Source: Streptomyces vietnamensis (GTDB lineage Bacteria > Actinomycetota > Actinomycetes > Streptomycetales > Streptomycetaceae). From it: a DNA stretch of 64,000 nucleotides. The notes under the pieces were generated by a model. The model saw only the letters and a list, made by a program, of their open reading frames with translations. It made no database searches and had not been told where the DNA came from. The position numbers and the translations under genes are program-made. The stretch is taken from positions 5,274,001 through 5,338,000 of the forward strand of contig NZ_CP010407.1 in NCBI RefSeq assembly GCF_000830005.1, given 5' to 3'. Below, in pieces: positions 1 through 64,000 of the stretch. Within the stretch, counting starts at the first letter, position 1. Each line of letters starts with the position of its first letter.

Positions 1-72
1 GACACCGGTCAGCTCGCGAAGACGTGCGGCAGCGGCCTCGGCGGCCTCGTACGGGGTGGCAGTTGCGTTCAC
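1..72 (-). CDS. Purine-nucleoside phosphorylase, N-terminal fragment (cut by window edge)
   Basis: Only the first 24 codons are present, starting at a GTG (72 to 70) and running off the left edge. The visible peptide is Ala-rich and ends in AAAARLRELTG, which resembles the start of Streptomyces purine-nucleoside phosphorylase. That enzyme reversibly cleaves purine nucleosides with phosphate in cytoplasmic salvage. The identity rests on this short match plus gene order: the next genes (gamma-glutamylcyclotransferase-like, LpdA-like, DeoR, AccA2) follow this gene in S. coelicolor as I recall it. No catalytic residues are in view. A 12-bp perfect palindrome lies about 80 bp upstream. Confidence 0.5.
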   Translation of the reverse strand, partial: MNATATPYEAAEAAAARLRELTGV

Positions 73-153
73 TGACTCTCTCGCCTCGGGGAGGGGGGTC
101 CGAGGGGAACCCCGGACGGATTTGGTACGCGAAGCAGCGTAGCCGGAGAATTC

Positions 154-165
154 CTACGCGCGTAG
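154..165. promoter_or_regulatory. Perfect 12-bp palindrome upstream of the phosphorylase gene
   Basis: CTACGCGCGTAG is a perfect dyad in the 181-bp gap between the gamma-glutamylcyclotransferase-like gene and the phosphorylase start. Its position suits an operator for the downstream gene. The binding protein is unknown. Confidence 0.3.
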
Positions 166-253
166 ATGACGATGCGGACGGACATGCGATCGTTGTCTTG
201 TCGTTTCCGACGAACGGGCGATTTTGGCCACCGGTCGGATCGGCCCGGCCGGA

Positions 254-691
254 TCAGCAGGGCCGCTTGCGCAACTCCATCACGTAGTCGTGCGGCGCGC
301 CCGCCGACTCGGCCGCGTCGGCGACCTCGCCCAGGTACCGCGCGGACGGCAGCCCGCCCTCGTACGCGTTGAGGACGTACACCCAGGCCGGCTCCTCGCC
401 GTCCAGGGTGTGCACCCGCACCCGCATCCGCCGATAGATGTCGAGGCCCACGCCCTCCCAGCGGTCCATGGAGTCCTCGTCCATCGGCGCGATGTCGTAC
501 AGCGCCACGAAGACCTGGGAGCGGGGGGCCTCCACGATGGTGGCCAGCGCTCCCTCCCAGCCCATCTGCTCTCCGCCGAAGGTCAGCCGCCAGCCGTTCA
601 GCCAGCCGGTGCCGCGCAGCGGGGAGTGCGGTGCGCGGCGGCTCATCAGCCGCGCGTCGAGGTTGCCGGCGAAAGCGGCGTAGAGCGACAT
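254..691 (-). CDS. Gamma-glutamylcyclotransferase-like (AIG2 fold) protein
   Basis: The protein has 145 residues. It opens with MSLYAAFAGNLD, the variant of the YFAYGSNL strand-loop that binds the gamma-glutamyl moiety in gamma-glutamylcyclotransferases. A GTGWLNGWRLTFGG segment and an acidic MDEDSMDRWEG stretch, as seen in AIG2-like proteins, follow. Family members release 5-oxoproline from gamma-glutamyl amines or peptides in the cytosol, but the true substrate cannot be read here, and streptomycetes use mycothiol rather than glutathione. The ATG at 691 begins right at the conserved strand. The gene points toward the phosphorylase gene and is divergent from lpdA. Confidence 0.75.
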   Translation of the reverse strand: MSLYAAFAGNLDARLMSRRAPHSPLRGTGWLNGWRLTFGGEQMGWEGALATIVEAPRSQVFVALYDIAPMDEDSMDRWEGVGLDIYRRMRVRVHTLDGEEPAWVYVLNAYEGGLPSARYLGEVADAAESAGAPHDYVMELRKRPC

Positions 692-841
692 GGGACCGAG
701 AGTACGGGAGGGGGCGGGGTGTCCGGAGAACCCCGAGGTGAAGGCCGTACGGGGGGCACCGGGGAGGGGTCGGCGCTCCGCGGCCGCCCCTCCCGCGGCC
801 GCCCGCGCCCCTTCGGAGGCCCCGGCGCGAGGCCACGCCCG

Positions 842-897
842 GCGTGCGGGAGAATGGGGTACGCACTTGAAGCGTGCGGGACAATGGCGTACGCACT
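842..897. repeat. Two tandem 26-bp direct repeats, each with an inner dyad, upstream of lpdA
   Basis: Copies at 842-867 and 872-897 differ at two positions and are phased 30 bp apart. Each contains GTGCG, then a 14-nt spacer including GGAGAATG or GGACAATG, then CGCAC. They sit 59-114 bp before the lpdA start, in the divergent promoter region, and look like paired operator or promoter elements. Confidence 0.6.
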
Positions 898-955
898 GCA
901 GCCCAGCGGGGGCCGCACACCCCCGGCAGAACGAGAGCGCGAGGCGTAGATCCCA

Positions 956-2395
956 GTGACCCGGATCGTGATCATCGGCGGCGGACCCGGCGGATACGAG
1001 GCGGCCCTGGTGGGCGCCCAACTCGGCGCGGAGGTGACCGTCGTGGACAGCGACGGCCTCGGCGGCGCGTCCGTCCTGACCGACTGCGTCCCCTCGAAGA
1101 CCCTGATCGCCACCGCCGAGGTGATGACCACCTTCGACTCCTCCTACGAGGAGCTGGGCATCATCGTCGCGGACGACACCCCGCACATCGAGCAGGCCGC
1201 CCGTGTCGTCGGCGTGGACCTCGGCAAGGTGAACCGACGGGTGAAGCGCCTCGCGCTCGCCCAGTCCCACGACATCACCGCCTCCGTGACCCGGGCCGGC
1301 GCCCGTGTCCTGCGCGGCCGCGGCCGGCTCGACGGGCGGCAGGCGATGGACGGCTCCCGCCAGGTGGTCGTCACCGCCGCCGACGGCACCGAGGAGACGC
1401 TGACCGCCGACGCGGTGCTGATCGCGACGGGCGGCCACCCGCGCGAGGTGCCCGACGCCAAGCCGGACGGCGAGCGCATCCTGAACTGGACCCAGGTCTA
1501 CGACCTGAAGGAGCTCCCCGAGGAGCTCATCGTGGTCGGTTCCGGTGTCACCGGCGCCGAGTTCGCCGGTGCCTACCAGGCGCTCGGCTCCCGCGTCACG
1601 CTCGTTTCCAGCCGTGACCGCGTGCTCCCGGGCGAGGACCCGGACGCGGCCGCCGTCCTGGAGGACGTCTTCCGGCGCCGCGGCATGAACGTCATGGCCC
1701 GTTCCCGCGCCGAGTCCGCCAAGCGGGTCGGCGACCGGGTCGAGGTCACCCTCTCCGACGGCCGGGTCATCTCCGGCACCCACTGCCTGATGGCGGTCGG
1801 CGCGATCCCGAACTCGGCCGGAATGGGCCTGGAGGAGGCGGGCGTCCGGCTGAAGGACTCCGGTCACATCTGGACCGACAAGGTCTCCCGTACGACCGCC
1901 CCGGGCGTCTACGCGGCCGGTGACGTCACGGGCGTCTTCGCGCTCGCCTCGGTCGCCGCCATGCAGGGCCGTATCGCCATGTACCACTTCCTCGGCGACG
2001 CGGTGGCCCCGCTCAACCTGAAGACGGTCTCCTCGAACGTCTTCACCGACCCCGAGATCGCCACCGTCGGCTACACCCAGGCCGACGTGGACGCGGGCAA
2101 GATCGACGCCAAGGTCGTCAAGCTGCCGCTGCTCCGCAACCCCCGCGCGAAGATGCAGGGCATCCGGGACGGCTTCGTGAAGATCTTCTGCCGTCCGGGC
2201 ACCGGCATCGTGGTCGGCGGCTGCGTCGTCGCGCCGAAGGCGAGCGAACTGATCCATCCGATCTCGATCGCGGTCGACAACAATCTGACGGTCGAACAGA
2301 TCGCAAATGCTTTCACCGTGTACCCCTCCCTGTCGGGCTCGATCGCGGAAGTGGCACGGCAGTTGCACACCCGAAAGGCGACGGGCGAGGCGTAA
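956..2395 (+). CDS. lpdA: NAD(P)H-quinone dehydrogenase of the LpdA/Rv3303c type (FAD flavoprotein)
   Basis: The 479-residue protein is in the pyridine nucleotide-disulfide oxidoreductase family: FAD-binding GGGPGGYEAA (residues 8-17), NAD(P)-binding GSGVTGAEFAGAY near 190, GVYAAGDVTG near 320, and a C-terminal dimerisation domain. It is not a true dihydrolipoamide dehydrogenase. The redox site reads GGASVLTDCVPSK, so only one cysteine (Cys44) of the usual Cys-x4-Cys pair remains, and the C-terminal active-site His is replaced in the segment VYPSLSGSIAE. This pattern matches mycobacterial LpdA (Rv3303c), a quinone reductase. The start is GTG 956. Standing alone, without E1/E2 genes, also argues against an E3 role. 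Confidence 0.88.
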   Translation: MTRIVIIGGGPGGYEAALVGAQLGAEVTVVDSDGLGGASVLTDCVPSKTLIATAEVMTTFDSSYEELGIIVADDTPHIEQAARVVGVDLGKVNRRVKRLALAQSHDITASVTRAGARVLRGRGRLDGRQAMDGSRQVVVTAADGTEETLTADAVLIATGGHPREVPDAKPDGERILNWTQVYDLKELPEELIVVGSGVTGAEFAGAYQALGSRVTLVSSRDRVLPGEDPDAAAVLEDVFRRRGMNVMARSRAESAKRVGDRVEVTLSDGRVISGTHCLMAVGAIPNSAGMGLEEAGVRLKDSGHIWTDKVSRTTAPGVYAAGDVTGVFALASVAAMQGRIAMYHFLGDAVAPLNLKTVSSNVFTDPEIATVGYTQADVDAGKIDAKVVKLPLLRNPRAKMQGIRDGFVKIFCRPGTGIVVGGCVVAPKASELIHPISIAVDNNLTVEQIANAFTVYPSLSGSIAEVARQLHTRKATGEA

Positions 2396-2482
2396 CGCCC
2401 CGCTCCGGCCCGGCTCCCGCCTGCGGGAACGGTTCGCCGACTCGGACAACCCCCGGCAAGGGGGGACATAGAACGATCAACG

Positions 2483-2514
2483 ACGGGGTCTCCCATACCA
2501 CTTGGAGGCCCCGT
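2483..2514 (+). terminator. Hairpin terminator of lpdA
   Basis: Arms 2483-2493 and 2504-2514 (ACGGGGTCTCC against GGAGGCCCCGT) pair with one mismatch around a 10-nt loop, about 90 bp after the lpdA stop and before the DeoR gene. Confidence 0.6.
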
Positions 2515-2584
2515 CCGTGCGCATCTTCTGCAATTCGGCGCATAGTGCTGAAAACTATCGGCCGGTCACGTTACTGTCAGTTTC

Positions 2585-3547
2585 GTGTTCGCTGCAGAAC
2601 GTCGCCAGTTGATCCTCGAAATGGTGCGAGCCAATGGGGCCGTGTCGCTCCGCGAGCTCGCCCGCGTCGTCCAGACCTCTGAAGTGACCGTACGGAGAGA
2701 CGTACGGGCCCTTGAGGCAGAAGGACTCCTCGACCGCCGCCACGGCGGTGCGGTGTTGCCGGGCGGATTCACGCGAGAATCCGGCTTCCCGCAGAAATCC
2801 CATCTCGCCACAGCGGAGAAGACGGCCATCGCCGACGTCGCCGCGAGCCTCGTCGAAGAGGGCGAGGCCATCGTCGTCGGCGCCGGGACGACCACGCAGG
2901 AGCTGGCCCGCCGGCTCGCCCGCGTGCCCGGACTGACCGTCGTCACCAACTCCCTGCTCGTCGCCCAGGCCCTCGCCCACGCCAACCGGGTCGAGGTCGT
3001 CATGACCGGCGGCACCCTGCGCGGCTCCAACTACGCGCTGGTGGGCAGCGGGGCCGAGCAGTCGCTCCAGGGGCTCCGGGTCTCCCGGGCGTTCCTCTCC
3101 GGAAGCGGACTGACCGCCGAGCGCGGCCTGTCCACGTCCAACATGCTCTCCGCGAGCGTGGACCGGGCGCTCGTGCAGGCGGCGGCCGAGGTCGTGGTCC
3201 TCGCCGACCACACCAAGCTCGGCTCCGACACCATGTTCCAGACGGTGCCGACGGACGTCATCACCCGCCTGGTGACCGACGAGCCCCCGGCGCACGACGA
3301 GCGGGCCGCCACCGAGCTCCAGGCCCTCGCCGACCAGGGCGTGCAGATCGCCGTCGCCGGTACGGGCACGGCCGCCGGTCCCTCCGGCGGCGACCAGGTC
3401 CCTCCGGGCGCCCGGCCCCGCCGTGACATGCCGCTCCCCGTCCAGCGCGGGCGGATGGCGGCCGGTCAGTTCCGGGGACCGGGCGGCGGAATGGCCGCCG
3501 AGACGCTGGAACGCACGGCCCGGGTCGCGGACATGCGCCGCCGCTGA
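2585..3547 (+). CDS. DeoR-family transcriptional regulator
   Basis: The 320-residue protein has an N-terminal DeoR winged helix: RRQLILEMVRANGAVSLRELARVVQTSEVTVRRDV, then LDRRHGGAV. The DeoRC sugar-phosphate sensor domain follows, with the GAGTTTQELA phosphate-binding loop near residue 97 and TNSLLVAQAL. Family members usually repress sugar or nucleoside catabolic genes and respond to phosphorylated sugars; the target here is unknown. About 60 C-terminal residues rich in Pro, Arg and Gly extend beyond the usual length of around 255 and look disordered. The start is a GTG with no close Shine-Dalgarno, so it may be leaderless. It is monocistronic. Confidence 0.85.
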   Translation: MFAAERRQLILEMVRANGAVSLRELARVVQTSEVTVRRDVRALEAEGLLDRRHGGAVLPGGFTRESGFPQKSHLATAEKTAIADVAASLVEEGEAIVVGAGTTTQELARRLARVPGLTVVTNSLLVAQALAHANRVEVVMTGGTLRGSNYALVGSGAEQSLQGLRVSRAFLSGSGLTAERGLSTSNMLSASVDRALVQAAAEVVVLADHTKLGSDTMFQTVPTDVITRLVTDEPPAHDERAATELQALADQGVQIAVAGTGTAAGPSGGDQVPPGARPRRDMPLPVQRGRMAAGQFRGPGGGMAAETLERTARVADMRRR

Positions 3548-3630
3548 CGTCGGTACGTCAGTACGTCGGTACGTAAGACGTCGGTGCGTCAGGCGTCGGT
3601 ACGTAAGACGTCGGTGCGTCAGGCGTCGGT
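3547..3630. repeat. Short tandem repeat after the DeoR gene (two exact 30-bp units plus degenerate copies)
   Basis: The 30-bp unit beginning ACGTAAGACGTCGGTGCGTC is present twice without change at 3571-3600 and 3601-3630. It is preceded by degenerate ACGTCGGT/ACGTCAGT steps from 3547 and followed by a decayed copy. The array begins directly after the stop codon, is rich in ACGT and CGTC dyads, and is not coding. Confidence 0.85.
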
Positions 3631-3691
3631 ACGCCGGACGCAGTACCCGAGGGACCCTCCCCCAGGGGTCCCACGCCGTTCCGTGCGCGAG

Positions 3692-4237
3692 TCAGTCCTT
3701 CAGTCCCCGTAGCGTCAGCGCGAGCAGGCGGTCCGCCAGCTCCGTGTCCTCCGGGCACTGCTCCGCCGCCAGCGCGATCGCGTTGGTGAGCTGCATCAGG
3801 TCGCCGATCGACACGTCGGCCCGCACCTGCCCCGCCTCCCGGGCCCGTTCGAGCAGCCGCTCGCCCGCCGCGCGCAGCGGATCGCTGCACCGCGCCAGGG
3901 CCGAACTCCGGTCGTACGAGGCGGACATCAGCGCGTGCGCGAGCCCCCGGTACGCGACCGCGTGGGCGATCAGCGCCCGCAGCCACTCCACCAGCGCCCG
4001 GCACGGCGCGTCGGCCTCCGCCAGCTCCCGCGAGTGGTCGAGCAGTTCGGCGAGGGCCTCCTGGAAGACCGCGTTCAACAGGTCGGCCCGGGTGGGGAAA
4101 TGGCGGTAGAGGGTGCCGATCCCGACGCCCGCGCGGCGCGCGACCTCCTCCAGGGACGCGTCCGCGCCCTGTTCCGCGAAGGCGGCGCGGGCCTCGACGA
4201 GCAGTCGCTCGTGGTTGCGGCGTGCGTCGGCGCGCAT
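3692..4237 (-). CDS. TetR-family transcriptional regulator
   Basis: The 181-residue protein carries a standard TetR helix-turn-helix at residues 10-55: LLVEARAAFAEQGADASLEEVARRAGVGIGTLYRHFPTRADLL. The remaining helical domain presumably binds a ligand and dimerises. Such proteins repress neighbouring efflux or metabolic genes until a ligand releases them. It lies downstream of accA2 on the same strand, beyond a strong terminator, so it is probably transcribed separately. No divergent target gene is adjacent. The ATG at 4237 starts just before the first helix. Confidence 0.85.
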   Translation of the reverse strand: MRADARRNHERLLVEARAAFAEQGADASLEEVARRAGVGIGTLYRHFPTRADLLNAVFQEALAELLDHSRELAEADAPCRALVEWLRALIAHAVAYRGLAHALMSASYDRSSALARCSDPLRAAGERLLERAREAGQVRADVSIGDLMQLTNAIALAAEQCPEDTELADRLLALTLRGLKD

Positions 4238-4257
4238 GAGTGAAGGCCCTCCCCTCG

Positions 4258-4295
4258 ACGAAGGGCCCGCAGGCGGCTGCCTGCGGGCCCTTCGT
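4258..4295 (-). terminator. Strong terminator of accA2 (17-bp perfect stem)
   Basis: ACGAAGGGCCCGCAGGC (4258-4274) pairs perfectly with its complement at 4279-4295 around a GGCT tetraloop. It lies between the accA2 stop and the TetR start and should insulate the two genes. Confidence 0.85.
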
Positions 4296-4314
4296 ACGGT
4301 ACTGCGTGCGTCGG

Positions 4315-6069
4315 TCAGTCCTTGATGTCGCAGATGGTGGCGCCCGAGGTGACGGAGGCGCCGACCTCGGCGCTCAGGCCCTTGACGGTGCCGGAGCGGT
4401 GGGCGTTGAGGGGCTGCTCCATCTTCATGGCCTCCAGGACGACGATCAGATCGCCCTCCTTGACCTCCTGGCCCTCCTCGACCGCGACCTTCACGATCGT
4501 GCCCTGCATCGGCGAGGCGAGGGTGTCGCCCGAGGCGGTCGGGCCGGACTTCTTCGCCGCGCGACGCTTCGGCTTCGCACCGGCCGCGAGGCCCGTGCGG
4601 GCCAGCGTCATGCCGAGCGAGGACGGCAGGGAGACCTCGAGGCGCTTGCCGCCGACCTCGACGACGATCGTCTCGCGGCCCGTCTCGTCCTCGTCCGCCT
4701 CGGCGCCGGCCGGGGCGAACGGCTTGATCTCGTTGACGAACTCCGTCTCGATCCAGCGCGTGTGGACCCGGAAGGGGTCGGCGGTGAAGTCGGGGTCGAC
4801 CACGACGGCCTGGTGGAACGGGATGGCGGTGGCCATGCCCTCGACCTTGAACTCCGCCAGCGCACGCGCGGCACGCTGCAGGGCCTGCTCGCGGGTGGCG
4901 CCGGTGACGATCAGCTTGGCCAGGAGCGAGTCCCAGGCCGGGCCGATCACCGAACCGGACTCGACGCCCGCGTCCAGGCGGACACCGGGGCCGGTCGGCG
5001 GGGTGAAGACGGTGACCGTGCCGGGGGCCGGGAGGAAGTTGCGGCCCGGGTCCTCGCCGTTGATGCGGAACTCGAAGGAGTGACCGCGGATCTCCGGGTC
5101 TCCGTAGCCGAGCTCCTCGCCGTCGGCGATCCGGAACATCTCGCGGACCAGGTCGATGCCCGTGACCTCCTCGGTCACCGGGTGCTCGACCTGCAGACGC
5201 GTGTTGACCTCCAGGAAGGAGATCGTGCCGTCCGTGCCGACGAGGAACTCGACCGTGCCGGCGCCGACGTAGCCGGCCTCCTTCAGGATCGCCTTCGACG
5301 CCGCGTACAGCTCCGCGTTCTGCGCCTCGGTCAGGAACGGCGCCGGGGCCTCCTCGACCAGCTTCTGGTGGCGGCGCTGCAGCGAGCAGTCACGGGTCGA
5401 GACGACGACCACGTTGCCGTGCTGGTCGGCGAGGCACTGGGTCTCCACGTGGCGCGGCTTGTCGAGGTAGCGCTCGACGAAGCACTCGCCCCGGCCGAAG
5501 GCCGCGACGGCCTCGCGGACGGCGGAGTCGTACAGCTCCGGGACCTCTTCGAGGGTGCGGGCGACCTTCAGACCGCGACCGCCACCACCGAAGGCGGCCT
5601 TGATCGCGATCGGCAGGCCGTGCTCCTCGGCGAAGGCCACGACCTCGTCGGCACCCGACACCGGGTCCGGGGTGCCCGCGACGAGCGGGGCGCCGGCGCG
5701 CTGCGCGATGTGACGGGCGGCGACCTTGTCACCGAGGTCCCGGATCGCCTGCGGCGGCGGACCGATCCACGTCAGACCCGCGTCCAGGACCGCCTGCGCG
5801 AACTCCGCGTTCTCGGAAAGGAAGCCGTAGCCGGGGTGGACGGCGTCCGCGCCCGAGTCCTTGGCGGCCTGCAGCACCTTGGCCATGTCCAGGTAGCTGG
5901 TCGCCGGGGTGTCACCGCCCAGAGCGAACGCCTCGTCAGCCGCCCGGACATGCAGGGCATCCCGATCCGGATCGGCGTACACGGCCACGCTGCCGATACC
6001 CGCGTCCCGGCACGCCCGGGCCACACGGACAGCGATTTCGCCACGGTTGGCGATGAGCACCTTGCGCAC
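4315..6069 (-). CDS. accA2: Acyl-CoA carboxylase alpha subunit (biotin carboxylase plus biotin carboxyl carrier)
   Basis: The 584-residue protein joins a biotin carboxylase and a biotin carrier domain. It begins [19 protein letters not shown], with the ATP-grasp glycine loop [12 protein letters not shown] near 165, the catalytic [15 protein letters not shown] segment near 290, and EFRINGED near 335. The C-terminus holds the biotinyl-lysine motif EAMKM, about 35 residues from the end. It carboxylates biotin with ATP and bicarbonate for PccB or another beta subunit, yielding malonyl- or methylmalonyl-CoA for fatty acids and polyketides. GTG 6069 was chosen because an AAGGAGGG ribosome site precedes it by about 6 nt and the protein then begins at the conserved strand. 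BirA, encoded nearby, should biotinylate it. Confidence 0.95.
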
Positions 6070-6288
6070 GATGGCTCCCTCCTTGAAACAAGCTGAGTTT
6101 AGGGACTGCCGACACGGCCTTTCGACCCGTCCCCAGTGGTGAGCTTGCCCACACGGAGCGTGACCCCGGGCCCGCTCGGGTCGTGAATTCCCTTGTCGCA
6201 CCACGGTACGCAGGGTTCCTTTACGGCACAGTAGCTCCGAGGTGTGGCGCAGGTCTCTGTTCGTGGGACCAGGGGCCATTCGGGTTTC

Positions 6289-6307
6289 TTTGTGGAGTCC
6301 CTACGAA
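6289..6307. promoter_or_regulatory. Candidate operator palindrome upstream of accA2
   Basis: TTTGTGGAGTCCCTACGAA is an imperfect 19-bp dyad whose mismatched positions are all purine-purine or pyrimidine-pyrimidine exchanges, apart from the centre. The adjoining 10-mer CTACGAATGG (6301-6310) recurs at 11834-11843 just upstream of pccB, which suggests a shared regulator of the carboxylase genes. Confidence 0.35.
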
Positions 6308-6372
6308 TGGCTCAACGATTCTTTGCCCCGCCGCCGCCCCGCCCTCCGTCGTCGCCCGCCGTGCGCGAACTC

Positions 6373-6401
6373 TTGTCCGAGGGTTTACCGATCAGTAGCC
6401 T
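6373..6401 (+). promoter_or_regulatory. Housekeeping-type promoter for the membrane-protein gene
   Basis: TTGTCC (6373-6378) and TAGCCT (6396-6401) are separated by exactly 17 nt, fitting a vegetative sigma-70 promoter. The expected transcription start is near 6408, about 37 nt before the chosen GTG. Confidence 0.5.
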
Positions 6402-6444
6402 GCGTGCTGTCGACCGTACTGCCGGTAACAGGCGAATCCAGGGG

Positions 6445-6891
6445 GTGGCCGAGGTGGCCCGCAGACCGATAGCCCTCGTGACGGCCGCCGTGCTCTTCCT
6501 CGAAGCGCCGGGCATCGTCGCGATCAACGCCGTCATGGCGGGCTTCGTGGAGGCCCAGTCGATGTCCCTGGACGGCATGGACCCCGACGCGATGGTCGCC
6601 GGCACCTGGGGGCTCGGCATCGGCTCCGGCGTGGCCCTCGTCCTCTGCGCCCTCGTCGCCCTCGTCGCGGGCATCCGCGACCGCCGCCCGGGCCGCCTCG
6701 GCCGCGGCCTCCTCATCGGCTGCGCGATCGTCCACGGCCTCCTCGGCGCGGTCGCCGTCGGCCTCCTCGGCTGGCCCGCCTTCGCCTTCCTGGTGACCGT
6801 GCTCGGACTCGTCGTCCTCACCCTGGTGGCGTACGGCGAAGAGCGCGGGAAGGGCGCCGACGCCCCCGGAGAGGCGCCGGCCGCCGCCTGA
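6445..6891 (+). CDS. Four-helix integral membrane protein of unknown function
   Basis: From GTG 6445 the product has 148 residues and about four hydrophobic segments: PIALVTAAVLFLEAPGIVAI, a central GSGVALVLCALVALVAGI, LLIGCAIVHGLLGAVAVGLL and FAFLVTVLGLVVLTLV. The reading frame is open farther upstream, but the extra region is Pro/Arg-rich, lacks these helices and overlaps the promoter, so the shorter form is preferred. I do not recognise the family beyond its being a small conserved Streptomyces membrane protein located between accA2 and maf. It is convergent with maf. Confidence 0.7.
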   Translation: MAEVARRPIALVTAAVLFLEAPGIVAINAVMAGFVEAQSMSLDGMDPDAMVAGTWGLGIGSGVALVLCALVALVAGIRDRRPGRLGRGLLIGCAIVHGLLGAVAVGLLGWPAFAFLVTVLGLVVLTLVAYGEERGKGADAPGEAPAAA

Positions 6892-6909
6892 GCCTGTCCG
6901 AAAACAGGC
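6892..6909. terminator. Short hairpin between convergent genes
   Basis: GCCTGT, loop CCGAAA, ACAGGC lies in the 19-bp gap between the membrane-protein stop and the maf stop, so it could serve both directions. Confidence 0.5.
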
Positions 6910-6910
6910 C

Positions 6911-7516
6911 CTAGGCCCAGAGGTCGGTGATCTCGACGTCCAGCTTGCGCAGGAGCCGGCGCAGCAGCGGCAGGGACAGGCCGATCACGTTGCCCGGGTC
7001 GCCGTCGATGCCGTCGATGAACGGCGCCGAGCGGCCGTCCAGGGTGAACGCGCCCGCCACGTGGAGCGGTTCGCCGCTCGCCACGTACGCGGCGATCTCC
7101 TCGTCCGTCGGCTCGCCGAAGCGGACCACGGTGGAGGCCGTCGCCGACTCGTAGCGCTTGGCGGCCGTGTCGTACACGCAGTGGCCGGTCTGCAGGATGC
7201 CGACGCGGCCGCGCATCGACTTCCAGCGGGCGGTGGCCTCCTCGGCGTCGGCCGGCTTGCCGAGGGCCTGCTTGTCGAGCTCCAGGACCGAGTCGCAGCC
7301 GATGACGAGCGCGCCGAACACCTCGGGCTTGGCGGCCACATGGGCGGCCTTCGCCTCCGCGAGGGCGAGGGCGAGTTCGGCCGGGGTCGGGGCGTGGACC
7401 TTGTCCTCGTCGACGCCGCTCACGATCACCTCGGGAGCGAGTCCGGCCTGCCGGAGCAGACCGAGCCGGGCGGGGGAGGCGGAGGCGAGCACGACACGGC
7501 GCGGATCAGCAGTCAT
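6911..7516 (-). CDS. maf: Maf-family nucleoside triphosphate pyrophosphatase
   Basis: The 201-residue protein has the Maf signature [17 protein letters not shown] near the N-terminus and the catalytic CDSVLELD with GKPADAEEA near residues 75-95. Maf proteins hydrolyse non-canonical or canonical NTPs to NMP and pyrophosphate, preventing misincorporation, and have been tied to septation. The length is normal for the family, and the ATG at 7516 directly precedes the conserved first strand. mmpB lies just upstream on the same strand, with 63 bp between. Confidence 0.93.
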
Positions 7517-7579
7517 GGGGGCAGCGTAATCGGGTCGGTCCCTCGCCGGTGCTTCTCGGCGTGTGCCCGCCGGTGGTTC

Positions 7580-7708
7580 TCAGCGCGTGCCCGTCAGGAG
7601 TACGGCCAGGACCACGGCCACGGCGAGCAGCACACCCGTACGACTGATCAGCGCCTGCATTTCGCGGAGGAACTTCGGCGGCTTGTTCTCCGGGTCCGAC
7701 CACAGCAT
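7580..7708 (-). CDS. mmpB: Morphogenic membrane protein MmpB (42 residues)
   Basis: This small gene encodes 42 residues: a polar head (MLWSDPENKPPKFLREMQ), then one transmembrane helix (ALISRTGVLLAVAVVLAVLLTG) ending in TR. Sequence, size and position next to maf match the Streptomyces family named MmpB, which is annotated as a morphogenic membrane protein; its molecular role is not established in what I can cite. A GGATCGGGGG stretch just before ATG 7708 may serve as ribosome site. The terminator at 7733-7770 separates it from the upstream TetR gene, so it probably has its own promoter or arises by read-through. Confidence 0.85.
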   Translation of the reverse strand: MLWSDPENKPPKFLREMQALISRTGVLLAVAVVLAVLLTGTR

Positions 7709-7732
7709 GCCCCCGATCCTGCTGGTGGGGCG

Positions 7733-7770
7733 GCCGGTGCGCCTGAGTACGGATACTCAGGCGCACCGGC
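7733..7770 (-). terminator. Terminator of the TetR gene (17-bp perfect stem)
   Basis: GCCGGTGCGCCTGAGTA (7733-7749) pairs perfectly with 7754-7770 around a CGGA loop, 9 bp after the TetR stop. An additional operator role cannot be excluded. Confidence 0.75.
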
Positions 7771-7779
7771 GCGAAAGGA

Positions 7780-8427
7780 CTATTCGCGGACTCCGCCGGG
7801 CGCGAACACCCCGTCCCGCGCCGCCGCGAGCGCCGCCGTCACAGCCCGTTCCGCGACGGCCGCGTCGAGCTCCTCGCGGGTGACGGCGAAGCGGTAGTAG
7901 AGCGGGGCGGAGACGGCGCGGAGGAGTTCGACGGGGTCCGTGCCCGCCGGGACCTCGCCGCGCGCCGCGCCCCTGGTGACGACCGGGGCCCATTCGGCGA
8001 GCCGGGTCCGGTAGAAGTCGGCGAGGGCGCGGGCGCACTCCTCGTCGCAGGCCGCCGCGGCGATGACCGCGCGGAAGACGGCGCCCATCCGGGGGTCCAC
8101 GAGGGTGGCCCGGACGAGTTCGGCGTTGGCCCGCAGGTCGCCCGTGAGGGTGCCGGTGTCGGAGGCGGGCAGCGACTGCTCGGCCATGTCGTGCAGGAGG
8201 TCGGTGACCAGGCCGACGGGGGAGCCCCAGCGGCGGTACACGGTGGTCTTGCCGACGCCGGCGCCCGCGGCGATCCGGTCCATGTTCAGGGCGTGGAAGC
8301 CGGTGTCGGCGAGGGCGTCCAGGGTGGCGTCGAGGACCGCCCTGCGGACCTTCGCGGTGCGGCCGCCGGGGCGCGTGGTGCCCGGCGTGGCCGGTCGGCT
8401 CTCAGTCAAACGGGTCTCCTGTTCCAT
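7780..8427 (-). CDS. TetR-family repressor, divergent from an MFS exporter
   Basis: From ATG 8427 the protein has 215 residues, with the helix-turn-helix VRRAVLDATLDALADTGFHALNMDRIAAGAGVGKTTVYRRWGSPVGLV near residues 30-75 and a C-terminal ligand domain ending near the stop. Start 8427 is preferred over an in-frame ATG at 8460, because GAGGGA lies 4 nt before it while 8460 has no ribosome site and would place the operators inside the gene. Divergence from an MFS drug exporter is the classic arrangement for a ligand-relieved repressor of efflux. Confidence 0.88.
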   Translation of the reverse strand: MEQETRLTESRPATPGTTRPGGRTAKVRRAVLDATLDALADTGFHALNMDRIAAGAGVGKTTVYRRWGSPVGLVTDLLHDMAEQSLPASDTGTLTGDLRANAELVRATLVDPRMGAVFRAVIAAAACDEECARALADFYRTRLAEWAPVVTRGAARGEVPAGTDPVELLRAVSAPLYYRFAVTREELDAAVAERAVTAALAAARDGVFAPGGVRE

Positions 8428-8486
8428 TAAGTCCCTCGACTCTGCTACGGTACGGGACATCTTAACGGAACTAGCGTCCCATTAAG
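8421..8486. promoter_or_regulatory. Operator region with three CTTAAYGGRAC half-sites between TetR and MFS genes
   Basis: Three 11-bp copies are visible: 8461-8471 on the plus strand, and 8421-8431 and 8476-8486 on the minus strand. The last two positions form an inverted pair (8461-8486) centred in the divergent promoter region. The third overlaps the TetR start codon. This is what an autoregulated TetR/exporter pair would show. Confidence 0.6.
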
Positions 8487-8497
8487 GGGTCCCGCGC

Positions 8498-9892
8498 ATG
8501 GTTGCCCTCGATCTCCCCGCCACCTCGTCCGCCCGGCCCGACCGGATGACCGGCCGGATGCGGCTCGTCCTCGTCGTCCTCCTCCTCGCCCAGTTCATGC
8601 TGGCCGTCGACTTCTCGATCCTGAACGTCGCCCTGCCCGTCATCGGCCAGGGACTCGGCTTCACCCTCGGCGGCCTCCAGTGGATCGCCACCGCCTTCGC
8701 CCTCGCCGCCGCCGGATTCACCCTCCTCTTCGGGCGCGTCGCCGACCTGATCGGCCGTCGGCGCCTCTTCCTCGCCGGCATGGCCCTCCTCGGCGTCTCC
8801 TCCCTCGCCGGCGGCCTCGCCACCGGACCCGAGATGCTCATGGCCGCCCGCGTCGCCCAGGGCCTCGCCACCGCCGCCGTCACCCCCGCCGGGCTCTCCC
8901 TGCTCACCTCCTCCTTCCCCGAGGGCCCGCTGCGCGCCAAGGCGCTCGGCCTGAACGGCGCCCTCATGTCCGCGGGCTTCACCACCGGCGCGATCCTCGG
9001 CGGCGTCCTCACCGACCTGCTCTCCTGGCGCTGGGCCTTCCTCGTGAACGTGCCGGTCGCCCTCGCCGTCCTGCTCGTCGCCCCCGCCGTCCTCGCGGAG
9101 AGCCGCCCGGCCGACCGCCCCCGCCTCGACGTGCCCGGCGCGATCACCGTCACCGGCGGCCTCCTCGCCCTCGTCTACGGGCTCACCCGCACCGGCGAGC
9201 ACGCCTTGACCGACCCCACCGCGCTCACCGCCCTCGCCGCCGGCGCCGCGCTCCTCGTCGCCTTCGTCCTCGTCGAACGCCGGGCCGCCTCGCCCCTCGT
9301 CCCGATCCACGTCCTGAAGCGCCGCACGGTCGTCTGGGGCAACCTCGCCGGGCTCGTCGCCTTCGTCACCGAGACCTCGCTGGTCTTCCTGATGACCCTC
9401 TACCTGCAGGACGTCCTGGGCTTCTCCCCGCTCGCCGCCGGACTCTCCTTCGGCGTCCTCGGCGCCGGCACGGTCCTCGGCGGAGTGGCCGCCTCCCGCT
9501 TCATCGGCCGCTTCGGCGCCCGTACCGCCCTCGTCTCCGGCGGCCTCCTCCAGGCGCTCGCCACCCTCGCCCTGTACGGACTCGGCGACGACCGCGGCAG
9601 CCTCGCGCTGCTGCTCGCCGCGACCTTCGCCGGCGGCGTCGGCAACATGCTCGCGATCGTCGGCTTCATGGTCACCGCCACCTCGGGCCTCCCCGACGGC
9701 GAGCAGGGCATGGCGACCGGGCTCGCGACCATGACCCAGCAGATCGGCATCACCATGGGCACCCCGGTCATGAGCGCCGTCGTCGTCACCGCGCCCGTGC
9801 TCCTCGACGGCATCGGCCTGGCGGTCCTCGTCAACGCCGCGATCGTCGCCGCCGGAGCCGTACTGTCGGGCCTCTTCCTCCGCCGTACGTGA
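8498..9892 (+). CDS. MFS multidrug efflux transporter, DHA2 (14-helix) type
   Basis: The 464-residue protein has about 14 transmembrane segments. Family motifs include the helix-1 region QFMLAVDFSILNVALPVI, the loop 2-3 motif A variant GRVADLIGRRR, and the motif C-like stretch LNGALMSAGFTTGAILGGVL. It should export a drug or metabolite by proton antiport. ATG 8498 follows the operator region directly. Its expression is most likely controlled by the divergent TetR gene. This pair is absent, as far as I recall, from the matching S. coelicolor segment, so it may be an insertion. It ends at a bidirectional terminator shared with pccE. Confidence 0.92.
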   Translation: MVALDLPATSSARPDRMTGRMRLVLVVLLLAQFMLAVDFSILNVALPVIGQGLGFTLGGLQWIATAFALAAAGFTLLFGRVADLIGRRRLFLAGMALLGVSSLAGGLATGPEMLMAARVAQGLATAAVTPAGLSLLTSSFPEGPLRAKALGLNGALMSAGFTTGAILGGVLTDLLSWRWAFLVNVPVALAVLLVAPAVLAESRPADRPRLDVPGAITVTGGLLALVYGLTRTGEHALTDPTALTALAAGAALLVAFVLVERRAASPLVPIHVLKRRTVVWGNLAGLVAFVTETSLVFLMTLYLQDVLGFSPLAAGLSFGVLGAGTVLGGVAASRFIGRFGARTALVSGGLLQALATLALYGLGDDRGSLALLLAATFAGGVGNMLAIVGFMVTATSGLPDGEQGMATGLATMTQQIGITMGTPVMSAVVVTAPVLLDGIGLAVLVNAAIVAAGAVLSGLFLRRT

Positions 9893-9910
9893 GAAGTGGC
9901 CCGGGCATGC

Positions 9911-9948
9911 GAAAGGCCGGATCCCCCGCACAAGGGATCCGGCCTTTC
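9911..9948. terminator. Bidirectional terminator between the MFS gene and pccE
   Basis: GAAAGGCCGGATCCC (9911-9925) and GGGATCCGGCCTTTC (9934-9948) form a perfect 15-bp stem with an 8-nt loop; flanking A and T residues help in both directions. Confidence 0.9.
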
Positions 9949-9960
9949 ACCGTGCGACGA

Positions 9961-10173
9961 CTACACGGGCCAGTACGACCGGGCCCAGGCCCGCGGGCCG
10001 GGCCGCTGCCGTACCGCCCGTGCGATACGGGAGGGATCCGACCACCCCTCCGGCACCACCGGGCCGCCCGCCTCGGCGGACGCCGCCGCCGTGGCCGCGG
10101 CCCGGGCTTGAACCACCGCCAGTGCGGCGGCCAACTCCTCCGGAGTCGGGTTGCCTCGTACGACCTTGATCAT
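9961..10173 (-). CDS. pccE: Acyl-CoA carboxylase epsilon subunit
   Basis: The 70-residue protein has the epsilon-subunit signature: N-terminal IKVVRGNPTPEELAAALAVVQAR, an Ala-rich middle, and C-terminal W and R residues (RAWARSYWPV). Actinobacterial epsilon subunits bind the beta hexamer and raise or permit carboxylase activity. The gene lies 27 bp downstream of pccB on the same strand, so the two are co-transcribed and the complex AccA2-PccB-PccE is encoded within 7 kb. Confidence 0.92.
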   Translation of the reverse strand: MIKVVRGNPTPEELAAALAVVQARAAATAAASAEAGGPVVPEGWSDPSRIARAVRQRPGPRAWARSYWPV

Positions 10174-10200
10174 GTCGGCTCCTTGAGGGTCCGGGAGGGG

Positions 10201-11793
10201 CTAGAGCGGGATGTTGCCGTGCTTCTTCGGAGGCAGGGATTCCCGCTTCGTACGGAGCTGACGCAGGCCCTTCACGATCTGCGGGCGCGTGTCCGACGGC
10301 AGGATCACCCCGTCGATGTAGCCGCGCTCGGCCGCGATGTACGGGTTGAGCAGGGCGTCCTCGTACTCCTGCATCAGCCGCGCCCGCTCGGCCTCCTGGT
10401 CCTCCGCATCGGCGATCGTCCGGCGGTGCAGGATGTTGACCGCGCCCTGCGCGCCCATGACCGCGATCTGCGCCGTCGGCCACGCCAGGTTCAGGTCGGC
10501 GCCCAGGTGCTTGGAGCCCATGACGTCGTACGCGCCGCCGAAGGCCTTGCGGGTGATGACCGTGATCAGCGGGACCGTCGCCTCGGCGTACGCGTAGATC
10601 AGCTTCGCGCCACGCCGGATGATGCCGCCGTACTCCTGGTCGACACCGGGCAGGAAGCCGGGCACGTCGACGAACGTCAGCACCGGGATGTTGAAGGCGT
10701 CGCACGTACGGACGAACCGCGCCGCCTTCTCGGAGGCGTTGATGTCCAGGCAGCCGGCGAACTGCATCGGCTGGTTCGCGACCACACCGACCGGGAAGCC
10801 CTCGACGCGGCCGAAGCCGGTCACGATGTTCGGCGCGAACAGCGCCTGCGTCTCCAGGAACTCGCCGTCGTCGAGGACGTGCTCGATGACCTTGTGCATG
10901 TCGTACGGCTGGTTCGCCGAGTCCGGGATCAGCGTGTCGAGCTCGCGGTCCTCGTCCGTCACCTCGGTCTCCGCGACCTCCGGGAAGGCCGGCGGCTCCG
11001 AGAGGTTGTTCGACGGCAGGTACGAGAGCAGCGACTTCACGTACTCGATGGCGTCCTTCTCGTCACCGGACATGTGATGCGCCACGCCCGAGGTCGAGTT
11101 GTGCGTCCGGGCGCCGCCCAGCTCCTCGAAGCCCACGTCCTCACCGGTGACGGTCTTGATGACGTCGGGACCGGTGATGAACATGTGCGAGGTCTGATCG
11201 ACCATCACCGTGAAGTCGGTGATCGCGGGGGAGTACACCGCACCGCCCGCGCACGGGCCGACGATCAGCGAGATCTGCGGGATCACGCCGGAGGCGTGCG
11301 TGTTGCGGCGGAAGATCTCGCCGTACATGCCGAGCGCGCTGACGCCCTCCTGGATGCGGGCGCCGCCGGAGTCGTTGATGCCGACGACCGGGCAGCCCGT
11401 CTTCAGCGCGAAGTCCATCACCTTGATGATCTTCTGGCCGTACGTCTCGCCGAGCGCCCCGCCGAAGACCGTGAAGTCCTGCGAGAAGACGGCGACCGGA
11501 CGGCCGTCCACCGTGCCGTAGCCGGTGACGACACCGTCTCCGTACGGCCGGTTCTTCTCCAGGCCGAAGTTGGTCGAGCGGTGGCGGGCCAGCTCGTCCA
11601 GCTCGACGAACGAGCCCTCGTCGAGGAGGAGGGCGATCCGCTCGCGCGCGGTCAGCTTGCCCTTGGCGTGCTGCTTCTCCACCGCCCGCTCCGAGCCGGC
11701 GTGCGTGGCCTCGTCGATACGGCGCTTGAGGTCCGCGATCTTGCCCGCGGTCGTGTGAATGTCGATCTCGTACTGCTCTGCCGGCTCGGACAT
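10201..11793 (-). CDS. pccB: Propionyl-CoA carboxylase beta subunit (carboxyltransferase)
   Basis: The 530-residue carboxyltransferase has the family length and two crotonase-like halves. Oxyanion-hole glycines lie in [11 protein letters not shown] and [11 protein letters not shown] (N domain) and in [10 protein letters not shown] and [11 protein letters not shown] (C domain). The Asp of AYDVM, near residue 423, corresponds to the Asp422 known to set propionyl-CoA preference in S. coelicolor PccB, so methylmalonyl-CoA production is the expected reaction. ATG 11793 opens [18 protein letters not shown], the usual start. The promoter lies in the 134-bp gap shared with divergent birA and contains CTACGAATGG, also seen upstream of accA2. 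Confidence 0.95.
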
Positions 11794-11927
11794 CGGGATG
11801 CGGCTCCCTGCCTGGTCACGGGGGGTTCGTTGACTACGAATGGGCTACTACTGGCCTACTGACCCGTAGCGTATCGACGGCGATAGGGTTCGGCACTGCG
11901 GTCTTTGCCACACCTACTCTGGCTTGC

Positions 11928-12773
11928 ATGACGTCCTCTCAAGGCTCCGGCGGACCCTGGTCCGACCTCGACCGGCCCCCGTTGAACGCCCCCGCGCTGC
12001 GCCGCGCGCTCGTTCTCCCCGACGGACTGTGGACCTCGTTCGACGTGGTCCCCACCACCGGCTCCACCAACAGCGACCTCGCCGCCCGGGCCGACGAACT
12101 GCCCGAAGGCGCGGTGCTCGTCGCCGAGGAACAGACCTCGGGCCGCGGCCGCCTCGACCGCACCTGGACCGCGCCCGCCCGCTCCGGGCTCTTCCTCTCC
12201 GTCCTCCTCAAGCCGGACGTGCCCGTCCACCGCTGGGGCTGGCTCCCGCTCCTCACCGGCGTGGCCGCCGCCACCGGCCTCGCGAAGGCCGCCGGCGTCG
12301 ACACCTCCCTCAAGTGGCCCAACGACCTCCTGGTTTCCGTCGCGGGCGAGGAACGCAAGGCCGGCGGCATCCTCGCCGAGCGGGCCGGCGCCGACGCCAT
12401 CGTCGTCGGCCTCGGCATCAACGTCAGCCTCCGCGAGGACGAACTGCCCGTCCCGGCGGCCGGCTCCCTCCTCCTCGCCGGCGCGGTCTCCACCGACCGC
12501 GACACCCTCCTGCGGGCCGTCCTGCGCTCCCTGGAGCAGTGGTACGGCGACTGGGTACGGGCCGACGGCGACCCCGCCGCCTCCGGCCTCCAGGCGGCCT
12601 ACACGGCCGGCTGCGCCACCCTCGGCCGCCGCGTCCGCGCCGAACTCCCCGGCGAACGCATGCTGGAGGGCGAGGCCATCGCCCTGGACGGAGACGGCCG
12701 CCTGGTCGTCGCCACGGAGGGCGGCGGCACGGAAGCGGTGGGAGCGGGCGACATCGTCCACCTCCGGACCTAG
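11928..12773 (+). CDS. birA: Biotin-[acetyl-CoA-carboxylase] ligase, group I
   Basis: The 281-residue enzyme lacks an N-terminal DNA-binding domain, so it is a ligase only. Motifs are the TTGSTNSDL strand near residue 43, the biotinoyl-AMP loop SGRGRLDRTW near residue 67, and LKWPNDLLV (catalytic Lys) near residue 127, with GLGINV near 162 and a C-terminal SH3-like cap. It activates biotin with ATP and transfers it to the EAMKM lysine of AccA2. Divergence from pccB couples biotinylation with the carboxylase genes. The start is ATG 11928. Confidence 0.95.
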   Translation: MTSSQGSGGPWSDLDRPPLNAPALRRALVLPDGLWTSFDVVPTTGSTNSDLAARADELPEGAVLVAEEQTSGRGRLDRTWTAPARSGLFLSVLLKPDVPVHRWGWLPLLTGVAAATGLAKAAGVDTSLKWPNDLLVSVAGEERKAGGILAERAGADAIVVGLGINVSLREDELPVPAAGSLLLAGAVSTDRDTLLRAVLRSLEQWYGDWVRADGDPAASGLQAAYTAGCATLGRRVRAELPGERMLEGEAIALDGDGRLVVATEGGGTEAVGAGDIVHLRT

Positions 12774-12845
12774 GTGTGGGCAATCGTTCCGCCCCGCCCC
12801 GGTGTGGGCATGCGTTCCGCCAGGGGCGGAACGGGTGGGCACACC
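12773..12845. repeat. Compound palindromic element after birA (one half copy plus one full copy)
   Basis: A half copy at 12773-12793 (GGTGTGGGCAATCGTTCCGC then C) is followed by a full hairpin at 12801-12845. In the full copy GGTGTG pairs with CACACC and CGTTCCGCC pairs with GGCGGAACG around AGG, with an unpaired internal section GGCATG/GGTGGG. The same architecture occurs twice at 42238-42448. The element begins at the last base of the birA stop. Confidence 0.8.
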
Positions 12846-13086
12846 GCCCCATGCGCGCCGCGCCCTCCAGGCCGCTCACCCGGAGGGCCCGCGCGCCAGC
12901 AGGGCCCGCACGCCGGAGGGCCCGCACTCCGGCAGGGCCGCGCATGAGCAGGGCCCGCCCGCGCGGAGCGGCTCGGCACCGCGCAGGGGTGACCCAGCGC
13001 ACAGCTGCCGTATCGTGGACCGGGATCGATGGCGACAGATCGGCAGGACACGTGGGCAGCGGCAGGGAACGGGCAGGAGGCGGCCG
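12846..13086. other. Remainder of a 313-bp intergenic region before the adenylate cyclase
   Basis: No gene is visible. The stretch 12860-12970 is built from variants of GCAGGGCCCGC and CGGAGGGCCCGC, a degenerate GC-rich repeat. Closer to the cyclase a GCAGGAGGCGG ribosome site precedes GTG 13087. Confidence 0.5.
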
Positions 13087-14235
13087 GTGACCGTCGACGA
13101 CGCGAACGCGGGCCGCGGGGCCGAGCCGCCCGAGGCCCCCACGTACCCCACCCCCCACCACGAGGTCGACCACACGGCCGAGCCGAGCCACGACCCCCTG
13201 GCCATCCGCCTGGAACAGCTCATCCTCGGCGCCGACCGCCGCTACACCCCCTTCCAGGCCGCCCGTACCGCCGGCGTCTCCATGGAGCTCGCCTCCCGCT
13301 TCTGGCGGGCCATGGGCTTCGCCGACATCGGCCAGGCCAAGGCGCTCACCGAGGCCGACGTCCTCGCCCTGCGGCGGCTCGCCGGCCTCGTGGAGGCGGG
13401 GCTGCTCAGCGAGCCGATGGCCGTGCAGGTGGCCCGTTCCACCGGACAGACCACCGCGCGCCTCGCCGAGTGGCAGATCGACTCCTTCCTGGAGGGCCTG
13501 ACCGAGCCGCCCGAGCCCGGCATGACCCGCACCGAGGTGACGTACCCGCTGGTCGAGCTGCTCCTGCCCGAGCTGGAGGAGTTCCTGATCTACGTGTGGC
13601 GCCGGCAGCTCGCCGCCGCCACCGGCAGGGTCGTGCAGGCCGCCGACGACGAGGAGATGGTCGACCGCCGGCTCGCCGTCGGCTTCGCGGACCTCGTCGG
13701 CTTCACCCGGCTGACCCGCCGCCTGGAGGAGGAGGAGCTCGGCGAGCTCGTCGAGGCCTTCGAGACGACCTGCGCCGACCTCGTCGCCGCGCACGGCGGC
13801 CGGCTCATCAAGACCCTCGGCGACGAGGTGCTGTACTGCGCCGACGACCCCGGCACGGCCGCCGAGATCGCGCTGCGGCTGATCGAGACCCTCGGCCACG
13901 ACGAGACGATGCCCGCGCTGCGCGTCGGCATCGCCTTCGGCACCGTGACGACCCGGATGGGCGACGTCTTCGGCACCACCGTGAACCTGGCCAGCCGCCT
14001 CACCTCGATAGCCCCGAAGGACGCCGTCCTCGTCGACGACGCCTTCGCGGAGGAGCTGACCCGCACCGGCGAGGCGCCCGTCTCGGAGACGGAGGCGGCC
14101 GAGGAGGCGGCCCGCGCCGAGAAGGAGGGCCGGCAGCCGGTCACGTACCGTTTCGCGCTCCAGCCGACGTACCAGCGCTCGGTCCGTGGCGTCGGTGTCG
14201 TCGAACCCTGGCTCCTGAGCCGCCGCCCGACTTAG
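13087..14235 (+). CDS. cya: Class III adenylate cyclase
   Basis: The 382-residue cytosolic protein has an N-terminal helical region (about residues 40-185; RYTPFQAARTAGVSMELASRFWRAMGF) found in actinobacterial cyclases, then a class III catalytic domain. Metal-binding Asp residues are in VGFADLVGFTRL (near 202) and LIKTLGDEVLYCAD (near 245), and the transition-state region is FGTTVNLASRLTSIA near 300. It makes cAMP, which in streptomycetes influences germination and development. GTG 13087 was chosen for the GGAGG site 6-10 nt upstream; in-frame upstream sequence is low-complexity. Length matches S. coelicolor Cya (about 381 residues). Confidence 0.9.
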   Translation: MTVDDANAGRGAEPPEAPTYPTPHHEVDHTAEPSHDPLAIRLEQLILGADRRYTPFQAARTAGVSMELASRFWRAMGFADIGQAKALTEADVLALRRLAGLVEAGLLSEPMAVQVARSTGQTTARLAEWQIDSFLEGLTEPPEPGMTRTEVTYPLVELLLPELEEFLIYVWRRQLAAATGRVVQAADDEEMVDRRLAVGFADLVGFTRLTRRLEEEELGELVEAFETTCADLVAAHGGRLIKTLGDEVLYCADDPGTAAEIALRLIETLGHDETMPALRVGIAFGTVTTRMGDVFGTTVNLASRLTSIAPKDAVLVDDAFAEELTRTGEAPVSETEAAEEAARAEKEGRQPVTYRFALQPTYQRSVRGVGVVEPWLLSRRPT

Positions 14236-14297
14236 GATCACTCGGTGAACGCCCGTTAACAGCCGTTGACGGGCCTGAACCGGGAGGGTGTGCGGTC

Positions 14298-15086
14298 ATG
14301 TCCGAGCAGCGCTTTGGTGAGTTCGTGGTGGTCCGGAAGGACGGTCACGTCGCGGAGCTGGTCCTCGACCGGCCCAAGGCCATGAACGCGGTCTCCTCCG
14401 AGATGGCCCGCTCCATCGGCGCCGCCTGCGACGCCCTCGCCGCCGACCCCGAGGTCCGCGTCACCGTCCTGACCTCCTCGAACGACCGCGCCTTCTGCGT
14501 CGGCGCCGACCTCAAGGAGCGCAACTCCTTCACCGACGCCGAGCTCGTCCGCCAGCGCCCGACCGCCCGCGCCTGCTACACCGGCGTCCTCGAGCTGCCG
14601 ATGCCGACCGTCGCCGCCGTGCACGGCTTCGCCCTCGGCGGCGGCTTCGAGCTGGCGCTCGCCTGTGACGTCATCGTCGCCGACGCGACCGCCGTCGTCG
14701 GCCTCCCCGAGGTCTCCGTGGGCGTCATCCCCGGCGGCGGCGGTACGCAGCTGCTCCCGCGCCGGGTGGGCGCGGCGCGCGCCGCCGAGCTGGTCTTCAC
14801 GGCCCGCCGGGTGGAGGCGGCCGAGGCCCGCGAGCTCGGCCTCGTCGACCTCCTGGAGGAGGACGCCCGGACGGCGGCCCTGGAGCTCGCCGGGCGGATC
14901 GCGGCGAACTCGCCGGTCGGCCTGCGCGCCGCGAAGAAGGCGATGCGGCTCGGTCAGGGCCTGGACCTGCGGGCGGGCCTGGAGGTCGAGGACGCGGCCT
15001 GGCGTTCGGTGGCCTTCTCGGGCGACCGGGCGGAGGGCGTGGCGGCCTTCAACGAGAAGCGGAAGCCGAACTGGCCGGGCGAGTGA
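14298..15086 (+). CDS. Enoyl-CoA hydratase/isomerase family protein
   Basis: The 262-residue crotonase-fold protein shows the first oxyanion segment AFCVGADLKER near residue 70 and the second, HGFALGGGFELALACD, near 110. The catalytic Glu equivalent lies in GLPEVSVGVIPGGGGTQLLPR near 135. Both glutamates typical of hydratases seem to be present. It probably hydrates a trans-2-enoyl-CoA in fatty-acid or branched-chain catabolism, but the exact substrate is not readable. It starts at ATG 14298 with a GGGAGGGTG ribosome site and lies 62 bp after cya, on the same strand. Confidence 0.9.
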   Translation: MSEQRFGEFVVVRKDGHVAELVLDRPKAMNAVSSEMARSIGAACDALAADPEVRVTVLTSSNDRAFCVGADLKERNSFTDAELVRQRPTARACYTGVLELPMPTVAAVHGFALGGGFELALACDVIVADATAVVGLPEVSVGVIPGGGGTQLLPRRVGAARAAELVFTARRVEAAEARELGLVDLLEEDARTAALELAGRIAANSPVGLRAAKKAMRLGQGLDLRAGLEVEDAAWRSVAFSGDRAEGVAAFNEKRKPNWPGE

Positions 15087-15116
15087 CCTGAAATTTCTAC
15101 CACTTTGTACCAAATG

Positions 15117-15129
15117 TGACTTACGGTGA
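15117..15129 (+). promoter_or_regulatory. Candidate BldD operator upstream of the GGDEF gene
   Basis: TGACTTACGGTGA fits the BldD consensus TNAC-N5-GTNA at every fixed position. It lies 45-57 bp before the cyclase start. BldD is the c-di-GMP-responsive repressor of Streptomyces development and is known to control several diguanylate cyclase genes. Confidence 0.55.
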
Positions 15130-15173
15130 CGTCTCGGAAGGGAAAACGGATCAAACCTCCCTAAGCTGGAGGA

Positions 15174-16343
15174 ATGGGTGAGGACGGGCGGCTGCGGGCC
15201 GTAGTGGCACTGGCGCAGGCGATGGCGGCGGCGCACACTCCGCGCGAGTTCTGGCGGGCGGCGGCGCTCGGGGCCTGCGAGGGCCTCGACGGGAGCTTCG
15301 CCGCCCTGTCCGTCTGGGAACGGGACCACGGCCGCCTCAAGGTCCTGGTGAACGCCGGGGACCGGGCCGTGGGCGAGGAGGAGTTCCCGGACTCGGAGAC
15401 GTACCCCGTGCACCAGTTCCCGGAGATCACCGAGTTCCTGCACGAGCAGTGGGCGGGCGGCGGCGAGCCGGACGCCTGGGTGGAGACGGCCGCCGACCCC
15501 GTCCCGACCGGCCGGGTGACGGGCCTGCGGCGGCGGGGGCGCGGCTGCTGCGTGGTCGCCCCGATCGTGCTGCACGGGCGCGCGTGGGGGGAGCTGTACG
15601 TGGCCCGCCCACCGGCGGAGAAACCTTTCACCCGCGCGGACGCGGATTTCGCGACCGTCCTGGCGGCGGTCGTCGCCGCCGGCATCGCCCAGGCCGAGCG
15701 TCTGGAGGAGGTCCGCAAGCTGGCCTTCACCGACCCCCTGACCGGCCTGGCCAACCGGCGGGCCGTCGACACCCGCCTGGACGAGGCCATCGAGCGCTAC
15801 CGGGCGGACGGCTCCGTGGTCAGTCTGATGGTCTGCGACCTGAACGGCCTCAAGCGGGTCAACGACACCCACGGCCACGCCGTCGGCGACCGCCTCCTCG
15901 AACGCTTCGGCTCGGTCCTCTCCCGCTGCGGCGCCATGCTCCCCGGCGCCCTCGCGGCCCGTCTGGGCGGCGACGAGTTCTGCCTGCTCACCGTCGGCCC
16001 GACGGCGGACGAGGTCGTCGCGGTCGCCGAGGAGCTGTGCGTACGGGCGGCGGAGCTGGAGCTCGGCGAGGGCGTGGCCTGCGGGGTCGCGTCCACCGGT
16101 GACCCCATCGGGCCGCTCAGGTCGGCCCGCCGCCTCTTCCGGCTCGCCGACGCCGCCCAGTACCGGGCCAAGGCCGACCGCTCCTCCAAGCCCGTCGTCG
16201 CGGGCCGTGACGGCACGGTCATCCGCCTCGCCGACGCGCCCCCGGGGGCCAGGGACCGCCGCCGCTTCCGTGACGCGCCGACGACGGGCCCGCTGCCGGC
16301 GGAACCGCCGGCGGGGGAGTCGACGGGGGACTCACCGGCGTAA
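15174..16343 (+). CDS. cdgE: GAF-GGDEF diguanylate cyclase (CdgE-like)
   Basis: The 389-residue soluble protein has an N-terminal GAF-like sensor (about residues 5-170) and a GGDEF domain (about 180-340). The catalytic motif LGGDEFC is intact, as are FTDPLTGLANRRA and the N-x3-D-x-HGHAVGD substrate segment. No RxxD inhibitory site precedes the GGDEF motif, so product inhibition at an I-site is unlikely. It should make c-di-GMP from two GTP. The Pro-rich last 50 residues look disordered. The start ATG 15174 has GGAGG close upstream, and a BldD box lies in the promoter. Architecture and position match S. coelicolor SCO4931, named CdgE as I recall. Confidence 0.87.
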   Translation: MGEDGRLRAVVALAQAMAAAHTPREFWRAAALGACEGLDGSFAALSVWERDHGRLKVLVNAGDRAVGEEEFPDSETYPVHQFPEITEFLHEQWAGGGEPDAWVETAADPVPTGRVTGLRRRGRGCCVVAPIVLHGRAWGELYVARPPAEKPFTRADADFATVLAAVVAAGIAQAERLEEVRKLAFTDPLTGLANRRAVDTRLDEAIERYRADGSVVSLMVCDLNGLKRVNDTHGHAVGDRLLERFGSVLSRCGAMLPGALAARLGGDEFCLLTVGPTADEVVAVAEELCVRAAELELGEGVACGVASTGDPIGPLRSARRLFRLADAAQYRAKADRSSKPVVAGRDGTVIRLADAPPGARDRRRFRDAPTTGPLPAEPPAGESTGDSPA

Positions 16344-16417
16344 GGGGCCGTCCCCTGCGGGGACAGTGACGAAATCACCTAGTGACATGCAGGTCTTCAA
16401 TCCGTAGGGTGCTGAAT

Positions 16418-17965
16418 ATGGATATGCAGACAGTCGTCCTCGGCACGTCCGGCACGACCCCGCAGGACGTCATCGACGTCGCCCGCCACGGCGCCCGCGT
16501 CGAGCTGTCGACCGAGGCGGTGGCCGCGCTGGCCGCCGCGCGGGAGATCGTGGACGCCCTCGCCGCCAAGCCCGAGCCCGTCTACGGGGTCTCCACCGGA
16601 TTCGGCGCGCTCGCCACCCGGCACATCAGCCACGAGCTCCGCGCCCAGCTCCAGCGCAACATCGTCCGCTCGCACGCCGCCGGCATGGGCCCGCGCGTCG
16701 AGCGCGAGGTCGTCCGCGCCCTGATGTTCCTCCGGCTCAAGACCGTCGCCTCCGGGCACACCGGCGTCCGCCCCGAGGTCGCCCAGACCATGGCCGACGT
16801 CCTCAACGCCGGCATCACCCCCGTCGTCCACGAGTACGGCTCCCTCGGCTGCTCCGGCGACCTCGCCCCGCTCTCCCACTGCGCCCTCGCGCTCATGGGC
16901 GAGGGCGACGCCGAAGGCCCCGACGGCGTGGTCAAGCCCGCGGGCGAGCTCCTCGCCGCCGCCGGCATCGCCCCCGTCGAGCTCAAGGAGAAGGAGGGCC
17001 TCGCCCTCCTCAACGGCACCGACGGCATGCTCGGCATGCTGATCATGGCCCTCGCCGACCTCGACACCCTCTACAAGTCGGCCGACATCACCGCCGCGCT
17101 CTCCCTCGAAGCACTCCTCGGCACCGAGAAGGTCCTCGAACCCGAGCTGCACGCCATCCGCCCGCACCCCGGCCAGGCCGCCTCCGCCGCCAACATGCTG
17201 GCCGTCCTCAAGGGCTCCGGCCTCACCGGCCACGCCCAGGCCGGCGAGGCCCCCCGCGTCCAGGACGCCTACTCGGTGCGCTGCGCCCCGCAGGTCGCCG
17301 GCGCCGGCCGCGACACCATGGCCCACGCCCTCCTCGTCGCCGAGCGCGAGCTCGCCGCCGCCGTCGACAACCCCGTCGTCCTGCCCGACGGCCGGGTCGC
17401 CTCCAACGGCAACTTCCACGGCGCCCCCGTCGCGTACGTCCTCGACTTCCTCGCGATCGCCGCCGCCGACCTCGGCTCCATCGCCGAGCGCCGCACCGAC
17501 CGGCTCCTCGACAAGAACCGCTCGCACGGCCTCCCGCCGTTCCTCGCCGACGACGCCGGCGTCGACTCGGGCCTGATGATCGCCCAGTACACGCAGGCCG
17601 CCCTGGTCAGCGAGACGAAGCGGCTCGCCGTCCCGGCCTCCGCCGACTCCATCCCGTCCTCCGCGATGCAGGAGGACCACGTCTCGATGGGCTGGTCCGC
17701 CGCCCGCAAGCTGCGCACCGCGATCGGCAACCTCAACCGGATCCTCGCGGTCGAGCTGTACGCCGCCACCCGGGGCATCGAGCTCCGCGAGGGCCTCACC
17801 CCGGCGCCCGCCTCGCGGGCCGCCATCGAGGCCCTGCGCGCGGCCGGCGTCCAGGGCCCCGGCCCGGACCGCTTCCTCGCCCCCGACCTGGCCGCCGCCG
17901 ACGCCTTCGTACGCGAAGGGAAGCTGGTCGCGGCCGTCGAGCAGGTCACCGGCCCGCTGGCGTAA
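16418..17965 (+). CDS. hutH: Histidine ammonia-lyase
   Basis: The 515-residue enzyme deaminates L-histidine to urocanate, the first step of histidine use. The MIO prosthetic group forms from YGSLGCSGDLAPLSH near residue 148; the tripeptide is Cys-Ser-Gly, as in other Streptomyces HutH, instead of the usual Ala-Ser-Gly. Catalytic Tyr (VYGVSTGFG, near 52) and NGNFHGAP (near 330) are present, as is the SSAMQEDHVSMG signature near 410. ATG 16418 was chosen; an ATG two codons later is equally possible. No other hut genes are adjacent, as in S. coelicolor. Tandem repeats begin at its stop codon. Confidence 0.95.
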   Translation: MDMQTVVLGTSGTTPQDVIDVARHGARVELSTEAVAALAAAREIVDALAAKPEPVYGVSTGFGALATRHISHELRAQLQRNIVRSHAAGMGPRVEREVVRALMFLRLKTVASGHTGVRPEVAQTMADVLNAGITPVVHEYGSLGCSGDLAPLSHCALALMGEGDAEGPDGVVKPAGELLAAAGIAPVELKEKEGLALLNGTDGMLGMLIMALADLDTLYKSADITAALSLEALLGTEKVLEPELHAIRPHPGQAASAANMLAVLKGSGLTGHAQAGEAPRVQDAYSVRCAPQVAGAGRDTMAHALLVAERELAAAVDNPVVLPDGRVASNGNFHGAPVAYVLDFLAIAAADLGSIAERRTDRLLDKNRSHGLPPFLADDAGVDSGLMIAQYTQAALVSETKRLAVPASADSIPSSAMQEDHVSMGWSAARKLRTAIGNLNRILAVELYAATRGIELREGLTPAPASRAAIEALRAAGVQGPGPDRFLAPDLAAADAFVREGKLVAAVEQVTGPLA

Positions 17966-18040
17966 CCCCACGGCGTACGACGTCACCCCACGACGCACGA
18001 CGTCACTCCACGGCGCACGGCGTAACCCCACGGCGTACGA
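17961..18040. repeat. Four 20-bp tandem repeats at the hutH stop codon
   Basis: Units at 17961-17980, 17981-18000, 18001-18020 and 18021-18040 are variants of CGTAACCCCACGGCGTACGA; the first and fourth are identical. The first unit supplies the hutH stop (GCG TAA). The array ends directly at the terminator. Confidence 0.9.
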
Positions 18041-18042
18041 AA

Positions 18043-18073
18043 GGGCCGCCCCCCGGCATCCGGGAGGCGGCCC
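18043..18073. terminator. Terminator between hutH and the LAETG-protein gene
   Basis: GGGCCGCC (18043-18050) pairs with GGCGGCCC (18066-18073), extended by an inner CCGG pairing. It separates two convergent genes. Confidence 0.75.
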
Positions 18074-18093
18074 TCACGCGTACGCGTACTCCG

Positions 18094-18363
18094 TCAGCAG
18101 GCGCGGCCCCGGCGTCGCATCGCGAGCGCCACGAAACCCGCCCCGACCCCCAGGAACCCCGTCCCGCCGAGCAGATACGGCGTGGTGTCCCCGCCCCCCG
18201 TCTCGGCCAGGCGTCCCTCGTCCGTCGGGGAGGCGTCCCGGGTCACCCCGATCCGTGCCCCGCCCTGCTGATCGGTGGCGTTCGCGGACGGCACGAACCA
18301 CAGGGCGCACAGCAGCGTCCCCGCGGCGACGGCGGTCAGCAGTGGGCGTCGGGCGACGGACAC
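18094..18363 (-). CDS. Very small LAETG-type cell-wall-anchored protein (sortase substrate)
   Basis: The 89-residue precursor has a signal peptide (RRPLLTAVAAGTLLCALWFVPSANA, about residues 5-29) and a C-terminal sorting signal: LAETG, hydrophobic TPYLLGGTGFLGVGAGFVALA, then MRRRGRAC. LAxTG is the class E sortase motif of high-GC actinobacteria, which use it for chaplin and other wall proteins. Only about 25 residues lie between the predicted signal cleavage site and LAETG, so the exposed mature part is tiny. GTG 18363 is preceded by AAGGGGGA. It is convergent with hutH. No function beyond wall anchoring can be stated. Confidence 0.8.
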   Translation of the reverse strand: MSVARRPLLTAVAAGTLLCALWFVPSANATDQQGGARIGVTRDASPTDEGRLAETGGGDTTPYLLGGTGFLGVGAGFVALAMRRRGRAC

Positions 18364-18474
18364 GGAAATTTCGATCCCCCTTGCGGAAACCGCGAATTGG
18401 TCGGTGCGCCGATGCTACGGAACACAGCGGGTCGCGGGAAAGCCGAGGGCCCCCGGACCCCTACGCTCCGACCC

Positions 18475-18813
18475 ATGAGTACTTCTGAGACCACACGCTA
18501 TGTCCGCCTTCGCGTCGATGTCGTCCTGGAGATCGACGGCCCCGCCGAGCTGACCGAGGCCGCCGAGGCCCGGATCGACGGCGACGAGTTCATGCCCGAG
18601 GAGGAGCGGGTGCACGCGCGCGAGGCCGCACGCGAGGACAGCGCCGAGGCGCTCGCCTACCTCGTCGAGCCCTTCGACCTGATCCGCGACGTCCCGGGGA
18701 TCGAGATGGTCCAGGCCTCCTGGAGCAGCGAGGAGGTCGATTACGACCCCGATGCGCTGGAGTGGGACCTCGGCGAGGAAGATGGGGCCGAGGAAGACGA
18801 CGACCGGCCGTAA
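18475..18813 (+). CDS. Acidic conserved protein of unknown function
   Basis: The 112-residue soluble protein is strongly acidic, with an ordered first two-thirds (VRLRVDVVLEIDGPAELTEAAEARI; LVEPFDLIRDVPGIEMVQASW) and a tail of Glu/Asp (LEWDLGEEDGAEEDDDRP). It has no signal peptide or membrane segment. I do not recognise the family; the fold is probably alpha/beta. It starts at ATG 18475, ends at a clear terminator, and lies just before the L,D-transpeptidase gene. Confidence 0.75.
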   Translation: MSTSETTRYVRLRVDVVLEIDGPAELTEAAEARIDGDEFMPEEERVHAREAAREDSAEALAYLVEPFDLIRDVPGIEMVQASWSSEEVDYDPDALEWDLGEEDGAEEDDDRP

Positions 18814-18837
18814 GGCGGGCCTCCGCACGGTTCCGCG

Positions 18838-18866
18838 GGCCCCGGGACGCCGTCCCGGGGCCTTTT
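18838..18866 (+). terminator. Terminator with T-run after the acidic protein gene
   Basis: GGCCCCGGGAC (18838-18848), loop GCC, GTCCCGGGGCC (18852-18862), then TTTT. This is a textbook intrinsic terminator. Confidence 0.9.
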
Positions 18867-18939
18867 CGCGGCATCGGGAACCGGACGGCCCCGCCCGTGC
18901 GTGTGGATCAGTGGTGTTCCCCACAAACCCTCCGGTAAC

Positions 18940-18967
18940 GAAACCGGGCGGGGTCTCATGGCGTTCA
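18940..18967 (+). promoter_or_regulatory. Possible sigma-E promoter of the L,D-transpeptidase gene
   Basis: GAAACC and CGTTCA are separated by 16 nt, resembling the AAC/CGTC-type promoters used by the cell-envelope stress factor sigma-E of Streptomyces. The predicted start would fall about 25 nt before the coding start. The match is imperfect. Confidence 0.3.
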
Positions 18968-18997
18968 TTAGAAGAAGTTGGCAGGGAACCGGCGACG

Positions 18998-20266
18998 ATG
19001 GAGAAGCGTGTGATGACGGTCGGCAAGCGCCGCAGGAGCCTGGCGGCCGCGGCCGCGGTGCTCAGCGGCGTACTCGTGCTCTCGGCGTGCAACGACGGGG
19101 ACAAGGACGGCAGCGCCTCCGGTTCCGCGACGCCGCAGTCACAGGCCCAGGTCGACGAGGCGGCCGCGCAGAAGACCTCCAAGGCGCAGATCACCATCGC
19201 GCCGAAGAACGGCGCCCAGAACGCCTCCATCAACAACGACGCCAAGGTCACCGTGGCCGAGGGCAAGCTCACCGAGGTCACCATGACCTCCGCCGAGGGC
19301 GCCACGGTCAAGGGCGAGATAGCGGCCGACGGGCTCAGCTGGAAGCCGACCGAGCAGCTCAAGCGGGCCACGGTCTACAAGATCGCCGCCACCGCCACCG
19401 ACGCGGAGGGCCTGGAGGCCCACGAGAACTCCTCGTTCACCACCGTCTCCCAGGCCAACAGCTTCATCGGCAACTTCACGCCCGAGGACGGCTCGACCGT
19501 CGGCGTCGGCATGCCGGTCTCGATCAACTTCAACAAGGCGATCACCAACCAGAAGGCCGTCCAGAGCGGCATCACGGTCACCTCCAGCTCCGGCCAGGAG
19601 GTCGTGGGCCACTGGTTCAGCTCGACGCGCCTGGACTTCCGCCCCGACGCGTACTGGACCGAGGGTTCGACCGTCACGCTGAAGCTGAACCTCGACGGCG
19701 TCGAGGGCGCGGACGGCGTCTTCGGCGTCCAGCAGAAGACCGTCACCTTCAAGATCGGCCGCAACCAGGTCTCCGTCGTCGACGTCGCCACCAAGACCAT
19801 GAAGGTCCAGCAGGACGGCAAGACGATCAAGACCATCCCGATCTCCGCCGGCTCCCCGGAGAACACCACCTACAACGGTCAGATGGTGATCTCCGAGAAG
19901 TTCAAGGAGACCCGGATGAACGGCGCCACCGTCGGCTTCACCGACGACGACGGCAAGGGCGAGTACGACATCAAGGACGTGCCGCACGCCATGCGCCTGT
20001 CCACCTCCGGCACCTTCATCCACGGCAACTACTGGGGCGCGCGGTCGATCTTCGGCAACGTGAACACCAGCCACGGCTGTGTCGGCCTCGCCGACGTCAA
20101 GGGCGCTGGCGACCCGAACCAGACGGCCGCCTGGCTCTTCGACCACTCGCTCATCGGCGACGTCGTCATTGTCAAGAACTCCAACGACAAGACGATCAAG
20201 CCCGACAACGGCCTCAACGGCTGGAACATGAGCTGGTCGGAGTGGAAGGCCGGCTCGGCGGTCTGA
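18998..20266 (+). CDS. L,D-transpeptidase lipoprotein (YkuD domain)
   Basis: The 422-residue precursor has a lipoprotein signal: RRR, a hydrophobic stretch, and lipobox LSAC near residue 30. Two Ig-like domains (residues about 60-260) precede the YkuD catalytic domain. Active-site residues are visible in FIHGNYWG and SHGCVGL (catalytic Cys near 365). It should form 3-3 cross-links in peptidoglycan or attach proteins, acting outside the membrane. Two starts compete: ATG 18998 (AGGGAA upstream) and ATG 19013 (GGAG upstream); both keep the lipobox. Promoter-like sequence of the sigma-E type precedes it, and a strong terminator follows. The size and domain order match the actinobacterial LdtMt2-like class. 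Confidence 0.93.
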   Translation: MEKRVMTVGKRRRSLAAAAAVLSGVLVLSACNDGDKDGSASGSATPQSQAQVDEAAAQKTSKAQITIAPKNGAQNASINNDAKVTVAEGKLTEVTMTSAEGATVKGEIAADGLSWKPTEQLKRATVYKIAATATDAEGLEAHENSSFTTVSQANSFIGNFTPEDGSTVGVGMPVSINFNKAITNQKAVQSGITVTSSSGQEVVGHWFSSTRLDFRPDAYWTEGSTVTLKLNLDGVEGADGVFGVQQKTVTFKIGRNQVSVVDVATKTMKVQQDGKTIKTIPISAGSPENTTYNGQMVISEKFKETRMNGATVGFTDDDGKGEYDIKDVPHAMRLSTSGTFIHGNYWGARSIFGNVNTSHGCVGLADVKGAGDPNQTAAWLFDHSLIGDVVIVKNSNDKTIKPDNGLNGWNMSWSEWKAGSAV

Positions 20267-20285
20267 TCCACGGCTGTACGCGAGA

Positions 20286-20316
20286 AGGGCCCCCTCCCGC
20301 ACCGGGAGGGGGCCCT
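20286..20316. terminator. Bidirectional terminator between the L,D-transpeptidase and XRE genes
   Basis: AGGGCCCCCTCCC (20286-20298) and GGGAGGGGGCCCT (20304-20316) form a perfect 13-bp stem with a 5-nt loop, between two convergent genes. Confidence 0.9.
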
Positions 20317-20320
20317 CACG

Positions 20321-21187
20321 TCATTTCCGTACGTCCACGGCCTCGTCCACGCCCCACTGCGCGAGCAGCCGCAGCGCGTCCGCGGACGCCGACCCCGGCT
20401 CCGCCTGGTACGTGACGAGCACCAGGTCCGGATCGTCGCCGGCCACCTTCAGGGCCTCGTAGGACAGCGTCATCTCGCCCACCAGCGGATGCCGTATCCG
20501 CTTCTGTCCGTGTCCCTTGTCGGTCACCGTGTGCGCCGCCCACAGCGAGCGGAACTCCTCGCTGCGCACGGACAGCTCGCCGACCAGCGCGAGCAGCTCC
20601 TTGTCGTCCGGATAGCACCCCGCGTACAGCCGCAGCGTGCTGACGACCTCGACCGCCTTGCACTCCCAGTCGACGTAGAGATCGCGCGTGTTCGGATCGA
20701 GGAAGATCATCCGGGCCATGTTCCGGTCACCCGGCTCCCAGGCCTCGAAATCGCCCATCAGGGCCCGCGCCATCCGGTTCCAGGCCAGGATGTCGCCCCG
20801 GCGGCCCAGGACGAAGGCCGGCAACCCGTCCATCGCGTCGAGCAGGTGCTGGATCCCGGGCCGTACCCGCTGCGGCCGCGCGATCGCCGCCCGCTGCCGC
20901 TTCTTCACCGTCGGCTTCGCCAGATGCGTCAGATGGGCCCGCTCGGTGTCGCTGAGGCGCAACGCCCGAGCGATGGCGTCGAGCACCTCCATGGACACGT
21001 TCCGCCCGTTGCCCTGCTCGAGACGGGTGTAGTACGCCACGGACACCCCGGCCAGCTGCGCCAGTTCCTCGCGCCGCAGCCCCGGCACCCGCCGGTGCCG
21101 CCCGAACTCGGGCAGGCCCACGTCCTGCGGCTTCAGCCGGGCCCTGCGGGAGCGCAGGAATTCACCGAGTTCGATACTGAGGTCCAT
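20321..21187 (-). CDS. XRE-family regulator with MmyB-like ligand domain
   Basis: The 288-residue protein has an N-terminal helix-turn-helix (residues about 30-90; [43 protein letters not shown]) and a C-terminal MmyB-like domain (about 110-285; [37 protein letters not shown]). This domain is PAS-like and binds fatty-acid-type ligands in a crystallised relative. In Streptomyces such genes usually lie divergent from a short-chain or zinc dehydrogenase that they control, exactly as here with the alcohol dehydrogenase. ATG 21187 begins [11 protein letters not shown], the common start. Confidence 0.92.
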
Positions 21188-21315
21188 ACCGCCCCATTAT
21201 CGCCGCCGGGCCGCACGGACGGACGTACGTTCCTGACCCTGCCAGTGGTAGGCACACCGGTCGTAGGCAGAACAGGTGGCTGGGTGCGGTCCTCGCCCTC
21301 CGGCAGCCTGTACGC
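21188..21315. promoter_or_regulatory. Divergent promoter region of the XRE and alcohol dehydrogenase genes
   Basis: The 128-bp gap holds TGCC-AGTGGTA-GGCA (21241-21255), a small dyad, and a related GTAGGCAGAAC nearby. These are candidate sites for the MmyB-like regulator; no firm operator can be named. Confidence 0.35.
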
Positions 21316-22368
21316 ATGACCACGAACGTGACCACCGTCCCCGCGTACGCCGCACCCGCCGCCAACGCCCCGCTGGAGCGCACCACCGTGCCGCGCCGGC
21401 CCGTCGGCGAGCACGACGTCCTCATCGAGATCAAGTACGCCGGAATCTGCCACTCCGACATCCACCAGGCCACCAACGGCTGGGGCGAGGGCATCTTCCC
21501 GATGGTCCCCGGCCACGAGATCGCCGGCATCGTCGCCGAGGTCGGCCCCGGCGTCACCAAGTTCCAGGTCGGCGACCGCGTCGGCGTCGGCTGCTTCGTC
21601 GACTCCTGCCGCGAGTGCGAGTACTGCCTGCGCGGCCTGGAGCAGTACTGCGTCACCGGCGGCACCGGCACGTACAACGCCCTCGACAAGAACGGCGAGC
21701 CGACCTACGGCGGCTACTCCACCCACATCGTCGTCGACGAGAACTACACCCTGCGCATCCCCGAGGGCATCGGCCTCGACGAGGCCGCCCCGCTGCTCTG
21801 CGCCGGCATCACCCTCTACTCGCCGCTCGCCCACTGGCAGGCCGGCCCCGGCAAGAAGGTCGCGATCGTCGGCTTCGGCGGCCTCGGCCACATGGGCGTC
21901 AAGATCGCCCACGCGCTCGGCGCCGAGGTGACCGTCCTCAGCCAGTCCCTGAAGAAGCAGGAGGACGCCCTCAAGCTGGGCGCCGACCACTACTACGCCA
22001 CCAGCGACCCGGAGACCTTCACCGCCCTGCGCGGCACCTTCGACCTGGTGATCTCCACGGTCTCCGCGCCGCTCGACTTCAGCGCGTACCTGAGCCTGGT
22101 CAAGACGGACGGCGCGCTGGTCAACGTCGGCGCCCCCGAGGAGCCGGTGAAGGTCAACCTCTTCTCCCTCATCGGCGGCCGCAAGACCCTCGCCGGCTCG
22201 ATGATCGGCGGCATCGCCGAGACCCAGGAGATGCTCGACTTCTGCGCCGAGCACGGCCTGGGCGCCGAGATCGAACTGATCAGCGCCGACCGGATCAACG
22301 AGGCGTACGAACGCGTCGTCGCGAGCGACGTCCGCTACCGCTTCGTCATCGACACGGCGACGATCTGA
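21316..22368 (+). CDS. NAD(P)-dependent zinc alcohol dehydrogenase (YahK/cinnamyl-alcohol type)
   Basis: The 350-residue protein is a medium-chain zinc dehydrogenase. The catalytic zinc ligands lie in AGICHSDIH (near 45) and GHEIAG (near 68). The structural zinc cysteines are C-x2-C-x2-C-x7-C in [15 protein letters not shown] (near 98-112). The Rossmann loop [13 protein letters not shown] lies near 190. It reduces aldehydes or oxidises primary alcohols in the cytosol. The cofactor is probably NADP, from the Ser-rich VLSQSLKK after the second strand, as in YahK-type enzymes. It is divergent from, and likely controlled by, the XRE/MmyB regulator. Confidence 0.93.
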
Positions 22369-22387
22369 CGTCCTCCTGAGCACGCGA

Positions 22388-22434
22388 CCGGGGCATGACG
22401 TCCGGGGTAATCGACCCCGCACGGCATGCCCCGG
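22388..22434 (+). terminator. Nested 47-bp hairpin between the dehydrogenase and DUF1330 genes
   Basis: Outer arms CCGGGGCATG (22388-22397) and CATGCCCCGG (22425-22434) enclose inner arms CGGGGT (22403-22408) and ACCCCG (22414-22419), with 5-nt spacers on both sides and a 5-nt loop. The symmetry is exact. It may terminate the dehydrogenase message or act as an operator for the next gene, whose start is 13 bp away. Confidence 0.6.
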
Positions 22435-22446
22435 CACGCTTGCGTC

Positions 22447-22794
22447 ATGACCGCATACGCCATCGGAAACCTGCACCCGAAGCCCGTCCTCGACGAGGAG
22501 GTCTTCGTCTACATGGAGCGCATCCAGGCCACCCTCGACCCCTTCGGCGGCCGCTTCCTCGTCCACGGCGCCCCCGCCCGCGAGGTCCGCGAGGGCACCT
22601 GGCCCGGCGCCGTCGTGATCATCGGCTTCCCGACGTACGAGGACGCCCGCGGCTGGTACGACTCCGAGCCCTACCAGGCCCTGATCCCCCTCCGCACCCG
22701 GCACATGGCCGGCGACGTCCTCCTGATCGACGGCGTCCCGGAGGGCTACGAGGCGGCGGCGACCGCGGCCCGGCTCCGCGCGGCCGTCAACTGA
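22447..22794 (+). CDS. DUF1330 family protein
   Basis: The 115-residue cytosolic protein matches the dimeric ferredoxin-like DUF1330 family: MTAYAIGNLHPKPVLDEEVFVYMERIQATLDPFGGRFLVHG, then VVIIGFPTYEDARGWYDSEPYQALIPLR. These proteins are structurally related to ABM monooxygenases and EthD, but the reaction is unknown. ATG 22447 begins at the first conserved strand; in-frame upstream codons lie inside the hairpin. It is transcribed in the same direction as the alcohol dehydrogenase. Confidence 0.85.
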   Translation: MTAYAIGNLHPKPVLDEEVFVYMERIQATLDPFGGRFLVHGAPAREVREGTWPGAVVIIGFPTYEDARGWYDSEPYQALIPLRTRHMAGDVLLIDGVPEGYEAAATAARLRAAVN

Positions 22795-22831
22795 CCTCGC
22801 CGCCCGGGCGGTTGCCTGCGGGACCGCCCGC

Positions 22832-23170
22832 TCAGCGGTCCAGGAAGCGAGGCTCCGGCCACGTGGTGATCGGGTCGTCGGATACCGAGTAGATCTCCAG
22901 GAGCGAGAGGTAGCCGTCCTTGGTGAGGACCATGACCCCGGGGAAGTCCGGCACGGTGTAACCGGCGTCCGCGGCCGGATTGTTGTGCGGCGGGGCCGGT
23001 GGCACGGCCGCGCGGTCCACCGTCAGGTCGACCGTCACACAGCCGCAACCGCACCGGCCCGTCACTCGTGCATGCGGGATCTGAGCGCGCAGGGCGCTGC
23101 TCACCGGATCGGGACCGGCGAGCAGCGCGTTCAGCGTCGCCGTCGCGCCCGGCGAGAGGGGTTCAGCCAT
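22832..23170 (-). CDS. Small conserved protein with a CGCGC motif, coupled to msrA
   Basis: The 112-residue soluble protein is of unknown function. A GRCGCGC segment near residue 38-44 (three cysteines) precedes a strand [12 protein letters not shown], and the C-terminal half ([32 protein letters not shown]) is well ordered. The cysteines could bind a metal or be redox-active, in keeping with its neighbour. Its ATG (23170) overlaps the last codons of msrA by 8 bp, so translation is likely coupled and the two share the sigma-R-type promoter. Confidence 0.75.
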
Positions 23171-23828
23171 CGGCCTTCGCGACCCCGATCGGGCAGGAGA
23201 CGCCCGTGCCGCCGATGCCGCAGTAGCCCGCGGGGTTCTTGTCCAGGTACTGCTGGTGGTAGGCCTCAGCCGGGTAGAAGGGGCGGGTCTCGTCGGCCGG
23301 GAGGACGTGGGTGGTGATCTCGCCGTAGCCCGAGCCCGTCAGGACCTTCTGGTAGGCCTCGCGGGAGGCCTCTGCCTGCTCCGCCTGGGCGGGGGAGTGG
23401 GTGTAGATCGCCGAGCGGTACTGGGTGCCCACGTCGTTGCCCTGGCGGAAGCCCTGGGTGGGGTCGTGGGACTCCCAGAAGAGCTTCAGGAGCGACTCGT
23501 ACGAGACCTTCGACGGGTCGAAGACGACGCGGACGACCTCGGTGTGCCCGGTCAGGCCGGAGCAGACCTCCTCGTACGACGGGTTCGGCGTGTAGCCGCC
23601 CTGGTAGCCGACGAGGGTCGTCCAGACGCCCTCGGTCTGCCAGAACTTGCGCTCGGCTCCCCAGAAGCAGCCCAGCGCGAAGTCGGCGACCTCCAGGCCC
23701 TCCGGGTAGGGGCCGAGGAGCGGGTTGCCGAGGACGGTGTGGCGCTCGGGCACGGAGAACTCCGGCTCGGGGCGGCCGCGCAGGGCCTGCTCGGGAGTGG
23801 GGAGGACGGGGGTGCGGGACAGGAACAT
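23163..23828 (-). CDS. msrA: Peptide-methionine (S)-S-oxide reductase MsrA
   Basis: The 221-residue enzyme has the MsrA active site [11 protein letters not shown] near residue 53 (catalytic Cys), [28 protein letters not shown] near 75, and resolving cysteines in the C-terminal [10 protein letters not shown]. It reduces methionine-S-sulfoxide in proteins with thioredoxin. ATG 23828 follows GGAGAG at a good distance, and the first 45 residues are the usual actinobacterial extension. It leads a two-gene unit with the CGCGC protein. The promoter at 23863-23888 fits thiol-stress control. Confidence 0.95.
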
Positions 23829-23862
23829 GCTGCATCTCTCCTCGACGGTCGGCAGCAGTGAC

Positions 23863-23888
23863 AACAGTCCGGGGCCGGGAGGGATTCC
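23863..23888 (-). promoter_or_regulatory. Sigma-R-type promoter of msrA
   Basis: On the minus strand GGAAT (23888-23884) and GTT (23865-23863) are separated by exactly 18 nt, the consensus of the thiol-oxidative-stress factor sigma-R of Streptomyces. msrA is, to my knowledge, a member of that regulon. The start codon lies 35 nt downstream. Confidence 0.7.
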
Positions 23889-23898
23889 CCCGGCCCCG
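23870..23898 (-). terminator. Terminator of the upstream gene, overlapping the msrA promoter
   Basis: CGGGGCCGGG (23870-23879) pairs with CCCGGCCCCG (23889-23898) around a 9-nt loop that contains the sigma-R -35 element. It lies 13 bp after the stop of the membrane-anchored protein gene. Confidence 0.75.
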
Positions 23899-23911
23899 TC
23901 GTCCCTCGGCA

Positions 23912-25024
23912 TCAGTCGCCGCGCGCCTTCAGGACCTGTGCCGCCGTGTAGTCCCGTACCCGGGTGTACCGGGCCTTCGGGTCGCCCGCGTAGTTCCAGG
24001 GCCGGCAGCCGATGTACCCGTCCACCAGCCGGAACTGGGCCAGCGCCTCCTCGTAGCGGTCCTGCCAGTACAGCATCCAGGCCACCAGGTGCCGGGTCTG
24101 CACGATCCGCGGGTCCCGCGCGTCGAGCACCCGCTCCGCCGCCGCCAGGTCCGCGAGGGCGGCCTCGGTGGCCGCCACGACCTCGGGCCGGTTGTAGAAG
24201 TCCTGCGGCTCGACGTCGTTCTCGTACGTCTCCTGCTCGAAGTACGCCTCCAGCGGGAACAGGGTGAGCAGCTGCCCCGGCCGGGCCCCCTCCGCCCCGC
24301 GCCGGGCGAACGCGAGCGCCTGCTCGTGCGAGCCGCGCCACTTGCGGCACCAGTACTGCACGCCGCTGCCGTACGCCGAGAAGTGGTGCGGGTCGCGCTT
24401 CTCGATCTCGGTCCAGATCGCCTCGAACGCCTCGTGCGGATAGCCGAGCCCCATGGCGAGCGGCAGCTCGTCGATGAACGGGGTCGGGTCGTCGCCCGCC
24501 AGCTCCTGCGCCCGCGCGAAGGCCTCGCGGGCCTCCTTCAGGACCCGGTGGAAGGAGGCGAACTGCTCCTCGGTGGTGTGCCGGGCCTGCTTGGAGCCCC
24601 GTATCTCCCACGCCAGGTAGACCAGCGAGGAGGCGTGCACCGCGGCCGCCGCCGGGTCCTCCGGGCGCTCGCGCCGCCAGGCGAGCAGCCAGGCGTCGTC
24701 CTCGACGGCCGCCTCCGCGAGGAGGCTGATCCGCCGGTCGCGCTCGTACCAGTCGCGGCCCGCCCCCTCCACGTACGCGGCACCGGCCGCCCAGTCACCG
24801 GCCCGCACCGTCTCGGTGACGGCGGTGCGCTCCGGCGACGGCGGGTTGATCTCCTCGGTGTCGAGGCGGTCGGCGGGCAGCAGGCCGAGGCGTGCTGCGG
24901 CCTCGGCGTTCTTGCTCCGAGAGGAATCGGGGTTCGCGGTCCCGCCCGCCTTCGCGGCGCGGCGGGACTTGAACCAGAAGTAGAGGCAGACCGCGAGCAC
25001 GGTCAGCGGGATGAGACGGGCCAT
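23912..25024 (-). CDS. Membrane-anchored helical-repeat protein, paralogue A beside the M48 protease
   Basis: The 370-residue protein has one N-terminal transmembrane helix ([15 protein letters not shown], residues 4-18), then a long, probably TPR-like alpha-helical domain. It is clearly paralogous to the product at 26868-27977: shared blocks include [52 protein letters not shown] and the C-terminal PW-x3-GDP-x5-T-x-x-R. Function is unknown; I do not assign a domain name, though DUF4034 could be tested. It sits 43 bp downstream of the M48 gene on the same strand, so the two probably form an operon. Confidence 0.8.
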
Positions 25025-25067
25025 CGGGGAGTCGGTTCCTTCTCGGAGGGGCAGAGCGAGGGGGCGG

Positions 25068-26681
25068 TCAGAGGGGCAGCGGGGCCTGCTGCGACAGCAG
25101 TGTGCGCAGTGGGGCCGTGTCCGGCAGGTCCGCCGTCGCCGCGTCCAGGGCGGCCGGCAGTGCGTCCGCCGTGCCGTCGGGCAGCGTCAGGGTGGCGGGG
25201 CCGGTCCAGGACAGCTCCCAGCGGGCGCGGCCCGAGCGCAGGAGTTCGTCCGTGACCAGGGCCGACAGGCCCCGACGCAGCGCGGGCCGGGCGAATTCGC
25301 GCGCCGCGCGGCCGGTCGCCGCCGCGGCCTCCTCTGACTTCGGGAGCCGGTCGGCGATCTCCCAGGCCGAGCCCGCGTCGATCGCGTCGAGCAGGGCGGG
25401 GAGCGGCGCCGCCCACGGCGCCCCGGTGACCGCGTGGGCCGCCGTGCGCAGCTCCTCCGTGCCCTGGGCGACCCGGGCGCTCATCGACTCGTGGACGAGG
25501 TCGGGCCAGTCCAGGCGGCGCATCCGCTGGGCCTCCGGGGCGAGCGTCGCGTCCTCGATCGCGGCCAGCGCGGCCTCGGGCGAGGCGAGCAGGCCGAGCG
25601 CGGGGCCGGAGTCCTCCGCCGCGCGGCCGTCGTCGGGGAGCGCCTCGACGCGGGCGACCCGTTCGGCGGCCGGCGGGTGCGAGTCGTAGGGGGAGGCGGG
25701 CTCGTCGGGGATCTCCTCGCGCAGCCCGGCCAGCTCGTCGGCGCGGGCCGCGAGCAGGTGCCGTACGCCGCCGAACACCTCGCCGCGCGCCGGGAGGAGC
25801 CCGAACTCGGTGCCGAGCGTGGCGTACGAGGACAGGTAGAAGTCGTTCGCCGCGTCGATCGCGGGAATGTCGCGCAGGGCCCGCGCGGTGGCGTCGCGGC
25901 CCGCGATCCGGGCCGCGGCGAGGTCGGCGGCGAGTTCCTGGCGGCGGGCGCCGGACAGGGTGGAGCGCAGGTAGAGCCGGCCGTACGCGGTGTAGATCTT
26001 CGCCATGGTGCGGTAGGTGACGCCGGCGCCGGTGGTGTCGATCTCCTTGGCCTTCCGGCCGCGTGCGACCCGCTTCTCGGACTTGCGCTCCTGGCGGGCC
26101 CGCTCCTTCTCGACCTTCGCGTCGGCCTTGGCCCGGAACAGTTCGACGATGCGGCCGACCTGTACGCGTCCGCGTGCGCCGATCGCGGCGAGGCGGGTGT
26201 CGGAGTTGACGTAGTGACCCAGCTCGTGGGCGAGGACGGCGCGCAGCCCGGCCTCGTCGAGGCCGGCCATCAGGGGCAGGCCCAGGTACAGCCTGCGGAC
26301 GCCGCCGAGGAGGCCGAGGAGGCGGGCGTCCTCGGTGACGGCGGCGTTGACGTCGGCGGTCAGCCGGATCTCGTCCGGGGCGCGGGTGCCGACCTCGCGG
26401 GCCAGTTCGCGCACGGTCCGCCACAGCCGCGGCTCGTCGGCCTCGGTGACGAGGACGCCGCCGGGCTCCTCGTCGCGCGGGGTGCGCAGCATGAGCATGC
26501 CCCGGAAGACGGGGATCGCGAGGAGTACGGAGACGATGAGGATCTTGATCCGGATCGCGGCCGGGGCCCACAGCACGGCGGCCCAGTCGGCGGCGCCGAG
26601 CAGGGCGAGCAGGCCGAGGCAGAGCGCGTAGAAACCGGACAGCAGTACGAGCGCGCGCACGGCACGCAGGGTCGCGCCCAT
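25068..26681 (-). CDS. M48-family zinc metalloprotease with membrane segments
   Basis: The 537-residue protein has two N-terminal membrane helices (residues about 8-30 and 40-62), then an M48 peptidase domain with the zinc motif HELGHYVNSD near residue 150 and a third ligand probably in RRQELAADLAAAR near 250. The remainder is a long helical region of unknown role. M48 enzymes such as HtpX and Ste24 cleave membrane or exported proteins. ATG 26681 is preceded by a GGGGGGA ribosome site; an upstream in-frame start at 26786 would add low-homology sequence. It is flanked on both sides by paralogous membrane-anchored proteins on the same strand. Confidence 0.88.
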   Translation of the reverse strand: MGATLRAVRALVLLSGFYALCLGLLALLGAADWAAVLWAPAAIRIKILIVSVLLAIPVFRGMLMLRTPRDEEPGGVLVTEADEPRLWRTVRELAREVGTRAPDEIRLTADVNAAVTEDARLLGLLGGVRRLYLGLPLMAGLDEAGLRAVLAHELGHYVNSDTRLAAIGARGRVQVGRIVELFRAKADAKVEKERARQERKSEKRVARGRKAKEIDTTGAGVTYRTMAKIYTAYGRLYLRSTLSGARRQELAADLAAARIAGRDATARALRDIPAIDAANDFYLSSYATLGTEFGLLPARGEVFGGVRHLLAARADELAGLREEIPDEPASPYDSHPPAAERVARVEALPDDGRAAEDSGPALGLLASPEAALAAIEDATLAPEAQRMRRLDWPDLVHESMSARVAQGTEELRTAAHAVTGAPWAAPLPALLDAIDAGSAWEIADRLPKSEEAAAATGRAAREFARPALRRGLSALVTDELLRSGRARWELSWTGPATLTLPDGTADALPAALDAATADLPDTAPLRTLLSQQAPLPL

Positions 26682-26867
26682 CGGGCAGAGTCCCCCCACG
26701 GGAATGGTCGACGAGATGTCGAAGACAACTGTTCGAAGCGTGTGGGGGGATGCGGAGTATCGCCCACGGGCGAGTACGGCGTCCAACGGATTCCGGTTGC
26801 CGCGCCCGGATCCGTCAAGTCGCCCGCACCGGGGAGGACCGCCCGCGCCGGAGCCGGACGTCGGACG

Positions 26868-27977
26868 TCAGTGCGGCAGCGTCGCCGGGCTCCCGCCGTT
26901 CGCCTCGTACCCCGCGACCGCCAGGTTCCGGAAGACCGTGAACTCGGCCGCCGGGTCGCCGCTCAGCGTCCACGGGACCGCGCCCACGTGCCCGTCGACC
27001 CGCACCAGCTGGTGCATGGCCTCCGTCCAGCGCTGCGAGCGCACCAGGAACCAGACGAGCAGATGGCGGACGTGCGCCAGCATCGGGTCGTCGGGGCGGG
27101 CCGAGTGGACCGCGTACAGCGCGCCGTCCACCGCCTTGGACACCACCGCCGTACGCCAGAAGTCCTGCACGAGCACCACGTCCGGCACGTGCTCGAACAC
27201 CGCGAACAGCGGCAGCGCGGCCAGCAGCGAACCCCGCGGGGCGCGCGCCGCGGCCGTCGTCGCGAAGTGGTCGGCCTCCTCGCGCGAACCGTGCCACTTC
27301 TCGCACCAGTAGTGCAGCGCCGCCAGGTGCGCCCCCATGTGCTCCGGCGCGCGGTCGATCACCTTCGCCCACACCTGGTCGAACTGCTCGTGCCCGTAGC
27401 CGAGTCCGCGCGCCACCGCGAGCCGCGTGATGTACGGGACCGGGTCGGCCGGGGCGAGCAGCGCCGCCTCCTCGGTGACCTTCAGCGCCTCCTCCAGGAT
27501 GATCCGGAAGTCGTCCGTCCCGGCCGTCGAGGAGCGCCACGCCTGCTGCACCAGGAACTCGGCGTGCACGGCCGCGCCGCCCGCGTCCTGGGGCTCCTCC
27601 GCCCGCCAGGCCCGCAGCCACGCCCCGCCGACGCCGGGCCGCTCCTGGAGTTCGAGGGAGGCCGCGCCCGCGAAGGCCTGGACGCGCTGCCAGCGCACCT
27701 CGCCCTCCGTGCCGGTGGAGCCGAGCAGCCGCGAGGCCGGGCGCCAGTCCTGGGTGGCCTGCACGACGTCGAGGACGTGGAGGAGTTCGTCGTCGGCGCC
27801 CGGCAGCCGTACGTCCTGCTCCTCCTGCCGCACGAAGCCGTACGCCTCCGGGTCCGCCGCGTCCGGTGCCCCCGGCGCGACCTGCCGGATCCCTCCGCCG
27901 CTCCGGCGGCGCAGCACATAGGGACCGAGGACGCCGAACAGCAGGCCGAGCGCGATCAGGAACCAGAGAATGTCCAT
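26868..27977 (-). CDS. Membrane-anchored helical-repeat protein, paralogue B beside the M48 protease
   Basis: The 369-residue protein starts with a transmembrane helix (ILWFLIALGLLFGVLGPYVL, residues 3-22) and has a helical domain that aligns along its length with the product at 23912-25024. Common blocks are the YWC-x-KW-x-GS-x-E motif near residue 220, the RHL-x2-W-x-L segment near 310, and a VDG-x-(V/I)G-x-(V/R)PW segment near 330. It lies 186 bp upstream of the M48 gene, on the same strand. Function is unknown; as both paralogues bracket one protease, a role as partner or substrate adaptor is an inference. It is divergent from metB. Confidence 0.8.
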   Translation of the reverse strand: MDILWFLIALGLLFGVLGPYVLRRRSGGGIRQVAPGAPDAADPEAYGFVRQEEQDVRLPGADDELLHVLDVVQATQDWRPASRLLGSTGTEGEVRWQRVQAFAGAASLELQERPGVGGAWLRAWRAEEPQDAGGAAVHAEFLVQQAWRSSTAGTDDFRIILEEALKVTEEAALLAPADPVPYITRLAVARGLGYGHEQFDQVWAKVIDRAPEHMGAHLAALHYWCEKWHGSREEADHFATTAAARAPRGSLLAALPLFAVFEHVPDVVLVQDFWRTAVVSKAVDGALYAVHSARPDDPMLAHVRHLLVWFLVRSQRWTEAMHQLVRVDGHVGAVPWTLSGDPAAEFTVFRNLAVAGYEANGGSPATLPH

Positions 27978-28049
27978 GTGTCCATTGTCCAGGACACCCG
28001 GTGAGACGAACGAGGCGGCGGGGTGCGCGCGGCACTACGCTCCTGACCC

Positions 28050-29204
28050 ATGAGCGACCAGCACTCCCATCAGAGTTTCGAGACCCGCGCGATCCACGCG
28101 GGCAACACCGCCGACCCGCTGACCGGCGCGGTCGTCCCGCCCATCTACCAGGTGTCCACCTACAAGCAGGACGGCGTGGGCGGGCTGCGCGGCGGTTACG
28201 AGTACAGCCGCAGCGCCAACCCCACCCGTACCGCCCTTGAGGAGAACCTCGCGGCCCTGGAGGGCGGCCGCCGCGGTCTCGCCTTCGCGTCGGGCCTCGC
28301 CGCCGAGGACTGCCTGCTGCGCACGCTCCTCGTGCCCGGCGACCACGTGGTCATCCCGAACGACGCCTACGGCGGCACCTTCCGGCTCTTCGCCAAGGTC
28401 GTGCAGCGCTGGGGCGTCGACTTCTCCGTCGCGAACACCTCGGACATCGAGTCGGTGCGCGCCGCGGTCAACGACCGTACGAAGCTGATCTGGGTCGAGA
28501 CCCCCTCGAACCCGCTCCTCGGCATCACCGACATCGAGGCCGTCGCCGGCGTCGCCCGCCAGGCCGGCGTGAAGCTCGTCGTCGACAACACCTTCGCCTC
28601 GCCCTACCTCCAGCAGCCGCTGGCGCTCGGCGCGGACGTCGTCGTGCACTCCCTCACCAAGTACATGGGCGGCCACTCCGACGTCGTCGGCGGCGCGCTC
28701 GTCACCGCCGACGAGGCGCTCGGCGAGGAACTCGCCTACCACCAGAACGCGATGGGCGCGGTCGCCGGTCCCTTCGACTCGTGGATCGTGCTGCGCGGCA
28801 TCAAGACCCTCGCCGTGCGCATGGACCGGCACAGCGAGAACGCGACGAAGATCGCCGAGATGCTCACCCAGCACCCGAAGGTCACCCAGGTCCTCTACCC
28901 GGGCCTCCCGGAGCACCCGGGCCACGAGATCGCGGCCAAGCAGATGCGCTCCTTCGGCGGCATGATCTCCTTCCGCGTGCAGGGCGGCGAGGAAGCGGCC
29001 GTCGAGGTCTGCAACCGCGCGCAGCTCTTCACCCTCGGTGAGTCGCTGGGCGGCGTCGAGTCCCTCATCGAGCACCCGGGCCGGATGACCCACGCCTCCG
29101 TCGCGGGCTCCGCCCTGGAGGTCCCGGCCGACCTGGTCCGCATCTCGGTGGGCATCGAGAACGTCGAGGACCTGCTCGCCGACCTGCGCCAGGCGCTGGG
29201 CTAG
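28050..29204 (+). CDS. metB: Cystathionine gamma-synthase
   Basis: The 384-residue PLP enzyme shows the Cys/Met-metabolism family signature: the PLP-lysine in VVHSLTKYMGGHSDVVGG near residue 200, the phosphate-binding SGLAAEDCLL near 80, and EYSRSANPTRTALE near 52. C-terminal SLGGVESLIEHPGRMTHASV is typical of gamma-synthases and lyases. It joins O-acyl-homoserine with cysteine in trans-sulfuration; a lyase activity cannot be excluded from sequence, but gene position matches S. coelicolor SCO4958, annotated as gamma-synthase. It ends at a palindromic terminator shared with the convergent small membrane-protein gene. Confidence 0.9.
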   Translation: MSDQHSHQSFETRAIHAGNTADPLTGAVVPPIYQVSTYKQDGVGGLRGGYEYSRSANPTRTALEENLAALEGGRRGLAFASGLAAEDCLLRTLLVPGDHVVIPNDAYGGTFRLFAKVVQRWGVDFSVANTSDIESVRAAVNDRTKLIWVETPSNPLLGITDIEAVAGVARQAGVKLVVDNTFASPYLQQPLALGADVVVHSLTKYMGGHSDVVGGALVTADEALGEELAYHQNAMGAVAGPFDSWIVLRGIKTLAVRMDRHSENATKIAEMLTQHPKVTQVLYPGLPEHPGHEIAAKQMRSFGGMISFRVQGGEEAAVEVCNRAQLFTLGESLGGVESLIEHPGRMTHASVAGSALEVPADLVRISVGIENVEDLLADLRQALG

Positions 29205-29216
29205 CAGGACCCGCCC

Positions 29217-29248
29217 GTGACGACGGCCGGGGCCCCGGCCGTCGTCAC
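29217..29248. terminator. 32-bp perfect palindrome acting as bidirectional terminator
   Basis: GTGACGACGGCCGGGG (29217-29232) is followed at once by its exact complement (29233-29248). It lies between convergent genes and includes the stop codon of the leftward one. Confidence 0.8.
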
Positions 29249-29496
29249 AGGCCTTCGAGCGGTGGTGTCGTCTCCGCCGGCGGGACCTCCCACGGGTGCG
29301 TCATCGACGCCCACACCACGAAGGCGAGCACGGCGACCGCGCCCAGGGCCCACAGCACGCGCCGCACCCGTCGGGCGTGGTGGCGCAGCCGGGCCCCGCG
29401 CTCGGCGGCCCGCAGCGCGAGGTCGCGGGGGACCGGTGGGTGCGGGGTGTCGAGCAGCCGCCGGACCGCCGCCTCCTTGTCCTCGTACCGGCTCAT
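29245..29496 (-). CDS. Small membrane protein downstream of a sigma-like gene
   Basis: The 83-residue protein has a basic N-terminal half (residues 1-44) and one transmembrane helix (VLWALGAVAVLAFVVWASM, about 46-64), with a short Pro-rich outside tail. It lies 43 bp after a sigma-factor-like gene on the same strand, a position where membrane anti-sigma factors are often found, but it has no recognisable zinc-binding or anti-sigma motif. Its last codons lie within the shared terminator palindrome. Confidence 0.7.
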   Translation of the reverse strand: MSRYEDKEAAVRRLLDTPHPPVPRDLALRAAERGARLRHHARRVRRVLWALGAVAVLAFVVWASMTHPWEVPPAETTPPLEGL

Positions 29497-29539
29497 GCGG
29501 CGGCCTCCGGTCGGCTCCGCACGGCGGCCGTGCGCCGGC

Positions 29540-30055
29540 TCACGCGGCGGCCCCGGTGTCCGGCCGGGAGGCGGCCCCCGCGCCGCCCCGGGCCTCCGCC
29601 GCGCCCCGCGCCGCCGCCCTCAGCGTCGCGACCGAGCGGGCGCACACGGCGCGGACGCGGGCCTCCGACAGGCCGAGCAGCGCCGCGACCTGCTCCTCCG
29701 CAACCCCCTCGTACAGCCGCAGGACGACGACGAGCCGTTCCTGCGGGGAGAGCACGGCGAGCACCCCGCCCCCCTGGCCGCCGTGGTGCCGCCAGGCGGT
29801 GCGTGCGAAGCGGGCGGCGAGGTCGCGCCGCGCGAGGTCGTACGGGTCCTCGTCGCGCAGCCGGTCCCACACCGCGTACGTGTGTGCGAGCGCGGCGGTC
29901 AGCAGGGCCTGGGCGTACGGGTTGCGGGCGCGGGTCTCGGCGGTGAGCAGCGTCGCGGCATGCAGCAGCCGGCCCGCCGCCCCGGCCACGAACGCCTCGA
30001 ACTCCCGGTTGCGGCGGGCGCGTTCGGCACTCCGCCCACGCTGCTGCTCTCGCAC
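29540..30055 (-). CDS. Sigma-70-like protein (region 4 helix-turn-helix)
   Basis: From GTG 30055 the protein has 171 residues. The C-terminal part is a convincing sigma region 4: LSPQERLVVVLRLYEGVAEEQVAALLGLSEARVRAVCARSVATLRAAARG. The N-terminal part (FEAFVAGAAGRLLHAATLLTAE, then the Asp-rich DRLRDEDPYDLAR) recalls region 2 of the small SigE/SACE-type ECF factors but is shortened and lacks a clear -10-binding helix. It may be a degenerate or atypical ECF factor. The start is uncertain: GAGGAG directly abuts the GTG, and longer in-frame starts exist in the repeat region upstream. The following membrane protein may be its partner. Confidence 0.7.
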   Translation of the reverse strand: MREQQRGRSAERARRNREFEAFVAGAAGRLLHAATLLTAETRARNPYAQALLTAALAHTYAVWDRLRDEDPYDLARRDLAARFARTAWRHHGGQGGGVLAVLSPQERLVVVLRLYEGVAEEQVAALLGLSEARVRAVCARSVATLRAAARGAAEARGGAGAASRPDTGAAA

Positions 30056-30136
30056 CTCCTCATCTGAGGACAGTGCGGGTGCCGGGTCAAGAGGTCTGCG
30101 CGGACTTGGTCCCGGTCGGACGGGGCGGCAGGTCGG

Positions 30137-30319
30137 GCGGTGGTCCCGGACGTGCGGGGCGGCGCCGCGGGCGGTCGCCCCGGTCACGAGGGGGGCACGT
30201 CAGGCGGTCGCCCCGGTCACGAGGGGCGGCGCCTCAGGCGGTGGTCCCGGTCGCGCGGGGTGCCACGTCAGGCGGTGGTCCCGGTCATGAGGGGCGCCAC
30301 GTCACGCGGTGGTCCCGGG
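30137..30319. repeat. Five-copy 33-34-bp tandem repeat in the gap before the MarR gene
   Basis: Units start at 30137, 30171, 30204, 30238 and 30272, with a partial sixth at 30306-30319. Each has GCGGT(GG/CG)(T/C)CCCGG, then a variable core, then GGGG and C(G/C)(C/T)CAG. Variation is concentrated in the TCACGAG/TCGCGCG core. The last unit runs into the 3' end of the MarR coding region (TEPGTTA). Confidence 0.85.
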
Positions 30320-30823
30320 CTCCGTCCCGGCCGGGGCGTGGCCCGCGTGTGCCGACTGCCGTGCGGACAGGGCGGTGTTGAAGCGGGTGAGCAGCGTGCA
30401 GAAGGACTCCCGCTCCTCCGGCGTCCAGCCCTCCGTGACCTCGACCATCAGCTGGCGGCGCGAGGACCGGACCTCGTCGAGACGCGCGAGACCGCGCGGC
30501 GACAGCTGGAGCACGACCGCCCGCCCGTCCTCCGGGTGCGAGGTCCGCTTCACCAGGCCGGTGTCGACGAGCGGGGCGACCTGACGGGTCACCGTGGACG
30601 AGTCGATCCCCATGCCCGCCGCGAGCGCCTTCACCCCCATCGGGCCTTCCTGGTCGAGGCGGTTGAGGAGGAGGTAGGCCGCGCGGTCCATGGAGTTGCG
30701 GAGCTGGCCGGTGCCGCCGAGGCGGGTCTGCTCGGCCCGGCGGGCGAAGACGGCCACCTGGTGCTGGAGGGCATCGAGGAGACCGGGGTCGAGCGCAGTC
30801 GTCATGTCCTGAGAATTGGGCAT
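30302..30823 (-). CDS. MarR-family transcriptional regulator
   Basis: The 173-residue protein has the MarR winged helix: AYLLLNRLDQEGPMGVKALAAGMGIDSSTVTRQVAPLVDTGLVKRTSHPEDGRAVVLQLSPRGLARL, residues about 45-110. Helices for dimerisation flank it. MarR proteins regulate resistance or stress genes; the closest candidate target is the divergently placed gene for threonine dehydratase, though that link is only positional. ATG 30823 begins MPNSQDMTTALDPG; an ATG six codons later is possible. Its last codons overlap the tandem-repeat array. Confidence 0.88.
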   Translation of the reverse strand: MPNSQDMTTALDPGLLDALQHQVAVFARRAEQTRLGGTGQLRNSMDRAAYLLLNRLDQEGPMGVKALAAGMGIDSSTVTRQVAPLVDTGLVKRTSHPEDGRAVVLQLSPRGLARLDEVRSSRRQLMVEVTEGWTPEERESFCTLLTRFNTALSARQSAHAGHAPAGTEPGTTA

Positions 30824-30972
30824 GGCTGTGGGTCTCTCTCGTGCGGGGGTGGTCGGTCGGTGGGGGACAGAGTACGCGGCCCCGCCGGGGTCCGTACCGG
30901 CGCTGCGCAAACCCGTCCGGCCACCCGCCCGCCGGGCGGCCACGAGGGTCGTGAGCTGCGAGACTTGCTGTC

Positions 30973-32202
30973 ATGAGCTTCCGTACGCCACACCCCTTGC
31001 ACCGCTTGATGCTCGACGATGTCCGCGGGGCGCAGAAGATGCTGGCCGGGGTGGCCAGGACGACGGCGATGGAGGGCAGCCGCCATCTGTCCTCGCTGGT
31101 GGGAGCCCCCGTCCACCTCAAGTGCGAGAACCTCCAGAGGACCGGTTCCTTCAAGCTTCGCGGGGCGTACGTACGGATCTCCGGGCTGCGGCCCGAGGAG
31201 AAGGCGGCCGGTGTGGTCGCGGCCTCCGCCGGCAACCACGCGCAGGGCGTCGCGCTCGCCTCGAAACTGCTCGGGGTGCACGCCACCGTCTTCATGCCGG
31301 TCGGCGCCCCGCTGCCGAAGGTCGCCGCGACCCGCGACTACGGCGCGGACGTCCGGCTGCACGGCCATGTCGTCGACGAGACGCTCGCGGCGGCGGAGGA
31401 GTACGCCCACGAGACCGGCGCGGTCTTCATCCACCCCTTCGACCACCCCGACGTCATCGCCGGACAGGGCACGGTCGGCCTGGAGATCCTGGAGCAGTGC
31501 CCCGAGGTCCGGACGATCCTCGTCGGCATCGGCGGCGGCGGGCTCGCGGCCGGCATCGGACTCGCGGTGAAGTCGCTGCGCCCGGACGTGAAGGTCATCG
31601 GCGTCCAGGCGGAGGGCGCGGCCGCCTACCCGCCCTCGCTGGCCGCCGGACACCCCGTGGTGATCGACTCGCCGGTGACGATGGCGGACGGGATCAAGGT
31701 CGGACGCCCGGGCGACGTGCCGTTCGCCCTGGTCCGGGAGTACGTCGACGAGGTCCGCACGGTCTCCGAGGACGACCTCTCCTCCGCCCTCCTCCTCTGC
31801 CTGGAGCGGGCGAAACTCGTGGTCGAACCGGCCGGTGCGAGCCCGGTCGCGGCGCTCCTCGCCGACCCGACGTCCTTCCGGGGCCCGGTGGTGGCGGTCC
31901 TCTCCGGCGGGAACGTCGACCCGCTGCTCCTCCAGCGGATCCTGCGGCACGGCATGGCCGCCGGGGGCCGCTACCTGAGCCTGCGGCTGCGGGTCACGGA
32001 CCGGCCGGGGGCGCTCGCGACGCTGCTCGCGGTCCTGACGGTGGTCGACGCGAACGTCCTGGACGTGAGCCACGTGCGGACCGATCCGCGCCTCGGCCTG
32101 ACGGAGGCGGAGGTCGAGCTGCACCTGGAGACGAAGGGCCCGGAGCACTGCCGGGAGGTGGAGGAGGCGCTGCGGGACGCCGGGTACACGGTGCTCGGCT
32201 GA
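30973..32202 (+). CDS. ilvA: Threonine ammonia-lyase (threonine dehydratase) with ACT domain
   Basis: The 409-residue PLP enzyme has the PLP-lysine in RTGSFKLRGAY near residue 60, the phosphate-binding GIGGGGLAAG near 190, and SAGNHAQGVA near 88. A C-terminal ACT domain (about 335-409; RYLSLRLRVTDRPGALATLLAVLTVVDANVLDVSHVR) indicates feedback or activator control. It makes 2-oxobutanoate from threonine for isoleucine or propionyl-CoA supply. Size (about 400 residues) and a single ACT domain suit the catabolic or IlvA1-type class of actinobacteria. It starts at ATG 30973. Confidence 0.93.
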   Translation: MSFRTPHPLHRLMLDDVRGAQKMLAGVARTTAMEGSRHLSSLVGAPVHLKCENLQRTGSFKLRGAYVRISGLRPEEKAAGVVAASAGNHAQGVALASKLLGVHATVFMPVGAPLPKVAATRDYGADVRLHGHVVDETLAAAEEYAHETGAVFIHPFDHPDVIAGQGTVGLEILEQCPEVRTILVGIGGGGLAAGIGLAVKSLRPDVKVIGVQAEGAAAYPPSLAAGHPVVIDSPVTMADGIKVGRPGDVPFALVREYVDEVRTVSEDDLSSALLLCLERAKLVVEPAGASPVAALLADPTSFRGPVVAVLSGGNVDPLLLQRILRHGMAAGGRYLSLRLRVTDRPGALATLLAVLTVVDANVLDVSHVRTDPRLGLTEAEVELHLETKGPEHCREVEEALRDAGYTVLG

Positions 32203-32227
32203 CCTGTCGCGTACGCCCCTCCTCGTC

Positions 32228-32794
32228 CTACCTGCCCTTACGGAGCCGGGCCGCCCGACCGAGTACGGCCACCAGCCCGCCGCCGACCAGGGCGCCCGCC
32301 GCGAGCAGGCCCAGGGGCCGGCCGAGCCCCGGCAGCCCGGACTCCCGCCGGGCGCGCCGGGCGGCCGGGGGAGCGGGGGTGAGCGCCGGCTTTTCGCTCC
32401 GTGCGGCTTCCCGCGCCGCGTCGCGGGCGGCCGTCTCGTGCGCGAGGGAGCGCTCCAGGCGGAGCAGGAGGGGGCCCGGGTCCGTCCCGGCGGCCGCGGC
32501 GAACTCCTCGACGGCGACCCGGGTCGGCAACTGCTTCTGGTTCAGGAACCGTTCCCACGAGGAGCGGCTGTAGTGGGTGCGCTGCGCGAGCTTGCCGTAG
32601 CTCAGCTCGGTGGCGCCCTTGATGCGGCGCATCTCGGCGGCCAGCTCGGCCCAGGGCGTCGTCGCGTCACACCCGACGCAACCGGAACACCCCCGCTCAC
32701 CGACCGCACTCGTCCCGCCCGTCCCGCCTGTCCCGTCCGTTCTGCTCGTCCCGCCCGTCCTGCTCGCCCCACTCGTACCGTCGACCCTGCCCAT
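32228..32794 (-). CDS. Membrane-anchored helix-turn-helix protein with CSGCVGC motif
   Basis: From ATG 32794 the protein has 188 residues. A Gly/Thr/Ser-rich head leads into GCSGCVGC (about residues 35-42), then an XRE-like helix-turn-helix (WAELAAEMRRIKGATELSYGKLAQRTHYSRSSWERFLNQKQLPTRVAVEEFAAAAG, about 48-105). A basic linker is followed by one C-terminal transmembrane helix (LGLLAAGALVGGGLVAVLGRAA). A DNA-binding domain tied to the membrane suggests a regulator that senses envelope state; the cysteine cluster could bind metal. The exact start in the repetitive head is uncertain. Confidence 0.75.
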   Translation of the reverse strand: MGRVDGTSGASRTGGTSRTDGTGGTGGTSAVGERGCSGCVGCDATTPWAELAAEMRRIKGATELSYGKLAQRTHYSRSSWERFLNQKQLPTRVAVEEFAAAAGTDPGPLLLRLERSLAHETAARDAAREAARSEKPALTPAPPAARRARRESGLPGLGRPLGLLAAGALVGGGLVAVLGRAARLRKGR

Positions 32795-33003
32795 CCCGTA
32801 CTCCCCGTCCTCGTCGTGCTCCGTGCCAGGACCCCAGCTTCGTCCCCGGCACCAACGGCCCGCCAACAGCACGCCAACGACCGTCCCGGGACCCCGCCCG
32901 GGACGCCCGGGACGGTGGACGTATGTACGGATTCACCGGGCACGAGACGCCCCGAAATCCTAGGATCGGTAGGAAACGCCCGAATCTCCCTGGGAGAATC
33001 CAT

Positions 33004-34023
33004 ATGCCAGGCGCGATATACGCCGAGGGCCTGGTGAAGACCTTCGGCGACGTACGAGCTCTGGACGGGGTGGACCTCGATGTGCCCGAGGGCACCGTCC
33101 TGGGCCTGCTCGGCCCGAACGGCGCGGGGAAGACGACCACCGTGCGCGTCCTGACGACCCTCATCAGACCCGACAGCGGACGGGCCGTCGTCGCCGGGAT
33201 CGACGTCCTCAGGCACCCCGACGAGGTCCGCCGCTCGATCGGCCTCTCCGGCCAGTTCGCGGCCGTCGACGAGTACCTCACCGGCCGCGAGAACCTCCAG
33301 ATGGTCGGGCAGCTCTACCAGATGAAGGCGAAGGCCGCGAAGGAGCGGGCCGGTGAGCTGCTCGAACGGTTCCACCTCGCCGACGCCGCCGACCGGCCCA
33401 CCAAGACGTACTCCGGCGGCATGCGCCGCCGCCTCGACCTCGCGGCGGCCCTCGTCGTCTCCCCGCCGGTCATGTTCATGGACGAGCCGACCACCGGCCT
33501 CGACCCGCGCAACCGGCAGGAGCTCTGGGGCGTCATCAAGGAGCTCGTCTCCGGCGGTACGACCCTGCTCCTCACCACCCAGTACCTGGAGGAGGCCGAC
33601 CACCTCGCCCACGACATCTGCGTCGTCGACCACGGCAGGGTCATCGCCCGCGGCACCTCCGACCAGCTCAAGGCCCAGACGGGCGGCGAGCGCGTCGAGG
33701 TCGTCGTCCACGAACCGGAGACGATTGCCGACGCCCGGGACGTCCTCGCCCGCTACGGCGTCGCGGGGATCGGCCACGGCGAGGTCTCCGTCGAGGAGCA
33801 CACCCGCAAGCTCACCGTCCCCGTCACCGGCGGCGCCAAGCTGCTCGCCGAGGTCATCCGCGACCTGGACGCCGTCGGCGTCGAGATCGACGACATCGGC
33901 CTGCGGCGCCCGACCCTCGACGACGTCTTCCTCTCCCTCACCGGCCACGTGGCCGACCGGGGCGAGGAGGAGGACGCGAGGGCGACCGGGGAGAGGGAGA
34001 GCCGGAAGGAGGCCGTGAAGTGA
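33004..34023 (+). CDS. ABC-transporter ATPase, daunorubicin-resistance (DrrA) type
   Basis: The 339-residue ATPase has Walker A GPNGAGKTTT near residue 38, signature YSGGMRRRLDLAAALV near 137, Walker B VMFMDEPTTGLD near 155, and the C-terminal DrrA extension with LRRPTLDDVFLSLTG near 300. It energises export of a hydrophobic compound with the permease that follows. ATG 33004 has GGGAG 8 nt upstream. The stop overlaps the permease GTG by 4 bp (GTGA), so the two are coupled. No biosynthetic genes lie nearby, so the substrate is unknown. Confidence 0.93.
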   Translation: MPGAIYAEGLVKTFGDVRALDGVDLDVPEGTVLGLLGPNGAGKTTTVRVLTTLIRPDSGRAVVAGIDVLRHPDEVRRSIGLSGQFAAVDEYLTGRENLQMVGQLYQMKAKAAKERAGELLERFHLADAADRPTKTYSGGMRRRLDLAAALVVSPPVMFMDEPTTGLDPRNRQELWGVIKELVSGGTTLLLTTQYLEEADHLAHDICVVDHGRVIARGTSDQLKAQTGGERVEVVVHEPETIADARDVLARYGVAGIGHGEVSVEEHTRKLTVPVTGGAKLLAEVIRDLDAVGVEIDDIGLRRPTLDDVFLSLTGHVADRGEEEDARATGERESRKEAVK

Positions 34024-34874
34024 CCACCGTCCTGGGGTCGGCGGACCGGCTGACCGCCCCGCGCCCGCGCGGGCGGATCGTCCAGTCCGTCCACGACTCG
34101 CTCGTGATCGCACGCCGCAACCTGATCAAGATGTCGCGGATCCCCGAGGTGATCGTCTTCGGGCTCATCCAGCCGATCATGTTCGTGGTGCTGTTCAGCT
34201 ACGTCTTCGGCGGCTCGATGCAGATCGGGAACTCCACCTCCCCGGAGGTCTACCGCGAGTTCCTGATGGCCGGCATCTTCGCCCAGACCGTCACCTTCGC
34301 CACCGCCGGAGCGGGCGCGGGCATCGCCGACGACATGCACAAGGGCCTGATCGACCGCTTCCGCTCCCTGCCGATGGCCCGCGGCGCGGTCCTCACCGGC
34401 CGCACCCTCGCCGACCTCGTCCAGACGACGCTCACCCTCGTCGTCCTGGCGATCGTCGCCCTGCTCGTCGGCTGGCGCATCCACGAGGGCGTCCCCAAGG
34501 CGCTCGGCGCCTTCGCCCTCCTGCTCCTCCTCGGCTACGCCTTCTCCTGGATCGGGGCCCTGATCGGCCTGTCGGTCCGCACCCCGGAGGCGGCGACCTC
34601 GGGCGGGCTGATCTGGCTCTTCCCGGTCACGTTCATCTCGAACGCCTTCGTGGACTCCAGCAATCTGCCCTCCTGGCTGCAGCCCATCGCCGAGTGGAAC
34701 CCGTTCAGCGCGACCGTCCAGGCCTGCCGCGTGCTCTTCGGCAACCCGGGCGTCTCCACCTCCGACGCCTGGCCGATGCAGCACCCGGTGTGGGCGTCGC
34801 TCCTCTGGTCGGTCCTGATCATCGTGGTCTTCCGGACGCTGTCGGTACGGAAGTACCGCTCGGCGACGGCGTGA
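34020..34874 (+). CDS. ABC-2-type permease, DrrB family
   Basis: The 284-residue integral membrane protein has six predicted helices and the ABC-2 features of DrrB: N-terminal VHDSLVIARRNLIKMSRIPEVIVFGLIQPIMFVVLFSYVFGG, FLMAGIFAQTVTFA, and the amphipathic segment GLIDRFRSLPMARGAVLTGR. It should form the channel of the exporter with the DrrA-like ATPase. It begins at GTG 34020, overlapping the ATPase stop. Confidence 0.92.
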   Translation: MTTVLGSADRLTAPRPRGRIVQSVHDSLVIARRNLIKMSRIPEVIVFGLIQPIMFVVLFSYVFGGSMQIGNSTSPEVYREFLMAGIFAQTVTFATAGAGAGIADDMHKGLIDRFRSLPMARGAVLTGRTLADLVQTTLTLVVLAIVALLVGWRIHEGVPKALGAFALLLLLGYAFSWIGALIGLSVRTPEAATSGGLIWLFPVTFISNAFVDSSNLPSWLQPIAEWNPFSATVQACRVLFGNPGVSTSDAWPMQHPVWASLLWSVLIIVVFRTLSVRKYRSATA

Positions 34875-34889
34875 CGCCCGCTCCGGGCC

Positions 34890-37181
34890 TCAGGGCAGGT
34901 AGGCGGAGAAGACGAGCCCGCCGGGGAACGAGACGAAGGCCGCCCCTCCGGAGGCCAGCGGCTTCCCGCCGGCCTGCAGCGTGAAGCCGTCGGGAAGCTT
35001 CGCCTCGAACTGCTTGTAGTCGTACTTGGAGGCGGGACCCGCCACCGCGACGGACACCATCTCGTTCTTGGCGGCGATGAGGACCCGGTTCCCCGCGAAG
35101 TACACCTCCTGCGCGGCGCCCTCGGTCAGGGTGGCCGGGAAGGACCAGCGCCGCTCGCCGCTCGCCAGGTCGTAGACGCTCAGGAGCGTGCCGTTCGCCA
35201 CCGCCACCAGGCCGTCCGCGTTCACGGCGGGACCCGCGGTCACCCCGGCGCCGAAGGACCGCTTCCGCTTCAGCGTCGTGCCGTCGAGGACCGTCACGGA
35301 CCCGGCCGAGGAGCCCGTGCACAGCACGCTGCCGCTCTTCTCGTGCACCACGAACCGCTGGCAGTCCGCCGCCCCGCGCGCCACCTCCTTGCCGGTACGG
35401 GCGTCGAGCGCCACCGGTACGACCCCCAGCGGCACCAGGACCCGGCCCGCCGCCGCGACCGGTTCCTCCGGCAGGGCGTCGAGCGGCGTCCGCCACAGCT
35501 GCTTGCCGTCGGCGAGGCGCACGGCCGTCGCCAGGCCCGTCCGCTCGTCGCGCACGTTCACGTACGTCGAGTAGAGGACGCCGTCCCGCAGGTCGGTGCC
35601 CTTCACGGCCCAGTCGGTCCCGGGCCCCGGGATCCGCCCGCGCTCCCTGCCGTCCTCGACCCCGTACGCGACGACCCCGTCCGGCCCCGTCACGTACGCC
35701 GTGTCGCCGACGACCGCCGGGTACTGGGGTCCGCTGCGCAGCCCCTCGCCCCGGCCCGGCACCTTCCACCGCTCCTTGCCGTCCGCCGCGCCCAGCCCGG
35801 TGACCGCGCCGCCGGACCCGGGGCAGACCAGCACCTTCGGGGAGAGCGCGCAGCTGCCGGTGCCCTGCTCGACCTCGGCGGTCCAGGGCGCCCAGCCCGC
35901 CGGACGGTGGGCGTGGTCCGTGGCGGCCGCGCCGAAGTCGTTGCCGTGGCCCTCGCCGCCGTACGGCAGGACGACCTGGCTCAGCGCGGTGACCGGCGCC
36001 GTGGTGGAGGCCGAGGGGCCGCCGTTCGTCGGGCCCGCGACCCCGCCCGCGGCCGTACCGCCCTGCCCGCCGCCCCGGTTCAGGAGCACCACGCCGACCG
36101 TCGCAACCAGGGCCACCGCCACCGCGCCCGCGACGATCGCGCCCCACGGGCGGCGGCGCCGCTCCACGGGGGCCTCGGGGAGCACCGGCCGGGTCGTCAT
36201 GGCCGTGGGGGAGTACGGCACGACCGGGCCGAGCGTCGGGAGGTCGGCCACGCCCGCGCCGGAGGCCGCCGCCTCCCCGGCGCTCCTGGCGGCCTCCCCG
36301 TACTCGGCGAGCAGCGAGAGCACCGGGCCGGGCCACGGGAACACCTCGGACGCGAAACCGCCGCCGAGCAGCTCCGCCAGCTCCGCCGCCGACGGCCGCA
36401 GGTCCGGGTCGAGCAGCAGGCAGCGCTCCACGACCGGCCGCAGCTCCTCCGGGACGCCGTCGAGGTCGGCCTCGGCCCGGCTGATCCGGTAGATCACGGC
36501 CGCCATCTCGTCGTCGTGGAACGGCCCCCGGCCGCTCGCCGCGAACGCGAGGACCGCGCCCAGGCAGAACACGTCCGAGGCGGGCACCACCGCCCGGCTG
36601 CCCACCAGGTGCTCCGGCGACATGAAGCCGGGGGAGCCCACCACCAGACCGGTCGAGGTCAGCGCGGTCGCCTCGAAGGCCTGCGCGATGCCGAAGTCGA
36701 TGAGCTTGGGCCCGGCGGCGGCGAGCAGGACGTTCGCCGGTTTGAGGTCCCGGTGCAGCACCTTCACCGCGTGCACGCCCGCGAGGGCCCGCGCGAGGGC
36801 GGTCCCGAGGGCCCGTACGGTCCCGATGGGCAGCGCCCCGGACCGTACGACCGCCTCCGCGAGCGAGGGCCCCGGCACGTACTCGGTCGCCAGCCACGGC
36901 GAGGGCGCGTCGGCGTCCGCGTCCACGAGCCGCGCGACGCCCGGCCCGTCCACGGTCCGCGCGGCCGCGATCTCCCGCCGGAAGCGGGTCCGGAAGTCCC
37001 CGTCGACCTCCAGGTCCTCCCGTACGGTCTTCACGGCGACCATCCGGTACGGATCGGCCGTCGGCGCGTCCGTCCGGCAGGCGAGGTGAACCTCGCCCAT
37101 GCCTCCGGCGCCGAGGCGGGCGAGCAGCCGGTAGGGGCCGAGGAGCCGCGGGGCCTGTCCCGGCGGCAGGGCTTCCAGCAA
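34890..37181 (-). CDS. AfsK-like Ser/Thr kinase with PQQ-type sensor domain (kinase 1)
   Basis: The 763-residue protein has an N-terminal kinase domain (about residues 14-275): glycine loop LGAGGMGEV, catalytic HRDLKPANVLL near 140, LIDFGIA, and SPGFMSPEH. A Pro-rich linker leads to one transmembrane helix (WGAIVAGAVAVALVATVGVVLL, near 335) and an extracellular PQQ-like beta-propeller. This is the layout of AfsK, which binds signals outside and phosphorylates regulators inside. The start is TTG 37181: AAGGAG, formed by the end of kinase 2, lies 8 nt upstream, and the two coding regions are only 5 bp apart. It is co-transcribed with and translationally linked to kinase 2. Confidence 0.88.
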   Translation of the reverse strand: MLEALPPGQAPRLLGPYRLLARLGAGGMGEVHLACRTDAPTADPYRMVAVKTVREDLEVDGDFRTRFRREIAAARTVDGPGVARLVDADADAPSPWLATEYVPGPSLAEAVVRSGALPIGTVRALGTALARALAGVHAVKVLHRDLKPANVLLAAAGPKLIDFGIAQAFEATALTSTGLVVGSPGFMSPEHLVGSRAVVPASDVFCLGAVLAFAASGRGPFHDDEMAAVIYRISRAEADLDGVPEELRPVVERCLLLDPDLRPSAAELAELLGGGFASEVFPWPGPVLSLLAEYGEAARSAGEAAASGAGVADLPTLGPVVPYSPTAMTTRPVLPEAPVERRRRPWGAIVAGAVAVALVATVGVVLLNRGGGQGGTAAGGVAGPTNGGPSASTTAPVTALSQVVLPYGGEGHGNDFGAAATDHAHRPAGWAPWTAEVEQGTGSCALSPKVLVCPGSGGAVTGLGAADGKERWKVPGRGEGLRSGPQYPAVVGDTAYVTGPDGVVAYGVEDGRERGRIPGPGTDWAVKGTDLRDGVLYSTYVNVRDERTGLATAVRLADGKQLWRTPLDALPEEPVAAAGRVLVPLGVVPVALDARTGKEVARGAADCQRFVVHEKSGSVLCTGSSAGSVTVLDGTTLKRKRSFGAGVTAGPAVNADGLVAVANGTLLSVYDLASGERRWSFPATLTEGAAQEVYFAGNRVLIAAKNEMVSVAVAGPASKYDYKQFEAKLPDGFTLQAGGKPLASGGAAFVSFPGGLVFSAYLP

Positions 37182-37186
37182 GGGAC

Positions 37187-39655
37187 TTACTCCTTGGGCA
37201 GGGCGACGGAGGCGACGACCCCGGTGTCGTACACGACGTGGGCGACACCGCCGAGCGGCAGCACCTCCGGCGGGCGGATCTCCCGGCCGATGTCGGTGCC
37301 GTTCACCCGCTCGTACGGCTCCTTGGCGCGCGGCCCGGGAGCGCCGGGCACGGGCACGACGCGCTCCTTGCCGGGGGTGCCGTTCCGGCCGAGCGGCACC
37401 AGGTGCAGGGCCGAGAAGTCGGCGTAGAGCAGGGTGTCCCCGGCGATCAGCGGGCTGGAGACGTACTGCTTCCTGCCGTCGGCGCCGGTGAGCGGGGGGA
37501 TCGGGTAGTGGCCGAGGGTCCTGCCGGTGGCCGGGTCGAGGACGAACACGCCGTCGGGCTTTCCGGTGTTGCCCCAGTCGGCCCAGGGCAGCGGGCCCTG
37601 GTCGACGACGACGGCCGTACGGGCGGACAGGGCGGCCGGCCGGGCGCCCGACTTCGTGACGTCGGCGGGCAGCGGGAGCCTGCCGGTGCCCACCGGGGCG
37701 AGTGTCGTGGCGTCCAGGCGGTACAGCGAGAGCGGGGCCGCGGCCGTCGCGTCGAGCGGTGCGCAGTAGGCGTACCGGCCCTGGACGCCGAGGCCGTCGC
37801 AGCTCTTGGCCTCCGCCGGCACCTGGCCGCGCTGCTGTCCGGTCTTCGCGTCGAGCGCGACGAAACCGCCGTCGCTCAGCGCGTACACGAGGCCGTTCGC
37901 GTAGGCGACGGGCTCGAAGTCGCGGAATTCGGCCCGTGAGGGGTCGTTGTTGGTGAGCGAGGCGGACCACAGCCGGCGGCCGTCCGCCAGGGCGAAGGCC
38001 GTCACCTGGTCGCTCTCCTCGCCGGACCGGACGAAGACCGTGCCGTCGCCCACGATCGGCTGGGTGTCCAGCTTGGCCTGCGCGGGGTCCTCCTGCTCCC
38101 AGCGCACGGCGCCGCTGCGGGCGTCCCGGACCTGGAGGCGCTTGCCGGAGAGCAGGACGACGGAGTCGCCGTGGACGGCGGGGACGTTCGTGCTGCCCGC
38201 GACGAAGATGCCGCCGGTAGGCCCGATGGTGCTCGAACCGTCCCGGGGGTCCGCCACCAGGTCGGCGCTCCACAGCGGCTTCCCGTCCGCCGGGTCGAGC
38301 GCCTCGTACCGCCCGTCCGTCGTCCGGCACACCAGCGCCTTCTCGCCGGCCGAGCAGCCGAAGGCGGGGGCGGTCAGCTTCGCCCGCCAGGGCTTCCAGC
38401 CGGCCGGGCGCTGGGCGGCGTTCTGCGCGACGACCCCCGAGGCGTCGGCGGTGCCCCGGCCGTCCACGCCGGGGACGCGGGGCCCGGCGGGCGGGGCGGC
38501 CTTCGCGGGGTCCTTCGGCGGCGCGGGCTCGGGCCACAGCAGATAGGTGCCGAGGCCGCCGGCGACGACCGCGAGCGCGAGGACGGCGGCGAGCAGCCGC
38601 CTCCGCCGCTTCCGGGGCTCCCCGGCGACGGGTCCGGCGGGCACGGTGGGCGCGGACACCGGCGCGAGCGTCGGTACGGAGTGCAGGCCGGGGACGGCCG
38701 GGGCGACCACGGGACCGGCCGCGGCGGGGGCCGGGGCTTCCAGGAGGGGTCCGCCCGAGGCGACGAGCTGGGCGAGCTCCCCGCCGTACTCGCCGATGTG
38801 GTCCCGTACGCCCTCCGGCCACGGGAAGACCTTCGCGGCCCCGGTGCCGAGCAGCCCGACGAGCGCCTCCGGCGTGGGCCGGTCCGCCGGGTCCAGGGCC
38901 AGGCAGGCGGCAAGGGGCCCGCGCAGCTCCTCGGGGACCCGGCTCAGGTCGGCCTCGGCCTGGGAGACGCGGTACAGGACGGCCGCGAGGGGCCCGTCGC
39001 CGAAGGGGTCCTCGCCGGTCGCCGCGTAGCAGAGCAGCGAGCCGAGGCAGAAGACGTCGGAGGCGGCCGTGACCCGGCGGGCACCGGCCACGTGCTCGGG
39101 GGACATGAAGGAGGGGGTGCCGACCATCATGCCGGTCGCGGTCATGGTGGTGGCGGTGTTGCTGCGGGCGATGCCGAAGTCGATGAGCCGGGGGCCGTCG
39201 ACGGAGAGCATGACGTTGCCGGGCTTGAGGTCCCGGTGCAGGACCCCGGCCCCGTGCAGGTCGGCGAGGGCCCGGGCGACGTCCGCGCCGAGCGCCCGGA
39301 CGGCGGCGACGGGCAGCGGGCCGCCGCGCCGCACGGCCTGCGAGAGGCTGGGCCCGGGGACGTACGCGGTGGCCAGCCAGGGCGTCTCGGCGTCGGCGTC
39401 GCCGCCGACGGGCGCGGCGGCGTAGGCGCTGTCGACGAGCGAGGCGACCTTGATCTCGCGCCGGAACCGGTCCCGGAAGGCCGGATCACCGGCGACGTCG
39501 CGGCGCACGGTCTTCACGGCGACGAAGGAGTCGCTCACGGTGTCCCCGGCGGCCCGCGCGAGGAACACCTCGCCCATGCCGCCGGCACCGAGCCGGGCGA
39601 GCACCTCGTACGGCCCGATCCGGCGCGGTGCGCCTTCGCGCAGTGGTCCCAGCAC
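37187..39655 (-). CDS. AfsK-like Ser/Thr kinase with PQQ-type sensor domain (kinase 2)
   Basis: The 822-residue protein has the same layout as kinase 1: kinase domain (about 13-275; LGAGGMGEV, HRDLKPGNVML near 138, LIDFGIARS, GTPSFMSPEH), Ala/Pro-rich linker, a transmembrane helix (LLAAVLALAVVAGGLGTYLLW, near 350), and an outside beta-propeller with repeating LDPADGKPLWSADL and DARSGAVRWEQE blades. The kinases are clear paralogues but only moderately alike. The start is GTG 39655, with GGAGGACGAG directly upstream. It is the first gene of the pair; a palindrome lies at 39708-39721. Confidence 0.9.
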   Translation of the reverse strand: MLGPLREGAPRRIGPYEVLARLGAGGMGEVFLARAAGDTVSDSFVAVKTVRRDVAGDPAFRDRFRREIKVASLVDSAYAAAPVGGDADAETPWLATAYVPGPSLSQAVRRGGPLPVAAVRALGADVARALADLHGAGVLHRDLKPGNVMLSVDGPRLIDFGIARSNTATTMTATGMMVGTPSFMSPEHVAGARRVTAASDVFCLGSLLCYAATGEDPFGDGPLAAVLYRVSQAEADLSRVPEELRGPLAACLALDPADRPTPEALVGLLGTGAAKVFPWPEGVRDHIGEYGGELAQLVASGGPLLEAPAPAAAGPVVAPAVPGLHSVPTLAPVSAPTVPAGPVAGEPRKRRRRLLAAVLALAVVAGGLGTYLLWPEPAPPKDPAKAAPPAGPRVPGVDGRGTADASGVVAQNAAQRPAGWKPWRAKLTAPAFGCSAGEKALVCRTTDGRYEALDPADGKPLWSADLVADPRDGSSTIGPTGGIFVAGSTNVPAVHGDSVVLLSGKRLQVRDARSGAVRWEQEDPAQAKLDTQPIVGDGTVFVRSGEESDQVTAFALADGRRLWSASLTNNDPSRAEFRDFEPVAYANGLVYALSDGGFVALDAKTGQQRGQVPAEAKSCDGLGVQGRYAYCAPLDATAAAPLSLYRLDATTLAPVGTGRLPLPADVTKSGARPAALSARTAVVVDQGPLPWADWGNTGKPDGVFVLDPATGRTLGHYPIPPLTGADGRKQYVSSPLIAGDTLLYADFSALHLVPLGRNGTPGKERVVPVPGAPGPRAKEPYERVNGTDIGREIRPPEVLPLGGVAHVVYDTGVVASVALPKE

Positions 39656-39707
39656 CTCGTCCTCCCCCCTGGAGACATGCGTGACGCGTCGTCAGCCTCG
39701 CATCATT

Positions 39708-39721
39708 GCATGTGCATGCAG
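39708..39721. promoter_or_regulatory. Palindrome upstream of the kinase pair
   Basis: TGCATGTGCATGCA is a near-perfect dyad (TGCAT-GTGC-ATGCA) 53-66 bp upstream of kinase 2. It is AT-rich for this genome and may be an operator. Confidence 0.35.
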
Positions 39722-39724
39722 GAC

Positions 39725-39758
39725 GAAGGGCCGGCCCCCACCGGGGTCGGCCCTTCGC
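39725..39758 (-). terminator. Terminator of greA
   Basis: CGAAGGGCCGGCCCC (39725-39739) pairs with GGGGTCGGCCCTTCG (39744-39758) with one mismatch and a 4-nt loop, just after the greA stop. Confidence 0.85.
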
Positions 39759-39772
39759 TCAAGGAGTGTGGA

Positions 39773-40270
39773 TCAGCCGGTGTACGGCTTCGCGCTGAGG
39801 ATCTTCACCGTGGCCTTCTTGCCGTTCGGCAGCTCGTACTCGGCGTCCTCGCCGACCTTCTTGCCGTTGACGCCGACGCCGAGCGGCGACTGCGGCGAGT
39901 AGGTCTCGATGTCACCGCTCGCGTACTCGCGGGAGGCGAGCAGGAAGGTCATCGTGTCGTCCTCGTCGCCGTCGAAGGCGATCGTGACGACCATGCCGGG
40001 CGCGACGACGCCCTCTTCCGCCGGGGCCTCGCCGACCTTGGCGTGCTCCAGGAGCTGGGTGAGCTGGCGGACCCGGAGCTCCTGCTTGCCCTGCTCCTCC
40101 TTGGCCGCGTGGTACCCGCCGTTCTCGCGCAGGTCCCCCTCTTCGCGCGCCGCGGCGATCTTGGCCGCGATCTCGGTACGCGCGGGACCAGTCAGGTACT
40201 CAAGCTCGTCCTTGAGCTTGGTGTACGCCTCCTGGGTGAGCCAGGTGACGTTGTCGCTGGTCTGGGTCAC
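39773..40270 (-). CDS. greA: Transcription elongation factor GreA
   Basis: The 165-residue protein has the GreA coiled-coil with acidic tip (TWLTQEAYTKLKDELEYLTGPARTEIAAKIAAAREEGDLRENGGYHAAKEEQ, residues 8-58) and the FKBP-like C-terminal domain (VVTIAFDGDEDDTMTFLLAS; SPLGVGVNGKKVGEDAEY). It inserts into the RNA polymerase secondary channel and stimulates cleavage of backtracked RNA. GTG 40270 (VTQTSDNVTWL) has GAGGAG 5 nt upstream, a better match than the ATG at 40300. Confidence 0.95.
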   Translation of the reverse strand: MTQTSDNVTWLTQEAYTKLKDELEYLTGPARTEIAAKIAAAREEGDLRENGGYHAAKEEQGKQELRVRQLTQLLEHAKVGEAPAEEGVVAPGMVVTIAFDGDEDDTMTFLLASREYASGDIETYSPQSPLGVGVNGKKVGEDAEYELPNGKKATVKILSAKPYTG

Positions 40271-40412
40271 GGGTGCTCCTCGTAGGTACTGGGAATACAA
40301 AGCATCGCCCTGACACGGACAGCATGCGCTTTCCGAATGGGCGAAACCACGAGCCTAACAATGAGTGGCGAAAAGCGGGAGGACATAAACCATAAAGATG
40401 GCGTCTCTCCAG

Positions 40413-40426
40413 GTCACCGCGGTGAC
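40413..40426. repeat. 14-bp perfect palindrome downstream of the DUF4307 gene
   Basis: GTCACCGCGGTGAC is a loopless perfect dyad in the 190-bp gap between the DUF4307 stop and greA. It could be an operator or a weak terminator. Confidence 0.35.
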
Positions 40427-40460
40427 TCGCCGGGACTCGACATCCCGTCCCTACCCACCG

Positions 40461-40862
40461 CTACCGCGCCGTACACCCGATGAGCTCGGCACTCGTCGCA
40501 CGCGCGGTCGTACGCAGCGTGAAGACGCGGTCGACCCGGGTGGCGGCGTCGTCGATCCGCACGTCCTTGCGGGCGACCTCGGTGCCGTCCTCGGAGCGGG
40601 AGCGCAGCGTGCAGACGCCCTTGGCGCCCTCGTCCTTGCGGATCTCCAGGTGGACCTGGACCTCGTCGGCGCTCACCACGTCGAACTTGATCATCTCGGC
40701 GCTGATCTTGTTGTCGACGACGTAGTGCCAGCCGAACCAGCCCATCACGCCGAGGAAGAGGACCCCGAGCACCGCTCCGGTGATCCTGAGCTTGCGGTCG
40801 GCCCGCTCGTCCGCGGAGCGCCCGTAGCGCCCCTCGGGCAGCTGCTCTCGCACCGCGCTCAT
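40461..40862 (-). CDS. DUF4307 membrane protein
   Basis: The 133-residue protein has a short cytoplasmic head, one transmembrane helix (ITGAVLGVLFLGVMGWFGWHYV, about residues 27-48) and an outside beta-rich domain with two cysteines (GVCTLRSR and the C-terminal GCTAR). This corresponds to the actinobacterial DUF4307 family. It is divergent from mca, in the same position as S. coelicolor SCO4966 as I recall. ATG 40862 is preferred over 40901, which would overlap the mca promoter. Function is unknown. Confidence 0.83.
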   Translation of the reverse strand: MSAVREQLPEGRYGRSADERADRKLRITGAVLGVLFLGVMGWFGWHYVVDNKISAEMIKFDVVSADEVQVHLEIRKDEGAKGVCTLRSRSEDGTEVARKDVRIDDAATRVDRVFTLRTTARATSAELIGCTAR

Positions 40863-40890
40863 GGGGGATCCTCTCGAAGCCGGGGTGTGC

Positions 40891-40916
40891 GGAATTTTCA
40901 CTCCCCCGATTCCGTC
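40891..40916 (+). promoter_or_regulatory. Sigma-R-type promoter of mca
   Basis: GGAAT (40891-40895) and GTC (40914-40916) are spaced by exactly 18 nt, one base from the sigma-R consensus GGAAT-N18-GTT. The expected start is about 40 nt before the TTG codon. mca belongs to the sigma-R regulon in S. coelicolor to my knowledge. Confidence 0.6.
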
Positions 40917-40960
40917 ACTATAGAGACCACCCTCCGCGTCGAATCACTGAGGATCGAGTC

Positions 40961-41842
40961 TTGACTGAGCAGCTGCGACTGATGGCCGTTCACGCCCACC
41001 CCGACGACGAGTCGAGCAAGGGTGCGGCCACGATGGCCAAGTACGTGTCCGAGGGGGTGGACGTCCTGGTCGTGACGTGCACGGGCGGCGAGCGCGGCTC
41101 GGTCCTGAACCCCAAGCTTCAGGGCGACCCCTACATCGAGGCGAACATCCACGAGGTGCGCCGCAAGGAGATGGACGAGGCCCGCGAGATCCTCGGCGTC
41201 TCGCAGGAATGGCTCGGCTTCGTCGACTCGGGCCTGCCCGAGGGCGACCCGCTGCCGCCGCTTCCCGAGGGCTGCTTCGCCCTGGAGGACGTGGACACGG
41301 CGGCCGGGGCCCTGGTCCGCAAGATCCGCTCCTTCCGTCCGCAGGTCGTCACGACCTACGACGAGAACGGCGGGTACCCGCACCCCGACCACATCATGAC
41401 CCACAAGATCACGATGGTGGCCTTCGACGGCGCGGCCGACGCCGAGAAGTACCCGGAGGCCGAGTTCGGCCCGGTCTGGCAGCCGCTGAAGCTGTACTAC
41501 AACCAGGGCTTCAACCGCCCCCGCACCGAGGCCCTGCACGAGGCCCTCCTGGCGCGCGGCCTGGAGTCGCCGTACGGGGACTGGCTGAAGCGCTGGGACG
41601 AGTTCGGCGGCAAGGCGCGCAACCTCACCACGCACGTCCCCTGCGCGGACTTCTTCGAGACCCGCGACAAGGCCCTGATCGCCCACCGCACCCAGATCGA
41701 CCCCGACGGCGGCTGGTTCCGGGTCCCGATGGAGATCCAGAAGGAGGTCTGGCCGACGGAGGAGTACGAGCTCAGCAAGGCGCTGGTCCCCACCTCCCTC
41801 CCCGAGGAAGATCTCTTCGCGGGCATCCGCGACAATGCCTGA
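40961..41842 (+). CDS. mca: Mycothiol S-conjugate amidase
   Basis: The 293-residue zinc amidase of the LmbE/PIG-L family has metal ligands in VHAHPDDESSKG (near residue 11) and YPHPDHIMTH (near 141), plus VTCTGGERGSVLNPKL near 40. It cleaves mycothiol conjugates into an exported mercapturic acid and GlcN-Ins, detoxifying electrophiles. The start is a TTG at 40961 with GAGGA 7-10 nt upstream. The next small membrane-protein gene overlaps its end by 8 bp. Confidence 0.95.
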   Translation: MTEQLRLMAVHAHPDDESSKGAATMAKYVSEGVDVLVVTCTGGERGSVLNPKLQGDPYIEANIHEVRRKEMDEAREILGVSQEWLGFVDSGLPEGDPLPPLPEGCFALEDVDTAAGALVRKIRSFRPQVVTTYDENGGYPHPDHIMTHKITMVAFDGAADAEKYPEAEFGPVWQPLKLYYNQGFNRPRTEALHEALLARGLESPYGDWLKRWDEFGGKARNLTTHVPCADFFETRDKALIAHRTQIDPDGGWFRVPMEIQKEVWPTEEYELSKALVPTSLPEEDLFAGIRDNA

Positions 41843-42071
41843 CATGAGCGCACACCTGGCACTGACCCAGCTTGTCCCCTTCGCCGCCGAAGAGCTGGAC
41901 AAGAACAAGGTGACCCCCGGCGTCCTCGGCTTCGTCGTCTTCGCGGCCCTGGCCCTCGCGGTCTGGATGCTGATGAAGTCGATGAGCCGCCACATGGGCA
42001 AGATCTCCTTCGAGGAGGCCCCGGACCCGAAGGCGACCCCGGACGCCCCGGCGGCCGCCCCCGGCAAGTAG
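41835..42071 (+). CDS. Small single-span membrane protein coupled to mca
   Basis: The 78-residue protein has one transmembrane helix (VTPGVLGFVVFAALALAVWMLM, about 26-47), a basic turn (KSMSRHMGK) and a Pro/Ala-rich cytoplasmic tail. Its ATG lies inside the last codons of mca (a second ATG is at 41844), implying translational coupling. Its function is unknown; constant association with mca in Streptomyces suggests a linked role. Confidence 0.8.
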   Translation: MPDMSAHLALTQLVPFAAEELDKNKVTPGVLGFVVFAALALAVWMLMKSMSRHMGKISFEEAPDPKATPDAPAAAPGK

Positions 42072-42078
42072 CCCCCGA

Positions 42079-42111
42079 ACGGCCCGGCCTCCCTCCAGGA
42101 AGCCGGGCCGT
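42079..42111 (+). terminator. Terminator of the mca unit
   Basis: ACGGCCCGGC (42079-42088) pairs with GCCGGGCCGT (42102-42111), 8 bp after the stop codon. Confidence 0.8.
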
Positions 42112-42214
42112 CCAGGCTCCCGGACCTCGCCCTCCCGGCCCTCGCCCCGGACCGCGCCCGCACCGGCCGGCGCCCGACGCGCGCGCCCGCACCCGTGCTG
42201 GACGGTGCCCGCCG
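42112..42214. other. Left part of a 408-bp gene-free region
   Basis: GC-rich sequence with no convincing reading frame, promoter or ribosome site; the fold-back element begins at about 42215. Confidence 0.5.
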
Positions 42215-42470
42215 CCGTGCGGGGCCCGCACCCGCTGCCGTGTGGGCAATCGTCCCGCTGGGGCGGGACGGGTGGGCACACGGGACGGCGCCCTTCAGCG
42301 GCGCCTCCGCGTTCCGGGCCTGGACCCGCACCCCAGCGGCGCCGCACGACGGGGTGCGGGTCAGGGCGCGTAAGCCTCGGGCGCCGGCAAGGGCGCGGGT
42401 CCGTTGTGCCCACCCGTTCCGCCCCAGCGGAACGATTGCCCACAACGGCGGGCGCAGGCCCACAACGGGG
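42215..42470. repeat. Fold-back element: compound inverted repeat built of two hairpins and a central stem
   Basis: Hairpin B (42238-42283) and inverted hairpin C (42401-42448) lie at the same distance either side of a central 12-bp stem GACCCGCACCCC/GGGGTGCGGGTC (42323-42334, 42351-42362). Arm sequence between and outside them is also complementary with scattered mismatches. Each hairpin has the architecture seen at 12801-12845. The element fills the space between the mca unit and the STAND gene. Confidence 0.8.
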
Positions 42471-42479
42471 TCGGCTCGT

Positions 42480-45287
42480 TCAGCCCGCGGCCGGTACGCC
42501 GAGGACCTCCCGGGCCGGGCGGGACGGGACCAGGCCCAGGTCCCAGGCCTGCCAGGGGGCCGCCGGGGCGATGCCCCGGTCCAGGAGCAGCCCGTAGGCC
42601 TCGGCGCAGTCGTCGACCCGCGGGTCGCGGCCCGGGTGCCGCTCCGCGACGAGCGCCGCGAGCTCCTCGCGCGCCGACGCCGCCCCCGGCTCCGGAGTGC
42701 CCGGCGCCGCGTGCGGGAGCAGCCCGCAGCGCAGCAGGCGGGCCCAGTCCGCGCCCCGCCGGTCCCCGTACGCCTCGAAGAGCCCGCGCGCCTCCTCGCA
42801 CAGCGCGAGCGCCTGCGGGACCCGCCCGTTGCCGGCGTCGACGATGGCGAGCTCCAGACCGGCCCAGGCCTCCCCGTGCGCGACCCCGATCCGGCGGAAG
42901 TCCGCCCGCGCGTCCACGAGCAGCTGCCGGGCGAAGCCCGAGTTGCGCAGGTTGCCGGCCCGCGCCCCCTGCTGGTCCCGGGTGACCCGCCCCAGGTGGT
43001 GCCGGGCGCAGGCGAGCCCGTACAGGTCCCGCATCCGCGAGAACATCGACCGCGCCCGCCCCAGCTCCCGTATCGCCGCGTCCCGGTCGCCGCGCTCCTC
43101 CAGGGCCTGCCCCAGGTAGTACAGCGTCCACGCCTCGCCGCGCGCGTCCTCCTGCTCCCGGTGCCGCGCGAGCGCCCCGCGCAGCTCCTCCACCGCAGGC
43201 TCCGCCTCCCCGGCGGCCAGCCGCGCCCGGGCCAGCTGGGTCAGCGCCCAGGCCTCGCCGCGCCCGTCGTGGACGCGGCCGTACGTCTCCAGGGCGCGCC
43301 GCAGCTCACCCTCGGCGCCCGCCGTGTCGCCCCGGAGCAGCAGCACCTGCCCGCGCTGGAAGTGCGCCCAGGCCTCGCCGTGCAGCGACTCGTGCTCCCG
43401 GTGCAGGGCGAGCGAACGATCAAGCAGTGCCGTCGCCTCGGCCAGATCGCCCCGGTCCCGTTCCACGGCGGCGAGCGCGTGCAGCGTCCAGCCCCGGTCG
43501 GCGGCCAGGGACTCCGGCTCCTGGAGTGCGAGCGCCTCCCGAAGGCGTGCCGCGGCCTCCGTGAGCCGTCCCTGGTGGTGCAGGGTGATCCCGAGCGAGC
43601 AGAGCGCGAGCGCAGCGCCCGCGTCCTGGTGGGCCTCCTGGTACTGGGAGACGACCGAGGTCAGCGTCGTGCGGGCCTTGTCGAGCTCGCCGAGCTGCCG
43701 GGCCGCGATACCGGTCCGCCACCGCACCGAGCGCGTGAGGAGACCCTGTCCGACGGACTCGGCCAGCTCGTTGATCTCGCCGAGCCGGTAGAGGTCGCCG
43801 CGCAGCAGGCAGTAGTCGCAGAGCGCGCTGAGCAGGCCGAGCACGGTCTCCTGGTCGACGCCCTCCGCGTGCCGCAGGGCCGCCGTGATGAAGCTGGACT
43901 CCTCGTCGAGCCAGCCGAGCGCCGCCTCCAGGGAGCCGAAGCCGTGCCCGTCGAAGCGGTCGGCGCGGGTCGACATCTTGCCGTCGACCATCCGGATCAC
44001 CGCGTCGGCGAGCTCCGCGTGGTTGCGGATGAGCCGCTCCTGCGCCGCCGCGATCTCGGCCGCGTCCTCCTCGTCGAGGAGCCGTACGGCCGCGAAGCCG
44101 CGCACCACGTCGTGCAGCCGGTACCGCTCCCCGCGCACGTGGTCGAGCAGCCCGGCCCCGGACAGCTCCCGCAGCCGCCGGGCCGCCTCGGGCCCGCTCC
44201 CGCCGAGCAGGGCGGCGGCCGCCGCCGCGCCGAGCGAGGCCCGCCCGGCCAGCGCGAGCCGCCGGAGCAGCTGCCGGGCGTCCTCGTCGAAGTCGAGGAA
44301 GTACCGTACGGACAGGGCGCGTTCGACGGGATCGGTGCCCCAGCCGGGCCGGGCGAGGACATGGCCCACCTCGTCCATGGAGCGGCGCCCGAGCAGGGAG
44401 CCCACGACCCGCAGCGCCAGCGGCAGGCCGCCGCACAGCTCCCGTATCCGCTCGAACGCCTCCGCGTCGTACGGGTCGGGGTCGGGCGCACCGGCCGTCG
44501 CGCGCAGCAACTCCTCGGCACCGGCCGCATCGAGCGCGGCGACGGGCAGGGCGTGCACCTCGGCCGGTACGTCTCCGCCGAGGTCGAGCGGCTCCCGGCA
44601 GGTCACGAGGACGAGGCTGTCGGAACGCTCCGGCAGCAGGGCCCGCACCTGGGCGGCGTCGGCGGCATCGTCGAGGATGAGCACCACGGGCACTCCGCTC
44701 AACTGCCGCTGGTACAACTCCGAGAGCCGCTGCACCTGTTGCCCGGCCGAGGCGCCCTCGCGGAAGAGGAGCCGGTCGCGCGGGGCGCCGAGCCGGTTGA
44801 GGAGGTGCAGCAGCGCGTCCCGGGTCGCGACGGGCCGCTCGGCCCAGCCGGCCTTGCCCGCGCCGGCGACGCCGCCCCGCAGGTCCACCACGCAGGCCCC
44901 GCGGAACTGGTCGCGCAGCGTGTGGGCGGCCCGCACGGCGAGCGCGGTACGGCCGGAGCCGGGCGCGCCGTGCAGCAGCACGACGGTCGGCCGGGTGACG
45001 GCCGAGGCCCGCCCGGCCTGCACCCACCGGGTGATGGACGCCAACTCCTCCCGCCGCCCGGCGAACACCCCACCGGCATCGGGCAGATGCCCGAAGGACC
45101 GCTCGAGCACGGCCCGCTTCCGCGCGGCCGCACTCCGATCACCCCCACGCACCCCCCGCCCCCCGGCCCCGACCCCCGCCGCCGAAACCCCCGCCTCGCC
45201 CCGCTGGGCTCCGACCCCCGAGGCCCCGGCCGCGTCCGCCCGCCCGGGCCCGGCCGCGTCCACCCGCCCGGGCCCGGCCGCGTCCAC
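42480..45287 (-). CDS. STAND protein, NB-ARC plus TPR part (3' portion of a split gene)
   Basis: This frame, open from the G tract onward, encodes about 935 residues. An NB-ARC-type NTPase lies near residues 60-340: Walker A LLHGAPGSGRTALAVRAA, Walker B VVLILDDAADAAQVRALL, the LVTCREPLDL sensor, and GLPLALRVVGSLL. About ten TPR-like repeats follow (residues about 450-900; AWTLYYLGQALEERGD and similar). Such STAND proteins act as signal-gated switches, some as transcription or defence regulators. No DNA-binding domain is in this part. The gene is separated from its natural 5' end by the 22-nt tract at 45340-45361; the 45287 GTG is only the first start in frame and has no good ribosome site. 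Confidence 0.85.
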   Translation of the reverse strand: MDAAGPGRVDAAGPGRADAAGASGVGAQRGEAGVSAAGVGAGGRGVRGGDRSAAARKRAVLERSFGHLPDAGGVFAGRREELASITRWVQAGRASAVTRPTVVLLHGAPGSGRTALAVRAAHTLRDQFRGACVVDLRGGVAGAGKAGWAERPVATRDALLHLLNRLGAPRDRLLFREGASAGQQVQRLSELYQRQLSGVPVVLILDDAADAAQVRALLPERSDSLVLVTCREPLDLGGDVPAEVHALPVAALDAAGAEELLRATAGAPDPDPYDAEAFERIRELCGGLPLALRVVGSLLGRRSMDEVGHVLARPGWGTDPVERALSVRYFLDFDEDARQLLRRLALAGRASLGAAAAAALLGGSGPEAARRLRELSGAGLLDHVRGERYRLHDVVRGFAAVRLLDEEDAAEIAAAQERLIRNHAELADAVIRMVDGKMSTRADRFDGHGFGSLEAALGWLDEESSFITAALRHAEGVDQETVLGLLSALCDYCLLRGDLYRLGEINELAESVGQGLLTRSVRWRTGIAARQLGELDKARTTLTSVVSQYQEAHQDAGAALALCSLGITLHHQGRLTEAAARLREALALQEPESLAADRGWTLHALAAVERDRGDLAEATALLDRSLALHREHESLHGEAWAHFQRGQVLLLRGDTAGAEGELRRALETYGRVHDGRGEAWALTQLARARLAAGEAEPAVEELRGALARHREQEDARGEAWTLYYLGQALEERGDRDAAIRELGRARSMFSRMRDLYGLACARHHLGRVTRDQQGARAGNLRNSGFARQLLVDARADFRRIGVAHGEAWAGLELAIVDAGNGRVPQALALCEEARGLFEAYGDRRGADWARLLRCGLLPHAAPGTPEPGAASAREELAALVAERHPGRDPRVDDCAEAYGLLLDRGIAPAAPWQAWDLGLVPSRPAREVLGVPAAG

Positions 45288-45303
45288 CCGCCCGGGCCCG
45301 GCC

Positions 45304-46023
45304 TCAGCCTCCCCGGCCTCCGCCCGGCCGCCCCCCCCGCCCCCCCCCCCCCCCCCCCCCCGCCGCGCCCACCCCCCGCCTCCGCTCCCGCTCCTCCTCC
45401 AGGAACGGCCGTACCCCCCGGACCTCCAGGGCCGTCAGCCACCCCACCCGGAGCTGCTCGACCCCGTCGGCCCGCTCCGGCGCACCGGCCGCCCCGCGAT
45501 GGTCGGCCGCCCCGCGGTGGCCGGCCGTCGCGCGGAGGACGGTCGCCGCCGCGCCGGCCACGGCGACCGCCGCGCCCGCGCCGAGCGCCGTCCCCGTCGC
45601 CGTACCGAGCGCCAGGTCGGCACCGAAGGCCGCGGCCGCGGCGACACCCGTGACCAGCGCGGGCCCCCCGATCGCCGAGCCGCTGAAACGGTCCGCCAGA
45701 CGCGCCCGCCCGACCCCGGCCCCCGCTCCGGGACCGACCCCGGCTCCGGCATCAGCCCCGGTCGCCCCAGCCCCGCCCCCCGTTCCGCCCGCCGCTCCCG
45801 CCAGGGCCTCCGCCCCCGCCAGCGCCTCCGCCCCCGCCAGCGCCTCCGCCCTCACGTACGCCGCGTACTCCCCGCCCGCCCCCGCCGCCATCGCGTCCAG
45901 CCCCGCCCGGCCCCGTGCAAGGAGCGCGTCCGCCTCGTCCGGGGCGAGGCCGGAGGCCCGTGCCTCCTCCGCCACGGCCCGTTCCAACAGCCGCTCGGCC
46001 TCGGCCCGGTGACTCTCCCGCAT
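45304..46023 (-). pseudogene. 5' portion of the split STAND gene (Ala/Gly-rich membrane-like domain)
   Basis: This frame gives 239 residues from ATG 46023: a helical, charged head ([47 protein letters not shown]), AEALAG repeats, and two hydrophobic segments (GGPALVTGVAAAAAFGADLALG, TALGAGAAVAVAGAAATVL). Then come VGWLTALEVRGVRPFLEEERERRR, the G tract, and a stop 36 bp after it. If the 22-nt tract lost one base (21) or gained two (24), this frame would join the NB-ARC frame into one protein of about 1,180 residues. In this copy it ends early, by true frameshift, phase variation or sequencing error. Confidence 0.75.
45331..45361 (-). repeat. Homopolymer tract: 8 and 22 consecutive C (G on coding strand)
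   Basis: Eight C (45331-45338), one G, then 22 C (45340-45361). The tract is at the exact point where the upstream and downstream frames of the STAND gene diverge. Tracts of this length slip readily in replication and are also error-prone in sequencing. Confidence 0.9.
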
Positions 46024-46133
46024 CTGCGTTCCCCCTCCGCGCGTGCCCGACGAATCCGGCCCAGTGTCCTGCGTCGCGCGCGTCGGCGCGAGAGAGCGGA
46101 GAAAGGAGGAGACCGCTGCGGCAGGATGGGGAC

Positions 46134-48155
<2,022 letters not shown>

Positions 48156-48174
48156 GGCGGCCCCGGAACGGGGA

Positions 48175-48212
48175 CGGCCCCGCCACCCCTCGGAGGAGGG
48201 GCGGCGGGGCCG
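48175..48212. terminator. Bidirectional terminator between the YyaL-type gene and rodlin 1
   Basis: Arms 48175-48191 and 48196-48212 (CGGCCCCGCCACCCCTC and its near-complement) pair over 17 bp with one mismatch around GGAG, between convergent genes. Confidence 0.85.
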
Positions 48213-48234
48213 CACCGTGGCCGGACGGCGTCGC

Positions 48235-48642
48235 TCAGTGGTTGCCGGCGCCGTTGCCCGAGAGGACCGGGATGTCGTCCAGGATGTGCGACAGCGGCTC
48301 GTCGCCCTTGGCCTGGGTGGAGTTCTCGGTGCACTGCTGGTTCTGCGGGGAGGACAGGACGTTGATGTCCTGGACGGCGATCGGGATGAGGCCGACGATC
48401 GAACCGGCGTTGACCTTGGCCGGCAGGCCGACGCAGGGCTTGTTCAGGGAGCCCTGGACGAGCGCGAGCTGCGGGCTCATGTCGCCGTAGGTCTTGGAGT
48501 TGCCGAACTCCTGGTGGGCGCCGTTGCCGGAGAGCGACGTGGTGCCGCCGTCGTCGGCGATCGCGAGCGCCTGACCGGCACCCGCCGCCGTCGCACCGAG
48601 GACGGACGCGGCCACAGCGGCCGTCGCCAAGAGCTTCTTCAT
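48235..48642 (-). CDS. Rodlin (copy 1)
   Basis: The 135-residue secreted protein has a Sec signal peptide ([27 protein letters not shown]) and a mature part matching Streptomyces rodlins: [49 protein letters not shown], and [26 protein letters not shown]. Rodlins line the outer surface of aerial hyphae and spores, aligning chaplin amyloid fibrils into rodlets. Two cysteines are conserved. It is most similar to copy 2. ATG 48642 has GAAAGG upstream, and TTGATCAG lies about 46-53 bp before the start, as in copy 2. Confidence 0.95.
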
Positions 48643-48736
48643 TGTTCAGGCCTTTCGGATACTGGCCAGCTGAGTGCCGAGCCGTGCTGATCAACTGGTC
48701 GGAGGGTCGGAAGTTCCGGGAAGTCCACCGGACGGA

Positions 48737-49777
48737 CTACGGGCAGATGAGCGAAGACCCCTTCGCGGGCCGGTACGTGCCCACCGGGATCTCGCTCGGC
48801 GCGACGGCCTCGGCGGCCGGCAGCGGCTGGTCCTCGGCCAGGCGTCCGAAGACCTCCGCGGCGCCTTCCTGGTCCCAGGCGAGCGTGGACCCGACGTCTT
48901 CGATGTCCGGGTTGAAGCCCCGGATGGGGACGGTCGCGAGCTCCATGTGCTCCGGGGGCAGGTCCCGCAGGCGGGCGGCGAGCGTCAGCAGCTCGGCCGT
49001 GGAGATCCCCCGCTCGGCCGCCGCCGTCCCGCGCAGGCTCGCCGCGAAGGCCCTCAGCTGCTCGGGGTCGTCGAGGATGCCGTCGTGGAGCCGGCGCAGG
49101 GTGTTCACGACGAACTTCTGCTGCTTCTGGATGCGGCCGAAGTCCATCTGCCCGTCGGCCTTCCGGGACCGCACGTACTGGAGGGCCTCGCCGCCCGCGA
49201 CCCACTTGGTCCCGGGCTGGAGGTCGAGGCCGGTGGACGGGTCCTTGAGCGGCTGCGCCGTACAGATCGGTACGCCGCCGTCGACGCGGTCCACGGTGTC
49301 CATGAAGCGCCGGAAGTCGATCTCCAGGTAGCGGTGGACGGGCAGCCCGGTCATCGACTCGACGGTCTCCACCGCGAACGAGGGGCCGCCCTCCGCCCAG
49401 GCGCTGTTGATCTTCGCCGGGTGGGCGGGGTGCACCTGCCCGGTGCGCCGGTCGCGGTGCCCCTCCGGGAAGGAGGCGAGGGAGTCGCGCGGCATGCTCA
49501 CGACGTCGACCCGGTCGTTCGCCGCCGAGACGTGCACGAGCATCATCACGTCCGTGCAGCCGCACTCGTACTCACCCAGGTGGAAACGGTTCTTCTCGTC
49601 CGGGGTGAGTCCCTTGCGGGTGTCGAGGCCGACGACCAGGAGGTTCAGCCCCTTCTCGGGGGCCGGGAGACCGGTGGGGGCGACGGCGAGGGCGCCGGGA
49701 GCGAGGGCGGCGAGGGCGGCGAAGGCCGCCGCGGCGAGCAGTGGACGCCGGGCGGTCCGTAGACGCGGGAATTTCAT
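48737..49777 (-). CDS. LCP (LytR-CpsA-Psr) family glycopolymer transferase
   Basis: The 346-residue protein has an N-terminal signal-anchor (RRPLLAAAAFAALAALAPGALA) and an LCP domain: LLVVGLDTRKG, MMLVHVSAANDRVDVVSMPRDSL, AKINSAWAEGGPSFAVETVESMTGLPVHRYLEIDF, and LQYVRSRKADGQMDFGRIQKQQKF. Conserved Arg and Asp residues for pyrophosphate binding are present. LCP enzymes transfer polyprenyl-linked glycopolymers to peptidoglycan outside the membrane. Placed between rodlin genes and near an exopolysaccharide operon, it may anchor that polymer. ATG 49777 is chosen because upstream codons in frame are non-homologous. Confidence 0.9.
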   Translation of the reverse strand: MKFPRLRTARRPLLAAAAFAALAALAPGALAVAPTGLPAPEKGLNLLVVGLDTRKGLTPDEKNRFHLGEYECGCTDVMMLVHVSAANDRVDVVSMPRDSLASFPEGHRDRRTGQVHPAHPAKINSAWAEGGPSFAVETVESMTGLPVHRYLEIDFRRFMDTVDRVDGGVPICTAQPLKDPSTGLDLQPGTKWVAGGEALQYVRSRKADGQMDFGRIQKQQKFVVNTLRRLHDGILDDPEQLRAFAASLRGTAAAERGISTAELLTLAARLRDLPPEHMELATVPIRGFNPDIEDVGSTLAWDQEGAAEVFGRLAEDQPLPAAEAVAPSEIPVGTYRPAKGSSLICP

Positions 49778-49895
49778 GTCCGCACCGTAATTTCGACCCG
49801 CTCGCACACAGGTACGCGACGCGACGTGAACAGGACGAATCACTCTCCTGCGGCGCCTGTGTAATGATGCGGGAATCGCAGCGGAAGGAGCGAAA

Positions 49896-50102
49896 ATGGC
49901 GCCGGATCCCGGAAAATGGGAACGGATGGCCTTCATTCCGAAGAGCCGATATGTGAGTGACCCGCCCCCGGCGGACAGCACCCCCTTCCCCGTCTATTCC
50001 GCATTGGTCACCCAGTGGGTGCAGGCGGGGCGGACGGTGCCGGGGATGCCCGACCGGGAGTGGGAGCGTCTGATGGCGACGCCGGTCTGGCCCACCTGGT
50101 AG
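49896..50102 (+). CDS. Small protein of unknown function between LCP and rodlin genes
   Basis: The 68-residue protein has no signal peptide or membrane segment. It is Pro- and Trp-rich (KWERMAFIPKSRYVSDPPPAD, MPDREWERLMATPVWPTW). An excellent AAGGAG site lies 5 nt before ATG 49896, which is the main support that it is real. I do not recognise it. It is divergent from the LCP gene and convergent with rodlin 2, with a terminator between. Confidence 0.65.
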   Translation: MAPDPGKWERMAFIPKSRYVSDPPPADSTPFPVYSALVTQWVQAGRTVPGMPDREWERLMATPVWPTW

Positions 50103-50112
50103 ACGACGAAAG

Positions 50113-50135
50113 GGGCCGCCCGGAGGGCGGCCCCT
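50113..50135. terminator. Bidirectional terminator between the small gene and rodlin 2
   Basis: GGGGCCGCCC (50113-50122), loop GGA, GGGCGGCCCC (50126-50135); a perfect 10-bp stem between convergent genes. Confidence 0.88.
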
Positions 50136-50168
50136 GACGTGTGAACGTCGTCGTGCTCAGGCGGAACG

Positions 50169-50579
50169 TCAGTGGTTGCCGACGCCGTTGCCCGACAGGA
50201 TCGGGATGTCGTCCAGGATGTGCGAGAGAGCCTCGTCGCCCTTGGCCTGGGTGGAGTTCTCGGTGCACTGCTGGTTCTGCGGGGACGACAGGACGTTGAT
50301 GTCCTGGACGGCGATCGGGATGGCGCCGACGATCGAACCGGCGTTGACCTTGGCCGGCAGACCGATGCAGGGCTTGTTCAGGGAGCCCTGGATGAGCGCC
50401 ATCTGCGGGCTCATGTTGCCGTAGGTGGCGGAGTTGCCGAACTCCTGGTGCGCGTTGTTGCCGGAGAGCGACGTGGTGCCACCGTCGTCGGCGATGGCGA
50501 GGGCGGGGGAGGCCACGGCGGCGGTGGCGCCGACGATGGAGACGGCTGCGGCCGCGGTGGCCATAACCTTCTTGATCAC
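50169..50579 (-). CDS. Rodlin (copy 2)
   Basis: The 136-residue precursor has a signal peptide ([28 protein letters not shown]) and a rodlin mature part nearly identical to copy 1 across [26 protein letters not shown] and [15 protein letters not shown] 50579 begins VIKKVMA. It is divergent from copy 3 across a 219-bp gap that must contain both promoters. Secreted to the outer surface during aerial growth, it would work with chaplins. Confidence 0.95.
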
Positions 50580-50798
50580 GGGAGTTCCCTTCTAGAACCG
50601 GCTCCGTGCAGGGAGCGACCTGATCAACAGGCCGTCGGACGCGGGGGTTCCGCTGTGTCACCCTCTTGGCGGAGCGTGCGCGGCAGCGCGAAAGGCGGAC
50701 GCAGTCGAACGAGTGAAGTGCCGGAACCAAAGCCCGCCACCGCAGTTGAGCCCGTCGCATCAATCAGGTCGATTGGTGGGAACAGGAACGGAATCACC
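50580..50798. promoter_or_regulatory. Divergent promoter region of rodlins 2 and 3
   Basis: TTGATCAG on the minus strand (50619-50626) lies 40-47 bp from the rodlin 2 start and also occurs 46-53 bp upstream of rodlin 1. ATCAGGTCG is shared by the rodlin 2 and rodlin 3 sides (minus 50616-50624; plus 50763-50771). These are candidate common promoter or activator sites. Confidence 0.35.
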
Positions 50799-51212
50799 GT
50801 GATCAAGAAGATTATGGCGGCTGCGGCTGTGACGGCCTCCGTTGTCGGCGCCTCCGCCGCAGCGGCTTCCCCGGCGCTCGCCATCGCCGACGACGGCGGC
50901 ACCACCTCGCTGTCGGGCAACAACTCGCACCAGGAGTTCGGCAACTCCAAGACCCACGGCGACATGAGCCCGCAGCTCTCCGCCGTCCAGGGCTCGCTGA
51001 ACAAGCTCTGCCTCGGTGTCCCGGTCAAGGGCAACGTCGGCTCGGTCGTCGGTGTCCTCGTTCCGGTCGCCGTCCAGGACGTCAACGTCCTGTCCTCCCC
51101 GCAGAACCAGCAGTGCGCCGAGAACTCCACCCAGGCCAAGGGCGACGAGCCGCTGTCGCACCTCGTCGAGGACATCCCGGTCCTCTCCGGGAACGGCGCC
51201 TACAACGGCTGA
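50799..51212 (+). CDS. Rodlin (copy 3, more divergent)
   Basis: The 137-residue precursor starts at GTG 50799 ([11 protein letters not shown]...) with a signal peptide ending near ASPALA. The mature part keeps the rodlin frame ([59 protein letters not shown]) but the centre differs: [20 protein letters not shown] in place of the copy 1/2 sequence, with one or two extra residues. It is followed 176 bp later by the chaplin gene on the same strand. The divergence suggests specialisation rather than recent duplication. Confidence 0.93.
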
Positions 51213-51388
51213 TCCGCTTCGCGGACCGCGGGGCCGGCGGGGACGGGGATGTTCCTTCCGGCCCCGTTCCATGCGGGCAATGGGGTGAAAGAGAAGGCGT
51301 CGGTGTTATTTCGGTTTCCTTTGTGCGGGATGTTCGTTGTGTTGTGTGCAGCGGAAATGTATTCCGCCTAGGAAAGGATCCAGCCGAA

Positions 51389-51622
51389 ATGAACTGTAAG
51401 AAGGTCGCGGCCGTCGTCGCCGGAATCGTCATGGCCATGGGCGTGGCGTCGCCCGCCTTCGCGGACGCGGACGCGGACGGTTACGCCATCGGTTCGCCGG
51501 GCGTCCTCTCCGGGAACGTCGTGCAGGTCCCGATCCACGTCCCGATCAACGTCTGCGGCAACAGCGTGAACATCATCGGCCTGCTGAACCCGGCCGGCTT
51601 CAACACCTGCGTCAACGCCTGA
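51389..51622 (+). CDS. Short chaplin
   Basis: The 77-residue precursor has a signal peptide (MNCKKVAAVVAGIVMAMGVASPAFA) and a single chaplin domain of about 52 residues: GYAIGSPGVLSGNVVQVPIHVPINVCGNSVNIIGLLNPAGFNTCVNA, with the two conserved cysteines. There is no sorting signal, so it is a short, secreted chaplin that self-assembles into amyloid fibrils making aerial structures hydrophobic. ATG 51389 has AGGAAAGG upstream. Nearness to three rodlin genes fits joint formation of the rodlet layer. Confidence 0.95.
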   Translation: MNCKKVAAVVAGIVMAMGVASPAFADADADGYAIGSPGVLSGNVVQVPIHVPINVCGNSVNIIGLLNPAGFNTCVNA

Positions 51623-51640
51623 GTCCCGGCGCCCGCGGGC

Positions 51641-51691
51641 ACGGAGGGCCGGTCCAGGAGAGCATCCGCTTCCCGGGGGCCGGCCCTCCGT
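51641..51691. terminator. Terminator between the chaplin and flavin oxidoreductase genes
   Basis: ACGGAGGGCCGG (51641-51652) pairs with CCGGCCCTCCGT (51680-51691) across a 27-nt loop; its last base overlaps the stop of the leftward gene. Confidence 0.7.
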
Positions 51692-52968
51692 CATGCCGTG
51701 ACCGGCGCCTTCCTCCCGGTACGCGGCAGGCCCACCGCGGCGCCCGCCCGCAGCCGCTGCCGGACCCCCTTCACCAGGCGCCCCGCCGTGTACTCGGCGC
51801 CGAGGACGAACCGCATCGACGGCCCGTACGAAGGGGCCGTGAGCAGACCCGCGAGGAACAGGCCCGGCCAGGAGGACTCGAAGAGGCCGCCGACCTCCGG
51901 GGCGCCGCCGGCACCGACCCGGCGCAGCGCCCCGCGCAGCACGGGGGAGAGGACCCCGGCCCGGTCCAGACCCGGGGTGAAGCCGGTGGCCGCGATGACG
52001 TGGTCGGTCTCCAGGACCGTCGTCCCGTCGGGCCCGGCCACATCCAGCCGGAGCCGCTCGTCCCCGGTCACCCTCGCCGTGGTGATCCGCGCCCCGAGCC
52101 GTACGTCGCCGACCGCCGTGAACCGCTCGCGGAGCCACCAGGCGCCGGCCGGGCCGAGCGCCGAGTCGAAGATCCGCTCGCGGGTGGCGGCCGGTAACCG
52201 TCGGAAGATCCCGGGGGTGTCCGCGTACAGCTTGTTCCGCCAGCCGCAGCCGAGGCCCGTGTGCGGGGCGCGCACCGAGGGCCAGAGCCCGCGGTCGAGG
52301 GCCGGCGGCAGGGTGTTCCACCGGAGCCGGCCGGCCCGGGCGACGATCCGTACGGTTCCGGCGCCCCGCTCGGTGAGGAGCGCGGCGGTCTCCAGGGCCG
52401 CCTGGCCGGCCCCGACGACGGTGACGTCCCGGCCGGCGAAGCCGTCGAGCTCGCCGTGGTGGCTGGAGTGGGTGACGTACCGCCGGGGCAGGCCGCGCAG
52501 GGGCCCGGGGATCTCCAGGAAGGGCAGGACGCCGACGGCGAGGGCCACCGTCCGGGCGCGCAGGGTCTCGCCGTCCTCCGTGCGCAGCTCGAAGCCCCCG
52601 GGGGCGGGCGCGACCGAGCCGATGAGCCGCCCGTCGAGCGCGGGCACGGTCTGCCGGGCGAACCAGTCGCCGTACGCGGCGAAGAAGTCCACCGGGAGCG
52701 GCGCCCCGTGCTCGGTGCGGACGCCCCTGGTCGCGGCGTAGGCGTCGAGGCCGTACGCCCCCGCCGGGTCGGAGAGGTGGGAGGCCCAGGGCTCCGACTT
52801 CAGGAACATGCCGGAGGGCATGGCGTGCCAGGACTCCATCGAACGGCCGAAGACGCGGAGGCCGAGACCGCGGGCCGCGGCGTGGGCGGCCACGGACAGG
52901 CCGTAGGGTCCGGCGCCGACGACCACCAGGTCGTACATCGACTTCGACATCGTGCCTTCCGCGTTCAT
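51691..52968 (-). CDS. FAD/NAD(P)-binding oxidoreductase (flavin monooxygenase-like)
   Basis: The 425-residue protein has an FAD-binding Rossmann motif (DLVVVGAGPYGLSVAAHAAARG, about 13-34), an inner NAD(P)-binding motif (DVTVVGAGQAALETAALL, near 165) and an ATG-type HVIAATGFTPGLDRAG near 315. The architecture is that of group B flavin monooxygenases or lysine/ornithine N-monooxygenase relatives. WHAMPSGMFLKSEPWASHLSDP near residue 45 is a distinctive conserved block in this uncharacterised Streptomyces group. ATG 52968 overlaps the stop of the ATP-grasp gene (ATGA); an ATG at 52950 with GGAAGG is an alternative. It probably acts on the product of the ATP-grasp enzyme. Confidence 0.85.
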   Translation of the reverse strand: MNAEGTMSKSMYDLVVVGAGPYGLSVAAHAAARGLGLRVFGRSMESWHAMPSGMFLKSEPWASHLSDPAGAYGLDAYAATRGVRTEHGAPLPVDFFAAYGDWFARQTVPALDGRLIGSVAPAPGGFELRTEDGETLRARTVALAVGVLPFLEIPGPLRGLPRRYVTHSSHHGELDGFAGRDVTVVGAGQAALETAALLTERGAGTVRIVARAGRLRWNTLPPALDRGLWPSVRAPHTGLGCGWRNKLYADTPGIFRRLPAATRERIFDSALGPAGAWWLRERFTAVGDVRLGARITTARVTGDERLRLDVAGPDGTTVLETDHVIAATGFTPGLDRAGVLSPVLRGALRRVGAGGAPEVGGLFESSWPGLFLAGLLTAPSYGPSMRFVLGAEYTAGRLVKGVRQRLRAGAAVGLPRTGRKAPVTA

Positions 52969-54275
52969 CGGGGGGTGAGCTGGTCGGTGGAGGTACGGGC
53001 CGGGGGCGCCGCGGGGGCGGCGGCCGGGTCCGTCCGGCGGGCCGGGAGCGCCCGGTGCAGCGCGGTCAGCGCCTTGCGCAGCAGGTGCGCGAGCCAGGCG
53101 CAGCCCATGGCGAGCGCGGGCAGCGGGTCGTCGGCGGCGGACCAGGCGCACTCGGTCCGCCCCCGCGTGCCGCCGGGCTCGGGCGCGTACCGGCGGCGCG
53201 GGGAGGCGAGCAGGGAGAGCGCCGCGTAGTTCTCGACCAGGAACCGGCGGCCGTACGCGGGGGAGTGCGGCGGTACGGGGCGGCCGGTGAGGTCCAGGTG
53301 CAGCGCCCGGACCACGTCCAGGCCGTCCGGGTCGGTGAAGAGCCGGAACTGCGCGCCGGGCCGGGGGTTGAAGTCCAGCAGGTGGTACGCGCCGGTCGCC
53401 CTGTTCAGCCGGAAGTCCAGGTCGCACACGCCCCGGTAGTCCAGCGCGTCGAGGAGCTCGCGGGCCGTCCGGTCGACGACCGGGTTCGCCGTCCAGCGGC
53501 CGGAGGCGGTGAGCCCGGCGCCGTCCGGCCAGGACCGCTCCTTGCGCCCGGTCCCCCCGGTCGAGCAGCGGCCCGCGGAGTCCACGTACCCGTGGAAGAA
53601 CCAGTCGAGGTCGTGGCCTGCCGGGAGCAGTTCCTGGAGCAGCAGCCGGCTGCCGGCCTCCGGGGTGCGGGCGTACAGCTCCCGCACCTCGGCCAGGGAG
53701 CGCACGATCGTGGTGCTCCGCAGCCCGCCGCCGGCCGGGAGCAGCCAGGGCCTGCTCCACTTGGCGACCACCGGGAGGCCGAGCGACCACGCCATGGCGG
53801 CGGCCTCGTCGGCGCCCCCGGGGAGTTCGGTACGGGGATGGGGCAGGCCCAGGCCCGCGCAGGTCTCGGCGAGCTCCGCCTTGTCCGCGACCCGGAGGAG
53901 CTGCTCCTCGGTCTGTTCGGGCAGCAGGAAGCGCGGGGTGAGTGCGGTGCGGCGGCGGGCCAGGGCGAGGGCGCTGACGTCGTCCAGCGGCACGGCGAGC
54001 ACGGGATGTGACGGGTCGTCGGTGACCTCGTCCGCGATGCGGGCCAGGAGGGCGGAGAGCTCGGCGGAGGAGTCCGTCCCGGGGCGCACCCGGACCGAGC
54101 GGAGGAAGCGGGAACGGGCGACCGGACTGGTGCTCGATTCGATGACGGCGTGGACCGGGATTCCGGCCCGTCCCAGCGAACGCGTGGCACCGAGCGTGCC
54201 GTGATGGAAGGGGTTCCGGTCGAGCCGTACGAGGACGGTGGGGACGCTGGTGTCGAAACGCTGACGGCGCAGCAC
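52965..54275 (-). CDS. ATP-grasp enzyme (carboxylate-amine ligase-like)
   Basis: The 436-residue protein has ATP-grasp features: a pre-grasp domain (TVLVRLDRNPFHHGTLGATRSLGRAGIPVHAV), LGLPVVAKWSRPWLL (ATP-binding Lys, near 178), LLLQELLPAGHDLDWFFHGYVD, and the Mg-binding GVCDLDFRLNRATGAYHLLDFNPRPGAQFRLF near 310. Such enzymes form amide or ester bonds by acyl phosphate. GTG 54275 is chosen for AAGGG 8 nt upstream; the longer TTG start at 54302 is less likely. It forms an operon with the flavin oxidoreductase and is divergent from the GH26-like gene. Substrate unknown. Confidence 0.87.
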   Translation of the reverse strand: MLRRQRFDTSVPTVLVRLDRNPFHHGTLGATRSLGRAGIPVHAVIESSTSPVARSRFLRSVRVRPGTDSSAELSALLARIADEVTDDPSHPVLAVPLDDVSALALARRRTALTPRFLLPEQTEEQLLRVADKAELAETCAGLGLPHPRTELPGGADEAAAMAWSLGLPVVAKWSRPWLLPAGGGLRSTTIVRSLAEVRELYARTPEAGSRLLLQELLPAGHDLDWFFHGYVDSAGRCSTGGTGRKERSWPDGAGLTASGRWTANPVVDRTARELLDALDYRGVCDLDFRLNRATGAYHLLDFNPRPGAQFRLFTDPDGLDVVRALHLDLTGRPVPPHSPAYGRRFLVENYAALSLLASPRRRYAPEPGGTRGRTECAWSAADDPLPALAMGCAWLAHLLRKALTALHRALPARRTDPAAAPAAPPARTSTDQLTPR

Positions 54276-54431
54276 GGCAGGCCCTTCATCTCGGTGCCCC
54301 AACTGGGCGATGAAATCCTCTAATGGACTACGGATCAGAGGGAAGCCGAGCTCACGATCGGCTTATTAGGAATACTTTCGGAACATCGGATTGACAGATC
54401 ATCAATTGGCGTACACCGCGAAGGAGTGGCC

Positions 54432-55814
54432 ATGGGAGCTGCATACCGGAGAACCTCGAGAAAGTGGCTGGGGGTGTTCACCGCCGGTCTCCTCGTCACG
54501 GGCTCAGCCGTGCTCTCGTCCCCCGCGCACGCCGCCGCGTCCGTGAGGACGGCCGACCCCGATCCGGCCCTCGCCACCGCCATGGGAGCCTTCCTCGACT
54601 CGGGCCGACGCGGGGTCGCCCGCATCGGGCAGCTCGAACGGTGGCTCGGCGGCCACGAACTCCGCGTCGGTCACACCTACCTCCCGGGCGACCTCTGGTC
54701 GAACATCGAGGGGACCCCCGGCTTCCTCGAGGCCTGGGCCGACTGGCGCAACGAGCGGATCCACCGGATGCTCGTCCTCAACGTGCCCATGCTGGAGCGC
54801 AACGAGGCCCGCGTCTCCGACCGCGAGGTCCGCCGCCAGCTCCAGCTCGGCGCCGCCGGGTACTACGACCACCACTTCACGACCCTCGCCGAACGCCTCG
54901 TCGAGGAGGGGGCCAGGGACACCGTCATCGTCCTCGGCTGGGAGATGAACGGCACCACCTACACCCACCGGTGCGCCCCCGATCCCACCGCGTGGAAGAA
55001 GTACTGGAACCGGATCGTCACCGCGATGCGTTCCGTGCCGGGCCAGAAGTTCCGTTTCGACTTCAACCCGAGCCGTGGCCTCGACGCGATTCCGTGGACC
55101 CAGTGCTACCCGGGCGACGACGTCGTCGACATCATCGGCATGGATTCGTACGACCAGCCGGCGGGGAGCAGTTTCGACCGGCACGTCAGCGAACCGTACG
55201 GGCTCCAGAAGCAGGTCGATTTCGCCGCCGAGCACGGAAAGCAGATCTCCTATCCCGAATGGGGGCTCTTCCGGAACGGCGACAACCCGGAATACATGCG
55301 GCGCATGCTGGACTGGATGAGGCAGCACAAGCCGCTGTACCACACGATCACCGACTACTGTCCGCACGGCGTCTGGCAGTGCGACGACAATCCGCAGTCG
55401 TCGCTGGTCTTCCGGCAGATGCTGTACGGCACGGAACCGGAGCTCCCGACGGTTCCTGAGCCGAAGCCTGAGCCGAAGCCGGAACCCAAGCCCGAGCCGA
55501 AGCCTGAGCCGAAGCCGGAACCCAAGCCCGAGCCGAAGCCCGAGCCGAAGCCCGAGCCGAAGCCCGAGCCGAAGCCCGAGCCGAAGCCGGAACCCAAGCC
55601 CGAGCCGAAGCCCGAGCCGAAGCCGGAACCCAAGCCCGAGCCCAAGCCGGAACCGAAGCCCGAGCCCGACTGCTGGACCGTGGACCTCGGTTCGTGGGTG
55701 GAGCACTGGCTCGGCGGGTCCGTCTGCGTCCCGAAGGACGAGTGGAAGGACGAGCCCGACCTCGACTGGAAGGACGACTGGCAGGACGACTTGCAGGAGG
55801 CCTGGCCCTTCTGA
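54432..55814 (+). CDS. Secreted GH26-like glycoside hydrolase with EPKP-repeat tail
   Basis: The 460-residue precursor has a signal peptide ([24 protein letters not shown]) and a GH26-like (beta-mannanase-type) catalytic domain, residues about 45-335. The acid/base Glu lies in [13 protein letters not shown] and the nucleophile probably in [22 protein letters not shown] is also typical. A 71-residue Pro-Glu-Pro-Lys repeat (342-412) then leads to a short C-terminal module with two cysteines ([20 protein letters not shown]) and Trp/Asp-rich [18 protein letters not shown]. It should cut a surface polysaccharide outside the cell. ATG 54432 follows AAGGAG by 5 nt. Confidence 0.87.
55455..55667 (+). 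repeat. 12-bp tandem repeat coding for (PEPK)n
   Basis: About 17 copies of a 12-bp unit (CCGAAGCCCGAG or CCCAAGCCGGAA types) in mixed order encode 71 residues of Pro-Glu-Pro-Lys. The two synonymous unit types alternate, showing unit-wise expansion. Confidence 0.92.
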
Positions 55815-55825
55815 CGCTCCTCACG

Positions 55826-55860
55826 GGCGGCGGTGGCGGAGCTCATCCGCCACCGCCGCC
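55826..55860. terminator. Bidirectional terminator that also encodes the Gly-rich end of the acyltransferase
   Basis: GGCGGCGGTGGCGGA (55826-55840), loop GCTCA, TCCGCCACCGCCGCC (55846-55860): perfect 15-bp stem. The leftward gene stops at 55843, so its last six residues lie in the stem-loop. Confidence 0.88.
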
Positions 55861-56970
55861 GCCACGCCCGAGCGCCCGCCCGACCCAGGCCCGTTCCCGT
55901 GCCTGCCTGGCGGCCCAGCGCCGGGCGTCGGCCGCGCCCGCGCGCAGCCAGAGGAGCGGGGCCGTACCCCGTCCGGCGAGGAGGAGACGCCGGTTGCGGA
56001 CCGGTTCGGGCCGCCAGTGCTGCTTGTACGACTCGCTGCCCCGCAGCATGCTCAGCGTGGCCCGCCCGCCCGCGCTGGTCTCGCGCGCCCCGTGCCGGAG
56101 CAGCATCGTCGCCACGTCGACCTTGCGGGCGCGCAGCGCCGGGTCGGCGCCGTACAGGTAGCCGCCCGCGAGCCGCGGGGACATCAGGGTCAGGTCGGCG
56201 GCGACGACGTCCCCGGCGAGCCGGAACTCGGTGACCATCGCGTCGCCGCGCTCGACCATGGGCCGCACGGCCCGGGTGAGGTGCTGGGCGAACCGCTCGC
56301 TGGTGTGCTCGGCGGTCACGCCCCGGCCCTGCCACTGGAGCTGATGGAGCCTGAGGAGCCGGTCGAGGGCGGCGGGGACCTCCTCGCCGGTCACCACGCG
56401 CGCGTCGATGCCGAGCGCGTCGAGCTTCCGCAGCTTGGCGCGGACCCGCTGGGCCTTCCCGGACGGGATCCGTTCGAGGAGCCCCTCCATGGGGACGGCG
56501 GGCAGCTCCAGGCAGAGCGAGTCGGGCAGCCGGCGGCGCGGCCCGCGCCAGTGGGCGAAGACGTGTTCGCTGGCCGCCCCGGGCCGGACCTCCCGCAGGT
56601 CGAGGACCGCACCCCGGGCGGCCCGGGCGAGGGCCCCGGCGAGCGCGGGCGCCGCCTCGGGGCAGGAGTCGTCGAGGAGGACGTCCGTGAAGTCGGTGAT
56701 GGCGCCGCCGAGCGGGGTGAGGACGGGCAGCGGTCCGCGGGCCCGCATCAGGGGCGCGGCGGCGACGAGTTCGCCGCCCTCGCGTCGTACGAGCACCACC
56801 CGCAGCGCACCGGGCCTGCCGTACGAGAGCCACCAGGAGTGCAGCCAGGAGTGGGACTGGAAGGGGGTGGCGGAGGAACAGCGCCCGTACAGCGCCGTCC
56901 ACTCGGCCGAAAGCCGCCCGAACTCCTCCTCGTCACGGCAGACCTCGGCGCGCAGGGTTCTCGGGCTCAC
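55843..56970 (-). CDS. CelD/BcsL-type GNAT acyltransferase
   Basis: The 375-residue protein belongs to the CelD/BcsL (FemAB-like GNAT) family: [15 protein letters not shown] near residue 42, a central [25 protein letters not shown], then a second GNAT half with [49 protein letters not shown] and [26 protein letters not shown]. Members acylate cell-wall sugars or exopolysaccharide precursors. GTG 56970 overlaps the stop of the Wzz-like gene by 4 bp. It is the last gene of the polysaccharide operon; its Gly-rich tail is encoded by the terminator. Confidence 0.85.
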
Positions 56971-57644
56971 ACCGCCTCCGCCTTGTGCGTGGCGACCGCC
57001 GGGGCGGGCACCGCGGCGGTCGCGGCCGGGGCGGTCGCCTGCCGGGAGTGCCGGGCGCCGTCGCGCGTGGCGGCGCGCTTCGGGCGGATCAGCAGGACCA
57101 GGCCGCCGAGGAGGCCGCCCGCGCAGCCGCCGACGAGCGCGGAGAGCGGCGCGGAGGGGGAGACGGGGGTGAGGGGCTTGGTGGCGCGGGAGAACTGGAC
57201 GACCTTCACCCCGGTGTTGCCGGCGACGTGCGCGCTGTCGAGGACGAGCGCGCGGGCCACCCCGTCGGCCATGGAGACCGCCTGGGCGGGCTTCGCCGAC
57301 CGTGCGGTGATCGAGATCATCGGCGCGTCCGGGGAGGTCGCGGCCTGCACGTTCTTCCGCAGGGTGTCGGCGGTGACCCCGGCCCACACCTGGGCGTCGC
57401 CGGTCACCGCGATGTCGGTGGCGACCCGCCCGTACGCCTGGGCGAAGCCGAGCGCCGCCGAGGCGTCGGACTTCTCGGCCGGTACGACGATGACGTAACT
57501 GGTCGCCGCGTACTCCGGGGTCTTCAGGGCTCCGTAGCCGCCGCCGAGCACCGCCCCGGCGAGGACGGCGGCGGGCAGCACCGCCCAGCGGCCCGGGGAA
57601 CGCAGGCCGGCGGGGAGGAGGGCGCGGGGTGGGGTGGTGTTCAT
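56967..57644 (-). CDS. Wzz/CapA-like polysaccharide chain-length regulator
   Basis: The 225-residue protein has two membrane helices (WAVLPAAVLAGAVLGGGYGAL, about 20-40; LSALVGGCAGGLLGGLVLLI, about 168-187) that bracket an extracytoplasmic domain of about 125 residues, the layout of Wzz and Gram-positive capsular modulators. The cytoplasmic tail is Ala/Pro-rich, without a tyrosine-kinase domain. It likely controls polymer length or couples polymerase to export. ATG 57644; it overlaps the acyltransferase start by 4 bp and follows the glycosyltransferase stop by 13 bp. Confidence 0.8.
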   Translation of the reverse strand: MNTTPPRALLPAGLRSPGRWAVLPAAVLAGAVLGGGYGALKTPEYAATSYVIVVPAEKSDASAALGFAQAYGRVATDIAVTGDAQVWAGVTADTLRKNVQAATSPDAPMISITARSAKPAQAVSMADGVARALVLDSAHVAGNTGVKVVQFSRATKPLTPVSPSAPLSALVGGCAGGLLGGLVLLIRPKRAATRDGARHSRQATAPAATAAVPAPAVATHKAEAV

Positions 57645-57657
57645 GGGACGGGTTCTC

Positions 57658-58791
57658 TCACTTCGCGGAGGAGGGGGTGCCGTGGACGGCCTGGTCGTAG
57701 AGGGACATCAACTGCCGTGCGCTGTGCGCGATGTCGTAGCGGCGGGCGGCCTCCGGCAGCGGGAGCCGGGCGAGCCGGGCGCCCTGGATGCCGCGCAGCG
57801 CGGAGATCAGCTCGGGTACGGACTCGCCGATCCGGCGTGCGCCCGGTGCCGCGTCCGGGGGCAGGTCGTCGATCGCCGGGCAGGCCACGTACAGCACGGG
57901 GAGGCCCGCGGCGAGCGCCTCGACGATCGCGAGCCCGAAGGCCTCGTCGGGGGAGGTGGACACGAAGACGTCCATGGCGGAGAGGAGTTCGGGCAGCGTG
58001 GGCCCCAGCGGGGCGACGGCCGGCGGGTCCTCGCAGGCCCCGAAGAGCAGGATCCGGTCGGCGGCCCCGCACTCCCGGGCGATCCGGAGGAGTTCCGCGC
58101 GGTGCTCGCCCTCGCCGACGAGGAGCAGCCGGGCCTCCGGCACCGAGGCCACCGCCCGGACGAGCCGGTCGAACCGCTTCCCGGGGGCGAGCCGGCCGAC
58201 GCCGCCGACGACGTACGCGTCCTCGGGGATGCCGAGGACGCCCCGGGTGAGGCGCCGGGCGCGCGCGTCGAAGGCGAACCGGCCGGTCTCGATGCCGTTC
58301 GGCACGATCCGGATGCGGTCCGGGGGCACTCCCCAGTCCGTGAGCCGGCGGGCGACGCTGGGCGAGACGGCGACCGTGGAGGTGCCGAGCCGCTCGGACG
58401 CCAGATAGAGCGCGCGGGTGCCCGCCGAGAGCGGCCGGCCCTCGATCTGCGTCTCGCCGAGGGAGTGCTCGGTGGCGATGACCCGGCGCACCCCGGCGAG
58501 CCGGGCCGCCGTCCTGCCGTACACGCACGCCCGGTAGAGGTGCGTGTGGACGAGGTCGTAGCGGCCCTGCCGGACGATCCGGGCGAGCCGGGGCAGCGCC
58601 CCCAGGTCGCGGTTCCCGGTCATGCCGAGGTGGGTGACGGGCGTGCCGTCGGCCTCGATGCCCAGGGCCACCGCGCCCGGGTTGGCGAGCGTGACCACCT
58701 CGCTGCGCGTCGGCAGGTGGCGGAGCAGGAGCCGCAGCTGCTGCTCGGCGCCGCCGATGCCGAGGCCGGTGATGACGTGCAGGACCTTCAC
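57658..58791 (-). CDS. Glycosyltransferase family 4 (GT-B)
   Basis: The 377-residue enzyme has a GT4 layout: N-terminal KVLHVITGLGIGGAEQQLRLLLRHL (GGAE loop), DLVHTHLYRACVYGR near 85, then the C-terminal nucleotide-binding half with VGGVGRLAPGKRFDRLVRAV near 190, LLLVGEGEHRAEL, and the DVFVSTSPDEAFGLAIVEALAAGLPV motif near 285 (E-x7-E). It adds a sugar to the lipid-linked repeat unit at the inner membrane face. GTG 58791 overlaps the deacetylase stop by 4 bp (GTGA). Confidence 0.92.
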   Translation of the reverse strand: MKVLHVITGLGIGGAEQQLRLLLRHLPTRSEVVTLANPGAVALGIEADGTPVTHLGMTGNRDLGALPRLARIVRQGRYDLVHTHLYRACVYGRTAARLAGVRRVIATEHSLGETQIEGRPLSAGTRALYLASERLGTSTVAVSPSVARRLTDWGVPPDRIRIVPNGIETGRFAFDARARRLTRGVLGIPEDAYVVGGVGRLAPGKRFDRLVRAVASVPEARLLLVGEGEHRAELLRIARECGAADRILLFGACEDPPAVAPLGPTLPELLSAMDVFVSTSPDEAFGLAIVEALAAGLPVLYVACPAIDDLPPDAAPGARRIGESVPELISALRGIQGARLARLPLPEAARRYDIAHSARQLMSLYDQAVHGTPSSAK

Positions 58792-59588
58792 GGCGCACCG
58801 ACCGTGGCCGGGCCGTACGGGGCGGGGGACGGGTCGCCGGGGTGGCGGCGGCGCAGCGGGTGCAGGACGCGCTTGGCGGTGAGCCGCCACGGGGTGTCGT
58901 TCTCGCCGATGTGGATGCGGGGCAGGGCGTACGTGCCGGTGTGCTCGCCCGGGTCGATCGCGCAGGCGTACCGGTAGCCGGCCTTGCGCACGGCGTGGAT
59001 CGCGCGCGGGTCGACCCGCCCGTACGGGTAGCAGAAGCCCTCCACCGGGCGGCCCGTCATCTCCTCCAGGAGCTCCCGGCTCGTCCGGGTCTCGGCGGCG
59101 AGCGCCGCGTCGTCGGCCTCGGTGAGGGGGACGTGCCGCAGGCCGTGCGAGCCGATCTCCATGCCCGCCTCGGCGATCCGCCGGATGCCGTGCTCGTCGA
59201 GCAGCGGCTTGCGCGGTCCGTCCGAGTCCCAGCCGTTCTCGCCGCCGAGACGGCCCGGCAGGACGTACACCGTCGCCGTGAAGCCGTGCCGGCGCAGCAG
59301 CGGCAGCGCCGAGTCGAGGAAGTCCGCGTACCCGTCGTCGAAGGTCAGGCCCACGAGCCCCTTGGCGCGCCCCTCGGCGGTGGCGGCGAGCAGCTCCCGC
59401 ACCGAGACCCCGCGCAGACCCCGGTCGCCGAGCCAGTGCAGCTGCCGGGCGAAGCGCACGGGGGAGACGGTCACCTTGTACGGATCGTCAGCGGCGTCCG
59501 TGATCGAGTGGTACATCGCCACCCACAGGGGCGGCTTCCACAGGGGCGGCTTCGGCAGCAGACGGCGCAGCGCGGTGGCGGCGGGCAT
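58788..59588 (-). CDS. Polysaccharide deacetylase (NodB domain, CE4)
   Basis: The 266-residue enzyme has CE4 motifs: LTFDDGYADFLDSALP (catalytic Asp and metal Asp, near 80), GSHGLRHVPL (metal histidines, near 148) and FCYPYGRVDPRAI near 188. It removes N-acetyl groups from the polymer or a precursor. There is no signal peptide, and the N-terminal WVAMYHSITD is the usual first strand. The ATG (59588) lies inside the 3' part of the flippase gene, with a 101-bp overlap that is long even for an operon. Confidence 0.9.
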   Translation of the reverse strand: MPAATALRRLLPKPPLWKPPLWVAMYHSITDAADDPYKVTVSPVRFARQLHWLGDRGLRGVSVRELLAATAEGRAKGLVGLTFDDGYADFLDSALPLLRRHGFTATVYVLPGRLGGENGWDSDGPRKPLLDEHGIRRIAEAGMEIGSHGLRHVPLTEADDAALAAETRTSRELLEEMTGRPVEGFCYPYGRVDPRAIHAVRKAGYRYACAIDPGEHTGTYALPRIHIGENDTPWRLTAKRVLHPLRRRHPGDPSPAPYGPATVGAP

Positions 59589-61581
59589 GGGAGGTCCTCC
59601 GGAAGGCGGAGCGGGGCAGGGGCGGGATCTCGGGCGCCTTGGCGGCGCAGGCGATGAAGAGCAGGAAGACGCCGACGACGACGAGGCCCGCGACGGCGAC
59701 GGCGAGGACGGCGGAGCCGATCGCCAGCTGGCAGAGCCAGCCGGCGCCGGTGGCCCAGGCGCTCGCGGTGGCGAGCCGGAGCAGCCCCTCGCCGAGGCGG
59801 CCGACGTGGATCGGGACGGCCTGGCGGTGTGCGCCCCGCAGCAGCAGGACGGCGGTGAGGGTGATGCCGAGGGCGTTGGCGGCGGCGATGCCGACCGCGC
59901 CCCAGTGGTGGGCGCCGGGGACGCCGGCGGCGGCGGTCGTGGCGAGGCCCGCGGCCATGGCGGCGGCCGGGTACCAGAGGGGGCGGGCGGCGGAGAAGTA
60001 GCAGCGGACGAGGGCGCCGACCATCGTCTGGCCGAGCAGGCCGAGCGCGTACACCCGCATGACGGCGGCGGTGGCGCTGGTGTCGGCGCCGGTGAACTCC
60101 CCCCTTTCGAAGAGCAGTTCGACGATCCGGGGGGCGGCGGCGATCACCGTCGAGGAGCCGACGAGCACGACGACGGCGGCGAGCAGCAGATCCCGCTCGA
60201 CCCGGCGGCGGGCCGCCTCCGGGTCGCCCGCCGCGAGCGCGCGGGCGACCACCGGGAAGCTGACCGTGCACAGCATCAGGGAGAGGATCATCGGCATCTG
60301 CGCGACCTTCTGCGCGTAGTTCAGATGCGAGATGGCGCCGGAGGGCAGCGGCGCGGCGAGGAACCGCTCGATCAGGGTCTGGGACTGGCGGCACAGTGAG
60401 AACGCGACGACGGGCGCGATGAGCCCGAGGACCAGGATGCGGCCCTCGCCGCTGCCGCCGCCGGCGGCGGGCGCGGCCGGCATCTGCCGCTGCGGCGTCC
60501 GCAGTTCGCGCAGGAGCGCGGGGGCCTGGACGAGGACCATCAGGACCCCGCCGACGGCGACCCCGGCGGCGGCGGACCGCACCCCCCACGGCCCGCGCAG
60601 CACCAGGACGGTGCCGATGATCCCCACGTTGTACGCGACGTAGATCGCCGCAGGTGGCAGGAACCGGCCGTGCGCGCGCAGCGCTGCCGAGCAGTACCCG
60701 ACCAGGGCGAAGGACAGCACGCAGGTCCCGGTGAGCCGCGTGCAGTCCACGGCGAGCGCCGGGTCGGGAAGACCCGGCGCGAGCGCGGCCACGAGCAGCG
60801 GCGCCGCGACGATCAGGACGACGGCGGCGACACCGAGGGCGAGGACGATCCGGGGCAGCGTCCCGCGCACGAGGGCGCGCACCGGGTCGTCGGACAGGCC
60901 GGCCGAACGGCGGGCCAGGGCACGGGAGAAGGCGGGCACCAGGATCAGCGCCATCGCGTCCTCGATGAGCAGCGTCGAGGCGAACTCGGGCACCGTCCAC
61001 GCCACCAGGAACGCGTCGGTCCCGGCCCCGGCCCCGAAGTACCCGGCCATGATCTGGTCCCGCAGGAGCCCGAGCACCGCCCCGGCCGCGGTGAGCCCCG
61101 CCGTCACGGCCGCCGCCTTCGCCAGGAACCCGCCGCCCCCGGACGCCCCGGTACGGGACACGCGCGCGCGTGCGTGCGCCCGGCGCCCGGCGGGCGGAGC
61201 CACGGGCCCGCGCGGCGAGGCGGCCACGGGAGGCGCGGCGGCCACGGGCGGAGCCGCCGGAGCCCCGGCGGGGTGACGCGTCACCCACCGGGCCCCGGCG
61301 ATCAGCTCGGCGGCCGCGCAGGCCCTGCCTGCCCCGGCACCCGCCCCGGCGGCCCTGGCGATTCCGTCGACCCCCGCCCCGTACGCCCCGTAGCCCCCGG
61401 AGGGTCCCGCCCCCGGCAGCACGACGGCCCCCGGGGGCCACGGGGAGTCCGTGGAGCCCGGAGGCGAGGTCGGCCAGGGGTCGGTCAGCGGGGTGCCGCA
61501 GGGCGGCCGGGGCGAGGGGGGCGGCCCGTCGGCCCACGGCGCGTCCGTGGGCTCCGGTTCCCCGGCCCACGGGTCACGCAC
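59488..61581 (-). CDS. MurJ/MviN-type flippase with long disordered N-terminus
   Basis: The 697-residue protein has about 14 helices of the MOP exporter superfamily from residue 150 on: FLAKAAAVTAGLTAAGAVLGLLRDQIMAGYFGAGAGTDAFLVAWTVPEF, the typical MurJ start, and RFLAAPLPSGAISHLNYAQKVAQMP near 400. The first 145 residues are Pro/Ala/Gly-rich and probably disordered. In this operon it is better viewed as a Wzx-like flippase for the lipid-linked repeat unit than as the essential lipid II flippase. GTG 61581 overlaps the ligase gene by 8 bp. Confidence 0.88.
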   Translation of the reverse strand: MRDPWAGEPEPTDAPWADGPPPSPRPPCGTPLTDPWPTSPPGSTDSPWPPGAVVLPGAGPSGGYGAYGAGVDGIARAAGAGAGAGRACAAAELIAGARWVTRHPAGAPAAPPVAAAPPVAASPRGPVAPPAGRRAHARARVSRTGASGGGGFLAKAAAVTAGLTAAGAVLGLLRDQIMAGYFGAGAGTDAFLVAWTVPEFASTLLIEDAMALILVPAFSRALARRSAGLSDDPVRALVRGTLPRIVLALGVAAVVLIVAAPLLVAALAPGLPDPALAVDCTRLTGTCVLSFALVGYCSAALRAHGRFLPPAAIYVAYNVGIIGTVLVLRGPWGVRSAAAGVAVGGVLMVLVQAPALLRELRTPQRQMPAAPAAGGGSGEGRILVLGLIAPVVAFSLCRQSQTLIERFLAAPLPSGAISHLNYAQKVAQMPMILSLMLCTVSFPVVARALAAGDPEAARRRVERDLLLAAVVVLVGSSTVIAAAPRIVELLFERGEFTGADTSATAAVMRVYALGLLGQTMVGALVRCYFSAARPLWYPAAAMAAGLATTAAAGVPGAHHWGAVGIAAANALGITLTAVLLLRGAHRQAVPIHVGRLGEGLLRLATASAWATGAGWLCQLAIGSAVLAVAVAGLVVVGVFLLFIACAAKAPEIPPLPRSAFRRTSHARRHRAAPSAAEAAPVEAAPVGGDVPLDHGRR

Positions 61582-62902
61582 GCCTCACCTCCGCCAGCGA
61601 CCACCAGGCCGCCAGACCGAACACGACGGACATCAGCACCGTCGACGGGCCGCCGATGTCCGCGTAGAAGAAGTCGATGAGCTGCCAGACGAGCAGGCCC
61701 GTCGCGACGAGCGCGCAGTCCGCGCCGAGCCGCTGCCGCCGCAGCGCGCCGACGAGCAGCGCCACCCAGCTGCCCGCCAGGGCGAGCAGCCCCACCAGGC
61801 CCTGCTCGCTCAACACGAGCAGGTACATGTTGTGCGGGGACAGCAACGGCTGGCGCGCGAACGCGGCGCCCGCGCCGGCCGTGTCGCTGCCGGAGGACAG
61901 CGCGAGCGAGGCGTTCGAGTCGCGGTACTGGGGGAAGCCCTTGAGGCCGACGCCCGTGACCGGCTCCGCGCGCCACATCCGCCCCGCCGCCGCCCACATC
62001 GTGTACCGGTCGGTCACCGACTGGTCCGGCGCGGCCGCCACCTGCGTGATGCTGGCGACCCGCTCCTCCACCATCTCCGAACCGATCCCGAGGCCGCCGA
62101 CGAGGACCACCCCGAGCGCGGCCGCCACGAGCGCCACCCGGGCCGCCCGCCGTACCCCGGCGAGCAGCAGCTGGATCGCGCAGGCCAGCACGGTCGCGAT
62201 CCACGCGCCCCGGCTGAACGACAGCACCAGCGGGACGAAGAGCAGCCCCGCGCAGACCAGCGCGGCCGTGCGGCCCCGGCCGGGGCCGCTGCCGAGCGCG
62301 ATCCCGGCGGCGACGATCAGCCCGTACGCCACGACCGTCGCCATGCCCATCACGTCGGTGGCGCCGAAGGTGCCGACGGCCCGGACGTCCTCGCCCTGGT
62401 ACGAGGCGCCCGTGCCCGTCAGGTACTGGACGACGCCGACCGCGCCCTGGAGCAGCGCGAACGCGACGAGACCCCAGGCGATCACGGCGAAGTCCCGCCG
62501 GTCACGGATCGTCAGGAGCACGGCCGCCGGGACGAGGACGAAGATCTGCAGGTAACGGGCGACGCCCGGCAGGCTCGCCGCCGGGTCGTGCGAGGTGATC
62601 GCGGCCAGACAGATCCCGAGCACCGGCAGGCCGAGGACGACGGCCGCCGCTCGGGTCAGCGGCCGGGTCCCGCCGCGCAGCACCCGCACCAGGCAGATCA
62701 GGACGAGGAGCCCGGAGGCCGCGTCGGCGACCGTCCCCGTGCCGCCGGTGCCGCCCTGCGCCCCGCCGCCGCCCGGGACGAGCAGCAGCGCGATCACGGC
62801 GAGGACCGGGGACAGCGCCCCGGCCCGGCGGGCCAGGGTCCGTACGTCGGCACCGGAGTCCGGGGCGGAAGGCACCGCCGGCGCCGTCACGACCGTGGCC
62901 AT
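61574..62902 (-). CDS. O-antigen ligase/polymerase-like membrane protein
   Basis: The 442-residue protein has about 11-12 membrane helices and the Wzy/WaaL signature loop: a large outside loop near residues 275-345 with DRYTMWAAAGRMWRAEPVTGVGLKGFPQYR and, farther on, LLSPHNMYLLVLSEQGLVGLLAL (conserved His-Asn). It probably polymerises or ligates lipid-linked repeat units outside the membrane. ATG 62902 lies 2 bp after the sugar transferase stop, so the genes are coupled. Confidence 0.88.
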   Translation of the reverse strand: MATVVTAPAVPSAPDSGADVRTLARRAGALSPVLAVIALLLVPGGGGAQGGTGGTGTVADAASGLLVLICLVRVLRGGTRPLTRAAAVVLGLPVLGICLAAITSHDPAASLPGVARYLQIFVLVPAAVLLTIRDRRDFAVIAWGLVAFALLQGAVGVVQYLTGTGASYQGEDVRAVGTFGATDVMGMATVVAYGLIVAAGIALGSGPGRGRTAALVCAGLLFVPLVLSFSRGAWIATVLACAIQLLLAGVRRAARVALVAAALGVVLVGGLGIGSEMVEERVASITQVAAAPDQSVTDRYTMWAAAGRMWRAEPVTGVGLKGFPQYRDSNASLALSSGSDTAGAGAAFARQPLLSPHNMYLLVLSEQGLVGLLALAGSWVALLVGALRRQRLGADCALVATGLLVWQLIDFFYADIGGPSTVLMSVVFGLAAWWSLAEVRRA

Positions 62903-62904
62903 CC

Positions 62905-64000
62905 TCAGCTCCCCGTGGGTCGGACGAGCCCGGCCGCCGTGCGCAGCAGGATGCAGACGTCCTGCCAGAGCGACCAGTGGTCGATGTAGTGGTTGTCGAA
63001 GCGGCAGCGGTCCTCGATCGAGGTGTCGCCGCGCAGCCCGTGCACCTGCGCCAGACCCGTGAGCCCCACCGGCATCCGGTGCCGGGCCGCGTACCCGGCG
63101 TGGATCTTGCTGAACTGGGCGACGAAGTACGGGCGTTCGGGCCGGGGCCCGACCAGGCTCATGTCCCCGCGCAGCACGTTCCACAGCTGCGGAAGCTCGT
63201 CGAGCGAGGACTTCCGCAGGAAGTTCCCGGCCGCGCTCATCCGCCGGTCGCCCGCCACGTTCCACCGGGTCGCCGACTCGGTGTCGTCGGAGGGGCGCAG
63301 CGTACGGAACTTGAGCAGCGTGAAGTGGCGCCCGTGCTGGCCCACCCGCTCCTGCCGGAAGAGCACCCCGGGACCGTCCGAGAGCCGCACCGCCAGCGCG
63401 CACAGCAGCAGCACCGGCAGCGCGAGCGCGAGCGCGGGGGCGGCGAGCACGATGTCGAGGGCCCGCTTGGAGGCCCGTCCGCGCCGTTCGCCCAGCGGGA
63501 CGATCCGCTGCCAGGCGTACCCCCACATGTGCGCGCCCATCGGCCCGTCCTGCGGCCGGCCGCCGACCCGCCAGGTGGCGCAGCCGTACTGCTGGAAGAG
63601 CGCCACCAGGCCTGGGTCGTCGTCGAGGAACACCGCGTCGCGCACGGCGTTCTGGATGACCGCGCGCTGGATCTCCTCGGTCGTGGTGAGCACCGGGAGC
63701 CCGCCCTCCGCGGCCGCCCGGGAAGGGCCGCCCTGCTCGGGGACGCCGACGATCCCGACCGGCCGCATCCCGTACTCGGGGTGCTGGGCGGCCGCCGCGG
63801 CGAACCGGCGCGCGGCCCCCGTCCCGCCGATGACGAGCGCCGAACGGGGCCGCTCGCGGGCGATCCGGCGCCGCCGCCCGAGCAGCACGGCGCGGACCAG
63901 GCACACCAGGGCGACGTGCGTGCCGTACGCGGCGCAGAGCCGCAGCGGCCCGATCGCCAGGGCGGGGGAGTACGCGGCGACCGAGGCCGCCGCCAGGCAC
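62905..64000 (-). CDS. Polyprenyl-phosphate sugar-1-phosphate transferase (WcaJ/WbaP type), 5' end outside window
   Basis: At least 365 residues are visible and the frame remains open to the edge. Toward the N-terminus are membrane segments (ALAIGPLRLCAAYGTHVALV), then a CoA-binding-like domain (ALVIGGTGAARRFAAAAA; PVGIVGVPE). The C-terminal bacterial sugar transferase domain shows KRALDIVLAAPALALALPVLLLCALAV, FRQERVGQHGRHFTLLKFRTL, SSLDELPQLWNVLRGDMSLVGPRPERPYFV and the final GLTGLAQVHGLRGDTS. It starts repeat-unit synthesis by moving a sugar phosphate to undecaprenyl phosphate. It is the first gene of the operon seen here. Confidence 0.92.
   Translation of the reverse strand, partial: CLAAASVAAYSPALAIGPLRLCAAYGTHVALVCLVRAVLLGRRRRIARERPRSALVIGGTGAARRFAAAAAQHPEYGMRPVGIVGVPEQGGPSRAAAEGGLPVLTTTEEIQRAVIQNAVRDAVFLDDDPGLVALFQQYGCATWRVGGRPQDGPMGAHMWGYAWQRIVPLGERRGRASKRALDIVLAAPALALALPVLLLCALAVRLSDGPGVLFRQERVGQHGRHFTLLKFRTLRPSDDTESATRWNVAGDRRMSAAGNFLRKSSLDELPQLWNVLRGDMSLVGPRPERPYFVAQFSKIHAGYAARHRMPVGLTGLAQVHGLRGDTSIEDRCRFDNHYIDHWSLWQDVCILLRTAAGLVRPTGS

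What the first reader, a model, noticed from the sequence alone, without database searches (positions are those of the whole stretch)
45331..45361. 22-base G tract splits a STAND regulator gene and could switch it on and off
The coding strand has G8-C-G22 exactly where the 5' frame (ATG 46023, membrane-like Ala/Gly domain) and the NB-ARC/TPR frame part. With 22 bases the 5' frame stops 36 bp later; with 21 or 24 it would join into one protein of about 1,180 residues. The frame calculation is direct: 5' codons start at positions 0 mod 3, NB-ARC codons at 2 mod 3, and the NB-ARC frame has no stop on either side of the tract. Long homopolymers slip during replication, so this may be a phase-variable contingency locus, unusual in Streptomyces, though a sequencing error is equally possible.
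Basis: partly seen in the sequence, partly recalled or inferred. Interest (0 to 1): 0.72.

Follow-up and report, generated by a model that had tools for sequence, protein, structure and literature searches.

The report
Slippage-prone G tract in regulator linker
A run of 22 Gs interrupts a signalling-ATPase gene of a soil bacterium in a floppy stretch that varies greatly between relatives; it looks like a chance expansion of glycine codons, so the apparent break is more likely a miscount or a passing slip than an evolved on/off switch.

Summary
The tract is in the assembly: on the coding strand G22-C-G8 (45361-45331), inside one gene running from 46023 to 42480. With 22 Gs the 5' frame ends at 45304; tract lengths divisible by three join it to the NB-ARC/TPR frame (about 1,180 codons). 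Relatives settle the anatomy: the parts lie in one open frame in 101 of 109 relative loci and, as far as the locus reaches, in 5 more; 2 cannot be read and 1 is broken at another place. No linker among the 106 readable ones has a G run above 6. The nearest known protein (named S. vietnamensis, 96%) reads AAGG-RAEAG where the window has the tract. The tract is thus a private expansion of Gly codons at the start of a disordered, highly variable linker. Best reading: slippage made it, and the one-base frame break is a consensus miscount or an off-phase state of a normally fused protein. A working phase switch is not excluded: pglX of S. coelicolor is a documented G-tract precedent and NucS repair does not correct indels. 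But no readable relative shares the tract, and homopolymer indel errors are common in Streptomyces assemblies. Interest modest.

The parts
45331..45361 (-). G22-C-G8 tract (coding strand), the point where the two frames part
45304..46023 (-). 5' ORF as assembled (239 aa): N-terminal domain of the STAND protein, ending 36 bp past the tract
   Evidence: homologous to the N-terminus of fused relatives
42480..45434 (-). Open frame holding the rest of the linker, NB-ARC NTPase and TPR region (longest listed ORF with a start codon: GTG 45287, 935 aa)
45111..45363 (-). Linker between the N-terminal domain and the NTPase: low-complexity, G-rich, disordered in the model of a fused relative
45225..45303 (-). 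24-bp tandem repeat, 3.3 copies (98% match), a multiple of three, directly after the tract
45792..45851 (-). 18-bp tandem repeat, 3.3 copies (95% match), inside the N-terminal part
44946..44969 (-). P-loop GAPGSGRT with Arg in place of the Walker A Lys
   Evidence: Walker A consensus recalled

Best explanation
One gene for a STAND-type regulator (helical, possibly membrane-linked N-terminal domain; flexible Gly/Ala linker; NB-ARC NTPase; TPR region) of a core Streptomyces locus beside mca. SHOWN: readable relatives encode it in one frame with one exception broken elsewhere; in the nearest protein a plain Gly-Gly stands where the tract is; the linker is highly variable in length and carries in-frame repeats. 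INFERRED: replication slippage expanded a short run of GGN glycine codons into a long G tract in this lineage, where extra glycines do little harm because the linker is disordered. With no repair of indels by NucS such a tract should be unstable. The 22 of the assembly is then a miscount of a length divisible by three, or one off-phase state of a mixed population. The cell probably makes the fused protein at least part of the time, and no evolved switch is needed.
For: Fused frame in 101 of 109 relative loci plus 5 as far as readable; 116 of the 120 listed homologues have at least 1,040 residues and the 4 short ones are named partial by their source. P0002 (96%) reads RRAGAAGG-RAEAGSGRADVAG exactly where the frames part. 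Longest G run in 106 readable linkers is 6; longest Gly run in 79 measured homologue linkers is 4. Linker 20-221 residues in those 79 of 120; the two best-scoring tandem arrays in the window have periods 24 and 18. Linker disordered in the model of P0002, tract site at its first residues. Both halves under purifying selection in the group. NucS does not correct indels (PMC8228993, PMC11109965, passages). Homopolymer indel errors are common in Streptomyces assemblies (PMC4832174, PMC6923854, passages).
Against: No reads were available, so neither the true length nor instability is shown. The named locus nearest by identity (L009, 93%) cannot be read: its contigs break in this linker. The DNA of P0002 was not seen, only its protein. 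PMC8228993 (passage) also says that polymerase proofreading may suppress almost all short indels in actinobacteria. TRF also lists weaker arrays with periods that are not multiples of three.
Confidence: 0.6

Rival explanations
1. Functional phase-variable locus: slippage at the tract flips the regulator between a fused ON form and a truncated OFF form, giving useful variation between spores or colonies.
For: Tract at a frame-sensitive place with ON at every third length. G-tract phase variation of pglX in S. coelicolor, 8 to 7 Gs, at 1e-2 to 1e-4 (PMC4365076, passages). NucS does not correct indels.
Against: The tract is private: no readable linker of 106 has a G run above 6. The gene is core and otherwise kept in frame. 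No phenotype, length variation or expression data.
Confidence: 0.12
2. Real, fixed frameshift: the gene is broken in this strain, or works as two separately translated parts, the second starting at GTG 45287 just after the first stop.
For: The assembled frame stops at 45304 and a GTG at 45287 opens 935 codons. No protein identical to either part appeared in the two homologue lists, which would fit annotation as a broken gene (inference).
Against: The parts are fused in relatives. I saw no well-placed ribosome-binding site by eye among the candidate starts.
Confidence: 0.13
3. Assembly artefact: the true DNA has no long G tract here, only a shorter G-rich stretch in frame.
For: Long G runs in same-genus assemblies often sit at contig ends or gaps (6 of 13 fetched places, not drawn at random). 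Relatives' contigs break in this low-complexity part (L009; L084 between its two N-terminal pieces).
Against: The genome is in two contigs, and both its long runs lie inside the chromosome away from ends.
Confidence: 0.1
4. Recoding: RNA polymerase or the ribosome slips on the G run so that part of the product is fused whatever the DNA length.
For: Slippage on homopolymers is an established way of joining frames (PMC5009743, passages; characteristic sites are A or T runs according to PMC3711429, passages).
Against: No conserved slip site in relatives, where the gene is simply in frame. The passages seen give no bacterial G-run case.
Confidence: 0.05

Closest known systems
pglX of the S. coelicolor phage growth limitation system (G-tract phase variation; PMC4365076, passages)
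   Same: G tract inside a Streptomyces gene whose length decides the frame.
   Different: There, switching and a phenotype were observed, with a tract of 7-8 Gs in a methyltransferase gene. Here the tract is 22, the gene is a STAND regulator, and no switching has been seen.
AfsR (STAND regulator with SARP domain; PDB 8k60, 8jke)
   Same: Nearest solved sequences by phmmer, over the NB-ARC and TPR part; the abstract of PMC10936776 describes NOD and TPR domains that inhibit the effector until ATP binds.
   Different: No SARP part found; far below the AfsR model's cut-off (116.5 against 1430 bits); the N-terminal domain is an unnamed helical domain.
STAND protein with TPRs 6mfv, Apaf-1 and relatives (by fold)
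   Same: NTPase plus TPR-like arrangement (Foldseek E 2.4e-15 for 6mfv).
   Different: 15-18% identity; low TM-score over the whole model (0.25-0.27).
RiPP-system TPR proteins HaaT and FxSxx_TPR (NCBIfam)
   Same: NTPase-TPR architecture (175.5 and 43.6 bits).
   Different: Far below those families' cut-offs (1125 and 300 bits).

Membership tests
Homopolymer phase-variable (contingency) locus | Homopolymer inside the gene whose length decides the frame | tested here: met
Homopolymer phase-variable (contingency) locus | Hypermutable tract kept at this place in relatives (supporting, not strictly defining) | tested here: not met
   longest G run 6 in 106 readable linkers; one relative, L027, has a G8 elsewhere upstream
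Homopolymer phase-variable (contingency) locus | Length variation among cells or sister strains | not testable with these tools
   no reads; own and near-identical records are not held in the named collections
Homopolymer phase-variable (contingency) locus | Reversible change of phenotype | not testable with these tools
   needs experiments
STAND NTPase | NB-ARC/AAA-type NTPase domain above cut-off | tested here: met
   NB-ARC 35.8 bits (cut-off 23.5), AAA_16 35.3 (32.6)
STAND NTPase | Superstructure-forming repeats after the NTPase (TPR) | tested here: met
   TPR_12 80.9 bits (cut-off 30.1)
STAND NTPase | Canonical Walker A lysine (consensus recalled) | tested here: not met
   Arg in the window, in 107 of 107 homologues where the motif was found (13 of 120 not found) and in 106 of 106 loci (3 of 109 not found)
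AfsR / SARP-STAND regulator | SARP DNA-binding domain and score above the equivalog cut-off | tested here: not met
   no SARP-type match in P0001 or P0002; 116.5 bits against 1430

The most novel reading that the evidence does not exclude
A hypermutable G tract has recently turned a core, possibly membrane-linked STAND regulator of a Streptomyces into a high-frequency on/off switch: beside pglX a second kind of G-tract switch in the genus, with colonies continually segregating fused and truncated forms.
Probability: 0.12. Interest if true: 0.6.

Novelty: new member of a known kind. Interest (0 to 1): 0.3.

Why it matters
If it switches, it would extend phase variation in Streptomyces from phage defence to a core regulator and give a simple handle on differences between spores. 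If not, it is a clear example of how a disordered glycine linker gathers slippage-prone DNA, and of a gene that annotation may wrongly call broken.

Tried and rejected
Stand-alone N-terminal gene: a homologue search with the 239-aa piece (candidates of 0.55-1.75 times its length, 7,995 scored) found 12 proteins; the 7 whose ends I printed (5 were not) extend into the NTPase-coding part, some then shifting frame, judged by eye. Phage-defence membership: PADLOC gave only weak TPR and mad8 matches. Frame behaviour at the 12 shorter G/C runs (9-12) of the genome: mostly inconclusive; at least two (L145, L152) look in frame inside a gene. N-terminal domain as a membrane hairpin: hydropathy peaks of 1.43 and 1.78 (19-residue windows), but model confidence there is 25-34, so undecided. 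Papers: searches with Streptomyces plus phase variation and homopolymer; pglX; NucS and indels; slipped-strand mispairing; contingency loci; poly-G, frameshift and homopolymer; AfsR, STAND and NB-ARC showed no title on this gene; most listed papers were not opened. PMC8733708, PMC9813960 and PMC6326788 were seen as passages only and carry no argument here.

The nearest protein is named S. vietnamensis; I recall contig sizes like these (8,867,142 and 286,635 bp) for strain GIMV4.0001, unverified.

Full report
What is there. The coding strand (minus) holds G22 (45361-45340), one C, and G8 (45338-45331). The 5' ORF starts at ATG 46023 and, as assembled, stops at 45304 (239 aa). The NB-ARC/TPR frame is open from 45434 to 42480. 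Tract lengths 18, 21, 24 and 27 give one frame of 1,179-1,182 codons; the other seven lengths from 18 to 28 do not. The finding's frame arithmetic is right; only its order of the two runs on the coding strand is reversed.

How unusual the tract is. The genome (9,153,777 bases, 2 contigs) holds seven G/C runs of exactly 9, two of 10, one of 11 and two of 12, none of 13 to 21, then this 22 and one of 27. A first-order random model built from the linker without the tract gives a run of 22 or more in 23 of 20,000 trials. In the genus such runs are not rare in assemblies: 192 of 392 sampled genomes, own included, have a run of 16 or more. But 6 of 13 places that I fetched from the listing (not at random) lie beside contig ends or gaps, so assembly edges inflate that count.

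What the gene is. The 3' part matches NB-ARC (35.8 bits, cut-off 23.5) and several TPR families; the 5' part matches nothing in Pfam or NCBIfam at E up to 0.1. The only two solved sequences found by phmmer are AfsR entries. The best folds are a STAND protein with TPRs (6mfv), TPR proteins such as LGN, and Apaf-1. It is not AfsR: no SARP part was found and it scores 116.5 bits against that model's 1430. The neighbours are a divergent DUF255 thioredoxin-domain gene starting at 46134 and mca, mycothiol conjugate amidase, at 40961-41842. Of 109 relative loci, 100 hold mca and 74 hold DUF255; many loci are cut short. DUF255 lies on the opposite strand in all 62 named loci where it is found. So this is a core chromosomal orthologue.

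Relatives decide the anatomy. The named scan kept the best 80 of 247 relatives. Of the 109 others, 101 have both N-terminal test pieces and the NTPase in one open frame. In 5 the second piece and the NTPase share a frame but the locus lacks the first piece. In 2 neither piece is on the locus (L009, L117). In 1 (L044) the frame is broken just before the NTPase, without a G tract. Two pairs are identical over the NTPase piece, leaving 107 distinct. Of the 120 homologues listed from 2,255, 116 have at least 1,040 residues and the 4 short ones are named partial by their source. The parts are therefore one protein.

One relative cannot be read. The named locus nearest by identity, L009 (93%), starts inside the gene after the linker, and the contig with its N-terminal part ends before the linker. 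What lies between is not assembled, so a long tract there is neither shown nor excluded.

The tract is a new expansion of glycine codons. The closest protein (P0002, named S. vietnamensis, 96% identical, 1,159 aa) reads RRAGAAGG-RAEAGSGRADVAG. The window reads RRRGVGAAG and then Gly codons in the 5' frame, and Gly codons and then RAEAGEAEAGPGRVDAAG in the NB-ARC frame. The frames part exactly at the Gly-Gly. No readable linker of 106 has a G run above 6; one relative (L027) has a G8 elsewhere upstream. No measured homologue linker has more than 4 Gly in a row. The linker is 20 to 221 residues long in the 79 of 120 homologues where flanking motifs were found (41 were not measured), with visible peptide repeats in several close relatives. 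In the window the two best-scoring tandem arrays have periods 24 and 18; weaker rows have other periods, several not multiples of three. In a model of P0002 residues 205-281 have pLDDT below 50, and the tract site is residues 205-206. That model is mediocre overall (mean pLDDT 68.4, pTM 0.48), so I use only the contrast between helix 169-205 and the linker.

Selection. dN/dS is 0.22-0.37 for the NTPase piece and 0.32-0.58 for the second N-terminal piece against six relatives, and 0.30-0.72 for the first N-terminal piece against five. This does not date the frameshift, but the fused protein has been maintained in the group.

How it most likely works. Slippage at a GGN-rich glycine stretch made the tract (inferred). 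Streptomyces lack MutSL, and the alternative NucS repair does not correct indels (PMC8228993, passages including its abstract). In S. ambofaciens loss of NucS did not considerably change the indel rate (PMC11109965, passages). Against this, the same review says that polymerase proofreading may suppress almost all short indels. In S. coelicolor a tract of 8 Gs in pglX is held responsible for switching at 1e-2 to 1e-4 (PMC4365076, passages). A tract of 22 should then be unstable (inference). At the same time homopolymer errors are common in Streptomyces assemblies: 205 indels corrected in one genome, nearly all in G or C runs (PMC4832174, passage), and 70, 295 and 335 SNPs or indels in three others, mostly single-base insertions in homopolymers (PMC6923854, passages). 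A consensus length of 22 therefore says little about whether the cell's gene is in frame.

Is it a switch? It has the anatomy of one but not the history: the tract is private as far as can be read, the gene is core, and the linker also grows by in-frame repeats. I give a functional switch 0.12. Reads from single colonies would settle it.

A side result. The Walker A lysine is replaced by arginine (GAPGSGRT, 44969-44946). The same holds in every homologue where the motif was located: 107 of 120 proteins and 106 of 109 loci, the rest not located. Nucleotide handling in this family may be unusual (inference).

Noticed in passing
44946-44969 (minus strand): P-loop reads GAPGSGRT: Arg replaces the usual Walker A Lys, and does so in all 107 homologues and 106 loci where the motif was located (13 of 120 and 3 of 109 not located). 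A STAND-like family with a changed P-loop would merit an ATPase test.
   Followed up: partly
L119:4602-4628 (own genome, C1:777601-777627): G27, the longest G run of the genome. It lies between genes, a short way upstream of a minus-strand ORF that looks by eye like a polyketide synthase, beside imperfect G-rich repeats. A spacing effect on expression is conceivable.
   Followed up: partly
L044, about 2000-2060 (Streptomyces sp. P3): Another orthologue with a broken frame, just before the NTPase domain and not at a G tract; error or real is unknown.
   Followed up: no
L009 and L123 (Streptomyces sp. NK15101): The gene is split over two contigs, one ending before and one starting after the linker; long reads of this strain would show whether it also has a G tract.
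   Followed up: partly
L131-L143 (same-genus genomes): G/C runs of 17-61 bases occur in other Streptomyces assemblies; 6 of these 13 places are at contig ends or N gaps, the rest inside contigs.
   Followed up: partly
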